From positions 1 to 44,696 of the IMG/VR virus record IMGVR_UViG_3300045120_000197: DNA of 44,696 bases, one strand, 5' to 3'. A model generated the notes under the pieces. The model did not search any database and had not been told where the DNA came from. It saw nothing but the letters and a program-made list of their open reading frames with translations. This document shows positions 1 to 44,696 of the stretch, in pieces. The first letter of the stretch is position 1; each line of letters begins with the position of its first letter. This DNA is from a virus. Made by a program: the position numbers and the translations under genes.

Positions 1-21
1 ACTAAATGGATATGCAATAAA

Positions 22-97
22 TTATCAACAACTTAACTGCCATTTCCACAGCTTTTCAACAGCCCCTAGAATCGACAGAAACCGCCCTAGAAACGAC
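22..97. other. candidate replication origin: DnaA-box-like words and short direct repeats
   Basis: The first 60 bases are clearly AT-richer than the rest. They carry three words close to the DnaA box TTATNCACA: TTATCAACA at 22-30 (one mismatch), ATTTCCACA at 42-50 and TTTTCAACA at 53-61 (two mismatches each). A 13-base direct repeat of the form CCCTAGAAWCGAC follows at 64-76 and 85-97, spaced 21 bases (two helical turns), with a further CCTAG at 116-120. This lies directly before a replication-initiator-like gene, the usual place for an iteron origin. The words are seen directly; the origin role is inferred. Confidence 0.4.
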
Positions 98-173
98 GAC
101 CATCCAAAACGGCTACCTAGCCCTTCCGAGGCCACCGATCGCCGCTCCTGCGCAAAATCGACCTTTTCGACTA

Positions 174-202
174 TTGACATGTAACGGGTGAAGCATTACA
201 GT
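174..202 (+). promoter_or_regulatory. sigma-70-like promoter of the replication genes
   Basis: A perfect TTGACA at 174-179 is followed after 17 bases by TACAGT at 197-202 (4 of 6). The predicted start point, near 208-210, lies inside the longest reading of the initiator gene. This favours a GTG at 212 as the true, nearly leaderless start. Confidence 0.6.
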
Positions 203-1120
203 CCTCGCGGCGTGTATAACAAGCTGTTTACCAAGATCCTCGATTCGAGCATCTGGCTGGAATCGACCCCTACGCGGATCGTCTGGCTCACCATGATTGC
301 CGTCATGGACGAGGATGGTTTCGCGCAATTCGCGGCGCCGAAGAACGTCGCACACCGCGCTCGCGTCACTCCCGAAGAAGCCGAGGAAGCTCTCCGCATC
401 CTTGAAAATCCAGACATAGACTCGTCCAACCCTGACAATGAAGGCCGGCGTCTAGAGCGCGTCCCTGGCGGCTGGCTCGTCCTAAATGCCGATAAACATC
501 GCCAACTCGTTACAAGACTTGTAGATCGGGAACAAAACAGAATACGGGTCCAACGACACAGGGACAAGAAACGGTCAACCATTACCGAAGCGTTACCTGT
601 AACACGAAGTAATGCATCAGAAGCAGAAGCAGAAACAGAGGCACACTCAGAAACAAAGATCCTTGTTACGAACAACAAGCTAGATACAGAAGCCGGTGCT
701 GCTACGAAGGCGACAACCGGCGGCAGCGGCTCCTCGCCTGCGGCGACTCACAAACCCACGACGAAAACACGTTCACAAGGCACGACGGACGGACGGAGTA
801 AGCATCCGGTGTTCGTCGGTCAGCGGTTTGTCGTGTTCGATTGGCAAGTCGAAGACCTGAGCCGACTCCTCGGCCCGCATCTGGAATCCTTCGAGCTGGA
901 TATGTGGTTCCCTGCGCTCGACGCGGCGACGTTGGCGGCCGGCGAAGCGGTGCCACAGCGCGACGGCGGAAAATGGCTCCAAGCGCGATGCCTTGAAGAA
1001 GCCGAACGGCGAGGGATTGCGATTGGCAGCGGCAAGCCGAACCAGAAGCGCCGCATGACGACTGCGGAACTCACCGAGGCCGTGCGCGCCGACATGCGAG
1101 CGGCTGGAGAACTCGAATGA
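188..1120 (+). CDS. phage replication initiator / replisome organiser-like protein
   Basis: 310 residues if read from GTG 188. The N-terminal 110 residues (YNKLFTKILDSSIWLE, then TRIVWLTMIAVMDEDGF and a GRRLERVPGGWLVLN segment) match the widespread phage family of winged-helix, DnaD-like replisome organisers. A low-complexity Ser/Thr/Gly/Ala linker (about 140-205) leads to a C-terminal domain (about 208-300). Such two-part proteins bind the origin and recruit the helicase machinery. Its stop overlaps the next gene (ATGA), which looks like a helicase loader, so the two should work as a pair. No ribosome site precedes 188, and a good promoter spans 174-202, so GTG 212 (VYNKLFTK) is the likelier start. 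The family call is from sequence pattern; origin binding is inferred. Confidence 0.75.
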   Translation: MKHYSPRGVYNKLFTKILDSSIWLESTPTRIVWLTMIAVMDEDGFAQFAAPKNVAHRARVTPEEAEEALRILENPDIDSSNPDNEGRRLERVPGGWLVLNADKHRQLVTRLVDREQNRIRVQRHRDKKRSTITEALPVTRSNASEAEAETEAHSETKILVTNNKLDTEAGAATKATTGGSGSSPAATHKPTTKTRSQGTTDGRSKHPVFVGQRFVVFDWQVEDLSRLLGPHLESFELDMWFPALDAATLAAGEAVPQRDGGKWLQARCLEEAERRGIAIGSGKPNQKRRMTTAELTEAVRADMRAAGELE

Positions 1121-1740
1121 CCGACTCCGAGATGTTCCAGTTTCTCGACGTGTTCAACACGCTGACGAAAGTCTTTCCATTTCGTGCGGATGGCGACGAA
1201 GCGCGGGACATCGGTCGCGCCTACTTCAAGACTCTACGGAAGTTTCCGCTTGAACTCGTGAAAATCGGCGCGGACAACTGCATCGCGTCGATGGAAAAAT
1301 TCCCGAAGCCCGCCGAGTGGGTGAAGCACATCCCAAAGCGACTACCAGGGCCAGAACTCGCGCCGTTGAATACCGCTGAATCGCTGGAATGGCGCGATGC
1401 AGAACAGCGCGGCTACGAAGGTGATCCGTGCCGATGCCGTGACTGCCACGAGGCTGGCGTAAGCGACAAGCCGACGCGATTTGTGCCGAACGATCCCGAC
1501 GAACGCGCCATGCTCGGTGATCGCGTCATCCTTCGCGGCCACTGGATTCACGCGGACGATCTCCGGCGCTGGTATGCTGCCAAGGATGCGTTCTGGGCAC
1601 TGTTCCACACGGGCGTCGGCGCGAAAACAATGGCCCCGAAGATGTTGAAGAAAATGTCCGCGCAAGAACGTATCGAGGCCGTGTTCGCCAGTAAGACAAA
1701 ACAAGCGATTGTCGAGCGCGAACCCGGCGAGGAAGGGTAA
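1117..1740 (+). CDS. putative helicase loader-like replication protein
   Basis: 207 residues, ATG overlapping the stop of the initiator gene. The N-terminal 75 residues are helical (FQFLDVFNTLTKVFPF, YFKTLRKFPLELVKIGADNC, KFPKPAEWVKHIPK), in the style of phage G39P-like helicase loader/inhibitor proteins, where a short helical bundle ends in a KFPP-like turn. A Cys cluster (CRCRDCHEAG, about residues 106-115) may bind zinc. There is no Walker motif, so it is not an ATPase loader. The C-terminus is helical and ends REPGEEG, an ending echoed in two downstream repeats. Role inferred from position and fold pattern; could be another replication accessory. Confidence 0.5.
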   Translation: MTDSEMFQFLDVFNTLTKVFPFRADGDEARDIGRAYFKTLRKFPLELVKIGADNCIASMEKFPKPAEWVKHIPKRLPGPELAPLNTAESLEWRDAEQRGYEGDPCRCRDCHEAGVSDKPTRFVPNDPDERAMLGDRVILRGHWIHADDLRRWYAAKDAFWALFHTGVGAKTMAPKMLKKMSAQERIEAVFASKTKQAIVEREPGEEG

Positions 1741-1742
1741 TC

Positions 1743-1889
1743 ATGGCTCTCAAGAAGAATGAAACCGCCGCGAGAAAAGCCAGAACGATGTGTCAGACCT
1801 GCGGCGCTCGACAGTGGGCCGCGATTTCATGCGCATCGGACACGCGCCGATGCTTGCCTTGTTGGTGGATCAAGTATTTCGCGAAGTAA
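1743..1889 (+). CDS. 48-residue Cys-rich putative zinc-binding protein
   Basis: Starts two bases after the previous stop. Residues C17, C20, C30, C37 and C40 form CxxC ... CxxC pairs in a basic protein (MALKKNETAARKARTMCQTC), a zinc-ribbon pattern. It is the best reading of this stretch. A 56-codon ORF in another frame (1759-1929) overlaps it and ends in VPYREPGSDDE, so the choice is not fully settled. Function unknown. Confidence 0.55.
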   Translation: MALKKNETAARKARTMCQTCGARQWAAISCASDTRRCLPCWWIKYFAK

Positions 1890-1891
1890 GT

Positions 1892-1913
1892 TTGTGCCCT
1901 ACAGAGAACCGGG
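1892..1913 (+). repeat. 22-bp direct repeat, copy 1
   Basis: 22 bases identical to 2152-2173, 260 bases apart, each just upstream of a small gene. In one frame both copies read VPYREPG followed by an acidic tail and a stop. It could be a regulatory word or a duplicated coding end. Confidence 0.85.
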
Positions 1914-1921
1914 AAGTGACG

Positions 1922-2137
1922 ATGAATAACTTGCATCGGATCGAAGTGTGGAATCTGTTCAAGGACTTCAATCGCACGCGCTATCTAGGCGCATTCGCGA
2001 TCGGAGAATTTCACAAAGCCTTTGATGCCGCGCTTCGCGCGAAACGCCGACAATGGCGAGTGCGTCACTTCTACGACCGACACGAGCGCAGACACATCAC
2101 GCAGATACTCACGGGTAATGGCTACGGAATCCGCTGA
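1922..2137 (+). CDS. small basic protein of unknown function
   Basis: 71 residues from ATG 1922 (MNNLHRIEVWNLFKDFNRTR...). An open frame continues upstream to 1790 but would overlap the zinc-ribbon gene, so the internal ATG after the 22-bp repeat is preferred. The protein is strongly basic and aromatic, with a helical centre (FHKAFDAALRAKRRQWRVRHFYDRHERR), compatible with nucleic-acid binding. It is enclosed between the two copies of the 22-bp repeat. Family not recognised. Confidence 0.5.
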   Translation: MNNLHRIEVWNLFKDFNRTRYLGAFAIGEFHKAFDAALRAKRRQWRVRHFYDRHERRHITQILTGNGYGIR

Positions 2138-2189
2138 TGTCTTGGCTATAGTTGTGCCCTACAGAGAACCGGGCGAGGACGACGACTAA
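2118..2189 (+). CDS. possible 23-residue peptide over repeat copy 2
   Basis: ATG 2118 overlaps the end of the preceding gene and reads a short peptide ending VPYREPGEDDD. The same ending is encoded by the first repeat copy in the frame 1759-1929 (VPYREPGSDDE). The conservation of both the peptide and its stop is suggestive, but the ORF is too short to be sure. Confidence 0.25.
   Translation: MATESADVLAIVVPYREPGEDDD
2152..2173 (+). repeat. 22-bp direct repeat, copy 2
   Basis: Second copy of the repeat at 1892-1913. It sits 57 bases before the TTG start at 2231, and a TATAGT word abuts its left edge (2147-2152). Confidence 0.85.
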
Positions 2190-2230
2190 ACCGTTGTAGG
2201 CGCCCTATCGCGACACCTAGAGAGGAACGA

Positions 2231-2461
2231 TTGAAGCCGCGTAAGTTCATCCTCTGCATCGATCGTCTGGATAAAGCCGATGGACGTGTCTGGGCCGTGA
2301 AAGTCGGCGCACGCTGGTTCCTCGCGCATACCGTGCATGTCTGGGTGGATGTGGAAACGGTGTTCAAGGGTGCAGAAGCTCGTCAACCGAAAGCGTATCT
2401 TGAAGGCGTCGGCGTCGTGCGCGTCGATGGGCACGGCACGATCACGATTGCTGCGGCATGA
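2231..2461 (+). CDS. hypothetical protein, beta-rich, 76 residues
   Basis: Begins with TTG, preceded by a good ribosome site (GAGAGGAA, 2219-2226). The rare start is accepted for that reason. Short beta-like segments alternate with charged turns (KFILCIDRLDKADGRVWAVKVGARWFL, then VGVVRVDGHGTITIA). Its TGA overlaps the ATG of the esterase gene. Family not recognised. Confidence 0.6.
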   Translation: MKPRKFILCIDRLDKADGRVWAVKVGARWFLAHTVHVWVDVETVFKGAEARQPKAYLEGVGVVRVDGHGTITIAAA

Positions 2462-3078
2462 AAGGTCGGATGAAGAAAATCACGCTGCTGTGCGTCGTGC
2501 TGATCTGCGCGTCCTGCGGTGGCGCGTCGAATCCCGTGTCACCGAGCGCGTCTCCGATCGTGGCGCCGTTACTCTGCGTGAGCGGTCAGAGCAACGCATA
2601 CAAACTTCTGCCGTATCTCGGCACGCCGAATAATATTTCCTACGGCCAAGAAGTCACAGGCGGATTGACGATCACGGTGCAGGGACCAAGCGCACAAGGC
2701 TACGCCGTCGGGGGACAAGTGATCGATGATTGGCGCGAAGGCATGCCGGCGTGGATTCAGCTTCAAGGGTTTCTTACATCGAGCTGCACGGCGTTCGTGT
2801 GGGCACAAGGCGAAGCGGACGACGATTTGAAAACCGCGACGTATCGGCGTGACCTCGAATCACTGATCAGCCGCGTGCGGTCGAAAACATCGGCGAGTCT
2901 CACGGTGTTCGTCGTGCAACTGGCGCCGAAGTATGCACGGATTCGCGCGGAGCAATCGGCAGCGTGCGCCGCGGATCGCGCGTGTCGATTCGTGCTCACG
3001 GATGATCTGAGTTTTCCCGACGGCACGCACTTGGACGATGCCGGCTATCGCATACTCGCGGCAAGGATTCGAGGATGA
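2458..3078 (+). CDS. SGNH-type esterase, putative secreted lipoprotein
   Basis: 206 residues. The N-terminus is a lipoprotein-like signal (basic start, hydrophobic LLCVVLI, then CASC with C20 as lipidated Cys; Cys at -3 is unusual). A low-complexity Ser/Pro linker follows. The catalytic blocks of SGNH hydrolases or sialate-O-acetylesterase relatives are visible: GQSN with nucleophile S45, an AVGGQ segment, WAQGEADD, and a final PDGTHLDDAGY with D188 and H191 as acid and base. The substrate is probably an O-acetyl or acyl ester on envelope sugars. It lies in the early region, not with the tail genes, so it may alter the host surface (for example superinfection exclusion) rather than serve in the virion. 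An ATGA overlap on the left shows co-transcription. Fold call strong; role inferred. Confidence 0.75.
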   Translation: MKGRMKKITLLCVVLICASCGGASNPVSPSASPIVAPLLCVSGQSNAYKLLPYLGTPNNISYGQEVTGGLTITVQGPSAQGYAVGGQVIDDWREGMPAWIQLQGFLTSSCTAFVWAQGEADDDLKTATYRRDLESLISRVRSKTSASLTVFVVQLAPKYARIRAEQSAACAADRACRFVLTDDLSFPDGTHLDDAGYRILAARIRG

Positions 3079-3224
3079 TGAAACAGAAGAATCGACATGC
3101 GGCGGCGCTCGGTAAGCTCGGCGGCGCAGCCTGCACGCCAGCCCAAAACGCCGCGCGACGAAAAAACGGAAAAAAAGGCGGCAGGCCTAAGAAAGCCGTT
3201 GACAAGCGCAACGCTCAGGTTTAG
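3075..3224 (+). CDS. 49-residue basic AT-hook-like protein
   Basis: Overlaps the esterase stop. Rich in Lys, Arg, Gly and Ala with a terminal KNGKKGGRPKKAVDKRN segment. The GRP core flanked by Lys is the AT-hook signature for minor-groove binding. Similar short basic tails (ARRKNGKKGGRPK) occur often in phage and bacterial small proteins. Probably DNA-binding; target unknown. Confidence 0.6.
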   Translation: MMKQKNRHAAALGKLGGAACTPAQNAARRKNGKKGGRPKKAVDKRNAQV

Positions 3225-3227
3225 TAT
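3199..3227 (+). promoter_or_regulatory. sigma-70-like promoter before 3234
   Basis: Perfect TTGACA at 3199-3204, a 17-base spacer and TAGTAT at 3222-3227 (4 of 6). Only six bases separate the -10 box from ATG 3234, so the message would be leaderless. It overlaps the end of the AT-hook gene. Confidence 0.55.
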
Positions 3228-3233
3228 CCGCTC

Positions 3234-3509
3234 ATGACTGACGAAGCGCCCGATTCGCTGTTCAGCACCGACGAGATCGCGATCCGGAACCGCGTGGCTC
3301 GCTTCAAGGCGCGTGTGCAGGAATCACCGTTAGACCGTGCGCTGCAATTGCTCGTCTGCGGCTGCCAGGATTTGAACGATGCGATCTGGCAAGCGAAGTC
3401 ACCCGACGAACTGCGCGCCGCGCGAAAGGCGATCGATCAGATTTGGCAATATCTCGATACGGCGTCGTCGATCATGCTGACCGTGGAAGAGCATTGGGGT
3501 GGCAAGTGA
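3234..3509 (+). CDS. hypothetical helical protein, 91 residues
   Basis: Mostly alpha-helical (IRNRVARFKARVQESPLDRALQLL, then a second long helix DELRAARKAIDQIWQYLDTASSIMLTVEEHW). First gene after the promoter at 3199-3227. Its stop overlaps a GTG start (GTGA). Not recognised. Confidence 0.65.
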   Translation: MTDEAPDSLFSTDEIAIRNRVARFKARVQESPLDRALQLLVCGCQDLNDAIWQAKSPDELRAARKAIDQIWQYLDTASSIMLTVEEHWGGK

Positions 3510-3640
3510 CGGACATGGACGCGATTGAAGCGCGGATCGATGCCGCATTACGGCGGAAGCGTCGTCAGGCGTTCATCGCGGAAGGATTGGCCGGCGCGGG
3601 GCTCGTGCTGATCTATCTCGCACTGATGTGGATGTTCTGA
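3506..3640 (+). CDS. 44-residue single-span membrane protein
   Basis: GTG start overlapping the previous stop. A basic amphipathic helix (IEARIDAALRRKRRQAFIAEG) is followed by one transmembrane segment (LAGAGLVLIYLALMWMF) at the very C-terminus, i.e. a tail-anchored topology. Function unknown. Confidence 0.55.
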   Translation: MTDMDAIEARIDAALRRKRRQAFIAEGLAGAGLVLIYLALMWMF

Positions 3641-3756
3641 TGATCCTGTTGCGCGGGTTTTGTCGCTTCTGCCGTGAATGGCGACTCGTCACGGTGAATG
3701 CCCGCTGCGGGGTGTGTCACGGGAAACTCGCGGATGTAAAAACGGTGAACGTATGA
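3640..3756 (+). CDS. 38-residue zinc-ribbon-like protein
   Basis: ATG 3640 overlaps the previous TGA. Two CxxC pairs (CRFC and CGVC) lie 18 residues apart in a basic 38-residue chain, a minimal zinc ribbon. Its stop overlaps the next ATG (ATGA). It is one of a run of tiny Cys-rich genes here. Confidence 0.55.
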   Translation: MILLRGFCRFCREWRLVTVNARCGVCHGKLADVKTVNV

Positions 3757-4004
3757 CACATCGCGGCTATCGGAACGTCGGCGGAGAAACACGGCTGGAT
3801 TCCTTCCGGGACTATGACCGTGCTCCGAACAGCTACGCGGCGAACAAAGGCTTCTGCTCGTGCGGGGTCGAGACCTCGCGATCGGTCACGATCGGGCCTC
3901 CGGGTCATCCAGGGAACGGCTGGGAATGTGCGCAATGCGGTGAGGCACGATTACAAGCGGAGTTTGCATCCACGCAGGCCGAACGCTATCTGAGGAAACC
4001 GTGA
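3753..4004 (+). CDS. Cys-rich hypothetical protein, 83 residues
   Basis: The frame is open from further left, but ATG 3753 overlaps the previous stop and is preferred. A CSC...CAQC arrangement in the centre (GFCSCGVETS ... GWECAQCGEARL) suggests a zinc site. No family recognised. Overlaps the next gene by four bases. Confidence 0.6.
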   Translation: MTHRGYRNVGGETRLDSFRDYDRAPNSYAANKGFCSCGVETSRSVTIGPPGHPGNGWECAQCGEARLQAEFASTQAERYLRKP

Positions 4005-4189
4005 GCGACCTCGCAGTGTGGTCACTCGCAATGGGCGCTGTGCTGCTGTTGCTCACGATCATGCTCTGGATTCGTGAGCGAGTGCGCGAACATCTCTGTA
4101 AAATCGACGGGCATCAGTGGGCCGCCGACGATGATGGCTGGCACTGCGATGTGTGTAAGGGACGCCGTGATATCGGAGACCAAATGTGA
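4001..4189 (+). CDS. 62-residue membrane-anchored Cys protein
   Basis: GTG start. A transmembrane segment (about residues 5-24, LAVWSLAMGAVLLLLTIMLW) is followed by a basic stretch and a cytosolic mini-domain with C33, H38, C49 and C52 (CKIDGHQW ... CDVCKGRRD), a plausible zinc knuckle held at the membrane. Function unknown; overlaps the HNH gene. Confidence 0.55.
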   Translation: MSDLAVWSLAMGAVLLLLTIMLWIRERVREHLCKIDGHQWAADDDGWHCDVCKGRRDIGDQM

Positions 4190-4602
4190 GCTTGACTTAT
4201 TACGTCCGGTATCAATCGCAGCGTCGAAAGCCGGGACCGACGGCGAAGTCTCGCGCGAAACGAACTCGCGCCGAAGGTCCGGTCAAACGGGCCGTTCGTG
4301 CGGCGTGTGTGGAACGAGACGGCGATTGCCGAATCTGCGATTGGGAAAAGAACCCGTCAGATACTCACGAGGACGACCTGCCGATGCCGGACGAGATGTC
4401 CGCAGGCCGCTCTGAATGGGCGCACCTTGAACGCGGGAAGCGAGCGCGGACGCGCGGGATGAAGCCAGAACTCAGGCATTCGACATATTCCTCGGCCATG
4501 CTCTGCACGTTCCATCATCGCCTTTACGACGCTGGGCATCTGCGTATCGGCATCAGGTCAAGCCTCGGCGCCAATGGTCTATTGGACTGGACGACGCCAT
4601 GA
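4186..4602 (+). CDS. HNH-like endonuclease
   Basis: 138 residues, GTG start. After a basic N-terminus, the core shows VERDGDCRICDW, then SEWAHLERG, then MLCTFHHRLYDAGHLRI: the Cys pair, central His and terminal HH of an HNH (beta-beta-metal) nuclease. Small phage HNH proteins of this kind act as packaging-linked nickases or as homing nucleases. It is far from the terminase, so a homing or recombination role is as likely. Family call from motif; substrate unknown. Confidence 0.65.
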   Translation: MSLTYYVRYQSQRRKPGPTAKSRAKRTRAEGPVKRAVRAACVERDGDCRICDWEKNPSDTHEDDLPMPDEMSAGRSEWAHLERGKRARTRGMKPELRHSTYSSAMLCTFHHRLYDAGHLRIGIRSSLGANGLLDWTTP

Positions 4603-4700
4603 CACGGCCTGCCTTCATCGATCAGGCGCTCAGATTGTGGAGAGAATGGCGGACTCGGGATCGCTGGCATGGGATTCATTCGAGCTATTGGAGGTTCTGA
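4599..4700 (+). CDS. possible 33-residue basic peptide
   Basis: ATG 4599 overlaps the HNH stop, and the frame ends just before the strong ribosome site of the next gene. It is Arg/Trp-rich (LRLWREWRTRDRWHGIHSSYW). Position and overlap favour it, but the length leaves doubt. Confidence 0.4.
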   Translation: MTRPAFIDQALRLWREWRTRDRWHGIHSSYWRF

Positions 4701-4713
4701 AAAGGAGGCAGTG

Positions 4714-5139
4714 ATGGGTGAAGCATACGATCGAACTGGAGCATTTCTCGGGTCAGCCGAAGCGGCCACGAAACAGGACGTGCTGAAGAAGCTCATGGAC
4801 GCGCACGGCGACAAGGCGCACGAGATTCGCATTCGCACGTTAGAGGAACCGTCAGGCGCATCAGCCGAGATGCCGCGCTATCGGTGCCACAAAGAGGTAT
4901 GGGCGCTGAAGATTTCAGCCATCACATTCGATGCCTCAAAGGCCGCGATGGAAGGCCGCGAGACTGACGGCTCTGCGACCATTGTTCCAGCCGAAGACGG
5001 CTACGGCCCGTTCAAGGTGGACAGCGGCTATCTCCGTAAGCACAGCCCTCAGCCTGGCGGCTACTACGTCGTTTACAAGGACGGCTACAAGTCGTTCTCG
5101 CCGGCCGATGCCTTCGAGGAAGGGTATGCGCGGCTGTGA
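4714..5139 (+). CDS. conserved phage protein, 141 residues
   Basis: The start at ATG 4714 is set by a strong ribosome site (AAAGGAGG, 4701-4708). A central YRCHKEVWALKI segment and a C-terminal module (DGYGPFKVDSGYLRKH, then GGYYVVYKDGYKSFSPADAFEEGY) match a small family found in many unrelated phages, of unknown function. It overlaps the next gene by four bases. Confidence 0.65.
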   Translation: MGEAYDRTGAFLGSAEAATKQDVLKKLMDAHGDKAHEIRIRTLEEPSGASAEMPRYRCHKEVWALKISAITFDASKAAMEGRETDGSATIVPAEDGYGPFKVDSGYLRKHSPQPGGYYVVYKDGYKSFSPADAFEEGYARL

Positions 5140-5369
5140 AGATTAAGAACTTCAAGATCGGCGCGACTGGGCGTTTTCCCTATGGACGCGCCGCCGAGGA
5201 CGACGAAGGCGAACTACAGATCGCAATGGCGGCCGATCATGGAAACGCGATCGTGCGGCTGCAATTCGGAAAACCGATCGGCTGGCTGGGGCTGCCATCA
5301 GTGAACGCTCGTCAACTCGCGGCGCTGTTGATCGAGAAGGCTGACGAATTGGATCGGCGGAAGGCGTAG
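5136..5369 (+). CDS. conserved phage hypothetical protein, 77 residues
   Basis: GTG start overlapping the previous stop. The pattern FKIGATGRFP, EDDEGELQIAM, FGKPIGWLGLP and a final helix ARQLAALLIEKADEL is seen in many phage early regions. The function is not known. Confidence 0.65.
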   Translation: MKIKNFKIGATGRFPYGRAAEDDEGELQIAMAADHGNAIVRLQFGKPIGWLGLPSVNARQLAALLIEKADELDRRKA

Positions 5370-5380
5370 GACGCTTTTAG

Positions 5381-5737
5381 ATGATTCCAGAACCGAATAT
5401 CCCGCAAGAAATCGCGGATCGCCAAGGCCACCGAGACATCCTCGCCGCCTGGTTCAAACTGCACCCTTTAGAGGACATTGGGCCGGATGAACTGGAACGC
5501 CTTGTAGGCCGGAATTACCAGCAACGCATCTCCGATTGCCGGCTGGAACTCGGCATGACCCTCCAGAACCGTCCTAGGACCGTCCAGGATGGCGCTGGGA
5601 AGGTCAAACGGCTGTCGGGGGCCTACAGATACCTGCCGATGGGCGAGCCTCTAGGACGTGATTCTGGGCAGGTTGTGGCGGCTGGCTGGCCCGGGAAGCA
5701 TGGGCGGCCGTTTGAGGAAGAATTTAGGCTGCGATGA
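5381..5737 (+). CDS. helix-turn-helix protein, 118 residues
   Basis: Residues 18-60 (HRDILAAWFKLHPLEDIGPDELERLVGRNYQQRISDCRLELG) have the spacing of a winged helix-turn-helix. The RNYQQRISDCRLELGM helix resembles the recognition part of phage HTH proteins with a W/Y-QxRISDLRxELG motif. A loop-rich C-terminus follows. Likely DNA-binding, perhaps regulating early genes; target unknown. Confidence 0.55.
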   Translation: MIPEPNIPQEIADRQGHRDILAAWFKLHPLEDIGPDELERLVGRNYQQRISDCRLELGMTLQNRPRTVQDGAGKVKRLSGAYRYLPMGEPLGRDSGQVVAAGWPGKHGRPFEEEFRLR

Positions 5738-5934
5738 CTGTTCCCGCGTCCTCTCCCGATCCCCGCGTGCAGGCGCCGAAACCGCGGACCAGCCGCAAGA
5801 TGGACCCATGTATCCGCGCGTTGGACCGGTTCTCGCGGGTGCTCGAAGTTCAGAATCCGAGCGCCCAGCGTGCCGCGATCTTGTGGTTGGCTGATCGGTA
5901 TCTCGGGTTGAAGCCGCGGGATTGGTGGCGATGA
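5734..5934 (+). CDS. hypothetical protein, 66 residues
   Basis: Starts in an ATGA overlap. A Pro-rich start (PASSPDPRVQAPKP) precedes a helical half (CIRALDRFSRVLEVQNPSAQRAAILWLADRYL) similar to small phage proteins of that type. Its beginning shares an 18-base word with the next gene (5758-5775 and 5940-5957, both DPRVQA). Confidence 0.6.
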   Translation: MTVPASSPDPRVQAPKPRTSRKMDPCIRALDRFSRVLEVQNPSAQRAAILWLADRYLGLKPRDWWR

Positions 5935-6653
5935 TGACTGATCCCCGCGTGCAGGCGTTGATCGCGCAATGGCGAGAACGTGTCGCGACTTGTCGGCGTC
6001 TCGGAGAGACGACAGGGCGAGACGGTCAATTTGCGCTCTCGCGCTCGTGGGCTGAAGAAGCCGAGCATATATCCGACTGCGCCGACGAACTGGAAGCCTT
6101 GGCCCTCTCGGTGATCCCGGCGTCCAATTTAGTGGTCGGTGGGCGAATGGAGCGCAGTATCGCGGACTTCATCAGGGCGTGCGGCGTTCATCTGACCGAC
6201 GAGCAGGAAAAGATCGCGCCTGACACCGCGCTCATTGCCGTGTTGTGCGATGGCGTGCGGATGGCCCGTGAATATCTCGCGTATGTGGCCTCGGTGATCC
6301 CGTCGTCCCAACCGTTCACGGAGAACGAAACTAAGGACGTGCTGACCGCGCTCTATCAGGATGGCCATGTCGATCTTGTGCTCTGCGATCGTGTGGCGGC
6401 ACTCATGCGTGCGGCGGTCCCGGCGTCCGCAGAGGGAGAGGATACATTCGGCGCCTTCGACAAGTTGCGCGATCGTTTAGCGTTGTTGAGGTTGGCTGAG
6501 CGCGGGACTGATAACGGATGGATTGACGATGCGACAGTCGAGCAGTGCCGGTCGGACGTGCTGAAATGCGCGATTCGTCTCGTCCGTGACGTTGACGCCA
6601 AACTGGCGAGGTCTGCGGGCTCCGCGTCCCAGGACAGCAGAACGACGAAGTAA
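5931..6653 (+). CDS. hypothetical helical protein, 240 residues
   Basis: ATG 5931 overlaps the previous stop and is preferred over the upstream TTG. It is largely helical, with a first helical pair (ALIAQWRERVATCRRLGE ... WAEEAEHISDCADELEALAL) and two short PxS repeats (VIPASN, VIPSSQ, VPASAEG) marking three similar segments of about 70 residues. No catalytic motif is seen. 6654-6716, between this gene and the next, is non-coding and carries a small GC hairpin (6671-6683). Confidence 0.6.
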   Translation: MMTDPRVQALIAQWRERVATCRRLGETTGRDGQFALSRSWAEEAEHISDCADELEALALSVIPASNLVVGGRMERSIADFIRACGVHLTDEQEKIAPDTALIAVLCDGVRMAREYLAYVASVIPSSQPFTENETKDVLTALYQDGHVDLVLCDRVAALMRAAVPASAEGEDTFGAFDKLRDRLALLRLAERGTDNGWIDDATVEQCRSDVLKCAIRLVRDVDAKLARSAGSASQDSRTTK

Positions 6654-6715
6654 GACGATTTAGCGCGCGTAGCGCCTCCGGCGCGTCTGCGTCGGTTGCC
6701 CTACCGCATCGAAAG
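6648..6715 (+). repeat. left cassette border, copy 1
   Basis: Divergent repeat of 8126-8188. Shared words are AAGACGATT, CGCGCGT and GCCCTACCGCATC in the same order, placed just before a gene start in both copies. It looks like a homologous boundary rather than chance. Confidence 0.55.
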
Positions 6716-6716
6716 G

Positions 6717-7130
6717 ATGGGTGATTCGGTGATCGATGAAACGAACGACAAGCCAAAGATTTACGGTTTCGTCAACGGTGGAAGTCCGGGCTGGTATTCC
6801 GTCGAAGCCATCTCCGAGGACGGCGTGTTTCTCGCGAGTCACTGTTGCTCACATCCGTCCTACGGGCCGCACGACATCGGCGTCGAGAGCGATTGGAAGC
6901 ATGAGACCTACCGGAAGTATTACCCGGACGGTTTCGAGGTGATCTGGTGCAACGATGCGAAGGACGAACGGATCAAGGCGGCCTACGCAAAGCACCTCGC
7001 GCTCGGCAAGGACGAATATGCGGCTAAGGTCGCGTGTATGGGCTGGCCGTCGAAGGCCGACGAGTCTACACCGGCCGTCGATGCGGTAGGCGAGGCGTTG
7101 ACTGAACCCGTGGCTGACACCGCGCGCTAA
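6717..7130 (+). CDS. conserved phage protein, about 137 residues
   Basis: The start is uncertain between ATG 6717 and GTG 6729; the latter has AGGATGG at a better distance. The core (KIYGFVNGGSPGWYSVEAISEDGVFLASHCCSHP ... DIGVESDWKHETYRKYYPDGFEVIWC) is an alpha/beta domain found in several phages without known role. The tail (VDAVGEALTEPVADTAR) shares DNA sequence with the end of the gene at 8211. It sits between homologous borders. Confidence 0.6.
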   Translation: MGDSVIDETNDKPKIYGFVNGGSPGWYSVEAISEDGVFLASHCCSHPSYGPHDIGVESDWKHETYRKYYPDGFEVIWCNDAKDERIKAAYAKHLALGKDEYAAKVACMGWPSKADESTPAVDAVGEALTEPVADTAR

Positions 7131-7152
7131 ATCGTCGTGCTTCTTCTGAGGA
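7081..7152 (+). repeat. right cassette border, copy 1
   Basis: Divergent repeat of 9031-9105, about 70 percent alike by eye. Both contain GCGGTAGG, GAGGC, AACCCGTGGCTG, CGCGCG and CTTCT words in order, and each covers the 3' end of a gene and the following gap. Confidence 0.6.
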
Positions 7153-7155
7153 TCT

Positions 7156-7530
7156 ATGAACTCTACGAATGTGCCTCCTGATCGGGCCGCGTCCCTCCAA
7201 GGAGAGCGGTTCGACGCTGCGGTGACGATGCTGGAAACGTTGCAACGCTTCGGCTACTACCTACACGATGCGAAGGGTAGATGCTTGGATCGCGATGCCT
7301 TCATCGCGGCTATTACGGACGCTCTGAACGCCATGCAGCAGCCCGTCTCCGTCTCCCGGTCAGCGCAGGGGAGCGAACAGGACGATCTTGCATGGCGGCT
7401 GGGTTGTATGGCTGATGCCGTGTTATCGGCTAAGGTCGGCCCGCAGGCGCGATTCTTCACACGCGAGCGCGTTGACGAGATCGTGCTGCTGCTTCGTGAA
7501 GCCGAGAAGCGCGTTCTGGAGGGGCGATGA
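7156..7530 (+). CDS. hypothetical protein, 124 residues
   Basis: ATG 7156 with TGAGG ahead of it. Helical (FDAAVTMLETLQRFGYYLHDAKGRCLDRDAFIAAITDALNAM, then FFTRERVDEIVLLLREAEKRVLEGR). No family recognised. Overlaps the next start by four bases. Confidence 0.6.
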   Translation: MNSTNVPPDRAASLQGERFDAAVTMLETLQRFGYYLHDAKGRCLDRDAFIAAITDALNAMQQPVSVSRSAQGSEQDDLAWRLGCMADAVLSAKVGPQARFFTRERVDEIVLLLREAEKRVLEGR

Positions 7531-7964
7531 CAGAAGCCTATCGGGTGGCCTGCGACATCGTGGCGAAGTGGAAAGAAGACAACGATTCGTCTCGGGGTCT
7601 TGATCCGCTGCGTGAGGCAATAGCGGAAGCCTTGCTCGTTCGCGCCTCCCTGAGCGCAGAACGCGGAAGCCAGACGGTCGTGGAACTGATCTATCCGTGC
7701 GGGTGCAGCGCGGTCGGGTCTCGGTCGCTTCCGAGATATTGTCCTGACCATCCATCGCTGACCGCCGAGCAACTGAATGCGGCGGCGTTGCTCTGTGAGC
7801 GATGGGGGTTCCTGTCGTTTCAGCACTCCGATCGTGTGTTGGTGTCGCTGCCGACTGGCGCTGATTGGATCACGATGACGCCGGAACTTCTAGAGGGGCT
7901 GGTGTCAAAGCTTCGATCTGCCGCCGTCCTGCACGGGGGAGCCGCCCCGAAAGGAACGCCGTGA
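7527..7964 (+). CDS. hypothetical protein with CxC...CxxH site, 145 residues
   Basis: ATGA overlap start. Middle residues YPCGCSAVGSRSLPRYCPDH could form a zinc knuckle. Before it is a helix (YRVACDIVAKWKED), after it a small alpha/beta segment. It ends in HGGAAPKGTP, encoded by an 18-base word that recurs near the end of the next gene. Confidence 0.6.
   Translation: MTEAYRVACDIVAKWKEDNDSSRGLDPLREAIAEALLVRASLSAERGSQTVVELIYPCGCSAVGSRSLPRYCPDHPSLTAEQLNAAALLCERWGFLSFQHSDRVLVSLPTGADWITMTPELLEGLVSKLRSAAVLHGGAAPKGTP
7931..7948 (+). repeat. 18-bp repeat at gene end, copy 1
   Basis: The 18 bases encoding HGGAAP are identical at 8092-8109. Both copies lie close to the 3' end of a gene, like the other boundary repeats of this region. 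Confidence 0.8.
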
Positions 7965-8164
7965 TGGAACTCCCGCCGCAGCCGGATCCGGGCGACTACA
8001 TTGACGACAACGGCAACACGCGGATGTGCTACTACGACGCGCTCACCGCGTGGAAGGCGGTTTGTCTCGCCATCATCGAAGCCGAAAAGTCGCACGGGGG
8101 AGCCGCCCCAGCCCACCAGGAGACGAAAAAGGAAGACGATTCTACGCGCGTGGACGGTCACTGA
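7964..8164 (+). CDS. hypothetical protein, 66 residues
   Basis: ATG 7964 in a TGATG overlap. A small helical protein (YYDALTAWKAVCLAIIEAEKS) with a Pro-rich start (LPPQPDPGDYIDDNG) and a charged tail, a recurrent kind of small phage protein. Contains the second HGGAAP word. Confidence 0.55.
   Translation: MELPPQPDPGDYIDDNGNTRMCYYDALTAWKAVCLAIIEAEKSHGGAAPAHQETKKEDDSTRVDGH
8092..8109 (+). repeat. 18-bp repeat at gene end, copy 2
   Basis: Identical to 7931-7948. Confidence 0.8.
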
Positions 8165-8188
8165 TGGCGCCGACCCATAGCCCTACCG
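8126..8188 (+). repeat. left cassette border, copy 2
   Basis: Partner of 6648-6715, ending 22 bases before the GTG of the gene at 8211. Confidence 0.55.
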
Positions 8189-8210
8189 CATCCACCGACT
8201 GAGGTAACTC

Positions 8211-9056
8211 GTGGCTGATGAATACAACCCGGTGCAGCACTCCATCGTTCAGGCAATGACCGGCGTCTGGTGCCGATACAACGTGGGCGACTTTGTTGAG
8301 GCGCTGTTCATGGCGATCCTTAAGGAAATCGAGCGCGTCCACTGGAATGTCTATCAGCATAGGTGGGGACCGTCATGGCATTCCGATCAGGTCGAAGACC
8401 CGATGATTCCAGGCATTTCGTTCACTCGCTACTATGACGGCTGCAAATGCGAAGACGAGGACGAGCATCGGCCTGATTGTCGCCACGCGAAGCCGAACTT
8501 TCAGCACGAAGACGTGCAATTTCGTTGGTACAAGTATCCCGGCCGAGGGATGTCCACCAACAAAGACTGGACGGCTGATGAGTGGCGCGCATGGTTTCAG
8601 CGTTGCCTCGACACGGTGAGATCGTTCGATGACAGCGACTACAGCGAAGACGCCTATGCGCGTCGGAAGTTGCTGGCCGGTGCGCTTCGGGAGCGATACC
8701 CGGACGTCTTCAACGACGTGCCCGACCAGAAGGCGCAGGCGATGTTCCGCATGATGGACGCGTTCCAGTCCCTCGACGATGCCCAGACGCCGTGCTGGAA
8801 ATGCTCAGAGGCTGGCGTGTTCGGCCAGAGCGGCGGCGGGACATTTGAAGGCGGTAAGTATGGCTGCGTCGCACGGACGCTGCACGAGGATGATGACCCA
8901 GACGGTGCGTGCTGCAACTGCGGTCACGTCAACGCCGACGAACAGACGACGGCGCTTGAAGAACGAAGGCGCATGAACAGCGACGAGATGCGCCGTGCGT
9001 GTGCAGCCGACGAACCCACACAGACGGACGGCGCGGTAGGTGAGGCATTCGAGTAA
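8211..9056 (+). CDS. Cys-rich conserved phage protein, 281 residues
   Basis: GTG start with GAGGTAA ahead. Two Cys/His clusters are visible: CKCEDEDEHRPDCRH (about 76-90) and CWKC ... C ... CCNCGH (about 195-240), likely zinc sites. The middle (QFRWYKYPGRGMSTNKDWTADEWRAWF) matches a phage family of unknown role. The ending GAVGEAFE and its DNA resemble the end of the gene at 6717, and both genes have matching borders. Probably a host take-over or nucleic-acid-linked factor, but this is a guess. Confidence 0.6.
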   Translation: MADEYNPVQHSIVQAMTGVWCRYNVGDFVEALFMAILKEIERVHWNVYQHRWGPSWHSDQVEDPMIPGISFTRYYDGCKCEDEDEHRPDCRHAKPNFQHEDVQFRWYKYPGRGMSTNKDWTADEWRAWFQRCLDTVRSFDDSDYSEDAYARRKLLAGALRERYPDVFNDVPDQKAQAMFRMMDAFQSLDDAQTPCWKCSEAGVFGQSGGGTFEGGKYGCVARTLHEDDDPDGACCNCGHVNADEQTTALEERRRMNSDEMRRACAADEPTQTDGAVGEAFE

Positions 9057-9105
9057 CCCGTGGCTGTCCACGCGCGTATGACGATCGTTCTTCTATTTTC
9101 CCGTC
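9031..9105 (+). repeat. right cassette border, copy 2
   Basis: Partner of 7081-7152. It includes a small hairpin (CGTGG, loop CTGT, CCACG, about 9059-9072). Confidence 0.6.
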
Positions 9106-9123
9106 CCGAAGGGGGAAGGCCGA

Positions 9124-9276
9124 ATGACTAACCAGGATGGCGGCGCCATCGAGATCGAACTGCGGCAGGAATGGTGGCTGAACCACGGCGTCAACTGCCA
9201 GCCCTACGGTGACGACGGTGAAATGCAGTGCTGCGCGAATGACCTCGCCGCCGCGTTGAAGGAGACACCGGAATGA
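9124..9276 (+). CDS. 50-residue hypothetical protein
   Basis: ATG 9124 preceded by a strong purine run (AAGGGGGAAGG). An acidic small protein with three Cys (NCQPYGDDGEMQCCANDL). Overlaps the following gene by four bases, so the two are probably translated together. Confidence 0.55.
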   Translation: MTNQDGGAIEIELRQEWWLNHGVNCQPYGDDGEMQCCANDLAAALKETPE

Positions 9277-9587
9277 GCGACGACCTCGCAATTTGTATCG
9301 TCTGTCACGCTGCTGTTCCAGAAGCACAGCAAGCCGAGCACTTGGCTTCAGCACATCCCGCACCGAAAGCGGGCTTCGTATTCCACTTCGATGCGCGGCG
9401 CTACCATACGTATAAACCGTCGATGATGGTCACGGAACTACTACTCCTTGTCGGTGCGACTCCGATGTATCCGCTGTTTCAGAAACGACTTAGCGGGAAC
9501 GGCGATGATGTATTCATTCCGCAAGGATGCGCCGTAGACATGACGCAGGACCCGTGGTTTTACGCGATTCCACCCGCAACTTTCTAA
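9273..9587 (+). CDS. C2H2 zinc finger fused to a ubiquitin-like (multiubiquitin-type) domain
   Basis: 104 residues. Residues 8-28 form a classical C2H2 finger (C8xxC11, H23xxxxH28). The rest, FHFDARRYHTYKP, MMVTELLLLVGATPMYPLFQK, DDVFIPQGCAVDM, then DPWFYAIPPATF, follows the order of the bacterial multiubiquitin beta-grasp domain: two strands, the helix with ELLxLxG, an acidic/Pro turn, a VDLT/VDMT strand and a final strand. Bacterial relatives occur beside E1/E2/JAB genes in ubiquitin-like conjugation and defence systems; none is present here. The C-terminus ends in PPATF without a Gly-Gly tail, so it may act as a mimic or adaptor rather than a conjugated tag. The family match is by eye; the role is inferred. 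Confidence 0.6.
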   Translation: MSDDLAICIVCHAAVPEAQQAEHLASAHPAPKAGFVFHFDARRYHTYKPSMMVTELLLLVGATPMYPLFQKRLSGNGDDVFIPQGCAVDMTQDPWFYAIPPATF

Positions 9588-9597
9588 GGACCGAGCC

Positions 9598-10254
9598 ATG
9601 AGCGACGACCTACGGGCGCTAGTGGAGCGAGCAAAGGCGGCGACGGACGAGTTGCGCGATGCGGCCCGCGAAGGGCGAGTCATCGGCTTCCGGCAACGTG
9701 ACCCACTCGTGATGGCTATTCACGCGGCGCTAGATGCTGGACTTCTCGCCGCCTCCCGCCAGCCCGTGACGCCAGAGCCGGGACCATTGGCGGCAGAACA
9801 GGTGCAACTGCTCGCATGGGCGGTATCGAACTGTCACACGTTGGCGCGGCGCGAACTTAATCGACTTCGACCCTACGTGACGCCGGATACGTTGGCGATC
9901 GAGCGATGGGAGCACGTTCAGCGCATCTGCGAGAAGGCTGGCGCACGGTCGAATGGCGTCCTCCGAGCATCACTCCCGACTGAAATCACCGATGGCGAAC
10001 CAGCTGCCGCCTCTGCCCCAGCCGAACCGCGAGAGACACCAGTCAGCGATGCGCGTTGTTGGAGTCATGGCCCGAAGAATTTGCGCCGCTGCACGTTAGC
10101 GGAAGGTCACACGAAAGAGTGCATTGACGCCGACGGTTATGTCTGGATTCGGCCCGCTCCACCCCTTTCGGAGACACCAGCCGTCGAAGGGCTGGACCTC
10201 GAGCCTATCAAGGCGATGGAAGCGGCCGATGCCGGCACGCAGGAGGGACCATGA
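9598..10254 (+). CDS. hypothetical protein with C-terminal Cys/His motif, 218 residues
   Basis: Begins MSDDLR, and its first 14 bases equal those of the preceding gene. A helical N-terminal half (LVERAKAATDELRDAAREG, LLAWAVSNCHTLARRELNRL) and a Pro/Ala linker lead to CWSHGPKNLRRCTLAEGHTKECID (about 158-181), a C...C-GH motif frequent in small phage zinc proteins. Role unknown. Overlaps the next gene. Confidence 0.6.
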   Translation: MSDDLRALVERAKAATDELRDAAREGRVIGFRQRDPLVMAIHAALDAGLLAASRQPVTPEPGPLAAEQVQLLAWAVSNCHTLARRELNRLRPYVTPDTLAIERWEHVQRICEKAGARSNGVLRASLPTEITDGEPAAASAPAEPRETPVSDARCWSHGPKNLRRCTLAEGHTKECIDADGYVWIRPAPPLSETPAVEGLDLEPIKAMEAADAGTQEGP

Positions 10255-10457
10255 TCTGGACCGGCGATCTCGATGCCGTGCGAGCGTTTGCGCGGCAAAC
10301 ATGTGACTATGCGTTTCCTGCCGATTGGATCGATGAGGATGAGGATGGATCGCTCATCCTTATGTGCGACGACTCAACAGTCATCATTCGCCGCGGAGAA
10401 CCCATCAGCGCGAGCCTATTTACGCCCACGGAGACCCCGACACCGGAGGCACAATGA
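10251..10457 (+). CDS. hypothetical acidic protein, 68 residues
   Basis: ATGA overlaps at both ends tie it to its neighbours. Acidic, with a short alpha/beta pattern (DLDAVRAFARQTCDYAFPADWIDEDEDGSLILMCDDSTVIIRRGE). Small acidic early proteins of phages can be DNA mimics, but nothing here proves that. Confidence 0.6.
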   Translation: MIWTGDLDAVRAFARQTCDYAFPADWIDEDEDGSLILMCDDSTVIIRRGEPISASLFTPTETPTPEAQ

Positions 10458-11020
10458 GCCCGGAGCAGACCGACTACGAACGCCTGATCGCATTCTGCGA
10501 ACAAGTGGCGCGGGATGGAATTATGCCGTCAGCAACATGGTTCGCGGAAACCGCGCAGACGTTACGGGCCGAATGCGCTCGGATGGTGCTGCGCTATACG
10601 TTGAAGGGCTACACGGCTGGTGAGAATACCGACGCGAAGCGCTGGCGTAAACGTGCCGAAGACGCCGAGGCTAAACTCGCCTCCTCTCCAGCCCGAGCGG
10701 GACGAGCGGGCGGAGACCTGATCATCGATGAGCGCGAACGACAGATGGCCGTCGAAGGCTGGACGCCGGAGCACGATGATTCGTATACGGACGGCGCTCT
10801 CAGGGACGCTGCAATCTGCTATGCGCTGGTGTGCGACCCACGAACCGAAGTCAGAACATCTGGCCCGATTTGGCCGTGGGACGACGCATGGTGGAAGCCG
10901 AGCGACGATCCGATCCGCAATCTCGTGAAGTCTGGCGCGCTCATCGCAGCCGAAATCGACAGACTCCAACGCTTGCGCCTCCTCTCGGACGGGGCCGCGA
11001 GGAAGACGGAAGGAGCCTAA
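10454..11020 (+). CDS. conserved phage protein, 188 residues
   Basis: The frame is open further left, but ATG 10454 overlaps the previous stop. The C-terminal domain (DLIIDERERQMAVEGWTPEHDDSY, DGALRDAAICYAL, PIWPWDDAWWKPSDDPIRNLVKSGALIAAEIDRL) is a very common helical phage domain of unknown function, often fused to variable N-termini. Here the N-terminal part is a charged helix (about 1-85). Confidence 0.7.
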   Translation: MSPEQTDYERLIAFCEQVARDGIMPSATWFAETAQTLRAECARMVLRYTLKGYTAGENTDAKRWRKRAEDAEAKLASSPARAGRAGGDLIIDERERQMAVEGWTPEHDDSYTDGALRDAAICYALVCDPRTEVRTSGPIWPWDDAWWKPSDDPIRNLVKSGALIAAEIDRLQRLRLLSDGAARKTEGA

Positions 11021-11026
11021 AATCTC

Positions 11027-11452
11027 GTGGGACAGTGGACGATCGAAGACGTGAACCGTCACAATGCGAAAATCGGCGCCACGATGCCCGCGCATGTGCC
11101 CGCTAAGCGTCCGAAGTTTGGCAACAAGAAAACGCTCTGTGATGGCGTGCTATTCGATTCAGGGGATGAGGCGGATCGCTACCTTGAATTGAAGGCGCTT
11201 GAAGCGTTGAGCGAAATAAAAGATTTAGAGCTGCAACCCGAGTTCGATCTCTTTGCGTGCGAGCTGTCGTCAGGACGTGGAATTCGTGTCGCGGGATTTA
11301 CGGCGGATTTCCGCTACTTCGATTGCATTCAGAATCGGCAGCGCGTCGAAGACGTGAAGTCGGAAGCCACGAGGACCGAAACCGCCTATCGCTTGCGGAA
11401 GAAACTGGCGGAAGCCTGTCACGGCGTGGAAATCGAGGAAGTAATCCGATGA
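11027..11452 (+). CDS. DUF1064-type putative nuclease
   Basis: 141 residues, GTG start with AAGGAG about 12 bases ahead. The features KFGNKKTLCDGVLFDSGDEADRYLEL, IKDLELQPEFDLF, GFTADFRYFDC and VEDVKSEATRTETAYRLRKKLAE are those of DUF1064, a phage family with a PD-(D/E)xK-like core: E in SxxEAxRY, D in AxFRY, and VxDVKS. It is probably a structure-specific nuclease in recombination or replication. Family sure; activity inferred. Confidence 0.8.
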   Translation: MGQWTIEDVNRHNAKIGATMPAHVPAKRPKFGNKKTLCDGVLFDSGDEADRYLELKALEALSEIKDLELQPEFDLFACELSSGRGIRVAGFTADFRYFDCIQNRQRVEDVKSEATRTETAYRLRKKLAEACHGVEIEEVIR

Positions 11453-11730
11453 ATGCATTGCTCGCGCTCTGGTTGGCGGCGCATAGCGCCGATGCCACGA
11501 CGACGCATCTCGCACTCTCCCGTGGCGGGATTGAGCGCAATCCGTTCTATACTCAATCGCCCTGGACGAATGACGCGATCATGGCCGGCGAAGCCGTGGG
11601 GATGACCCTCCTTGCCAAGAAGCTCGCGCCATCTCATCCCCGCTGGACGAAAGCCGCCGTTGTCGGCGGGATTGCCCTCTCAGGCTATGCCGCGATGCAT
11701 AATGTCCAAACCTTGCGCGCGATGCGCTAG
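11449..11730 (+). CDS. small membrane protein, 93 residues
   Basis: ATG 11449 overlaps the previous stop. The motif ADATTTHLALSRGGIERNPF resembles the D-x-T-T-x-x-L ... G-x-E-x-N-P pattern of DUF5658-like membrane proteins. Three weak hydrophobic helices (1-13, 43-57, 69-86). Role unknown; a late-region membrane factor is possible. Confidence 0.6.
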   Translation: MNALLALWLAAHSADATTTHLALSRGGIERNPFYTQSPWTNDAIMAGEAVGMTLLAKKLAPSHPRWTKAAVVGGIALSGYAAMHNVQTLRAMR

Positions 11731-11756
11731 AAACGTGGTAGGCTAATCTCCCAATC

Positions 11757-12038
11757 ATGGCGCACTCGAAATCCTCCCGCGACCGCCGCGCCATTCGGAA
11801 ACTCGCGGACGCGGTGGAATTCCTCTTTGAGTTGGAGAACAGAATCATGGCAATTGATGCCCGCATTCTCGATGCCCTCGCCGCCAACGATGCCAAGATC
11901 GCGGACGTTTCCGCGAAGGTGGACGCTTTCATCGCGGCACATCCCGCCGGCCAGTCGGAGGCCGATGTGGTCGATCTGGTCGGTAAGGTGCAGGCTCAGG
12001 GAGCCGCTGTGGATGCCGTGGCCGCCAAGCTCGTTTAG
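11757..12038 (+). CDS. coiled-coil hypothetical protein, 93 residues
   Basis: Basic head (MAHSKSSRDRRAIRKLADAVEFLFELENR), then a heptad-like helix (IDARILDALAANDAKIADVSAKVDAFIAA) and a second one (VVDLVGKVQAQGAAVDAVAAKLV). A second start at ATG 11847 has GGAG at good distance and would give a 63-residue form. Its place just before the large terminase makes it one possible small-terminase substitute, but no HTH is visible. Confidence 0.55.
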   Translation: MAHSKSSRDRRAIRKLADAVEFLFELENRIMAIDARILDALAANDAKIADVSAKVDAFIAAHPAGQSEADVVDLVGKVQAQGAAVDAVAAKLV

Positions 12039-12040
12039 AT

Positions 12041-12253
12041 ATGCCGAGCCACCAGGATCGCCGCGATCGGCTACCGCCCGATTATAGATTCGGCGATGCA
12101 CATGCGTTAGCCGTCATGGCGGACCTTCGGCGCGGCTGTCTTCATCTGCTCGCGATCGATGAGGGTGATGGGCCTTACTGCGCGAATTGCGGCATTCCTG
12201 TTCAGGCCGCAGGCCGAGTCAAATCAGGGCTCCGATATTCAGCGCAACGCTGA
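12041..12253 (+). CDS. small Cys-containing protein, 70 residues
   Basis: Directly precedes the terminase with a TGATG overlap. One CxxC pair (YCANCG) plus an upstream Cys/His segment (GCLHLLAID) could form a zinc knuckle. Basic and helical. Unknown. Confidence 0.5.
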   Translation: MPSHQDRRDRLPPDYRFGDAHALAVMADLRRGCLHLLAIDEGDGPYCANCGIPVQAAGRVKSGLRYSAQR

Positions 12254-13713
12254 TGCCTGAACTCGACTGGACCGACATGCCGATTCATCAGGCGATTAAG
12301 TCTGACTGGAAATCGCCAGAGCTATTGGTCGAAGGTAGCTTGAACTCGGCCAAAACGACGGTCACGCTCGATAAGGAAATCGACGCCGCGCTGAAATATC
12401 ACGGTATCCCCTTAGTGCTCTGCCGCTGGACAGAAGATGCCGTCGCGACAAAACTCCGCAAAGCGTTTGAGGATATTCTCGGTATCCGTGGCGTGCCATT
12501 TAGTTGGGATGCGAAACAAAAGCTTTACTCGCTCCCGAACGATTCCACGGCGACGATGTTCGGTTTGAAGGCGTCGAGTGAAGCGGAACTCTTCAGCAAG
12601 CTCCGCGGGATGCCGGCCTCGCGAATTCTCGTCGATCAGGCCGAAGAGATGAAACGCGCGGTCGCTGATGAACTCCGCGGGCGATTCCGCCCCGACATTA
12701 TCGCGACGACGATCCGCCGCACAAGCTTTCCGTTTCAGCTCACGCTCGTCGCGAACCCCTCCGGCGAAACCTTCTGGCTCTCTAAGCAGTTCCCGGTCGA
12801 TAATCACATCGTTGGGCGGAAGCTCTATTCGCTCTCCGTCTATGACAATAAGCATTTGCCGCAAGCCTCGATCGATAGCCTGCTGCGCACCTACGCCGTA
12901 GAGCATCCGAAGCACCAGACGATGATCCTCGGGAAACGAGGGCTCAACATCGACGGCGATCCCGTCTATGAGGGGATGTTTGATCGCGCGCTCCATGTCG
13001 TTGAGTTGATGCCGCGCCCGGATCTGCCGGTCCTGACCGGATTTGAAATGGGCCGACATAATCCCGTCTGGATCGCGGCGCAGCGCGGACATAACGGGCG
13101 GCTCGCCCTGCTCGGCGGCATCATGGGGAAGCAGATGATGCTAGAAGATTTTCTCCCCATTGTCCGCGATTTCCAGCAGGATTGGTTCGAGGGCGCGCGG
13201 ATTAAAGCCTGCACCTCGCCGATGGGCGAGACGGCGCATACCGCAGGCTCGCGGCAGACGTTACTGAATGTGCTGCGAGAATCCGGCATCAAACCGATCT
13301 GGCGCGAGAATGCGAACGCGCCCGATGTCCAACTCGCGATGATCGAAGCGATCGGTGGTCTGCTGCGGCGTCGGACGATCGCCAAGGAGGAGTCCTTCGC
13401 GATCAATGCGGCGAAGGATCGTTGGCTCGTGATCGTGGACGGTCAGCCGAAGCCCGTTCCGTTCATGTCGTTCGCATTCGAGGGCGGTTTTGTCTGGGAC
13501 GAGCACGCCGTGAGCGTGAGTAATAAATCCGTCCGCCAGCCGCGCGAAGACGATGAATATGCCAATGCGATGCATTGCTTGGAAAACATCGTCCTGAACT
13601 TTTGCGCGGGGAAACAGACCGATGCCGAGCGCGCATCGCGTCGAGCGGCGCAGCGCACGGCGGACGATCCCGCAGAAACGCGCGATCGCACGGCGATGGA
13701 TTGGGCACGCTGA
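12253..13713 (+). CDS. terL: terminase large subunit
   Basis: 486 residues. The packaging motor cuts and pumps DNA into the procapsid. The ATPase part shows a Walker A-like loop at 28-36 (GSLNSAKTT), a Walker B-like strand at 124-132 (RILVDQAEE) and a coupling TLVANPSG segment. The nuclease part begins near 262 (TGFEMGRHNP). Acidic positions usually kept as Asp differ: E265 replaces the first Asp, a CTSPMGE stretch stands where a DPSG-like motif is expected, and the final DDxxDAL-like motif reads DEYANAM with N438. Start chosen at ATG 12253 overlapping the previous TGA; an earlier TTG (12187) is less likely. The family is sure from order, motifs and context; nuclease competence needs testing. 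Confidence 0.85.
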   Translation: MPELDWTDMPIHQAIKSDWKSPELLVEGSLNSAKTTVTLDKEIDAALKYHGIPLVLCRWTEDAVATKLRKAFEDILGIRGVPFSWDAKQKLYSLPNDSTATMFGLKASSEAELFSKLRGMPASRILVDQAEEMKRAVADELRGRFRPDIIATTIRRTSFPFQLTLVANPSGETFWLSKQFPVDNHIVGRKLYSLSVYDNKHLPQASIDSLLRTYAVEHPKHQTMILGKRGLNIDGDPVYEGMFDRALHVVELMPRPDLPVLTGFEMGRHNPVWIAAQRGHNGRLALLGGIMGKQMMLEDFLPIVRDFQQDWFEGARIKACTSPMGETAHTAGSRQTLLNVLRESGIKPIWRENANAPDVQLAMIEAIGGLLRRRTIAKEESFAINAAKDRWLVIVDGQPKPVPFMSFAFEGGFVWDEHAVSVSNKSVRQPREDDEYANAMHCLENIVLNFCAGKQTDAERASRRAAQRTADDPAETRDRTAMDWAR

Positions 13714-14036
13714 TGCGCTCCGCCTATCGGCTCAACGTGACGCTCTTTGATGGATCGATTATCGCGATGGACCCTGGTGGCGCCTTAGAAATCGATCTCG
13801 TCTCCATGCTCGCAGAGGAAATCACTCGCGCGATGAACCAGACGCTTGATCGGCTTGTGCAGGATATCGCTGCGGAGCCTGTCGGCCTCTTTCACACGCG
13901 CGCACAGGTGCAGGCCGTCCTTATGGCACTCTGCGAGCGGGAGCGGATATGCGTCCCCAGCGCCGTGCAAAGTGCCGTAGCGAACGCTATTCTTGATCTG
14001 AAAAAGCGCGTGCCGCCACTCGCGCCGAGATATTGA
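13713..14036 (+). CDS. hypothetical protein, 107 residues
   Basis: ATG 13713 in a TGATG overlap with the terminase. Short beta start (YRLNVTLFDGSIIAMDPGG), then helices (MLAEEITRAMNQTLDRLVQDI, TRAQVQAVLMALCERE). No family recognised; translational coupling to the terminase suggests a morphogenesis role. Confidence 0.55.
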   Translation: MRSAYRLNVTLFDGSIIAMDPGGALEIDLVSMLAEEITRAMNQTLDRLVQDIAAEPVGLFHTRAQVQAVLMALCERERICVPSAVQSAVANAILDLKKRVPPLAPRY

Positions 14037-14441
14037 ATGTCGTTCGTCCTCGATCAGCATCGTATTTCACTGATGTGGATTTGGGACGTGCCCACGCTCA
14101 GCTACCATGCGTGGGATGGGAGTCTGACGGCCGGCACGGTCACAATTGGCACGGTCAGGACCACTAGCGCGCTCACTGCGGCTGCTCCGACAGCAGCGAC
14201 CGTCGGCGCCTCATCCGCGCAAGCCGTCGCCGCGAACGCGAATCGCCGCGGGCTTGTGCTTACCAATCTCTCGACGAATATGATTTCATTCGGCCTCGCG
14301 ACAACCGCCGTGCTCAATAGCGGGATCACGCTTTATCCTGGCGGCATTTGGCAGATGGATGAAACCACGTTTAGCCTGGCCGCCATCAATGCGATCGCCT
14401 CAGCGGCATCCAGCCCGATCAGCGTGCAAGAGTTCTCATGA
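14037..14441 (+). CDS. putative virion decoration-like protein, 134 residues
   Basis: Small beta protein rich in Ala, Thr and Ser. The C-terminal half (RRGLVLTNLSTNMISFGLATTAVLNSGITLYPGGIWQMDETTFS ... AINAIASAASSPISVQEF) is the beta-sandwich pattern found in many phage accessory structural proteins (NxSxxxIxxGxxxxVxxxxGxxLxPGxxW). Overlaps the next gene. Virion role inferred. Confidence 0.55.
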   Translation: MSFVLDQHRISLMWIWDVPTLSYHAWDGSLTAGTVTIGTVRTTSALTAAAPTAATVGASSAQAVAANANRRGLVLTNLSTNMISFGLATTAVLNSGITLYPGGIWQMDETTFSLAAINAIASAASSPISVQEFS

Positions 14442-15307
14442 TCTGGAACCCCGCGATTCCAATCGGCGGCGCGGTGCCGAATGGGACAGCGCAGTCCGTG
14501 CTCTTTGTGAATCTGACCGGCGTGTTGGCGCAAGACAATGCGCACTTTTTTTATAATCCGGCCGTGCCAATCCTCACGGACAAGCTGTTCCAAGTCGGAG
14601 ACGTGGCGAATCCATTTTTCGCGGGGCCAAACTATCAGATGGCGTTCGGGCGGAATATCACGAACCCCATTCAGGTGACGCCGAGTTACGGATATACCTT
14701 CATCGAATGCTCTCCGATGGTGGCGCAGAATATTACCGCGACGGATGGGCTCTATCAGGACTATGTCGTTGGCGGAGAGTTTGCGCCCATCGTATCAGGT
14801 AGTGGCGGCTTTGCAGGCGTGCAAGGGAACAATCTCGCGCCCGTCTATGCCGGATCGGGCACACTCTACGATGGGCTCTACGGGTTCACCGGCACGCCGC
14901 AGATGACGGGATCGGGGACCGTGGATATTCTCTGTGGCGCCTACATGCGCGCCCTCCAAACGGCTGGTACGCTTCGGCAGGCCGCTGGCATCATCATGGA
15001 TGCCCATTCGCGCGATGGCGGCACACGATCCGACGACATAGGCATCCTTATTCGCGGGATGACGAATGGGCAGGTGAATAACCGCGCCCTGCAAATCACA
15101 CAGTCGGCCGCAGTCCCAGGCAGTTATACGCTCTTTCTCGATGGCACGGCCCCGAGTTACCACAACGGCAATCTCGGGATCGGGAAACTGCCAACGACCA
15201 CCTCTCCGGTCTGCGTCTCTGGGCTCCCGACATCGGCGGCGGGGCTGGCGACGGGCGATTTGTGGGTAGATACCACGGGCGCGTTGAACGTTCTCAAGGT
15301 GAAGTGA
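14438..15307 (+). CDS. putative tail fibre or surface structural protein, 289 residues
   Basis: Ser/Gly/Thr-rich beta sequence with repeated short strands. It ends in NGNLGIGKLPTTTSPVCVSGLP ... GLATGDLWVDTTGALNVLKVK, the kind of ending seen at C-termini of phage fibre proteins (GLxxGxxWxDTxGxLKVV). It is unusual to find it between terminase and portal. Probably virion surface; receptor role not shown. Confidence 0.6.
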   Translation: MIWNPAIPIGGAVPNGTAQSVLFVNLTGVLAQDNAHFFYNPAVPILTDKLFQVGDVANPFFAGPNYQMAFGRNITNPIQVTPSYGYTFIECSPMVAQNITATDGLYQDYVVGGEFAPIVSGSGGFAGVQGNNLAPVYAGSGTLYDGLYGFTGTPQMTGSGTVDILCGAYMRALQTAGTLRQAAGIIMDAHSRDGGTRSDDIGILIRGMTNGQVNNRALQITQSAAVPGSYTLFLDGTAPSYHNGNLGIGKLPTTTSPVCVSGLPTSAAGLATGDLWVDTTGALNVLKVK

Positions 15308-15549
15308 TGACGCTGACCTACACGATAGACGACGCGGATTGGGCGCGCATCGTTGCGGCCGTCACGAATGCGGCGGCTCGTAACCGTCAGCCCATTCAGG
15401 GTGTGCCCGAGGACTTTGTGGCGACATGGATTTTGCAACAGGCACTTGACGTGGTGACGCGGCGGGAGTCCGAGGTGGCGACACAGGCCGCACTTGATGC
15501 TCTGCCTGCTGTTGCGCATATCGTGGCGACGAGTTCGAGGAAACCATGA
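15307..15549 (+). CDS. hypothetical protein, 80 residues
   Basis: ATG 15307 overlaps the fibre-like gene stop. Helical (DADWARIVAAVTNAAARN, DFVATWILQQALDVVTRRESE). Similar short proteins follow fibre genes in many phages. Role unknown. Confidence 0.55.
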   Translation: MTLTYTIDDADWARIVAAVTNAAARNRQPIQGVPEDFVATWILQQALDVVTRRESEVATQAALDALPAVAHIVATSSRKP

Positions 15550-15662
15550 CGCTCATAGAGCTGAAAGCTCGAATCTACGACTTGAATGCGCAGCTACAGG
15601 CGATTCATGCGGAGATTCAGAAGGTCAACGCGGAGATTCTATGTCTTCAGGAGAAGCCCTAA
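15546..15662 (+). CDS. 38-residue coiled-coil protein, paralogue A
   Basis: One long amphipathic helix with heptad spacing (LIELKARIYDLNAQLQAIHAEIQKVNAEI). It is clearly paralogous to the gene at 15865 (ELKAR[IV]YDL, AEIQK, NAEI). ATG overlaps the previous stop. Likely an oligomerising accessory peptide. Confidence 0.6.
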   Translation: MTLIELKARIYDLNAQLQAIHAEIQKVNAEILCLQEKP

Positions 15663-15664
15663 CT

Positions 15665-15868
15665 ATGACTGAACTGCATATCGCGCCCCCCGGCCATTAC
15701 CTGCTAGTCATTCAAAGCGAGGACAACCGTCCACTCGTGATGATGCACGGCGACGGACGGCTCGAGTTCGGGCCAACCTATATGCCAGACGACGCGGCGC
15801 GGATCTTCTGGAAGGCGGTGGAGGACATCGCACAGCAGAGCATCGCGAAGGGGCGAGAGACTCCATGA
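15665..15868 (+). CDS. hypothetical protein, 67 residues
   Basis: ATG 15665 follows the previous stop by two bases; an open frame to the left is rejected. Alpha/beta (HIAPPGHYLLVIQSEDNRPLVMMHGDGRLEFGPTYMPDDAARIFW). Lies between the two coiled-coil paralogues. Unknown. Confidence 0.55.
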   Translation: MTELHIAPPGHYLLVIQSEDNRPLVMMHGDGRLEFGPTYMPDDAARIFWKAVEDIAQQSIAKGRETP

Positions 15869-15993
15869 CGATCGTGGAACTGAAAGCCCGCGTCTATGAT
15901 CTCAGCGCGCAGATCCAGCAGTTGCAGGCCGAGATCCAGAAGGCCAACGCCGAGATCGCGCGGCTGCAGGCTGAGGCTCCGAAAGCACCTTGA
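15865..15993 (+). CDS. 42-residue coiled-coil protein, paralogue B
   Basis: A single heptad helix (VELKARVYDLSAQIQQLQAEIQKANAEIARLQAE) with a short Ala/Pro tail. Paralogue of 15546-15662. ATGA overlap with the gene before. Its last bases contain the -35 of the next promoter. Confidence 0.6.
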   Translation: MTIVELKARVYDLSAQIQQLQAEIQKANAEIARLQAEAPKAP

Positions 15994-16017
15994 CCCGTAT
16001 CGGGAGAGGTATACAAT
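15990..16017 (+). promoter_or_regulatory. sigma-70-like promoter of the portal/capsid operon
   Basis: TTGACC at 15990-15995 (5 of 6), a 16-base spacer and TACAAT at 16012-16017 (5 of 6). It overlaps a stop codon and lies 14 bases before ATG 16032, upstream of the portal-scaffold-coat genes. Confidence 0.6.
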
Positions 16018-16031
16018 CCGAGCATTCCTCT

Positions 16032-16214
16032 ATGAATGACTGGCAAGCCCGCAAAGAACGTCAGGCATTCCGCGCCGAAGTGCTGACGATCGTCGAAGCG
16101 CAAAAAGCGGTCATCGGGGCGCTGGTGCGTAAGATGGATGCGCTGGAACGCGAGATCGCTAATTCGAAACGACCGACCGTGACCGTCACTCGCGATGCTG
16201 AGTCTGTCCCGTGA
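16032..16214 (+). CDS. coiled-coil protein, 60 residues
   Basis: First gene after the promoter. One long helix (WQARKERQAFRAEVLTIVEAQKAVIGALVRKMDALEREIANS). No clear ribosome site. Overlaps the next GTG. Unknown, possibly a portal- or scaffold-associated factor. Confidence 0.55.
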   Translation: MNDWQARKERQAFRAEVLTIVEAQKAVIGALVRKMDALEREIANSKRPTVTVTRDAESVP

Positions 16215-16489
16215 CCGTGCGCGAACATCTCACCGCGTCTCGTGCCGCCCATCAGCGATTCCGAATCGCCTCAGGGCACAATGATGGTCGGTCCATTCGC
16301 CAGCCGGACGACACCGCGATTGCGCTCGCCCTCCGCGAAGCCTTGGACGCGCGAGAAGCCGCCGAAGCCGCCGATGGGGATCATCTCGATCCGGCATGGA
16401 CCGAAGACATCGCCGCGAACAACGGCGTCAATAGCGCCACACTCCTGCATTTCTACCGCGATTGGTTTGCGCCCGAAGTGAAACTCTAA
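16211..16489 (+). CDS. hypothetical protein, 92 residues
   Basis: GTG start overlapping the previous stop; ends immediately before the portal ATG. Helical and acidic (ALALREALDAREAAEAADGDHLDPAWTED). The close coupling suggests a role with the portal; no family is recognised. Confidence 0.55.
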   Translation: MTVREHLTASRAAHQRFRIASGHNDGRSIRQPDDTAIALALREALDAREAAEAADGDHLDPAWTEDIAANNGVNSATLLHFYRDWFAPEVKL

Positions 16490-18970
16490 ATGGCCGATCG
16501 CCTCAAGAAACCCGGCATGACCCTCGCCCGCCTCCGCAGTGGGGAGATGGACCCGATCGACCGCCGCACGAAAGACGGCCGCTCCAAGGCCGATCGCCGA
16601 GACTTCATGGCGGACATCCGCGAGAAGTTCGAACTCTGGACCGAAGCCGATGACCCGCAGCGCCAGCGCGAACTGTCGGATGAAGCCTTTTATGCGCTGG
16701 AACACTGGCCGGCAGATATTAAACTCGCACGCGCCGGGCAGAATGCGAGCAATGGGCTCCCGCCAATTCCCGCGCGCCCCTGTCTCGTGATCGACAAACT
16801 CAGCGAGCCGGTGAATCAAATCCTGAACGTCGAGCGCGATGCCGATCTCGGGATTGAACTCACACCGGCCGATGATTTCGAGGGGCTCGGAGTCGTGCTC
16901 GATAGCACAGAAATCACCTTGCGCGAAGGACTCATCCGGCGCATTCAGCGCGACTCCCAATCGGCCGCCGCGCGCTCATGGGCCTTCAAGCGCGCCGTGG
17001 TTGCGGGCCGCGGGTTCTATGGCGTGATGACGCGATTCGCGCCGGGAAAAACATTCGATCAGGAACTCTTTGTCGAAGGCTATTACAATCAGTCATGCGT
17101 CACGCCTGATCCCGCGCACGAACAACCAGACGGCTCGGACATGGAAGGTGCCTATGTGGGGCGCTGGTTGCCTTGGACCGAATACAAATCACGCTGGCCG
17201 AGTGCCGCGAAGCGCCGAAACCTCATTTCCAATCTCACTGACCGTGATTTTCTCGCCCTCGGAGACGAAGCGCCGAAGTGGTTCAAAACCGATCCGAAGA
17301 ATCCCGATCTGCGCATGGTCTACGTTGTCGATCACTTCTATGTCGTGAAGACGAATCGGACCCTCGCACAACTCGCCGACGGATCATCTGAATGGAACGA
17401 CGAACTGCCGGACGGCGCTGACCTGGTGGACACGCGCGAAGTCGTGGAGCGCACGGTCAAATGGTGCAAGCTCGATGGCGCGAATCCAGAACCGCTAGAA
17501 GAGACCGATTGGCCTGGGCCAGACATTCCGGTCATCAAAGTCGTCGGCGAAGAAGTGCTCCCCTATGATGACGAGCGCCGCGTCATGGGCCTTGTGCGAC
17601 CGGGGAAAGATCCGAGCTATGGCTTTGATGCGATGGCCTCCAAGCTGGTCGAAGTCGTCGCGCAGACACCGATCCCAGGCGTGATGATGGCCTCCGGGCA
17701 GGATGAGGGGTTTGAAAAAGAATGGAACCTCTCAACGACGCGCAGCCTCGGACGCTTGCATTACAACGTCGAAGATGCCAACGGAAATAAAGTTGGGCCT
17801 CCGACCTCCGTGCCGCGTGAAGCCGCGCCGATTCAGCCGATCGCGATGTCGCTCTCGATGTTCGATGAAGCCGTGCAGACCGGCACGCGCAGCCATGATC
17901 CCTCGCTCGGGAAAGTCGATCCGACCTTACGCAGCGGGAAGGCGATCGAGCAAGTCGTCAACCGCTCCAAGGAAGGCACGAGCAATTTCCTCGATAATCT
18001 TAAGCGCTCAATCCGCTATGAAGCGCAGATCCTGAACAACCTGCTCTATCCGATTTATGGCGCGCGACCGGGACGACTCGTGAAGATCGTGACCGGCCAA
18101 GACAAGCCCGAAACGATCATGCTCGGTCAGCCGTATACCGTGCATCCGACGACACAGCGCCCAATCGGACTTCAGGTGCCCAATCCTGATCAGCCCGGTC
18201 AAGCGATGCCCGCGCCGATGGGACATCCGGCATTGCCGCCCAACGCGCAGCAGTTCGCGCTCACCGAATATGCGAAGTGCAACGTCGCGATCACGATCAC
18301 GAAAAGCGCCGAGACACGTCGGCAGCAGGCCGAGCAGTTCTACGCCTCCATCATCCAGGCCGAACCGCAGACCGCGCCGTGGTTTCTGGATCTCGCCTTC
18401 AAATATTCCGACATGGCCGGCCATGAAGAGGCGGAGGAACGCGCCCGCCTCATGTGGCCGCCTCCATTGCAGGCCGCACAAGCGGCGAAGTCTGGCAAGC
18501 AGACACCGGAACAACTCGCGCAGCAACTCGGACAGGCGAAGCAATTGCTCGATCAGGCGCACAAAGAAAATCAGGATCTCCAGAAGAAACTCAGTGGCAA
18601 GGTGGTTGAGCAACAGGGCAAGATGGCCGTGACGCAAGTGCAGGAGCAGGCGCAGTCCGAGCGCGCCGCGGCCGATCGCGAAGTAAAGCTCGCCGTCGCG
18701 GAACTCGGGGCGCGCGTTGATCGCATGGCGCTCCTGATCGAAGAGAGCAAGCTCGTCGGGGCCAGAGCCCATGAGGCGATGACTGCCGGCCATGAACATG
18801 CGCAGAACATGATCGAAGCCGACAAAGGCCGCGCCCACGAGATCGTGAGGACGGCGCTCGAACATCAAGCGGCCACAGAACAGGCCGATCAGGCACACGG
18901 CCATGCACTTGAACAGGGTGCGCAAGCCGCCGCGCTCGCGCCAGAACCAGCCGCGCCCACAGGAGAATAA
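16490..18970 (+). CDS. portal protein, P22 type
   Basis: 826 residues, the size class of P22-like portals with an extended C-terminal barrel. A dodecamer of it would form the DNA gate at one capsid vertex and dock the terminase and tail. Key stretches are FYALEHWPADIKLAR with PCLVIDKLSEPVNQILN near the N-terminus, a wing domain (RRIQRDSQSAAARSWAFKRAVVAGRGFYGVM), a FVEGYYNQSCVTPDPAHEQ loop, and the crown region YGFDAMASKLVEVVAQTPIPGVMM. The last 190 residues are a long Gln/Ala/Glu-rich coiled coil, matching the helical barrel that P22 threads into the capsid. ATG immediately follows the previous stop. Strong call. Confidence 0.88.
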   Translation: MADRLKKPGMTLARLRSGEMDPIDRRTKDGRSKADRRDFMADIREKFELWTEADDPQRQRELSDEAFYALEHWPADIKLARAGQNASNGLPPIPARPCLVIDKLSEPVNQILNVERDADLGIELTPADDFEGLGVVLDSTEITLREGLIRRIQRDSQSAAARSWAFKRAVVAGRGFYGVMTRFAPGKTFDQELFVEGYYNQSCVTPDPAHEQPDGSDMEGAYVGRWLPWTEYKSRWPSAAKRRNLISNLTDRDFLALGDEAPKWFKTDPKNPDLRMVYVVDHFYVVKTNRTLAQLADGSSEWNDELPDGADLVDTREVVERTVKWCKLDGANPEPLEETDWPGPDIPVIKVVGEEVLPYDDERRVMGLVRPGKDPSYGFDAMASKLVEVVAQTPIPGVMMASGQDEGFEKEWNLSTTRSLGRLHYNVEDANGNKVGPPTSVPREAAPIQPIAMSLSMFDEAVQTGTRSHDPSLGKVDPTLRSGKAIEQVVNRSKEGTSNFLDNLKRSIRYEAQILNNLLYPIYGARPGRLVKIVTGQDKPETIMLGQPYTVHPTTQRPIGLQVPNPDQPGQAMPAPMGHPALPPNAQQFALTEYAKCNVAITITKSAETRRQQAEQFYASIIQAEPQTAPWFLDLAFKYSDMAGHEEAEERARLMWPPPLQAAQAAKSGKQTPEQLAQQLGQAKQLLDQAHKENQDLQKKLSGKVVEQQGKMAVTQVQEQAQSERAAADREVKLAVAELGARVDRMALLIEESKLVGARAHEAMTAGHEHAQNMIEADKGRAHEIVRTALEHQAATEQADQAHGHALEQGAQAAALAPEPAAPTGE

Positions 18971-18973
18971 GCG

Positions 18974-19174
18974 ATGCCGATGATTGTGAATCCGCTCGTG
19001 AATCCTGAAACAGAAGTCAGCCCATCCACGGCGACGCTGTTGGAGTTGCTCGCGAAGTTAGAGCGTCAGGTCGCACACCTTGAACAGCGCTCTGCCGATC
19101 TGGAAGCCGGGATCGTGCGGATGGCAACCTATCAGGGTGTGCTCCATGTGCTGAAAGAGACGGGGCCGAAATAA
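18974..19174 (+). CDS. coiled-coil hypothetical protein, 66 residues
   Basis: Three bases after the portal stop. Heptad helix (ATLLELLAKLERQVAHLEQRSADLEAGIVRM). Possibly a portal or scaffold cofactor; unknown. Confidence 0.55.
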   Translation: MPMIVNPLVNPETEVSPSTATLLELLAKLERQVAHLEQRSADLEAGIVRMATYQGVLHVLKETGPK

Positions 19175-19392
19175 TGCCGAAGTCAGTCCGCGGCGTCATG
19201 CGGGAATGGAAGTCAGGCCAGCTCCATAGCGGATCATCGACTGGGCCTGTCGTGAAAAATCAGCGCCAGGCCGTGGCGATCGCGCTCAGCGAACAGCGGC
19301 AGATGAAGCCAAGCCTCCGCGCGGCGCATGCCTCACATCCGAATGCTTCCCGCTTGGGAAAATATCTACACGGCTCGAAGAAAGTTAGATAG
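19174..19392 (+). CDS. DUF6496-like small basic protein
   Basis: 72 residues. The start MPKSVRGVMREWKSGQLHSG and VVKNQRQAVAIALSEQ follow the common small-protein pattern (MPKS..KVMxEFKxGxLHSG ... AIAIALSEA) found in bacteria and phages. It is basic and perhaps DNA-linked, but its role is unknown. It ends one base before the interrupted HNH gene. Confidence 0.65.
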   Translation: MPKSVRGVMREWKSGQLHSGSSTGPVVKNQRQAVAIALSEQRQMKPSLRAAHASHPNASRLGKYLHGSKKVR

Positions 19393-19643
19393 ATGCCCAC
19401 TGGCGTTTATTACCGTTCGGATGAAATGCGTGCCAATATGATCGCACGTGTTCAAACGCCAGAAGCTAAAGAGAAAGCAACGGCGGCGCGAAAAATAGCT
19501 CGGCCTAGAAAATCAGGCTATGTGTCGATGGGTCGTAGGGGCGAGAAATTCGATCTGGTCCATCGCATTCGCGCTGAAAAAGCATTAGGCCACCCACTTC
19601 CCATAGGCGCTGAGGTGCATCATCCAGATGAAGATAAGACTAA

Positions 19644-19651
19644 TCCGAACG
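19644..19651. repeat. 8-bp target-site duplication, left copy
   Basis: TCCGAACG, repeated exactly at 21738-21745. Eight bases is the usual duplication size for IS1595 elements. Confidence 0.9.
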
Positions 19652-19673
19652 GGTAATAATATAGTTGACGGGG
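19652..19673. repeat. IS left terminal inverted repeat
   Basis: Begins GGTAATAATATAGTTGAC. Matches the reverse complement of 21716-21737 at 19 of 22 positions. Confidence 0.85.
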
Positions 19674-19777
19674 AAGGACTGTCTATAGCAAACTCGCTTT
19701 TGACAGGCCGGTTGTTCGGATCTATCCCTCACGGTTTCGCGTCGATAGAGCTAGGAGTGTGCCTTTCTGTGGCGCTT

Positions 19778-20419
19778 CTAGCTTTTTCGCTTACCCTGCT
19801 CGTCTATCTCCATGTCGGTGCTGTATCCGACCTTCGTTTCAATCAGCAAATTATTCATCACATAAGTGAACGTGCCTTGAACGAGTATGCTCTGCGCTTT
19901 TGCGAGTGGATTGAATTTCCTCGTGAAGTGATTCCGTCGGCGTTTACCGAAGCGATCAATGTAATCCACATATCCGATAATCCAGAGCGTAAGCGGATTC
20001 TTTTGGTCGTAGATCGCGTCATAGCTGGCTTTCGGCACGGCAGGCAACCCCGGCTCGTCTGGGGTCCAATAGAGCGGAGCGTTCGGCATCAAGAACAGAT
20101 TTTGAACTTCCGTCGGCCTGATGTCTGGGAAGTCGTCCGGCAGTTCGTTCCCAACAAAGCGTTCAACCACGACGGCAACAACGTCCGCTGGCGTATGGCC
20201 GTGATTCGTAATGGCAACCTGAATGCGGATCGGTTTGTCCGCTTCAAACTCGATCCCTGGTTGGCCGTGGGACAGGTCAACATATGCTCGTTCGACGCGC
20301 TTCGTAGTGCTATGGATTCCCGCGTAGATGAGCACTTGGACTATCGCCATTCCGACTACGCCCATGGTCAAGGCGACCATCCACGTCTCGAAACGGATCC
20401 CGAATATCAGATTCTGCAT
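19778..20419 (-). CDS. IS passenger membrane protein
   Basis: 213 residues. One N-terminal transmembrane segment (MVALTMGVVGMAIVQVLIYAGI) precedes a soluble domain with immunoglobulin-like strands (IRIQVAITNHGHTPADVVAVVVERF; LWIIGYVDYIDRFGKRRRNHFTRKF). The same kind of protein is common as unexplained cargo in mobile elements. An in-frame stop lies nine codons upstream of the start. It shares the strand of the transposase. Function unknown. Confidence 0.7.
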   Translation of the reverse strand: MQNLIFGIRFETWMVALTMGVVGMAIVQVLIYAGIHSTTKRVERAYVDLSHGQPGIEFEADKPIRIQVAITNHGHTPADVVAVVVERFVGNELPDDFPDIRPTEVQNLFLMPNAPLYWTPDEPGLPAVPKASYDAIYDQKNPLTLWIIGYVDYIDRFGKRRRNHFTRKFNPLAKAQSILVQGTFTYVMNNLLIETKVGYSTDMEIDEQGKRKS

Positions 20420-20534
20420 AATCGTGGGGACTGGCTGATATTAGGCGTCATAGCTGTTTTCGTCGGGCTCGGCATTTATGTGTATGTAGAGTTTTGGCGA
20501 TAAATAGTTATGAGCACGCTAGAATGGGGGCGAC

Positions 20535-20696
20535 ATGGGCCGCACGTCGAAGGAATTTCAAGCGTTCGACTCCCTGATAGGGAAGCTGTTGACGGTGCCC
20601 AAGTCTACGATCCACGAACGGCACGCCGAACACAAAAAAAGAGCCGCGCTCAATCCCAAAAAGCGCGGCCCCAAGCCGAAGATTACGCAGCCTTAG
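20535..20696 (+). CDS. 53-residue basic protein carried by the IS
   Basis: ATG 20535 with GGGGGCG ahead of it. It reads GRTSKEFQAFDSLIGKLLTV then PKSTIHERHAEHKKRA and a basic tail (PKKRGPKPKITQP). Similar tiny proteins accompany IS1595-type transposases. Probably DNA-binding and possibly a regulator; not proven. It is convergent with the transposase, and its DNA contains the transposase terminator on the other strand. Confidence 0.65.
   Translation: MGRTSKEFQAFDSLIGKLLTVPKSTIHERHAEHKKRAALNPKKRGPKPKITQP
20634..20669 (-). terminator. rho-independent terminator of the transposase
   Basis: On the minus strand, a perfect 8-bp stem (GCCGCGCT / AGCGCGGC, 20643-20650 with 20662-20669, loop of 11) is followed by TC and seven T (20634-20640). 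It lies 57 bases past the transposase stop, inside the opposing 53-codon gene. Confidence 0.75.
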
Positions 20697-20725
20697 GCAT
20701 CGGCCCACGGCGCGGTATTCTCGCG

Positions 20726-21688
20726 TCAGTTTTGGCTGGGAACCCTCCCGGCCCCCAACAGGTCTTTGTAGGTCAGGCGGCGTCCGACGATGCCGGTAAT
20801 CGCCAGCGAGAAGCGATCCGCGTCCTGCATGTCGCGCCGATGGTTGAAGCGGAACGCCTGTTCATCCAGATACCGGAACAGGTGAAACGGCTCGACGCTG
20901 ACGTAGGTGCCGTTCAGCCCGCGCTTCAGCAGCGACCAGAAGTTTTCGCAGCCGTTCGTGTGGACCGTGCCATCAACATAGGCTTCGGCATGGTCGATCA
21001 CTTGGTGCGCGTAATCAGCGGTCAGGCCGGTATAGGACGAAAACGCATCGGTGTTGAGGGATGCGCCGCGCTCAACGTTCGCCTTCACCATGTCTTGAAC
21101 ATGCGAGCGTCGCAGCGTGTGAAGGACATGCAGCTTGACGCGGCTATTGGTCTTCGCGTGCCGTTCCAGCAAGCCCATGACGGCAATCTTCCCCGCGAAG
21201 CTGCGCCCCGGCTTCACGCCGATAGCCTTGCGCTTGCTGGCGTGCATGTTCCGCGCTTTGCCGCCGATGTAAGTCTCGTCAACCTCGACCTCCCCGGACA
21301 ACTTGCCGCCCGTCACGTCCTGCATCGCAAGCCGGATTCTGTGCAGCATGAACCACGCGGTTTTCTGCGTCACGCCAAGCGACCGCGCCACTTCGTGCGA
21401 GCTGACGCCGTTCTTGCAGTTGGCAATCATCCAGACTGTCGGCAACCACTTATCCAGACCGAGCGGGGAATCCTCAAAAATGGTGCCCGTCTTGAGCGAG
21501 AACTTCCGCTTGGGATGCTTGGACTTGCAGATCCATCCCATGCGAGACTTGTCGAAGTAGACGCCCTCAGAGCCGCAGGTCGGGCAGGTGACGCCATTGG
21601 GCCAGCGGCGGGCGACCAGATATTCAAGGCAGTTATCCGGCTCAGAGAAGAACTTGACGGCTTCGATCAACGTGCGCGGCGTGTCCAT
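20726..21688 (-). CDS. IS1595-family DDE transposase
   Basis: 320 residues, full length. An N-terminal zinc ribbon (CPTCG ... WICKSKHPKRKFSLKTGTIFED) is followed by a helix-turn-helix-like region (VSSHEVARSLGVTQKTAWFMLHRI) and the ISXO2-like catalytic domain: GEVEVDETYIGG (first Asp), SLNTDAFSSYTGL (second Asp), HTNGCENFWSLLKRGLNGTYVSV (third acidic/Asn site). It catalyses cut-and-paste or copy movement of the element. A promoter in the right end repeat drives it. The gene appears intact. Confidence 0.93.
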   Translation of the reverse strand: MDTPRTLIEAVKFFSEPDNCLEYLVARRWPNGVTCPTCGSEGVYFDKSRMGWICKSKHPKRKFSLKTGTIFEDSPLGLDKWLPTVWMIANCKNGVSSHEVARSLGVTQKTAWFMLHRIRLAMQDVTGGKLSGEVEVDETYIGGKARNMHASKRKAIGVKPGRSFAGKIAVMGLLERHAKTNSRVKLHVLHTLRRSHVQDMVKANVERGASLNTDAFSSYTGLTADYAHQVIDHAEAYVDGTVHTNGCENFWSLLKRGLNGTYVSVEPFHLFRYLDEQAFRFNHRRDMQDADRFSLAITGIVGRRLTYKDLLGAGRVPSQN

Positions 21689-21695
21689 AAACTGA

Positions 21696-21724
21696 ACTAT
21701 ACGCCTGCCCGTTTACCCTGTCAA
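21696..21724 (-). promoter_or_regulatory. transposase promoter inside the right IS end
   Basis: On the minus strand, TTGACA (21719-21724), a 17-base spacer and TATAGT (21696-21701, 5 of 6). The -35 is part of the terminal repeat. Seven bases separate the -10 from the ATG, so the message would be leaderless or nearly so. Confidence 0.7.
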
Positions 21725-21737
21725 GTATATTGTTACC
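21716..21737. repeat. IS right terminal inverted repeat
   Basis: Reverse complement begins GGTAACAATATACTTGACAG. Pairs with 19652-19673. Confidence 0.85.
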
Positions 21738-21745
21738 TCCGAACG
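21738..21745. repeat. 8-bp target-site duplication, right copy
   Basis: TCCGAACG, identical to 19644-19651. Confidence 0.9.
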
Positions 21746-21996
21746 CGAGATTAGTCATCTGCCAAGATTGCGCCTATCACTTCCTATTACATTTTAGGAA
21801 GAGAATTATCGATGCTGGTGGAAATCCTAATACCGAACGGGTCTGCCTTACTTGTAGGAAAGTAAAGCCGATAAGCGCATTCGGTAGGAGCAAGATCAGA
21901 AAGGCTGATGGATTGTCTTATCGGTGTCGCCCTTGTAAGGCCGATTCAGATCAGCGTTGTCTTGAAAAGAAAAAACTCCAAAAGGTCTGCTGATTT

Positions 21997-23016
21997 ATGA
22001 GCACAGAAGGCACGCACGACGAATCGGTTCAACCGGAACAGCCCGAAGCGCCGGCGACACTCGCCGAATTCCGCGAGCAGTTTCCCGCCGCGCCAGTCGA
22101 AGGCCAGCCGGCGCCAGAACCTGCCGCGGAAAAACTGCCGCGTCGCCGTGCGAAGAGTCATCAGGCCGATGCCGAAGACGTGCCAGAAATCGCGGCGCTG
22201 ACGAAGCAGCTTCGTGAAGCCGAAGACGCGATCAAAATCGAACGCAAAGATGGCGAATCGGATCGCGTGTTTCAGTTGCGCAAGCGCGCCGAGATTGCCA
22301 AACGCGCCGCGCAGCCTCCCGTCGTTGAGCGTCCCGCGCCAGCGGCACAGCCCGCCGCAGCCATCGCCGCGCCGCCGAGCGCATTCACCGAGAAGGAACC
22401 GACCATCGATCAGTTCGCCTCCGAAGCCGATCCCTATACCGCGTGGCAACGGGCGCTTGGCCGCTACGATCGCAAAAAGGAAGCCTTTGACGCCTCGCAG
22501 GAGACCGCGAAAGCGAGTTATCAGGCCCAAGAGCGCCGCTTCAACGAAGAAATCAACCAGGGCATTCAGGCCCATGCCGCCCGCGCCGTCGCCCTTGCGC
22601 AATCACGGCCCGATGTCAAAGCCCTCTTTGATGCCGAAGCCGCGAAGCCGCCACAGGATCAGATTCAATTGACGTTGGCTGTTCGTGGCGCGATCGAGTT
22701 TCACGAGCGCGGGCCGGAGATGGTGGTCGCCCTTCTGCAGAACCCCGAATTGGCCGACGAGCTTTTCCTCTTGACAACGGGACGCGCAGTAGGAGACCCT
22801 AGGACCGACTCACTCGTCGCCACTGTGCGGCGTCGGTTACTACAGCGGATCTCGGGCGCCGGTTCTGGATCGCCCGCTCCGCCTCGACCGTTTAAACCTG
22901 CACCTCGCCCGCCTAATCCAGAGCGGACTGTGCCACAGACGCCGCGTGAGTCGTCACCGACGGATGCGCCCGGTTCGCTCGCGGAACATCGACGCCAGTT
23001 CCCGACCCGACACTGA
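21997..23016 (+). CDS. scaffolding protein
   Basis: 339 residues, Glu/Ala/Pro/Gln-rich, lying between portal and coat as in P22. Acidic disordered N-terminus, a helical middle (EIAALTKQLREAEDAIKIERKDGESDRVFQLRKRAEIAKRAA; YDRKKEAFDASQETAKASYQAQERRFNEEINQGIQAHAARAVALA), then a folded HERGPEMVVALLQNPELADELF part, and a Pro-rich C-terminus. It would guide coat assembly and leave the prohead. The motif LAEFREQFP near residue 22 recurs at the very C-terminus as LAEHRRQFP, hinting at two coat- or portal-binding tags. Confidence 0.75.
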   Translation: MSTEGTHDESVQPEQPEAPATLAEFREQFPAAPVEGQPAPEPAAEKLPRRRAKSHQADAEDVPEIAALTKQLREAEDAIKIERKDGESDRVFQLRKRAEIAKRAAQPPVVERPAPAAQPAAAIAAPPSAFTEKEPTIDQFASEADPYTAWQRALGRYDRKKEAFDASQETAKASYQAQERRFNEEINQGIQAHAARAVALAQSRPDVKALFDAEAAKPPQDQIQLTLAVRGAIEFHERGPEMVVALLQNPELADELFLLTTGRAVGDPRTDSLVATVRRRLLQRISGAGSGSPAPPRPFKPAPRPPNPERTVPQTPRESSPTDAPGSLAEHRRQFPTRH

Positions 23017-23058
23017 GCCGCCCCGCTGGCACCTCGCCCGGCCAACTGAGGACGGGCC

Positions 23059-24288
23059 GTGCCAGCAAATTTCATCATCACGCCGAATTGGGTGGCGACG
23101 GACCACGCCGATCAGTTCGCCCAATACATCCGCCTCGTCAACGAATTCGAGCGCAAGTATGAAGGCGCGTGGGCCGAGACGGGCGGCGCGAAAATCGGCT
23201 ACACCACGCAAGTCCGCCTCGTGCAGCGTGATGTGACCGTCGAAGGCCAAGCCCTCCAGATCCAGCCCATTCAGAATCAGACCGTTCCGATCACGATCAA
23301 TCATCAACTCCAGGTCGCGCACTCTTGGTCCTCAGCCGATGATCAGCTCGCGATCGAAGATGCGCGGCAATACAGCAAGTCCTCCGGCGCTTCGATGGCC
23401 GCGAAGTGGGACGTGATCGCCGGCACTGAAGTTTACAAGCAGGTGTATTTCCAGATCGGCTCGCCGGGTGTCGCGCTCTCCGCGGATCAGACGTGGCTGG
23501 ATGGTGTCGCGAAGCTGACGAACGTCGGCGTCCCTGACACGGATCTGGTCGCGATTCTCGACATGAAGACGCACAGCAAGTTGCTGGGCGCAAACATCGG
23601 CGCGTTCAACCCGCAGAGTCAGATCAGCGAATACTTCAAGACCGGCCAGTTCAATGCCGGTGCCCTCGGTGTGTCGCGGTGGAAGAAGGACAACCACATG
23701 CCGACGCATACCACGGGCACCTTCACGAGTTCCACGCCGCTGGTGAGCGGCTCGCTCCAGACCGGCTCAACGCTCGTCACGTCCGGCTGGGGCACCTATG
23801 CGTTCAAGGCGGGGGATACGTTCTACATCGCTGGCGTGAACGCGGTCGATCCGATCAGCTATGTGGATTCCGGCGATCAGCAGGCGTTCGTGCTGCAGTC
23901 GGACCTCTCGGGATCATCGACGGCGACCTTCACGATCTCGCCGGCCATCATCACAAGCGGCGCGCTCCAGACCGTGACCGCTTCGCCCGCCGCGAACGCC
24001 ACGATCAGCTTCGTTGGCTCCACAGGCGTCGTCAACGCCACAATGGCCGCGCAGACCTCCAAGCAGTCCCTGCTGTTCGATCCGGGCGCCTTCGCCTTCG
24101 TCATGGCCGACCTGCCGGCAAAGCTCGCGGGCGCGGTCGCCGGTCGGTGGAACTCCGGCGAGGACAAGATGTCCTTTAGGTATGTTGATCAGTATTCGAT
24201 CCAAACGGATCAACTGCCCCGTCGTATGGATAGCATCGGAGGCTGCGCATGCATCCTGCCGTATTTCGCTTTGCGCGCATGGAGTTGA
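23059..24288 (+). CDS. major capsid (coat) protein, P22-like
   Basis: 409 residues from GTG 23059, preceded by TGAGGA. Typical features are NWVATDHADQFAQYIRLVNEFERKYEG (N-arm), IGYTTQVRLVQRDVTVEGQALQIQPIQNQTVPITINHQ (E-loop and backbone strand), SKSSGASMAAKWDVIAGTEVYKQ (spine helix), and an ending FRYVDQYSIQTDQLPRRMDSIGG. The order fits the P22 coat family of the HK97 fold. A Ser/Thr-rich insert (about 215-330) may be the surface I-domain. It forms the icosahedral shell on the scaffold. Strong call from fold pattern and position. Confidence 0.85.
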   Translation: MPANFIITPNWVATDHADQFAQYIRLVNEFERKYEGAWAETGGAKIGYTTQVRLVQRDVTVEGQALQIQPIQNQTVPITINHQLQVAHSWSSADDQLAIEDARQYSKSSGASMAAKWDVIAGTEVYKQVYFQIGSPGVALSADQTWLDGVAKLTNVGVPDTDLVAILDMKTHSKLLGANIGAFNPQSQISEYFKTGQFNAGALGVSRWKKDNHMPTHTTGTFTSSTPLVSGSLQTGSTLVTSGWGTYAFKAGDTFYIAGVNAVDPISYVDSGDQQAFVLQSDLSGSSTATFTISPAIITSGALQTVTASPAANATISFVGSTGVVNATMAAQTSKQSLLFDPGAFAFVMADLPAKLAGAVAGRWNSGEDKMSFRYVDQYSIQTDQLPRRMDSIGGCACILPYFALRAWS

Positions 24289-24292
24289 AATC

Positions 24293-24931
24293 CTAATGCT
24301 TAGCAGCTTGAATCGCAGCGCAGTCATTCAACGGAATCGTGAGGGCATCTTCAATCGACAAGCCCTTGCGGAGCCGTGCGAAAAGACACGCTACGGTCAG
24401 ACCGTATTCGACGGCCCAATCGCTGATGCATTGTGTCTTTCCGAAAGCCAGCACATGCCGAGTGCTTCTGCGATTTCTCGATTGAACATGGCTCTCCTGC
24501 CACGAGCAATTGGCAGGTTCATATCCGATGTCATTGTCTCTCCGCTCTATCGAGTGATTGAACGATGGACGCGGACCCATGTCGGCGAGGAAATTAGCAA
24601 AAGATGTTCGCCAACGATCACACACCGTAATGCCGCGGCCTCCGTAAGACTTGAACGCGATATTATTGGGATTACTGCATCGGTCTTTCATGCCGTGCCA
24701 GATTCCATATTCAGGCTTGCGGCTACCATCGTGGCTCAGTGTCATCGCGCGCATACGTTCGCGTTTCCAGCATCCGCACGATCGAGTTTTGTTCAGATCA
24801 TGGACTGTGAGCGTTTTCAGCACTCCGCAGTCACAGCGGCAGACGAAAGCATGAGGACTTCGTTGTTTTCCTATTCCGGCAATGGCTTCAACGAGCGTCA
24901 AACGGCCGACTTTCGCTCCGGTGATGAGCAT
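24293..24931 (-). CDS. free-standing HNH homing-type endonuclease
   Basis: 212 residues, complete. It starts GAKVGRLTLVEAIAG, then CRCDCGVLKTLTVHDLNKTRSCGCWKRE (zinc part), YGIWHGMKDRCSNPNNIAFKSYGGRGITVCDRWRTSFANFLADMGPRP, then HSIERRDNDIGYEPANCSW, the HNH-like active site of a large phage nuclease family, and a C-terminal DNA-binding segment (ISDWAVEYGLTVACLFARLRKGLS ... EDALTIP). It lies antisense between the coat gene and the next head gene, four bases from the coat stop, a typical homing position beside a conserved gene. It has its own -10 box. Confidence 0.85.
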   Translation of the reverse strand: MLITGAKVGRLTLVEAIAGIGKQRSPHAFVCRCDCGVLKTLTVHDLNKTRSCGCWKRERMRAMTLSHDGSRKPEYGIWHGMKDRCSNPNNIAFKSYGGRGITVCDRWRTSFANFLADMGPRPSFNHSIERRDNDIGYEPANCSWQESHVQSRNRRSTRHVLAFGKTQCISDWAVEYGLTVACLFARLRKGLSIEDALTIPLNDCAAIQAAKH

Positions 24932-24936
24932 GTCTC

Positions 24937-24942
24937 ATTATA
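24937..24942 (-). promoter_or_regulatory. -10 box of the homing nuclease gene
   Basis: Perfect TATAAT on the minus strand, five bases before the ATG at 24931. No clear -35 hexamer at 16-18 bases (GCCGAA or CGCCGA there). Expression would be leaderless. Confidence 0.4.
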
Positions 24943-24984
24943 CCGGAAGATGATAAGTTTCGGCGTAATCGGAGCGAAATAATC

Positions 24985-25629
24985 ATGGCCCTGCAATCTG
25001 GACAGCTCACGATTGGCATCACGGCGAGCCAGCTCACCTTTGCACTGACGAATCTCTCGACGAACGCGCAAGCCGCGCTCCCGAACGTCGGGGCGCTGCC
25101 GCAGCCCTATGGGGTGCCGATGCTCATGGACTCCGAGTTCATGTATGTCATCTCACAGCCCGTGCTCGGGACCGTGACGGTTCGGGCGCGCGGGACGGAG
25201 AGCGCAGCGGTCGCGCATGATACGCTCTGCAACGTCTACTTCTCGAACACGCCGGGCGATTTCCAAGTGCCGCAGGCGGGGACGACGACGACGATCGATC
25301 CCGCTGAAGATTCGCCGATCACGATTGGACAGGATCAGACCGTGGTGCTCCCTGGCGCGACGGCTGTCTTCAACATCAACAAGGCGACCGCTGCCGCAAT
25401 CGTCTTGCCGGCGCCGAGCTTTGGTGATAACGGCGTAGCCTATACGTTCACATCGAACACGGCGGCGGCCCATGTCATCACGGCCACATCGCTGATCAAT
25501 GACGGGACGACGAGTTCTCCGAGAACGACCGCGACGTTTACGGCGGCCAAGGGCGCGTCGGTCGTCTTCGTCGTGGAGAACGGGCTTTACAACGTGACCG
25601 GCTCGCCGCTCGGCGTGACCTTCTCGTAA
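24985..25629 (+). CDS. putative head decoration or head-fibre protein, 214 residues
   Basis: GGAG ten bases before the ATG. A beta-rich protein: N-terminal half with LTFALTNLSTNAQAALPNVG and an EFMYVISQPVLGTVTVRARGTESAA module often found in phage structural proteins; C-terminal half with Thr/Ala-rich strands (ATAVFNINKATAAAIVLPAPSFGDNG). It follows the coat gene, so a capsid surface role is likely. Confidence 0.6.
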   Translation: MALQSGQLTIGITASQLTFALTNLSTNAQAALPNVGALPQPYGVPMLMDSEFMYVISQPVLGTVTVRARGTESAAVAHDTLCNVYFSNTPGDFQVPQAGTTTTIDPAEDSPITIGQDQTVVLPGATAVFNINKATAAAIVLPAPSFGDNGVAYTFTSNTAAAHVITATSLINDGTTSSPRTTATFTAAKGASVVFVVENGLYNVTGSPLGVTFS

Positions 25630-25638
25630 GGAGTATTC

Positions 25639-26079
25639 GTGGCCGTTATTTACCCGCCGGAAACGGAATATGCGAAAGAGCGCGTCAAGTGGGAATCGCA
25701 GGGCTCGGAGATGGGGCCGGGCAAGCGTCCCTATGTCTTCAGGCCCTACCCTGCGATGATCTACAAGGCGGGACGGCCCGCGAACGGACTCGGCGCGCAC
25801 TGCATCGTGGAATCCGTGATCGTGGAGTCGGAGCACGAATTCGAGAACAACTATCGGCCGAGTGGCTTCCGCGCCACGCCGCTGGAAGCGATCGAATACG
25901 TGGAAGCGCAGCAGCTCGAATTCTCGCGGCTCGCGGCGGGCATCAACGCCGAACAGAAATACAAACTGAGCGACAAGGCCAGCGCGGAAGTCGATCAGGC
26001 ACGCGCTGCGCATGTCGGCGAGATTTCCGGCCACATGCCGATGGTGCCAGAAACCCCGATCAAACCGAGGAGCAAGTAA
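25639..26079 (+). CDS. head-region hypothetical protein, 146 residues
   Basis: GTG start with AAGGAG ahead. Contains YVFRPYPAMIYKAGRP, a motif of small phage head-region proteins, and a helical second half (GFRATPLEAIEYVEAQQLEFSRLAAGINAEQKYKLSDKASAEVDQARAAH). Directly joined to the next gene. Possible connector-related role; not proven. Confidence 0.55.
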   Translation: MAVIYPPETEYAKERVKWESQGSEMGPGKRPYVFRPYPAMIYKAGRPANGLGAHCIVESVIVESEHEFENNYRPSGFRATPLEAIEYVEAQQLEFSRLAAGINAEQKYKLSDKASAEVDQARAAHVGEISGHMPMVPETPIKPRSK

Positions 26080-26385
26080 ATGGCCGCCCCGACCTCGTAT
26101 CCGAGCTGGGTCTATAACTCGACGCAATCGACCTCGCAGATCGTCGGCACTGTCGCGGCCTTCAATGCGCTGCCGGCGCCTGGCACCTGGACGACGACAC
26201 CGTTTCCAGGTGTGGCGGGGATTCCGGCCGATCCGGGCCTGACGGATACCGATGTGCGCTTGCAGCAGATCCTCGTGGAAGCGCGGCTCTCGAACAATCT
26301 GCTCGCGATGCTCGGCACGCTATCTGACGATCTGCTCACTTGGCGGCAGGATATCGTGGCGAATGATTCGGGCTTGACGACGTAA
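26080..26385 (+). CDS. hypothetical structural-region protein, 101 residues
   Basis: Starts directly after the previous stop. Pro/Thr-rich first half (YPSWVYNSTQSTSQIVGTVAAFNALPAPGTW), then a helical second half (DTDVRLQQILVEARLSNNLLAMLGTLSDDLLTWRQDIV). Unknown. Confidence 0.55.
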   Translation: MAAPTSYPSWVYNSTQSTSQIVGTVAAFNALPAPGTWTTTPFPGVAGIPADPGLTDTDVRLQQILVEARLSNNLLAMLGTLSDDLLTWRQDIVANDSGLTT

Positions 26386-26405
26386 CACGCGCCCCTCTCG
26401 CGTGT
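26385..26405 (+). terminator. perfect 7-bp hairpin after 26385, possible terminator or processing site
   Basis: ACACGCG and CGCGTGT face each other across a 7-base loop, starting in the stop codon. No T run follows, so intrinsic termination is doubtful. It may dampen or punctuate transcription before the four-gene array. Confidence 0.35.
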
Positions 26406-26413
26406 CTCCCGCA

Positions 26414-26434
26414 GACCGGCTGACCGACCACTAC
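26414..26434 (+). repeat. leader repeat of the paralogue array, copy 1
   Basis: 21 bases matching 27770-27790 with one mismatch. Both are followed about 15-18 bases later by TTCAGGAG and the ATG of a paralogue. Paralogues 1 and 3 have this leader; 2 and 4 do not. Confidence 0.75.
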
Positions 26435-26462
26435 GGGATGGCTGAGGGTTCAGGAGTTTACG

Positions 26463-27092
26463 ATGCCGAATATCACGGCTCCGGCGTTGACGTTCCCGGC
26501 GAAGTCCTTTCCTGCCCAGCAGGCGGGCGCGCCGTCTGGCGTCATCGGCGATCTGATCTTTTCGGAAGTGATGGGCCGTTATGCCACACTCGCCAAGGCG
26601 CAGAAGTTGTTCTACGCCTCAGTCTCAGTAACGGCGCCGGTCATCTACTCGACAGCGGCGCAGCTCGGCCCGATGATCTGGAATCGTCCCGGCTCCGGGC
26701 TCGATGCGCACATTCTCGCGGTGCTCGTCAGTCAGCCGTCTACGGCCTACACGGTGGCGGGATCAATCGGCTGGGGCGCGAACTTGCAACCGACCGCGCC
26801 AACGACACCGACCGCGATCACGCCGACGAACTGCTATGCGGGCGGCCCGGCCTCTGGGATGGGCGCCGTCAATTCCGTCGGCACCGTCCTCGTATTGCCC
26901 GTGCCGACGTTTCTCCCGCTGATTGCGGTGAACACGGGCGCGATCAGCGTGACGGCAATTGCCACAAGCTGGATGGACGTCGGCGGGAGCGTGATTGTCG
27001 GTCCTGGCACCGTGGGGTATGTCTGCGGCTCGGCCACGCTCTCGACCGGCGTGGCGATCATCGGTTTGGTGTGGGCGGAACTGCCCGCGTAA
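26463..27092 (+). CDS. structural paralogue 1 of 4, 209 residues
   Basis: ATG with TTCAGGAG at 26449-26456. First of four tandem genes sharing MPNITAP[AT]L.FP, GPM[IL]WNR, AGG, a PVPTF/TPKFWPL segment and VGPG..GYVCGSATL..GV endings. Beta-rich, low in charge, with no catalytic signature: a virion surface, decoration or fibre-like protein. It resembles paralogue 4 in ALTFPAKSFPAQQAGAP and APVIYSTAAQLGPM, and paralogue 2 in YATLAKAQKLFYAS. Confidence 0.7.
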   Translation: MPNITAPALTFPAKSFPAQQAGAPSGVIGDLIFSEVMGRYATLAKAQKLFYASVSVTAPVIYSTAAQLGPMIWNRPGSGLDAHILAVLVSQPSTAYTVAGSIGWGANLQPTAPTTPTAITPTNCYAGGPASGMGAVNSVGTVLVLPVPTFLPLIAVNTGAISVTAIATSWMDVGGSVIVGPGTVGYVCGSATLSTGVAIIGLVWAELPA

Positions 27093-27107
27093 CTTGGAGT
27101 CCTGCAC

Positions 27108-27740
27108 ATGCCCAACATCACCGCTCCCACACTCGCCTTCCCCTCGCGCTCCTTCCCCGGCGCCCAAGCGGGCGTGCCGGCCGGCATCGTCGGCGAACTC
27201 GTGTTCTCCGAAGTCCTCGGCAAATATGCGACCTTGGCGAAGGCGCAGAAGCTGTTCTACGCCAGCATCACCTGGGGAACGGCTCCGGCTTCATTCCTGA
27301 CCGCGGCGCAATTCGGCCCCGTGCTCTGGAATCGTCCCGGTTCAAACATCGACGCCTACGTTGTCGCGATTGGTATCAGCAACCTGACGACGGCGAATAC
27401 CGGCGGCGGCGCGATCGGCTGGGCGTCCAACGTTCAGGTGGATGCGCCGACGACTCCGACCGCGATCGTGGCGTGGAATGCCTATGCCGGCGGCGGCCCG
27501 TCGCAGCTCGGCGGTGTCTTCAGCACGGCGACTGTCGGCATTTTGCCCACGCCGAAGTTCTGGCCGCTCACGGCGCTGACACAGGGCGCGATCACGATCA
27601 ATGCGTTGTCTCAGAACTGGATCGACATCAACGGCGCGCTCGTCGTCGGTCCTGGCACTGTGGGTTACGTCTGCGGCTCGGCTGTGCTGACCGCGACCGT
27701 TTCGACCGCGACGATTGTCTGGGCGGAACTTTCGACCTAG
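27108..27740 (+). CDS. structural paralogue 2 of 4, 210 residues
   Basis: 15 bases after paralogue 1, with TTGGAG as ribosome site. Shares TLAKAQKLFYAS with copy 1 but diverges where copies 1 and 4 agree (TWGTAPASFLTAAQFGPVLWNRPGSNIDAYVVAIG). Ends VVGPGTVGYVCGSAVLTATVS. Role as for copy 1. Confidence 0.7.
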   Translation: MPNITAPTLAFPSRSFPGAQAGVPAGIVGELVFSEVLGKYATLAKAQKLFYASITWGTAPASFLTAAQFGPVLWNRPGSNIDAYVVAIGISNLTTANTGGGAIGWASNVQVDAPTTPTAIVAWNAYAGGGPSQLGGVFSTATVGILPTPKFWPLTALTQGAITINALSQNWIDINGALVVGPGTVGYVCGSAVLTATVSTATIVWAELST

Positions 27741-27769
27741 CGGCAGGGTCTCGCTGACGCTGCGCGGTG

Positions 27770-27790
27770 GACCGGCCGACCGACCACTAC
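27770..27790 (+). repeat. leader repeat of the paralogue array, copy 2
   Basis: Partner of 26414-26434, in the 83-base gap before paralogue 3. Confidence 0.75.
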
Positions 27791-27823
27791 CGCGCCTAAC
27801 TTGAGACTTCAGGAGCTTGCATC

Positions 27824-28459
27824 ATGCCGAACATTACCGCTCCGGCGTTATCGTTCCCGGCTCGGGCCTTCCCGGTCCAACAGGCCGGCGCGCCGGTTGG
27901 TGTCGTGGGTGAGCTGGGCCTTTCGGCTCTGCTCGGGAAGTATTCGACGCTCGTCAAATCGCAGAAGGTGTTCTACACGACCTGTATCGTGACGGCGCCG
28001 GTCATCTACACCTCCGCCTCGCAGATCGGGCCGGTGCTCTGGAACAAGCCGGCCTCCGGCATCGATGCTCACCTGCTCGGCTTCAGCATCGGATCGCCCA
28101 CGACCGCCACGTCTGTCGCGGGTTCGTGGGGGCTCGTGATGAACGTGCAGTCCACCCAGCCAACCGCGACGATCACGAACCTGCCGGTGCAGAACGCCTA
28201 TGCGGGCGGTGGACCTTCGCAGCTCGCGGGTGTGCTGACAACGACTGGCGCGGTCGGGATTCTCCCGACGCCCGTGTTCATTCCGCTCATCGGCGTCAAT
28301 ACCGGCGCGATCACGACTCAGGTCATCGGCGGGGGCTACGTCGATCTCGGTGGCATGTTCATCGTCGGCCCCGGCAATATGGCCTGCGCGAGCGTCTCGG
28401 CGACCCTGACCTCTGGCGTGTTCACCGTCGGCCTGCTGTGGGCTGAGCTTCCCGTCTAA
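27824..28459 (+). CDS. structural paralogue 3 of 4, 211 residues
   Basis: Preceded by TTCAGGAG (27808-27815). Shares GKYSTLVKSQKVFY and SIGSPTTATSVAGS with copy 4. The AGGGPSQLAGV loop is shared with copy 2. Ending GPGNMACASVSATLTSGVF differs from the GYVC form of the other three. Mosaic pattern suggests recombination within the array. Confidence 0.7.
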   Translation: MPNITAPALSFPARAFPVQQAGAPVGVVGELGLSALLGKYSTLVKSQKVFYTTCIVTAPVIYTSASQIGPVLWNKPASGIDAHLLGFSIGSPTTATSVAGSWGLVMNVQSTQPTATITNLPVQNAYAGGGPSQLAGVLTTTGAVGILPTPVFIPLIGVNTGAITTQVIGGGYVDLGGMFIVGPGNMACASVSATLTSGVFTVGLLWAELPV

Positions 28460-28468
28460 AGGGCCATC

Positions 28469-29107
28469 ATGCCAAACATCACGGCTCCCGCCCTCACGTT
28501 CCCGTCGCGGTCGTTTCCGGCGCAACAGGCCGGAGCCCCGACGGGTGTCGTCGGCGAACTCAGCATGTCGCAGTTCGTCGGCAAATACGGCACGCTCGTC
28601 AAATCGCAGCGGGTGTTCTATACCTCCGCGATCGTGACGGCGCCGGTCATCTACTCCACCGCGGCACAGCTCGGGCCGATGCTCTGGAATCGCACGGGTT
28701 CCGGGTTTGATGCGCATGTCCTCGCCATCAGCATCGGCGCGCCGACGACGGCGACCTCCGTCGCGGGTTCGCTCGGCTGGGCCTCCAACGTCCAGCCAGC
28801 CGCCCCAACATCGCCTGGCACCGCGCTCGTGGCCGTGAATGCCTACGCTGGCGGCCCCACATCCGGGCTCGGGTTCATCGGATCGACCGGCACGGTCATC
28901 ATTTTGCCGGTCCCGACGTTCACGCCGTTGTTCCCGATCAATACCGCGACGGCCGGCACGGCGATGTCCGCGCTCCAAGTCAGCAATATCGATACGAGCG
29001 GGATGTTCGTGGTCGGTCCTGGAAACGTCGGCTACGTGTGCGCCTCAGCCACGCTGACCTCGGGCGTCATGACCATCGGCATCATGTGGGCCGAGATTCC
29101 GACGTAA
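28469..29107 (+). CDS. structural paralogue 4 of 4, 212 residues
   Basis: Nine bases after copy 3. Shares TLVKSQRVFYTS with copy 3 and APVIYSTAAQLGPM with copy 1. Ends VVGPGNVGYVCASATLTSGVM. Same presumed virion role. Confidence 0.7.
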   Translation: MPNITAPALTFPSRSFPAQQAGAPTGVVGELSMSQFVGKYGTLVKSQRVFYTSAIVTAPVIYSTAAQLGPMLWNRTGSGFDAHVLAISIGAPTTATSVAGSLGWASNVQPAAPTSPGTALVAVNAYAGGPTSGLGFIGSTGTVIILPVPTFTPLFPINTATAGTAMSALQVSNIDTSGMFVVGPGNVGYVCASATLTSGVMTIGIMWAEIPT

Positions 29108-29117
29108 ACTAGACCCC

Positions 29118-29399
29118 ATGTCTACTCATCTCGCGGATGATCCCTCGATTCCGAGCGTCGGACAACAGATCGGAATCGAGGGCTATACGATCGTCGTAGC
29201 CGCACGTTGTCAGTGCAGGACTGGCGGATCGCTTGTGCCGCTCACGATCACCTGTTCCGCCGCTGGCACCGTCGCGCAGCCGAATGCCTGCCCACACTGC
29301 CGGCTCGGCTATGCGATCAACGACATGAAGCTCGACGCGCAAGGGCGGCTGAGTTTCGGCTTTGCCGTGCTGAGCCAAGCGGTTCCAGCGGATTCCTAA
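29118..29399 (+). CDS. Cys-containing protein, 93 residues
   Basis: Ten bases after the array. Two Cys pairs (CQC and CPHC) about 24 residues apart in a small beta protein (GIEGYTIVVAARCQCRTGG ... NACPHCRLGYAIND) suggest a zinc ribbon. Stop directly precedes the gp4-like ATG. Unknown. Confidence 0.55.
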   Translation: MSTHLADDPSIPSVGQQIGIEGYTIVVAARCQCRTGGSLVPLTITCSAAGTVAQPNACPHCRLGYAINDMKLDAQGRLSFGFAVLSQAVPADS

Positions 29400-30167
29400 A
29401 TGAGGACGACGGCCAACATCATCTGCACCGGGGCGCTCGGGCTACTCGGTGTCATTGATCCCGAGGATACGCCCTCTGCGCCGATGCTCGCGGATGCCTT
29501 TCGCCGGCTGAACATGATGCTGGGCAGTTGGTCGCTTCAGTCGCTCACGATCCCTGTGATTGCGCGTGAAGACTTCCCGATCGTGGCCGGAAAGGGCGGC
29601 ACGAATAATCCCTACACCATCGGGCCTGGCGGAGACTTCGATACGACGCGCCCGGCGGATCTCGAAGGCGTGGGCCTCGTGCTGGCCCCGATCGGATCGG
29701 CACCGCCGGTCGAAATCACGCGCGCCCTCCTGACCGATGAGATGTATCAGTTGCTCGCGATCAAGGATCTGACCAATTCCCTGTTCACGAACGCCTATTA
29801 CAATGCGACGTTCGCGGGCGGGCTCGGCCAATTGTTTCTCTGGCCCGTGCCTGATCAGACGATCAATCGCATCGCGATCTATCGCGCGCAACAGCTCGAA
29901 CGCTTCACCTCACCGACGGCGGCCTATGACTTTCCAGAAGGCGCCGACGAAGCGGTCGAATACAATCTCGCGAAACGGTTGCTCGACGTATATACCGTGG
30001 ATGCCCAGCGCAAAATGAACGTGATCGATATCGCCAGATCAAGCCTCGGTGTCTATAAGCGATCGAACACCAAGATCGCGGACATCCCGTGCGATCCGAT
30101 GTTCACGCCGAATGATGCCAAGGGCGGCTATAACATCAATACGGGCATCGGGGGGGGCACGAGTTAA
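29400..30167 (+). CDS. P22 gp4-like tail accessory / head completion protein
   Basis: 255 residues. The N-terminal ANIICTGALGLLGVIDPEDTPSAPMLADAFRRLNMMLGSWSLQSLTIP is the hallmark of the gp4 adaptor family (LGxxxxGExPSxxxxxxALxxLNxMLxSW). The later EGADEAVEYNLAKRLLDVY matches its EALxxNLAxRLAPEY helix. In P22 twelve gp4 subunits bind the portal and build the tail. Position after the head genes agrees. Confidence 0.75.
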   Translation: MRTTANIICTGALGLLGVIDPEDTPSAPMLADAFRRLNMMLGSWSLQSLTIPVIAREDFPIVAGKGGTNNPYTIGPGGDFDTTRPADLEGVGLVLAPIGSAPPVEITRALLTDEMYQLLAIKDLTNSLFTNAYYNATFAGGLGQLFLWPVPDQTINRIAIYRAQQLERFTSPTAAYDFPEGADEAVEYNLAKRLLDVYTVDAQRKMNVIDIARSSLGVYKRSNTKIADIPCDPMFTPNDAKGGYNINTGIGGGTS

Positions 30168-30556
30168 TGGCCTCTGTCGCACCGGATCGGATGTGGCTGC
30201 TCGGCGGCACGTCGGTCGCTGCTGGCGTGCTGACAGTTACCGGCGTCACGACTGGCACCTCACAGCCGATCCTCTACAATGCGCACGGCATCATCACATT
30301 TTACTTCCGCAGTGTCGGCACGACGAGCGGCGGCACGCTCCTGATCGAAGAGGCGGATTGGGATCTGAACGAGCATCCCTACAGCGGCACCTGGTCGCAA
30401 ATCGGCTCAGTCTCGGCGAGCACCTTCACCGGCGGCGCGCAGCTCGCGCAACATTTGTCCGATAGCTCCTACGGCTATTTGCGCGTCCGCATTTCCTCGA
30501 CGATCACGGGCGGCGGCACGGTGCTCGTGTCCATGCGTTCACGAGGAGCCCTCTAA
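30167..30556 (+). CDS. putative tail-associated beta protein, 129 residues
   Basis: ATG in a TAATG overlap. Low charge, Gly/Thr/Ser-rich strands (PILYNAHGIITFYFRSVGTTSGGTLLIEEADWD; YGYLRVRISSTITGGGTVLVSMRSRG) of a jelly-roll-like type common in phage structural proteins. Lies between the gp4-like and gp10-like genes, so probably virion. Confidence 0.55.
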   Translation: MASVAPDRMWLLGGTSVAAGVLTVTGVTTGTSQPILYNAHGIITFYFRSVGTTSGGTLLIEEADWDLNEHPYSGTWSQIGSVSASTFTGGAQLAQHLSDSSYGYLRVRISSTITGGGTVLVSMRSRGAL

Positions 30557-31062
30557 TGGCCTCATCGGTTTGGATTACCCCAAGCGGCGTGAACAATACC
30601 GGCGGCACGCTCAGCTTTCCGCTTGGCACACAGATCACCGAATCCGCGCTCGGCCTACTGGCGATGGTCAGCGCCGCGACGACGAATGAGTTTCGCGTGC
30701 CGAACGGCTCGAACCCGGAATACTTGACCGTCGGCTGGGCCTCGAATCAGGGCACGATCGGCGGCGTGAATAATTCCGGCACGGCGCGCAATTGCGCCTT
30801 TGCGGCTGGAAGCGCGGTGCTGCTCGCGCCCAACAACGGCGTTGTCGGATGGAAGGTCGATACCTCTGGCAACCTCATGGCGAACACGGACAATGCGCCG
30901 GACATCGGCGCGACGGCCGCGACACGTCCGCGCAACATCTTCGCCGGCACGCGCGTGACCTCAGCGGCCTATACGGTTGGCGCAGCGAACGGCGCGAGCT
31001 TCGGTCCATCCGCAGTCGCCTCTCTGACCGTCGTGAACGGGATTATTACCGCAGCGTCGTGA
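30556..31062 (+). CDS. putative tail fibre-like structural protein, 168 residues
   Basis: Overlaps the previous stop (TAATG). The C-terminus (VVGWKVDTSGNLMANTDNAPDIGATAATRPRNIFAGTRVTS) carries the GxxxxDIGATxxxRPRNIYxGTxV motif often found in phage fibre and structural proteins, thought to be a trimer-type repeat. Virion role inferred. Confidence 0.6.
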   Translation: MASSVWITPSGVNNTGGTLSFPLGTQITESALGLLAMVSAATTNEFRVPNGSNPEYLTVGWASNQGTIGGVNNSGTARNCAFAAGSAVLLAPNNGVVGWKVDTSGNLMANTDNAPDIGATAATRPRNIFAGTRVTSAAYTVGAANGASFGPSAVASLTVVNGIITAAS

Positions 31063-31065
31063 TGC

Positions 31066-32535
31066 ATGCCCCGATACGACGAATTTTGCGGAGGCTCTTA
31101 CACCTCACAAAGCCCAGTCACCGATGCTGAACGCACGGTGAATTGGTATCAAGAGCTTTCCGAGAGCAAAGGCGCGACGAGTCAGCAATCCCTCTATCCC
31201 ACACCGGGCTTCAATCTCTTCTGCCGGTTCCCTGCGATCGGCTGTCGTGCGAGTTTCTCGATGGGCACGGGCGGCACGAGCATCAGCGGACGCACGTTTG
31301 AAATTTACGGCGGGACGCTGTTTGAAGTCTTCACGGATGGGACATTCACGAATCGCGGCACGGTCGCGGTCGATCACAATCCCGCGACGATCTGCACGAA
31401 CGGAGACGGCGGATTTCAACTCTTCATCACGTCTGGTGGGAACGGCTACAACTACGATCTGCTCACGAACACCCTCACGGCGATCGCGACCTTAGCCGGC
31501 GCGGCGACGATGGGCGGCCAGCTCTACGGCTACTTCGTCGCCTTCGATGCGAGCCGCAACCAGATTCGGATCTCGAATCTCTTTGATGGGACGACGTGGG
31601 ACCCGACGCAGTTCCTCGCGCGCACGATTGGCGCCGATCCGTGGACCGCGATGCTCGTCACGCCTTATGGGCAGATTTTTCTCCCTGGTAGTCAGACCGG
31701 AGAGTTTCTCTACAATGCCGGGACGTTCCCGTTCCCCTTCGCCCCAGACCCGTCAGGGCTGATCGAAGAGGGCATCGCGGCGACATTCTCCGTGAAGCAG
31801 GCCGGCAAGTCGGCCGCCTGGCTCTCGACGAACAAAAACGGCGGCTATCAAGTCATGCGCGCGAGCGGATTCACGCCGCAGCGCATTTCGGATCATGCGC
31901 TTGAAGATAAGCTCGCCTCGTATGTGCGCGTGGACGATTGCATCGCGGAGACCTACGAGGATCGCGGTCATGCGTTTCTGTTGCTCACGTTTCCGCAAGC
32001 GCAAGCCACTCACTGCTACGACTTCAATACCGGTCGCTGGCACGAACGCCCGTTGTGGATTCAGGAAACGAACAGCGAAGACGCCGCGCATGCGACGTTC
32101 CACTGTTTCGCGTTCAATAAACACCTGATGGGCGACCGCACGACTGGCGCGCTCTATGAGATGTCGAATGAATTTGGGACGGAAGTGGACGGGCGCGTAA
32201 TGCGACGACTGCGCCGCGCGCCGGCCATCATCTCCCAGCATCGAAGGCTTTTCTTTCCAGCATTTGAAGTGCTGCTCCAAAGTGGGCTTGGCCTGCAATC
32301 AGGACAGGGATCGAATCCGCTGGTGATGATGCGGAAAAGCAACGACTTCGGCCAAACGTTTTCCAATGAACGCTCGGCGAGCCCGGGCGGACCAGGCCAG
32401 TATTCCAAGCGGGTGAAGTTCTGGGCGACAGGCAGCGGGCGTGGGCGCGTCTTTGAGATTTCCGTGACCGATCCCACGCCGTGGCGCCTGACGGATGCCT
32501 TCCTGCAAATTGAAGGCTCGACGGAGGCGGCATGA
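31066..32535 (+). CDS. P22 gp10-like packaged DNA stabilisation protein
   Basis: 489 residues. Begins YDEFCGGSYTSQSPVTDAERTVNWYQEL, the GGSYxxxSxxxxAQRxVNWYPE-like start of the gp10 family, then SLYPTPGFNLFC. The rest is a propeller-like beta sequence with GYFVAFDASRNQIRISNLFDGTTW, GQIFLPGSQTGEFLYN and CYDFNTGRWHERPLW. In P22 it forms a hexameric ring below gp4 and seals the packaged head. ATGs of the next genes follow by overlap. Confidence 0.8.
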   Translation: MPRYDEFCGGSYTSQSPVTDAERTVNWYQELSESKGATSQQSLYPTPGFNLFCRFPAIGCRASFSMGTGGTSISGRTFEIYGGTLFEVFTDGTFTNRGTVAVDHNPATICTNGDGGFQLFITSGGNGYNYDLLTNTLTAIATLAGAATMGGQLYGYFVAFDASRNQIRISNLFDGTTWDPTQFLARTIGADPWTAMLVTPYGQIFLPGSQTGEFLYNAGTFPFPFAPDPSGLIEEGIAATFSVKQAGKSAAWLSTNKNGGYQVMRASGFTPQRISDHALEDKLASYVRVDDCIAETYEDRGHAFLLLTFPQAQATHCYDFNTGRWHERPLWIQETNSEDAAHATFHCFAFNKHLMGDRTTGALYEMSNEFGTEVDGRVMRRLRRAPAIISQHRRLFFPAFEVLLQSGLGLQSGQGSNPLVMMRKSNDFGQTFSNERSASPGGPGQYSKRVKFWATGSGRGRVFEISVTDPTPWRLTDAFLQIEGSTEAA

Positions 32536-33008
32536 GCCAATCCTCCGAATTCCCAAACCGCGAAAAGTTCCTCGACGACAACGGGCTTGTTGCGCCGCGT
32601 CCGCTCGTCTGGTTGCGCGATTTGCGGCAAGACGTGAATACCGGATCGTTGCTCGTGCCAGGCGGTGCCGTTTCTCTGACGAGTCAGAATGCAGCCATCG
32701 GCACCACGCCGTTTGATACCGCCGCGTTGACGAGCGGGCAATATCAGGTCAGTGCCTTTACGCAAGTCATCACGCCGGCCAGTGTCAACAGCAGCGTCAC
32801 CGTCACGTTCAGCTTCACGCGGAACACCGTCGCCTGCACACTGACCGGTGGGGCTTTGACGACAAATGATCCGACGAAGCCGCGCAGTGATATCTTTATG
32901 ATCACCGTGGACGGAGGAACGCCGATCAGTTACTCAACGGCCTATGTCTCGAATCTCGCTGGGATGACCTACGATCTGGATTTACTCGTGCAGCGGGTGA
33001 ATGCGTGA
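32532..33008 (+). CDS. tail-region beta protein, 158 residues
   Basis: ATGA overlap with the gp10-like gene. Thr/Ser-rich strands (GQYQVSAFTQVITPASVNSSVTVTFSFTRNTVACTLTGGAL). Similar domains are found as phage virion accessories. No tail-needle coiled coil is present, so it is not an obvious gp26. Confidence 0.5.
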   Translation: MSQSSEFPNREKFLDDNGLVAPRPLVWLRDLRQDVNTGSLLVPGGAVSLTSQNAAIGTTPFDTAALTSGQYQVSAFTQVITPASVNSSVTVTFSFTRNTVACTLTGGALTTNDPTKPRSDIFMITVDGGTPISYSTAYVSNLAGMTYDLDLLVQRVNA

Positions 33009-33451
33009 TCCAGATCCGCCGCGCGACGGAGCCGGACATTCCCATGCTCGTTGAGATGGGCCTCCGCTTTCAGGGGCAGAGCGAATATGCCGAACATCTC
33101 AGGGCGACCGAGGCGACGCTCACGACGGTTGTCGGCCATCTACTCTCGAATCCGAATGCGGTCATCTGGCTCGCCGAAAACGCTGATCGGGTCATCGGTA
33201 TGATCGCGGCTTCGCTCTATACACAACCAATGTCCGGCGAGTGCATCGGCTCTGAAATCTGTTGGTGGATGGAACCTGAAGCTCGGGGAGGGCGCACTGC
33301 GATCAAACTGTTACGCACGGCTGAAGCGTGGGCTCAATCGCACGGCGCGGTTATTTTTCAGATGATGGCTCCGAATGCGGCCGTGGGCGCCCTGTATGAA
33401 CGGCTCGACTACCGGCCGATCGAGACGCACTATCAGCGGAGACTGTCATGA
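33005..33451 (+). CDS. GNAT-family acetyltransferase
   Basis: 148 residues, GTG start in overlap. IRRATEPDIPMLVEMG (first helix), VIWLAENADRVIGMIAAS (beta4), then EICWWMEPEARGGRTAIKLLRTAEAWAQSHGA (motif A with R/Q-x-x-G-x-A-like pocket), and an ending LYERLDYRPIETHYQRRL. The LYERLGY-type ending is diagnostic of GNAT. It transfers acetyl from acetyl-CoA to an unknown acceptor. Phages often place such a gene in the tail/ejection module. Confidence 0.8.
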   Translation: MIQIRRATEPDIPMLVEMGLRFQGQSEYAEHLRATEATLTTVVGHLLSNPNAVIWLAENADRVIGMIAASLYTQPMSGECIGSEICWWMEPEARGGRTAIKLLRTAEAWAQSHGAVIFQMMAPNAAVGALYERLDYRPIETHYQRRLS

Positions 33452-34179
33452 GCATCTGGACTGAACCAAGCGATTGTTTCATCGCGACTGGAACGGCCGC
33501 GCTCATCGCTGGACTCGCGGCAGCTGGCGCGAGTGGCGCATCGGCCGCCTATGGCGCGCACAAGCAGAGCGAAGCCAACCAAGCGGCGACGGCCGCCAGC
33601 GCGACCTCTAATGCTGCGGCGCTTGCCGAACAGCAGCGACAGGATGCGATCCAGAAACAGGAATTCGATCAGCAGCAGGCCGCACTCCAAAAGCAGTGGG
33701 ACGCCCAACAGGCGATCCGCGCGCCCTACCGGCAAGCTGGCGCGACCGCCCTCTCGCAGCTCGGCAGCATCCTTGGGATGAACTTCGGCAGCGGCGGCGG
33801 GGGATCATCGGCCGGTGCGCCGATGCCTGCCGCAACCGGCCCAGCGCCCGCAGGGATTGATTGGACGGCCCCGCCTGACCAATTAGCCTCCAGCCTGACG
33901 AATTACTTCCAGAAGGCCGGGAAACCCGCGACAGAGGTGCCTTACTGGGTCACTCAAGCACCGTCGCTTGTGGCGCGCGGGAAGGAACTCAACGATCCGA
34001 ACTATGCGAACAAGCGGCTCGCGGCGGCGGACATCTTCGGCGGCGGTGGAGCTTCGCCGGTATCCTCCGTGCTCCCGCCGCGCCCCTTAGCCCCGCAGAT
34101 CACGCCGATGGGTGGGAACGCCCTCGCCCCGTCCTACAATCAAGTCGTGCCGATCAGCGCCATGATGGGAGCGCGGTAG
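33448..34179 (+). CDS. putative ejection (internal virion) protein, 243 residues
   Basis: Hydrophobic Ala/Gly-rich segment near residues 15-37 (TGTAALIAGLAAAGASGASAAYG), then a long Gln/Ala coiled coil (HKQSEANQAATAASATSNAAALAEQQRQDAIQKQEFDQQQAALQKQWD) and a flexible Gly/Pro-rich tail. This layout is typical of podovirus pilot proteins such as P22 gp7/gp20, which leave the head with the DNA and line a channel. Assigned by layout and position. Confidence 0.55.
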   Translation: MSIWTEPSDCFIATGTAALIAGLAAAGASGASAAYGAHKQSEANQAATAASATSNAAALAEQQRQDAIQKQEFDQQQAALQKQWDAQQAIRAPYRQAGATALSQLGSILGMNFGSGGGGSSAGAPMPAATGPAPAGIDWTAPPDQLASSLTNYFQKAGKPATEVPYWVTQAPSLVARGKELNDPNYANKRLAAADIFGGGGASPVSSVLPPRPLAPQITPMGGNALAPSYNQVVPISAMMGAR

Positions 34180-34181
34180 CC

Positions 34182-35120
34182 GTGGAATACGATTTCGCAC
34201 CAGACGATCCGCGCAATCCTTACTACACGGGGGACAGTCCGGCGCCTGGCGCAGGGAATGCCACGGGCGTTGGATCTGGCGGAGCCACGGTCGCACCGAC
34301 CGATACGACCGGCGGGATGGACTTCGGACCTCCGCCGTGGTGGCAACCGGGCATGCCGCTGGGCTTTGTCGGTGGCGATGCACGACGACGCACGGACCCG
34401 AGCGGGAATATCTGGGTGGTCAACACAGCGAATGGGCAGTGGACACAGGAACCCGCGACGCCTGGCGCTCCAACACCTGACCACACACCGACGCCGGGAC
34501 CAGGAGGCGGTGCGCCCGGCGGCACGGGCGGCGGCGCGACGACGACGGCTTCACAATTCCCGCAATTCACTGCGCCCGGATTCACGCCGCAGACCGGGCT
34601 GACCGCGCCGAATCCGTATACGTTCACACCATTCAGTTACAAAGATTTCTCCGCGCCGACGCTCGCCGAAGCACAAGCGCAACCGGGCTATGCCTTCGGA
34701 CTGCAACAGGGACAGGACGCGCTCCAGAATTCCGCGGCAGCACGCGGCACACTCCGAGGCGGCGGCACGCTCAAGGATCTCTTTGGTTACACAAATGCCG
34801 CGGCTGAACAGAACTACGGCAACGTGTTCAATCAGAATCTCTCGTCCTATAATACGAACCGCGACAACGCCTTCGGGACATGGGCGGCAAACACGGGACA
34901 AGGGCTGAACGCCTTCAATACGAACTGGGGCGTCACGAAGGATGTGAACAGCAGCGGGAACGCCGCGAATCAGCAGAACTATCTGAACGCATTCCAGAAT
35001 GCGGGCGCGGAATTTAATCCGAAGTTCCAAGCGAGTCAGCTCACGTTCTCGGACAGCTACAATCGTTGGCTGGCGCAATTGAACGCGCTCACGAACATCG
35101 CCACGGCCGGAGCGTCCTAA
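34182..35120 (+). CDS. putative internal virion protein, 312 residues
   Basis: GTG start. Disordered Pro/Gly/Thr-rich first half, with a helical second half: KDFSAPTLAEAQAQPGYAFGLQQGQDALQNSAAARGTLRGGGTLKDLFGYTNAAAEQNYGNVF, followed by Asn/Gln-rich helices. That second half is a widespread domain in ejection-region phage proteins. It sits between other ejection-type genes. Probably released with DNA; not proven. Confidence 0.6.
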   Translation: MEYDFAPDDPRNPYYTGDSPAPGAGNATGVGSGGATVAPTDTTGGMDFGPPPWWQPGMPLGFVGGDARRRTDPSGNIWVVNTANGQWTQEPATPGAPTPDHTPTPGPGGGAPGGTGGGATTTASQFPQFTAPGFTPQTGLTAPNPYTFTPFSYKDFSAPTLAEAQAQPGYAFGLQQGQDALQNSAAARGTLRGGGTLKDLFGYTNAAAEQNYGNVFNQNLSSYNTNRDNAFGTWAANTGQGLNAFNTNWGVTKDVNSSGNAANQQNYLNAFQNAGAEFNPKFQASQLTFSDSYNRWLAQLNALTNIATAGAS

Positions 35121-35121
35121 C

Positions 35122-36858
35122 GTGCCCTACACACTGCCATACGCGCCACAGCAGATTTACCAGCCGAACGGTCGGCTCGTGGATCTGATTCGTGCGCAAG
35201 GTGAAGATGCCGCGCGCTCGGCGGAACGACGCGGGCAACTATCGGCGCAGCTCTGGAGCGGCGTCGGTAACAGCATTAATCAGGGCGCGCAATCGGTGCT
35301 CCAAGCGACCGATCCGAAGCGCCAGATGGAATCGCTACAGCTCAATGAGGCGAAATCCGGCATCGCTGAGCACAACACGTTCAAGAAGATCCTGAAGGAC
35401 ACGCCCCCCGTGAATGAGAACGGGATGCAACTCTACGATCTGCCAGCACTCGCCTCGAAAGCGACGGCGGCCGGGATCGATCCATCGGCCTACTTGGAAC
35501 ATTACGCCAACGTCAATAATGGTTTTCGGAACGAATATCAGGCTCGCATGAGCACGGTGCAGGCTGGCGCGCAAGGGCTGATGCTCGCGCCCGATCCTGA
35601 ACTCGCGAAGGATTTCCTCCAGCGCCTTGAAGCGAACCATACGATCAGTTCACAGGTGCATGATCATCTCAGCGGCCTGATCGATAGCGATCCGACACCG
35701 GCCAACATCGTAAAACTCGTCACGCCATTCGCCGGCCCACAGAAGCCGATGATGGGCAAGCCTGGTGATACACCACTGAATCCGATCACGGCACAACCGA
35801 TGGGCGCGGCGTTGCCGGATAAGCCGGTTGTCGTGCCGGCGGGTGGCACGCTTGTCGGCCAACCGCCCGCAAATGGGCAACCGCCAGCGGCGCCGCAAGC
35901 CCTGTTCTCATCGCCACCAGCACCCTCAACGGCTGGGAACGAAGCCGCGATCCGCGCGCTCTATGCGAAACGCGAAGGCGGGGAACCGCTCACGCCACAG
36001 GAGACTGCGGCGATCAAGGGCTATGAGATTGAAAAAAGTTTCAACGATGCGCCCGTGACCGTCAAAACGATGGAGAACGGCAAGCCCGTCGAAAAGGTGA
36101 TGACTCGCGCGCAAGCGCTGGCCGCTGGACAGTTCCCCTCGCAACCGCCCGCCTCAATGACGATCAATCCTTCGCTCGTGCCATCTGGTGATGCGCTGGA
36201 CATGGCGGCGAAGCGTTATCTCGCCACCGGAGATCTGCCATCAATGGGCATGGGGCAAGCGGGCGCCGCCGCGCGTGTCGCGGTGATGAATGCCGCAGCG
36301 AAGATCGATCCGCAAGCCTCGCTGGCGGCGAACAAGGCCGCCTATAAAGCAGACGCCGCAAATCTGACGAAGTTGCAGACGACCGAAGGCACGCTCTCAG
36401 CTTTTGAAAAAACGGCTGGGAAGAATCTCGATCAGTTTCTCTCGCTCGCCGATAAGATTCCAGATACCGGCGTGCCGTGGTTGAATCAGCCGCTCCGGTC
36501 GGTCAATGATAAGGCGCTCGGGAGTGCCGATCAGGCCGCATTCAATGCCGCGCGTGACGTGGCACTCCGAGAAATTGCGCGCGTCACGAACGATCCGAAG
36601 CTCTCTGGCTCGCTCACCGATTCAGCGCGGGCCGAAGTCTCTGGACTCTCAGCGAAGGATGCGACCTTCGCGCAGATCAAGGCCGTCGCGAAGGTGCTCA
36701 AGCAGGACATGGCGAATGTCCATTCAGGCATCAACGAACAAATCAATGCCGTGAAGACGGGCCTTCAAGGGAACCCGGCAGCCGTGACGGCGATTCCGAC
36801 ATTCCGCTACAATCCCGCCACGGGTAAAGTGGAACCCATCAAGCCCGGCGGTGATTGA
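35122..36858 (+). CDS. large putative ejection protein, 578 residues
   Basis: GTG start one base after the previous stop. Mostly helical, with a Pro-rich spacer near the middle (about 205-275) and no visible lysozyme or peptidase motif. LSAQLWSGVGNSINQGAQSVL at the start and AQALAAGQFPSQPPA / long Ala-rich helices after it fit an elongated internal protein. By order it is the counterpart of P22 gp20/gp16-like proteins; by sequence the relation is not visible. Confidence 0.55.
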   Translation: MPYTLPYAPQQIYQPNGRLVDLIRAQGEDAARSAERRGQLSAQLWSGVGNSINQGAQSVLQATDPKRQMESLQLNEAKSGIAEHNTFKKILKDTPPVNENGMQLYDLPALASKATAAGIDPSAYLEHYANVNNGFRNEYQARMSTVQAGAQGLMLAPDPELAKDFLQRLEANHTISSQVHDHLSGLIDSDPTPANIVKLVTPFAGPQKPMMGKPGDTPLNPITAQPMGAALPDKPVVVPAGGTLVGQPPANGQPPAAPQALFSSPPAPSTAGNEAAIRALYAKREGGEPLTPQETAAIKGYEIEKSFNDAPVTVKTMENGKPVEKVMTRAQALAAGQFPSQPPASMTINPSLVPSGDALDMAAKRYLATGDLPSMGMGQAGAAARVAVMNAAAKIDPQASLAANKAAYKADAANLTKLQTTEGTLSAFEKTAGKNLDQFLSLADKIPDTGVPWLNQPLRSVNDKALGSADQAAFNAARDVALREIARVTNDPKLSGSLTDSARAEVSGLSAKDATFAQIKAVAKVLKQDMANVHSGINEQINAVKTGLQGNPAAVTAIPTFRYNPATGKVEPIKPGGD

Positions 36859-37553
36859 TGCCGGAACAGGTCATCGATATCCCCGGCGTCGGTCCTACGG
36901 CATTTCCTGATTCGATGTCTAGCGATCAGATCAATGCCGCCGCCGCACGGCTCTATGCGAATGCGAATCCCGACAAAAAACAGCCGCCAGCGCGGACATG
37001 GACGGACATGGCCATAGATTACATCCCAGTTATCACAGGGACCGCTGGAGCCGTCATTGGCGGCATCGGTGGAACCGTGGCAGGGGTAGGCGTCGGCGGC
37101 GTTCCTGGGGCCGCTGGAGGGGCGGCAGTGGGCACGGCTGGCGGGGAAGCTCTCAAGCAGCTCATCAACCGCGCCCGCGGGGCCAGCGCGCCAGCGACAA
37201 TGACGCAAGCCGCGACCGATATTGCCATGCCCGCGCTTGAAGCAGGCGCGACGACGGCGGCGCTGGGCACCGCGGGGCAACTGTTGCGACCGGCGGCCGG
37301 GACGATTTTGCAGAAAGTCGGCGGCGCGATGGAGTCACCTTCAACGCTGCGACAGATGGCCGGGCGCGCGGTGACAGCCGCCGGCCGGGCCGTGGATGCG
37401 GCGGATGCTGCGCCAAAGCCTAAGATGGCACTCACCGCTCAGGACGTGACGAGAATCCGCGAACTGATGAAAGCCGGCATGTCGCAGGGTGATGCCACAG
37501 CGAAGGTCTGGAACTTCAAGGTGCAGAACATCGTCGGCGGCTGGAAGCCCTAA
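36858..37553 (+). CDS. glycine-zipper ejection-type protein, 231 residues
   Basis: TGATG start. N-terminus IPGVGPTAFPDSMSSDQINAAAARLY is a motif of many phage internal proteins (VxFPDxMSxxEINxAIxxL). Residues about 55-95 are a Gly-zipper (GTAGAVIGGIGGTVAGVGVGG...), able to insert into membranes. The C-terminus carries an RIRELMKAGMSQGDATAKV helix. It probably helps form the DNA passage across the cell envelope. Confidence 0.6.
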   Translation: MPEQVIDIPGVGPTAFPDSMSSDQINAAAARLYANANPDKKQPPARTWTDMAIDYIPVITGTAGAVIGGIGGTVAGVGVGGVPGAAGGAAVGTAGGEALKQLINRARGASAPATMTQAATDIAMPALEAGATTAALGTAGQLLRPAAGTILQKVGGAMESPSTLRQMAGRAVTAAGRAVDAADAAPKPKMALTAQDVTRIRELMKAGMSQGDATAKVWNFKVQNIVGGWKP

Positions 37554-39053
37554 ATGGCAACCTATACGCTCGTCCCCCTCCCACGGATCGGCATCATCCC
37601 AGAAGCGGGGATGTTGATCTATACCTACAGTGCCGGAGGAGCGACACCCGCCGCAACCTACCAAGATTCCAACGGGAGCGCGACGAACACGAATCCCGTG
37701 CAAGCGGATGGGCTCGGCTTGTTCCCCTCGATCTATTTACCGCTCGGGACGAGCTACAAGTTCATCTGCATGCACGCGAATGGCGTCACGATCTGGACGC
37801 AGGACGGGATCGCCTCTGTTCCCGCGTCATCGCCAGCCGTGGATATCACGGGTACAGCCGGAGAGCCTATCGTCGCAAACGCCAACGTGTATTTATCGGA
37901 CGGCTCAGGCGGGAAAACCGCCGGCCTCTGGTATAACGCCGACAAAGCCAACGCCTACAGTTCAGTCACGCCTTACACAGGATTCTCAACGATCGCGATC
38001 AGCACGGGAATGAGCGGTCTCATTCGGATGCAGGGGAGTCTCGGCGGATTCGTCTCGCTCACGGCTGGGGCTGTGTATTTCGTCGGCACCGCTGGCGTGC
38101 CGACCACCACACCGGGCGTCAACCGGCGCGTTGTGGGGCAAGCCGATACGACGACATCGCTGATGGTTGGGGGGAATCCCCCGACCGTTGCGCAACCGTT
38201 CCTTAATGAGTTTCGTTTAACACTTACGACCGGCGTTCCCTATTTACCCGGTGATGTGACGGCCGCGACCACGCTGTTTTGCACGCCATCTGGATTCGGG
38301 AATCACCTCACGCTGTTCGATGCCGCAGGCACACCGACGACGGTGCAGTCTGCGGAATTCAGCATCGCTATTCCAGCGACGACGGCGACGGTCTATTCAG
38401 TCTTCATCTTCCTGAATGCTGGCGTGCCTGCGCTTGAATTGGCGGCTTGGACGAATGATACGACGCCGGGAACCGCCGCCTTCAGCATTTCGAGCACCAT
38501 CGGTGTTGAAACAAAAACAGGCGATCTCACGCGCCTCTATGTTGGACTGATGCGGACGACGGGTTCAAGTGGGCAGACCGAATCATCCGCATTGAAGCGC
38601 TATGTCTGGAATAAATACAACCAGACCGTCTTGCCGATGAGATTCCTGCTCGCGACGGATTCCTATCAATATACGACCGCGACATTCCGACAGATGGAGG
38701 GCATCGCAACCAATCAGTTAGATTATGTGATCGGCGCGGCTGGACGGTTGATCGAATCGTTTGTGCAAACGACCGCGAAGAATGATCAGGCCCTTGGAAC
38801 GGTCTTTGTTATCGTCGCGATCGGTGAAGACTCCACGACGACACCAAGCGTGAACTGCATTCGCCCTCAAGTCTATACGTGGACGGCGAACATTTTAGGC
38901 ACCGTGATGGCCTCGCTCAAAACAGTGCCAGCGATCGGGCGCCACACCCTAGTTCCTTTAGAATATTCTAGCGCCGCCGGCACAACAACATGGTATGGCG
39001 ACAACGGCGCCGCCTTAATGCAGACCGGCATTCACGGCAGCTATTGGGGATAG
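37554..39053 (+). CDS. tail fibre / tailspike with particle-binding N-terminus
   Basis: 499 residues. The first 85 residues (GMLIYTYSAGGATPAATYQDSNGSATNTNPVQADGLGLFPSIYLPLGTSYKF) are the well-known phage particle-binding domain that fixes the fibre to the tail. The middle contains Thr/Gly-rich strands (AGAVYFVGTAGVPTTTPG) of an anchor type used before a variable receptor-binding head. The C-terminal 270 residues are a beta-sandwich with no visible hydrolase motif, so host binding without depolymerase activity is likely. It is the main host-range determinant. Confidence 0.8.
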   Translation: MATYTLVPLPRIGIIPEAGMLIYTYSAGGATPAATYQDSNGSATNTNPVQADGLGLFPSIYLPLGTSYKFICMHANGVTIWTQDGIASVPASSPAVDITGTAGEPIVANANVYLSDGSGGKTAGLWYNADKANAYSSVTPYTGFSTIAISTGMSGLIRMQGSLGGFVSLTAGAVYFVGTAGVPTTTPGVNRRVVGQADTTTSLMVGGNPPTVAQPFLNEFRLTLTTGVPYLPGDVTAATTLFCTPSGFGNHLTLFDAAGTPTTVQSAEFSIAIPATTATVYSVFIFLNAGVPALELAAWTNDTTPGTAAFSISSTIGVETKTGDLTRLYVGLMRTTGSSGQTESSALKRYVWNKYNQTVLPMRFLLATDSYQYTTATFRQMEGIATNQLDYVIGAAGRLIESFVQTTAKNDQALGTVFVIVAIGEDSTTTPSVNCIRPQVYTWTANILGTVMASLKTVPAIGRHTLVPLEYSSAAGTTTWYGDNGAALMQTGIHGSYWG

Positions 39054-39063
39054 GAATGAATTC

Positions 39064-39255
39064 ATGAAAGCAATGCTCTGGCGCATTCTCTATGCGGCAC
39101 TCTGCGTGTTCATGTTCTGGCTCGTGTTCCCGCTGTTCCTCTCCGTGATCGGGTTTCACTTGGCTGGAGACATGACCGATCTGATGCGCGTGTGCATCGC
39201 CTGCATTGCGGTGCTCTACGTGCTCTTTGGACCCGAACCGCCGATGCCGTGGTGA
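39064..39255 (+). CDS. putative holin, two-span membrane protein
   Basis: 63 residues with two hydrophobic segments (about 5-30, ILYAALCVFMFWLVFPLFLSVIGF, and 40-56, LMRVCIACIAVLYVLFG) and a charged start. It directly precedes the lysozyme with a stop/start overlap (TGATG), the classical holin place. Assigned by topology and neighbours. Confidence 0.6.
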   Translation: MKAMLWRILYAALCVFMFWLVFPLFLSVIGFHLAGDMTDLMRVCIACIAVLYVLFGPEPPMPW

Positions 39256-39665
39256 TGATCGATGAGGATCTCGCGGCGCTTCGGCAACAGCTCATCGTTC
39301 ATGAAGGGCTGCGATTAATGCCCTACGAAGACGGCGCGGGCAAGCTCACGATTGGTGTAGGCCACAATCTCACCGACCGTGGGATCACGCACGCGCAAGC
39401 GATGGCCTTGCTCGATGATGATATCGCCGACACCGTGAGCAGCGTGTTTGCCGCGTTTCCGTGGACTGCGACCATTCCTGCGGCGCCGATGCGCGTGCTT
39501 CTTGATGTTGCATTCAACGCGGGGACGCGCGGCCTTGGGAAGTTCGTGAAGCTCTTAGCCGCCGTGGAAGCCGGGGACTATCAGACGGCCGCCGCGGAAG
39601 TCGTCAACTCGCATCTCGCGCCCGCGCGTGCGCAACGGCTCGCGGCGCTCTTACGGGCGGCATGA
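39255..39665 (+). CDS. endolysin, T4-type lysozyme (GH24)
   Basis: 136 residues from ATG 39255. The catalytic signature is complete: E17 in HEGLRLMPYEDGAG, D26, and T32 in KLTIGVGHN, with the exact E-8-D-5-T spacing. The ending has VAFNAGTRGLGKFVKLLAAVEAGDY, matching the lysozyme C-terminal lobe. It cleaves the MurNAc-GlcNAc bond of peptidoglycan. No signal peptide, so it needs the holin. Slightly short for the family but all core parts are there. Confidence 0.9.
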   Translation: MIDEDLAALRQQLIVHEGLRLMPYEDGAGKLTIGVGHNLTDRGITHAQAMALLDDDIADTVSSVFAAFPWTATIPAAPMRVLLDVAFNAGTRGLGKFVKLLAAVEAGDYQTAAAEVVNSHLAPARAQRLAALLRAA

Positions 39666-39943
39666 CGGACGCTGTAGCGATCGCCTTGATCGGGGGACTT
39701 CCGCTCACGCTCGCCGCGATCGGCGGCCTATATGTGCAGCTCAGCACGCGCGGGAAGATCGAAGTGATTCAGGGGCATGTCAACAGCGAGAAAACCGCAG
39801 ACGCCGGACGCATCGCGGCGAAGGATATGGAAATTCAGCTCCTCCGTGAACAGATCGTTGATCTGAAAGCCGCGGCGGGACTCTTAGCGCAGGCCAGCGC
39901 GGCGCGGGCACGTCCAAGCAATGCCCCGACCGTCATTGAGTGA
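39662..39943 (+). CDS. putative inner-membrane spanin-like or second holin protein
   Basis: 93 residues, ATGA overlap with the lysozyme. One N-terminal span (VAIALIGGLPLTLAAIGGLYVQL) and then a coiled coil (DAGRIAAKDMEIQLLREQIVDLKAAAGLLA). That is the layout of an i-spanin (Rz-like), though a small holin is also possible. A lipoprotein partner may be in the gene at 42420. Confidence 0.5.
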   Translation: MTDAVAIALIGGLPLTLAAIGGLYVQLSTRGKIEVIQGHVNSEKTADAGRIAAKDMEIQLLREQIVDLKAAAGLLAQASAARARPSNAPTVIE

Positions 39944-39946
39944 TCG

Positions 39947-40234
39947 ATGGCCTATGCGACACCAGAGAAGCGACGAGCTGGAGATTTACGGAGGCGGCTC
40001 GTCCGATTCGCGGAGGGCACCTGTCGGCGGTGTCCGCAACCGCGGAGGGGCCGAAGCGCGCTCTGCGAATCGTGCGGCATAAATGAAAACGGCCGCAAGC
40101 CTCCGGTGTTTCGAGATCCTGAGACGTGGAAGCCAGAGCTTCAACATTTCCTCTATCCGCACGTAGTCGATCGACGACATAATGGACACCATACGCAGGC
40201 TCTCGGATGGGCCTTAAAGGTCGCCACATGGTAA
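39947..40234 (+). CDS. small Cys-rich protein, 95 residues
   Basis: Basic, with CRRC ... CESC (RFAEGTCRRCPQPRRGRSALCESCGINENG): a zinc finger-like arrangement. A His-rich tail (HFLYPHVVDRRHNGHH) follows. Could be nucleic-acid binding. Unknown. Confidence 0.55.
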   Translation: MAYATPEKRRAGDLRRRLVRFAEGTCRRCPQPRRGRSALCESCGINENGRKPPVFRDPETWKPELQHFLYPHVVDRRHNGHHTQALGWALKVATW

Positions 40235-40539
40235 TGCTTCTCGCGATGCTGCTCTGGTTCCAAACGCCTCCCGCGCCCACGTCTCATCTCCAAGTCAAAG
40301 GCGGGACCGGCAGCGGCAACTACGTCTGCGGCGCTGAGGTGCAAATCGAAGCGGAGAAGCGACACGGCGATGAGGTGTTCGCACAGTGGTTCTTTGGCTG
40401 GGACGGCGAGGTGAAACTCATTCACGGCCGCGTCCATGAACGGAAGATCACGATTCAGATGCCGTGTCATCAGGGACAGCCACTCGCGGCCATTGCTGAA
40501 GCGCGGTTCACGGCGAAACCGCCGAAGGGGAAGCGATGA
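40228..40539 (+). CDS. secreted InlB B-repeat-like protein
   Basis: ATG 40228, set by AAAGG (40216-40220) and overlapping the previous stop; an earlier ATG at 40207 is possible. A signal peptide (MVMLLAMLLWFQTPPAP) is followed by VKGGTGSGNYVCGAEVQIEAEKRHGDEVFAQWFFGWDGEV and a KITIQMPCHQGQPLAAIAEARF end: the GxGxYxxGxxVxIxA ... FxxWxG ... FxMP pattern of a divergent InlB B-repeat domain. The protein would act outside the cytoplasm, perhaps as an envelope or superinfection factor. Confidence 0.6.
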   Translation: MVMLLAMLLWFQTPPAPTSHLQVKGGTGSGNYVCGAEVQIEAEKRHGDEVFAQWFFGWDGEVKLIHGRVHERKITIQMPCHQGQPLAAIAEARFTAKPPKGKR

Positions 40540-40637
40540 AGTGCTCTCTGGCCGGATTCAAACCGGGATTTCGCGCGGGCGCCTGTCGCACGGCGTGTCT
40601 CACCACGCCAGCAGAGAGCGAGAGGATTCTAGCATGA
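40536..40637 (+). CDS. 33-residue Cys-containing peptide
   Basis: Overlaps both neighbours by ATGA, which favours real translation. Three Cys in KCSLAGFKPGFRAGACRTACL. It starts MKC like the next gene. No function assigned. Confidence 0.45.
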   Translation: MKCSLAGFKPGFRAGACRTACLTTPAESERILA

Positions 40638-40909
40638 AGTGCGCGCTGATTCGACTCGATACCGGCCTCCCGTTCGTGCCGGATGCGATTCCGATGCCGA
40701 ATGCAGACGGCTCCGTGAGTTTCGAGACACCAACTGGCTGGGCAGGGCAGGAACCAAATCAATATGGCGTGCGGCATCCTGATCAGCCGATCGGGCAATC
40801 GCCGGGAGCCTACCAGCGCGCCACGCTTACCGGTTCAACCGTGACGTTTGTCACCCGTCCACAGGATGCCCCGATGGTGTATCTGATCGGGCAGGGGAAG
40901 GCTTACTAG
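40634..40909 (+). CDS. hypothetical protein, 91 residues
   Basis: ATG 40634 in overlap; the open frame to the left is rejected. Beta-like segments with Pro/Gly turns (LPFVPDAIPMPNADGSVSFETPTGWAGQEP; ATLTGSTVTFVTRPQDAPMVYLIG). Unknown. Confidence 0.55.
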   Translation: MKCALIRLDTGLPFVPDAIPMPNADGSVSFETPTGWAGQEPNQYGVRHPDQPIGQSPGAYQRATLTGSTVTFVTRPQDAPMVYLIGQGKAY

Positions 40910-40910
40910 G

Positions 40911-41267
40911 GTGAAGAGCATCGATATTGTGCTCGACATCTGGAAGTGGTCAGGAATCGTCTTCGTCGGAGGGAAATCTGCTGACTTTGCCGCGTGGTGC
41001 AAGAAAAATCTCGACATAGAAATAGAGACAGGGTCAAACGCGGCCGGGCACGCTCACGTTAGCTACGGTAAACCTTGGGTCATTTGGATTGAGTCACTGA
41101 ACGAGGTGGCGTGTTTGGCTCACGAAGCGCTCCATGTGACGACAGGAATACTTGAAGCACGCGGCTTGAAGTATTCCGAGGCGAGCGAAGAAGCGTATAC
41201 CTATACGATGGAGTTCATCATTAGTCACGCGCTCACCACTAAAGGCTATCGGAAGGTGAAGCCATGA
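40911..41267 (+). CDS. HExxH metallopeptidase-like protein, 118 residues
   Basis: GTG start. Residues 71-75 read HEALH within EVACLAHEALHVTTGILEARGL, followed by E-rich YSEASEEAYTYTMEFIISHAL. HExxH plus a downstream Glu is the zinc ligand set of gluzincin-type peptidases, and a small phage family shows this layout. The chain is very short for a complete peptidase, so the activity is uncertain. It overlaps the next gene by four bases. Confidence 0.6.
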   Translation: MKSIDIVLDIWKWSGIVFVGGKSADFAAWCKKNLDIEIETGSNAAGHAHVSYGKPWVIWIESLNEVACLAHEALHVTTGILEARGLKYSEASEEAYTYTMEFIISHALTTKGYRKVKP

Positions 41268-42178
41268 GTGCTGCTGCTGCCTGCGCCGCCGCGATGGGCA
41301 CGAGCGCCGTAAAGGCGCCGATCGCCCCGCGCATCTACCGCGGCGACATGGGCGTATTCATCGACGGCGCGCCGGACGTGGGCGCGGGAGGCGTGCCGAG
41401 TCTCGTCCTATCGTTCATGTATCCGCGCTACCCGCCCGCGTTCCGAGCCACGATTCGCGGCGTGTGGAAGCAACGGCAATCGCTCGACGTGCTGTTGTCC
41501 TGGCAGGATGATGCGGCCTACGGGCTCACGCTCGGAACCATCGTCTCGATCCGACAGGAACTCTGCGTGGAAGGCTTCCGCCCCTGTGAATGGCTCGCCT
41601 CGAAGGTCTACATGCCGGCCAATGACGCCGCGGCCACGTTGCAGATCATGGAGCCGACACTCGCGGCCTTCCTGACGGCCGATTGCATCTCGCGCTATTG
41701 CGTGGGCGGGGAACTGAATCTCTGGAACAGCTACGACTCCCTTCAAGCGATGACCGATGCGATCGCGCCTCGCGTCAACAGCATCGGGCGCACACTCGCC
41801 GTGCATTTCTCAACGAACTATGCGGACTGGCGACCGGACCATCCCGGCTCGACGTTCGCGGAATATTGGAACCCGAATCAGGGCAAGCTCTCAGGGCTGT
41901 GGTTCCAAGCGGACTCCAATGCGAGCGATGCCGATTTGCAAGATGAGATGATTCCGATCCTCGCGCGATTCGCTGGCAATGCTGGCGTGGTGCCGGATTC
42001 AGGATTCGGCCATCCATTCGATTGCCATGCGGTCGAAATCAGTCTCCAGAAGATGTTCGACGGAGGCATGAATCAGGCGGAGTGTGACCGACGTGGTAGC
42101 GTGCTGCTTGCCACGCCAGCGCAAGGCGGACCGGCTGGACTCGTCTCCGTCATGGGCAGCGGGAACGGGCAGCTCTGA
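41264..42178 (+). CDS. putative TIM-barrel glycosidase-like protein, 304 residues
   Basis: Stretches PSLVLSFMYPRYPPAFRATIRGVWKQRQSLDVLLSWQDDAAYGLTLGT, GGELNLWNSYDSLQAMTDAIAPRVNSIGRTLAVHFSTNYADW, and TFAEYWNPNQGKLSGLWFQAD alternate strands and helices with many aromatic residues. The ELNLWN strand end and the AVHFSTNYADW strand are placed like barrel active-site edges. The family is not recognised for certain. In the late region after lysis, so it may be a virion or cell-wall enzyme. Confidence 0.45.
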   Translation: MSAAAACAAAMGTSAVKAPIAPRIYRGDMGVFIDGAPDVGAGGVPSLVLSFMYPRYPPAFRATIRGVWKQRQSLDVLLSWQDDAAYGLTLGTIVSIRQELCVEGFRPCEWLASKVYMPANDAAATLQIMEPTLAAFLTADCISRYCVGGELNLWNSYDSLQAMTDAIAPRVNSIGRTLAVHFSTNYADWRPDHPGSTFAEYWNPNQGKLSGLWFQADSNASDADLQDEMIPILARFAGNAGVVPDSGFGHPFDCHAVEISLQKMFDGGMNQAECDRRGSVLLATPAQGGPAGLVSVMGSGNGQL

Positions 42179-42423
42179 TGCCGCAAGAACGCCGCGCCAT
42201 GAGCGACAACCTGATCAAGTGGCTGACCATCATCGGCGGCGTGCTGGCACTGATGGGCGCCGTCGTCGGTATGGCCGTGTCCTACGGGAGCCACATGCGC
42301 GCGGACGACGATCAGGATCGGCGACTCTCGGCGTTAGAAGAACGTGTGCGCGTGCTCGACGTGATCGCTGTTTCCGAGCATCCGCGCTACTCGCCCACGA
42401 TTTACCCGAAGGGAACCCCATGA
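42178..42423 (+). CDS. small membrane protein with coiled coil (holin or spanin-like)
   Basis: 81 residues, ATG overlapping the previous stop. One span (LIKWLTIIGGVLALMGAVVGMAVSYG), then a charged helix (ADDDQDRRLSALEERVRVLDVIAV). It is N-in with a periplasmic helix, as in i-spanins. Overlaps the next gene. Confidence 0.5.
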   Translation: MPQERRAMSDNLIKWLTIIGGVLALMGAVVGMAVSYGSHMRADDDQDRRLSALEERVRVLDVIAVSEHPRYSPTIYPKGTP

Positions 42424-43100
42424 GTAATCTCTGGAAAGCGGAACCCACGATGATCCTCGCCGTGGTGCAAGCGGGCCTTGCCCTCGGGATGGGTTTCGGG
42501 TTGCACATCAGCGCGCAACAGATGGCGTTGATCCTGACGTTCACAGGGACCGTGCTGGCGCTCGTCAATCGGTCCCAAGTGACGAGCCCTCAGACGTTGC
42601 AGGACATGAGCCCCAAGACACTCGCCGCCGCGCAAGACGCTAGCCAGCCGGTCAAGGATACCGTGCGAAAACTCCCCGCAGTGCTCTTGGCGCTCACGCT
42701 GGCTGGGTCCATAACCGCGTGCGGGCCGAAGCAGTATCACGCGCTGACCGTGGGCACGCTCTCGGTCTCGCAAGCGTTGTTCGATGTGCAGGACGCGGAG
42801 AACGCGGCCTTCGCGGGCCATCTGATCACGCCGGAGAACCACGCGAAGCACAAAGCGCAGATTCTGACACTGCTGATGGCCGGCGACGATCTGACGATGG
42901 CGCTCAGAGCGTGGGAACCATCACAGCCGATACCCGCGAACATTGGCGCGGCAATCGCGAGTCTGCAATTGCTGCTCAGTGATCTGAATCTTGAATCGCC
43001 GACGCTCACGAAGGTAATCTTCGCGGTGCAGACGGCGCTGAGTGTGCTCCGTGGCATTGGCGTCACGATGCCGCGGCAGGAGTTGAGCTATGGCTACTGA
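42420..43100 (+). CDS. holin-like domain fused to a lipoprotein-like domain
   Basis: 226 residues from ATG 42420 (ATGA overlap). Residues 1-47 hold two spans (MILAVVQAGLALGMGFGLHIS; MALILTFTGTVLALV) of holin style. After a linker, LPAVLLALTLAGSITACGP is a complete lipoprotein signal (lipobox ITAC, near residue 100). A helical periplasmic-like part follows (LSVSQALFDVQDAENAAFAGHLITPENHAKHKAQILTLLMAGDDLTMALRAW). An internal ATG at 42606 could start the lipoprotein alone, giving an o-spanin-like product from the same frame. Confidence 0.55.
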   Translation: MSNLWKAEPTMILAVVQAGLALGMGFGLHISAQQMALILTFTGTVLALVNRSQVTSPQTLQDMSPKTLAAAQDASQPVKDTVRKLPAVLLALTLAGSITACGPKQYHALTVGTLSVSQALFDVQDAENAAFAGHLITPENHAKHKAQILTLLMAGDDLTMALRAWEPSQPIPANIGAAIASLQLLLSDLNLESPTLTKVIFAVQTALSVLRGIGVTMPRQELSYGY

Positions 43101-43311
43101 GAATCCGACCACGCTCGACAAGCTGGCCGCGATTGCGGGACAGGCCGCGATCTACATTCCGGTCGGTGGGCAACTGTTACAGATTGCGTCCGTAAGCCTG
43201 CATGCGCTCTCGGCGTTGCTCGACTCGCCGGACGCGGACAAGTCGAAGCTCGACGCGCTGCACCTCGAATACCTCCGCAGAATCGCCCTTGCCAAAGACC
43301 CTAATTCCTAA
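43090..43311 (+). CDS. hypothetical protein, 73 residues
   Basis: ATG 43090 overlaps the previous gene by 11 bases. A helical hydrophobic middle (LAAIAGQAAIYIPVGGQLLQIASVSLHALSALL) followed by a charged tail; perhaps membrane-associated. Last late gene before the convergent minus operon. Confidence 0.55.
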   Translation: MATENPTTLDKLAAIAGQAAIYIPVGGQLLQIASVSLHALSALLDSPDADKSKLDALHLEYLRRIALAKDPNS

Positions 43312-43322
43312 GCTTGATTTAC

Positions 43323-43772
43323 ATGCGCGGCAAGACGCGGGTCGAGCGCAATGGGCCGAAGGTTGAAAAGTATTGCCTGGAATGCGGTCAACTATTTCAT
43401 TTACGAGGAAGCCGTCGAGCCACGCGCGCGACTTCCCGGCGTGAATGGACCTCTGGCCGCTCGAAGGCCACATCGACGCGACCGATGAACCGCGGCGTCG
43501 GATCATTGACCGTGCCCATCATCGCCCACTGGTACAGACAGCGAAACGACACCGATCGGCGCGTGACGTGCCAGCCCTTCACCCCATGCGACGGGATCTC
43601 GAGCGGCAGCGTCATCGCCGGCGTGACCTTTTCGTCTAAGAGCTTTCTTTCAAGCTCATCGATCGCGGCTCTCCATCGGAACGATTTCGGCGTCGGCTCG
43701 TATTCGGGAGAAGGAAACTCGATCGGCACCCACAACTGTCGGCGTTCCATCACATCACCACGTTCGGATTGA
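43323..43772 (+). CDS. doubtful ORF with N-terminal zinc-finger-like segment
   Basis: The first 30 codons (RGKTRVERNGPKVEKYCLECGQLFHLRGSRR) look like a real Cys2 finger start of phage HNH-like proteins, but the rest is Arg/Ser/Thr-rich and lies fully over a better minus-strand gene (43397-43750). Probably a truncated remnant or only the first part is coding. Confidence 0.25.
   Translation: MRGKTRVERNGPKVEKYCLECGQLFHLRGSRRATRATSRREWTSGRSKATSTRPMNRGVGSLTVPIIAHWYRQRNDTDRRVTCQPFTPCDGISSGSVIAGVTFSSKSFLSSSSIAALHRNDFGVGSYSGEGNSIGTHNCRRSITSPRSD
43397..43750 (-). CDS. hypothetical protein, 117 residues, minus operon
   Basis: ATG at 43750 overlaps the stop of the small upstream ORF. The reading MERRQLWVPIEFPSPEYEPTPKSFRWRAAIDELERKLLDEKV then VKGWHVTRRSVSFRCLYQW has protein-like composition, and the tail is Arg-rich. 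Family not recognised. It is last in a minus-strand operon led by the ribbon-helix-helix gene. Confidence 0.55.
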   Translation of the reverse strand: MERRQLWVPIEFPSPEYEPTPKSFRWRAAIDELERKLLDEKVTPAMTLPLEIPSHGVKGWHVTRRSVSFRCLYQWAMMGTVNDPTPRFIGRVDVAFERPEVHSRREVARVARRLPRK

Positions 43773-43827
43773 CCCACACGCGCCGGGCCCGCTCGTCCTG
43801 CCACACCACTTTGCTTTCCCACCCCAA
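43750..43827 (-). CDS. possible 25-residue peptide
   Basis: TTG at 43827 preceded by AGGGG. The reading LGWESKVVWQDERARRVWVN looks protein-like, and its TGA overlaps the ATG of the following gene (TGATG). Short and unproven. Confidence 0.3.
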   Translation of the reverse strand: MGWESKVVWQDERARRVWVNPNVVM

Positions 43828-43833
43828 CCCCTA

Positions 43834-43923
43834 TCATCCTTGTTCGATAGCCGAATTGATGGCAGGACGCCAATCAGCGCCGCTAAGCCCCAGCTCGTGC
43901 GCCGACTGATGCGCCGCTGCCAT
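43834..43923 (-). CDS. possible 29-residue peptide
   Basis: ATG 43923 reads MAAAHQSAHELGLSGADWRP and an AINSAIEQG end. It fits between the regulator and the next peptide with small gaps. Composition is plausible; length leaves doubt. Confidence 0.3.
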   Translation of the reverse strand: MAAAHQSAHELGLSGADWRPAINSAIEQG

Positions 43924-43972
43924 CAAACCTACAAGTTCTCAAGCCTTTCACCCTCTCGGGCAGTGTCAGAGG

Positions 43973-44107
43973 TTAACGAGACTTCAGGTAATCGGTCAGT
44001 AGCCGTTCGATGAGCTGTTTCGACGTGAGCCGTTCAACAATGGCCTTTGCCTTGGCTTTCAGCCAAAGTTCGGTATTGATGCCGCGGACTTGAATCGTGG
44101 TTGCCAT
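43973..44107 (-). CDS. ribbon-helix-helix (Arc/CopG-like) regulator, 44 residues
   Basis: The order is a short beta strand (TTIQVRGI), helix 1 (NTELWLKAKAKAIVERL), a turn (TSKQ) and helix 2 (LIERLLTDYLKSR), the full ribbon-helix-helix fold. Strand residues Q, R (and T) would contact DNA. These dimers often repress their own promoter. It is divergent from the gene at 44161 with overlapping promoters and an inverted repeat between them, so autoregulation and control of the right-hand genes are likely. A predicted -10 ends seven bases before its ATG. Confidence 0.75.
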   Translation of the reverse strand: MATTIQVRGINTELWLKAKAKAIVERLTSKQLIERLLTDYLKSR

Positions 44108-44114
44108 ACCGTTG

Positions 44115-44144
44115 AGATTACACACTTGCATGCACGTATGTCAA
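44115..44144 (-). promoter_or_regulatory. promoter of the ribbon-helix-helix operon
   Basis: Minus strand: perfect TTGACA (44139-44144), 18-base spacer, TAATCT (44115-44120, 3 of 6). Overlaps the divergent + promoter. Confidence 0.45.
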
Positions 44145-44146
44145 GT
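44124..44146. promoter_or_regulatory. candidate operator: inverted repeat between divergent promoters
   Basis: ACTTG (44124-44128) and CAAGT (44142-44146) face each other around 44135. A perfect 8-base palindrome TGCATGCA (44127-44134) covers the + strand -35. It is a natural target for the ribbon-helix-helix dimer. Confidence 0.45.
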
Positions 44147-44154
44147 GGTATATT
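44126..44154 (+). promoter_or_regulatory. promoter of the right-end genes
   Basis: TTGCAT at 44126-44131 (3 of 6), 17-base spacer and TATATT at 44149-44154 (5 of 6). Six bases before the ATG at 44161, so leaderless. Confidence 0.5.
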
Positions 44155-44160
44155 ACACGC

Positions 44161-44514
44161 ATGGCGAAAACAAAGATCGTGGACGTGCTGAAGGCCGAGA
44201 AGGCAGACGCCGAGCTTCGCAAGGAATGGGCATGGGAGCATGCCGCCGAAGCCTATAAAGAGCGCGATTTGCTCGCATGTGCGCTTGCCAGGTGCTACCC
44301 CTCACATCGGATGGTTCACAGCCAGAAGGCCAATACAGCCAATCCGAGGCAGGTGGTGTGCATCCATACGCCCGTTGGACAGCTCAATTTCATGCTCACC
44401 GAGGAAATGGAACAGCGGCTCGCTGACCTCCCATTCGAGGATAACCACTACGACGGCGTTAAACGGCCCGAGAAGCGCGCACGGATGGAGATGCTAGGCC
44501 AGCGACAGGCATGA
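44161..44514 (+). CDS. conserved phage hypothetical protein, 117 residues
   Basis: A charged N-terminal helix (VDVLKAEKADAELRKEWAWEHAAEAYKERDLLACALARCYP) is followed by a domain reading VVCIHTPVGQLNFMLTEEMEQRLADLPFEDNHYDGVKRPEKRARM. The second part resembles a widespread phage family (SPxGQLxWHI ... xLPxxxNxWDGHxTEEKYRRL). Function unknown. First gene under the divergent promoter. Confidence 0.65.
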   Translation: MAKTKIVDVLKAEKADAELRKEWAWEHAAEAYKERDLLACALARCYPSHRMVHSQKANTANPRQVVCIHTPVGQLNFMLTEEMEQRLADLPFEDNHYDGVKRPEKRARMEMLGQRQA

Positions 44515-44696
44515 GCAGTCATCGCTTCTCGCTCAATCGTGACCTTTCTAGGGCGCAACGTGCCAAGGACTGTAAGCGTGCAGCGTTGGCGCTCGGCAAG
44601 CCGCTCGCCGGCCATCCGGTCCATCACCACAGTCCGACGCAGTTAGTGATATGCGAGAGCCGCGCTTACCATCTTCTATTGCACCAGCGCACGCTA
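44511..44696 (+). CDS. HNH endonuclease, cut by the window end
   Basis: 62 codons, open to the end. The end reads LALGKPLAGHPVHHHSPTQLVICESRAYHLLLHQRTL, the HNH core VHH...LVICxxxAYHxLLH also seen in the IS-interrupted gene at 19393. ATGA overlap with the gene before. If the molecule is circular, the frame would run on for 12 codons from base 1 (TKWICNKLSTT) and stop. Confidence 0.7.
   Translation, partial: MSSHRFSLNRDLSRAQRAKDCKRAALALGKPLAGHPVHHHSPTQLVICESRAYHLLLHQRTL

Follow-up and report, generated by a model that had tools for sequence, protein, structure and literature searches.

A phage-borne zinc finger joined to a bacterial multiubiquitin-type domain without the acceptor glycine: a candidate decoy of host ubiquitin-like conjugation

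Why would a phage carry a ubiquitin-like (Ubl) domain that is joined to a zinc finger and stops short of the glycine by which its bacterial relatives end? The question is raised by P0001, a 104-aa protein encoded at positions 9273-9587 on the plus strand of the window, a complete virus record in IMG/VR that is 44,696 bases long. The window carries a phage portal protein, a major head protein, a head closure protein, an endolysin and a Holliday junction resolvase, and the ORF at 12187-13713 is a putative large terminase because its single match among phage records is annotated as such. The ORF at 9273-9587 is a real gene, with the following features.

9259-9264, plus strand: ribosome-binding site AAGGAG of the finger-Ubl gene, 8 nt 5' of the ATG (from the sequence)
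9273-9587, plus strand: finger-Ubl gene, 104 aa and a TAA stop (ORF, translation and homologues in four other phages)
9294-9356, plus strand: C2H2 zinc finger from C8 to H28, C-x2-C-x11-H-x4-H (ligands invariant in five phages; β-β-α in the model)
9375-9566, plus strand: predicted ubiquitin-like β-grasp domain, residues 35-98 (39.7 bits with a bacterial Ubl profile; model pLDDT 90 overall; Foldseek matches to multi-ubiquitin/BubA)
9570-9584, plus strand: C-terminal tail PPATF, residues 100-104 (alignments; it stops where every aligned bacterial relative has a glycine)

The start of the gene overlaps the preceding ORF as ATGA, and the next ORF begins 10 nt downstream. Together with the ribosome-binding site, this spacing places the gene within a series of small genes that precede the terminase; it lies ~2.6 kb upstream of the terminase ORF and adjoins the resolvase region. 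The only host clue in the window, one tRNA-Ala, gave no host link. Elsewhere in the window, four tandem paralogous genes of ~210 aa each, with mutual identities of 51-61%, occupy 26463-29107. Relative to the related phage L002, the window has ~2.4 kb of additional DNA at 19372-22033, downstream of the portal gene, which contains a minus-strand transposase-like ORF (20726-21688). The segment at 24285-24979, immediately 3' of the major head gene, likewise has no counterpart in L002, where the flanking DNA is contiguous, and includes a minus-strand HNH-like ORF (24293-24931).

Queried directly, P0001 had no match in Pfam, PHROGs, PADLOC, NCBIfam, PDB sequences or plasmid records, and direct searches of viral and genome contigs returned nothing usable. 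Its matches among phage records (cyanophage CobS, best E 0.05) were not significant and were dismissed. At the gathering score of the Multi_ubiq family, PF14452, P0001 gave no match and its phage homologue L058 scored 13.6 bits, under the cut-off of 24.5; the bacterial operon Ubls themselves pass with 25-49 bits. Since the direct libraries were silent, the relationship was established through intermediate sequences. The multi-ubiquitin bait used to query plasmids was a hand-written consensus, which also seeded the first plasmid profile; the main conclusions rest on fetched sequences and not on this bait. Real multiubiquitin proteins were retrieved from plasmids, and one from Deinococcus ends in HFYTVPPATFGG, which is the end of P0001 plus glycines. 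A scan with the tail motif found the viral contig L019. Its Ubl clears the cut-off of PF14452 at 28.8 bits and matches P0001 with E=2.7e-7.

Because L019 had been picked by its tail, the comparison was redone using a profile built from 21 bacterial operon Ubls alone. P0001 scored 39.7 bits with this profile (P=3e-14), compared to 7.5 bits for the best of 5,000 shuffles, and still reached 19.5 bits (P=6e-8) after removal of its last 12 residues, the motif end. Over 1,743 six-frame ORFs, only other Ubl proteins scored above P0001. In the reverse search, a profile of the five phage proteins described below identified exactly one locus per genome in each of ten bacterial genomes, chosen as operon carriers, with E values of 2e-8 to 7e-17. 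The tail motif alone was rejected as evidence, since a looser scan of viral contigs with it gave 25 chance loci, none of which were relatives by profile. We regard it as near certain that the second half of P0001 is homologous to the Multi_ubiq-type Ubls of bacterial operons.

To obtain a usable model of the fold, relatives were needed: AlphaFold2 on the single sequence reached a pLDDT of 37, and with a 28-sequence alignment it reached 90.3. The model has a β-β-α finger (residues 5-27) followed by a β-grasp (residues 35-98). The nine best PDB matches of the model in Foldseek were all bacterial multi-ubiquitin (BubA-type) proteins, among them the BubA chain of the Citrobacter BubCD-BubA complex (TMt 0.78, rmsd 1.8), and a Foldseek search of the viral library returned nothing. 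Bacterial Ubls make up most of the alignment, so the model cannot count as separate evidence for homology; what it does show is that the sequence of P0001 fits a multi-ubiquitin β-grasp fold. A reading of this locus made earlier from the sequence alone (the sequence-only reading) had put a multiubiquitin-type β-grasp directly after the finger and had named a profile search and an AlphaFold model as the places where this assignment could fail. The 21-Ubl profile returned a β-grasp match and the model a β-grasp rather than another fold, in agreement with the homologues.

Scans of 2.9 million viral contigs identified four further phages with the finger-Ubl fusion, L057, L058, L063 and L064; L059 carries the same protein as L058. 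The protein had been taken for a lone phage copy, which it is not: the sequences place the finger-Ubl genes in a phage family with members in at least five phages. The finger ligands had been assigned correctly to C8, C11, H23 and H28, and all four are kept in every one of the five proteins. The segment HLR[TV]NH[LF]GPH is conserved across the four close members. The finger is thus under constraint, which suggests a second binding partner. Against PDB sequences, it scores best with ordinary C2H2 fingers of the DNA-binding kind. Identity with the ubiquitin-binding finger UBZ (zf_UBZ) was considered on account of a Cys/His spacing that is similar by eye, and was rejected, as the profile matched weakly and only for L057 (E=0.12).

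An extra scan based on the finger region added no phages, and the phage profile, run on 297, 398 and 369 genomes sampled from three bacterial groups, detected no finger-Ubl gene; its few matches there were loci already known and one operon Ubl, L106. A finger-less relative, L055, has the tail PPATMYRGNEG, with Y as the residue after PATM. It lies on a 4.5-kb contig (1-4554) in an Acidobacteria MAG, with a phage-type DNA methyltransferase, and the contig looks like phage DNA. The neighbours of the finger-Ubl genes that were identified are helicases, methyltransferases, an integrase and an exonuclease, and not virion genes; inspection of the ORF lists by eye revealed no conserved partner gene. 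As far as the records reach, the gene is missing from phages with a terminase 50-87% identical to that of the window, and is therefore accessory. In a tree of the Ubl halves, the phage finger-Ubls cluster with L055 (98/100); the cluster sits within the operon Ubls at the end of a long stem, and its exact attachment point is uncertain on the 81 columns used. The sequences would allow the five finger proteins to have arisen once (AU p 0.485 for the tree that keeps them together). None of the libraries searched contained the finger-Ubl architecture, and the open-access literature covered gave no paper on such a fusion; the main Bil and Bub papers fall outside that set, so that a prior mention is possible. 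The phage protein family is new; the Ubl domain family was already known.

The bacterial relatives were examined in a scan of a genome collection, which gave 28 loci. The scan pattern stopped at PPAT, so the glycine was not selected for. An E2 and/or ThiF was detected near the Ubl in 27 of these, the exception being L055. L031, whose operon was annotated in detail, encodes in turn a Ubl (Multi_ubiq, 45 bits), an E2 (Prok-E2_E), a JAB-ThiF fusion, a TCAD9/APH protein and DUF6527; most of the remaining operon loci gave a DUF6527 match too. The protein with TCAD9 and APH (phosphotransferase-like) matches lies between E1 and DUF6527 at 6980-8569 in L031 and at 7016-8500 in L033. L106 is a triple-Ubl relative that ends in RFYSLPPATFG and adjoins E2 and ThiF, features that tie the PPATFG subfamily to the classical multiubiquitin proteins.

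The viral contig L019 has a Ubl of another kind at 12092-12703: it keeps PPATFG (PPATFGAK) and comes after a long N-terminal region whose composition resembles that of a coiled coil. An ATGA-overlapping frame of 15 codons follows, similar to the start of an operon E2 (MTPIELQLQVLQMIK vs MTPVEQQFETLKTLS in L037). L019 is a capture separate from the finger-Ubls, in which a phage seems to have taken up a truncated Bub-type host operon. The same contig has, at 4456-7044, a terminase ORF with a putative intein that by eye starts at CLTADTLIQTWGGKISIGELY and ends at HNYYTGGLINHN.

P0001 ends in WFYAIPPATF with TAA directly after it. The residue that follows PPATF is G in 21/21 aligned bacterial Ubls, and no glycine follows PAT[F/M] in any of the five phage finger-Ubls (end of protein, L, F, W and L). 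The absence of a Gly-Gly tail had been pointed out in the sequence-only reading; the C-terminal glycine is indeed absent, but the nearest relatives themselves end in a single glycine, as PPATFG plus 0-4 residues. L057 ends in PPATMLHS and has no tail glycine. L064 ends in PPATMLG, and glycines occur later in L058 and L055, which means that processing may still be feasible for some members. The Ubl core of the phage members has diverged, with 4-14 of 23 bacterial consensus positions retained, and in P0001, L057 and L058 the tail is kept more strongly than the core. These three were found partly through the tail, and L063 keeps 4/10 tail positions vs 4/23 in the core and L064 6/10 vs 14/23, so the argument for selective retention is modest. 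L063 and L064 were found via patterns outside the tail, yet both have PATM.

The conjugation enzymes had also been reported as lacking, and this holds. Neither the window nor six other virus records yielded ThiF, Prok-E2_E or DUF6527, with two bacterial control genomes positive for each; since virus records may be fragments, the absence applies to the DNA in those records. A tblastn search of the window gave no JAB-ThiF match. P0001 has one Ubl and no tandem Ubl repeats; single-Ubl bacterial members exist too.

What such a protein does can be approached through its tail, which in the Ubl family serves for recognition by processing and activating enzymes. Loss of the glycine while the PAT[F/M] end stays is a pattern that a competitive decoy for E1 or the maturation protease could show. 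We consider it a real possibility, and the reading that we prefer, that P0001 is a conjugation-dead BubA-type Ubl which phages have captured and which serves them as a decoy or inhibits host Ubl conjugation by competition. More tentatively, phages may have taken a host Ubl tag, lost its attachment glycine and added a finger, giving a dominant-negative inhibitor of Bub-type conjugation. The finger-Ubl protein would be made early in infection, as we assume from its gene neighbours, and its Ubl part would dock on the host E1, E2 or maturation protease via the retained Ubl face and tail. With the acceptor glycine absent, the phage Ubl would be neither adenylated nor transferred; it would compete with the host Ubl, and conjugation would be blocked. 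The finger may provide a second contact, with a host enzyme, a phage protein or nucleic acid, that raises the affinity of the decoy or localises it.

The main alternative, which we think rather unlikely, is that the bacterial Ubl fold has been exapted with no link to conjugation and, together with the finger, now binds nucleic acid or protein to regulate early phage functions. The DNA-binding fingers among the PDB matches would fit such a regulator, as would the loss of the glycine and the divergence of the core, but the PAT[F/M] end is kept in 5/5 members, two of which were found without using the tail. An adaptor appears less probable again: the Ubl would bind host conjugation enzymes or Ubl assemblies, and the finger would recruit a protein or DNA, redirecting the system towards another target or location to the benefit of the phage. 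The constrained finger, with its four ligands and the conserved segment of the four close members, argues for this, and a finger is superfluous for a simple decoy; the lack of a conserved partner gene beside the finger-Ubl gene in the ORF lists argues against it. A decoy or adaptor function is in keeping with the loss of the glycine from a retained tail, and also with the accessory distribution, the early-type neighbours and the phylogeny.

It is highly improbable that P0001 is a working tag, a phage-supplied modifier that host enzymes conjugate through another residue or after trimming. The terminal glycine of L064 and the later glycines of L058 and L055 would allow it, but P0001 stops at PPATF and L057 has no tail glycine at all. 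A chance likeness in an unrelated small ORF has next to no probability left. The failure of P0001 itself to match Pfam, PHROGs, PADLOC or PDB sequences would fit chance, as would the 25 unrelated viral loci with the tail motif, but the profile, homologue, tree and structure results refute it, including the significance that persists without the motif end.

If P0001 is a decoy, the finding would matter in several ways. We know of no phage counter-defence protein that imitates a bacterial ubiquitin-like tag, and P0001 would to our knowledge be the first such mimic. An arms race could leave behind just such an imitation of a tag, one that cannot be attached, and a true decoy would be indirect evidence that Bub-type operons act against phages. 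The phage family offers a cheap and specific test, namely whether its members bind or block the host E1, E2 or DUF6527. Should inhibition be found, the proteins would be a ready-made tool for dissecting the pathway and a case of natural viral ubiquitin mimicry in bacteria. Phage protection by Bub operons had not been shown (PMC13373217), so the decoy reading is a prediction that goes beyond that paper. The tags of Bil systems become attached to the phage tail fibre (PMC12948488).

Among known systems, the closest are the BubA/multiubiquitin proteins (PF14452), above all the single-Ubl PPATFG subfamily (L028-L054): profile, predicted fold and tail motif all point to the same Ubl domain in P0001. 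In contrast to BubA, P0001 is phage-borne, has an extra zinc finger and one Ubl, lacks the C-terminal glycine and has no adjoining E2, E1 or DUF6527. BilA of the Bil (bacterial ISG15-like) antiphage systems, compared here by description rather than by sequence, likewise belongs to the bacterial Ubl tags and is used with an E1, an E2 and a JAB protease; it differs in having two Ubl domains and a reactive C-terminal glycine, in being encoded in an operon and in serving as a host defence factor (PMC11354881; PMC12948488). The phage TAPI tail-assembly protein has, like P0001, a phage-encoded Ubl domain, but is related to ThiS/MoaD, keeps its glycine and lacks a finger, and its gene lies among tail genes together with one for a JAB protein (PMC1779556). 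The P0001 gene lies near the terminase and resolvase and not, as TAPI genes do, among tail genes beside a JAB/NlpC protein. The likeness of its finger to ubiquitin-binding zinc fingers (UBZ) is one of Cys/His spacing seen by eye, with a profile match that is not significant. Like the phage counter-defence proteins that imitate host components, P0001 is small and accessory and resembles a component of a host system, and it may share their function.
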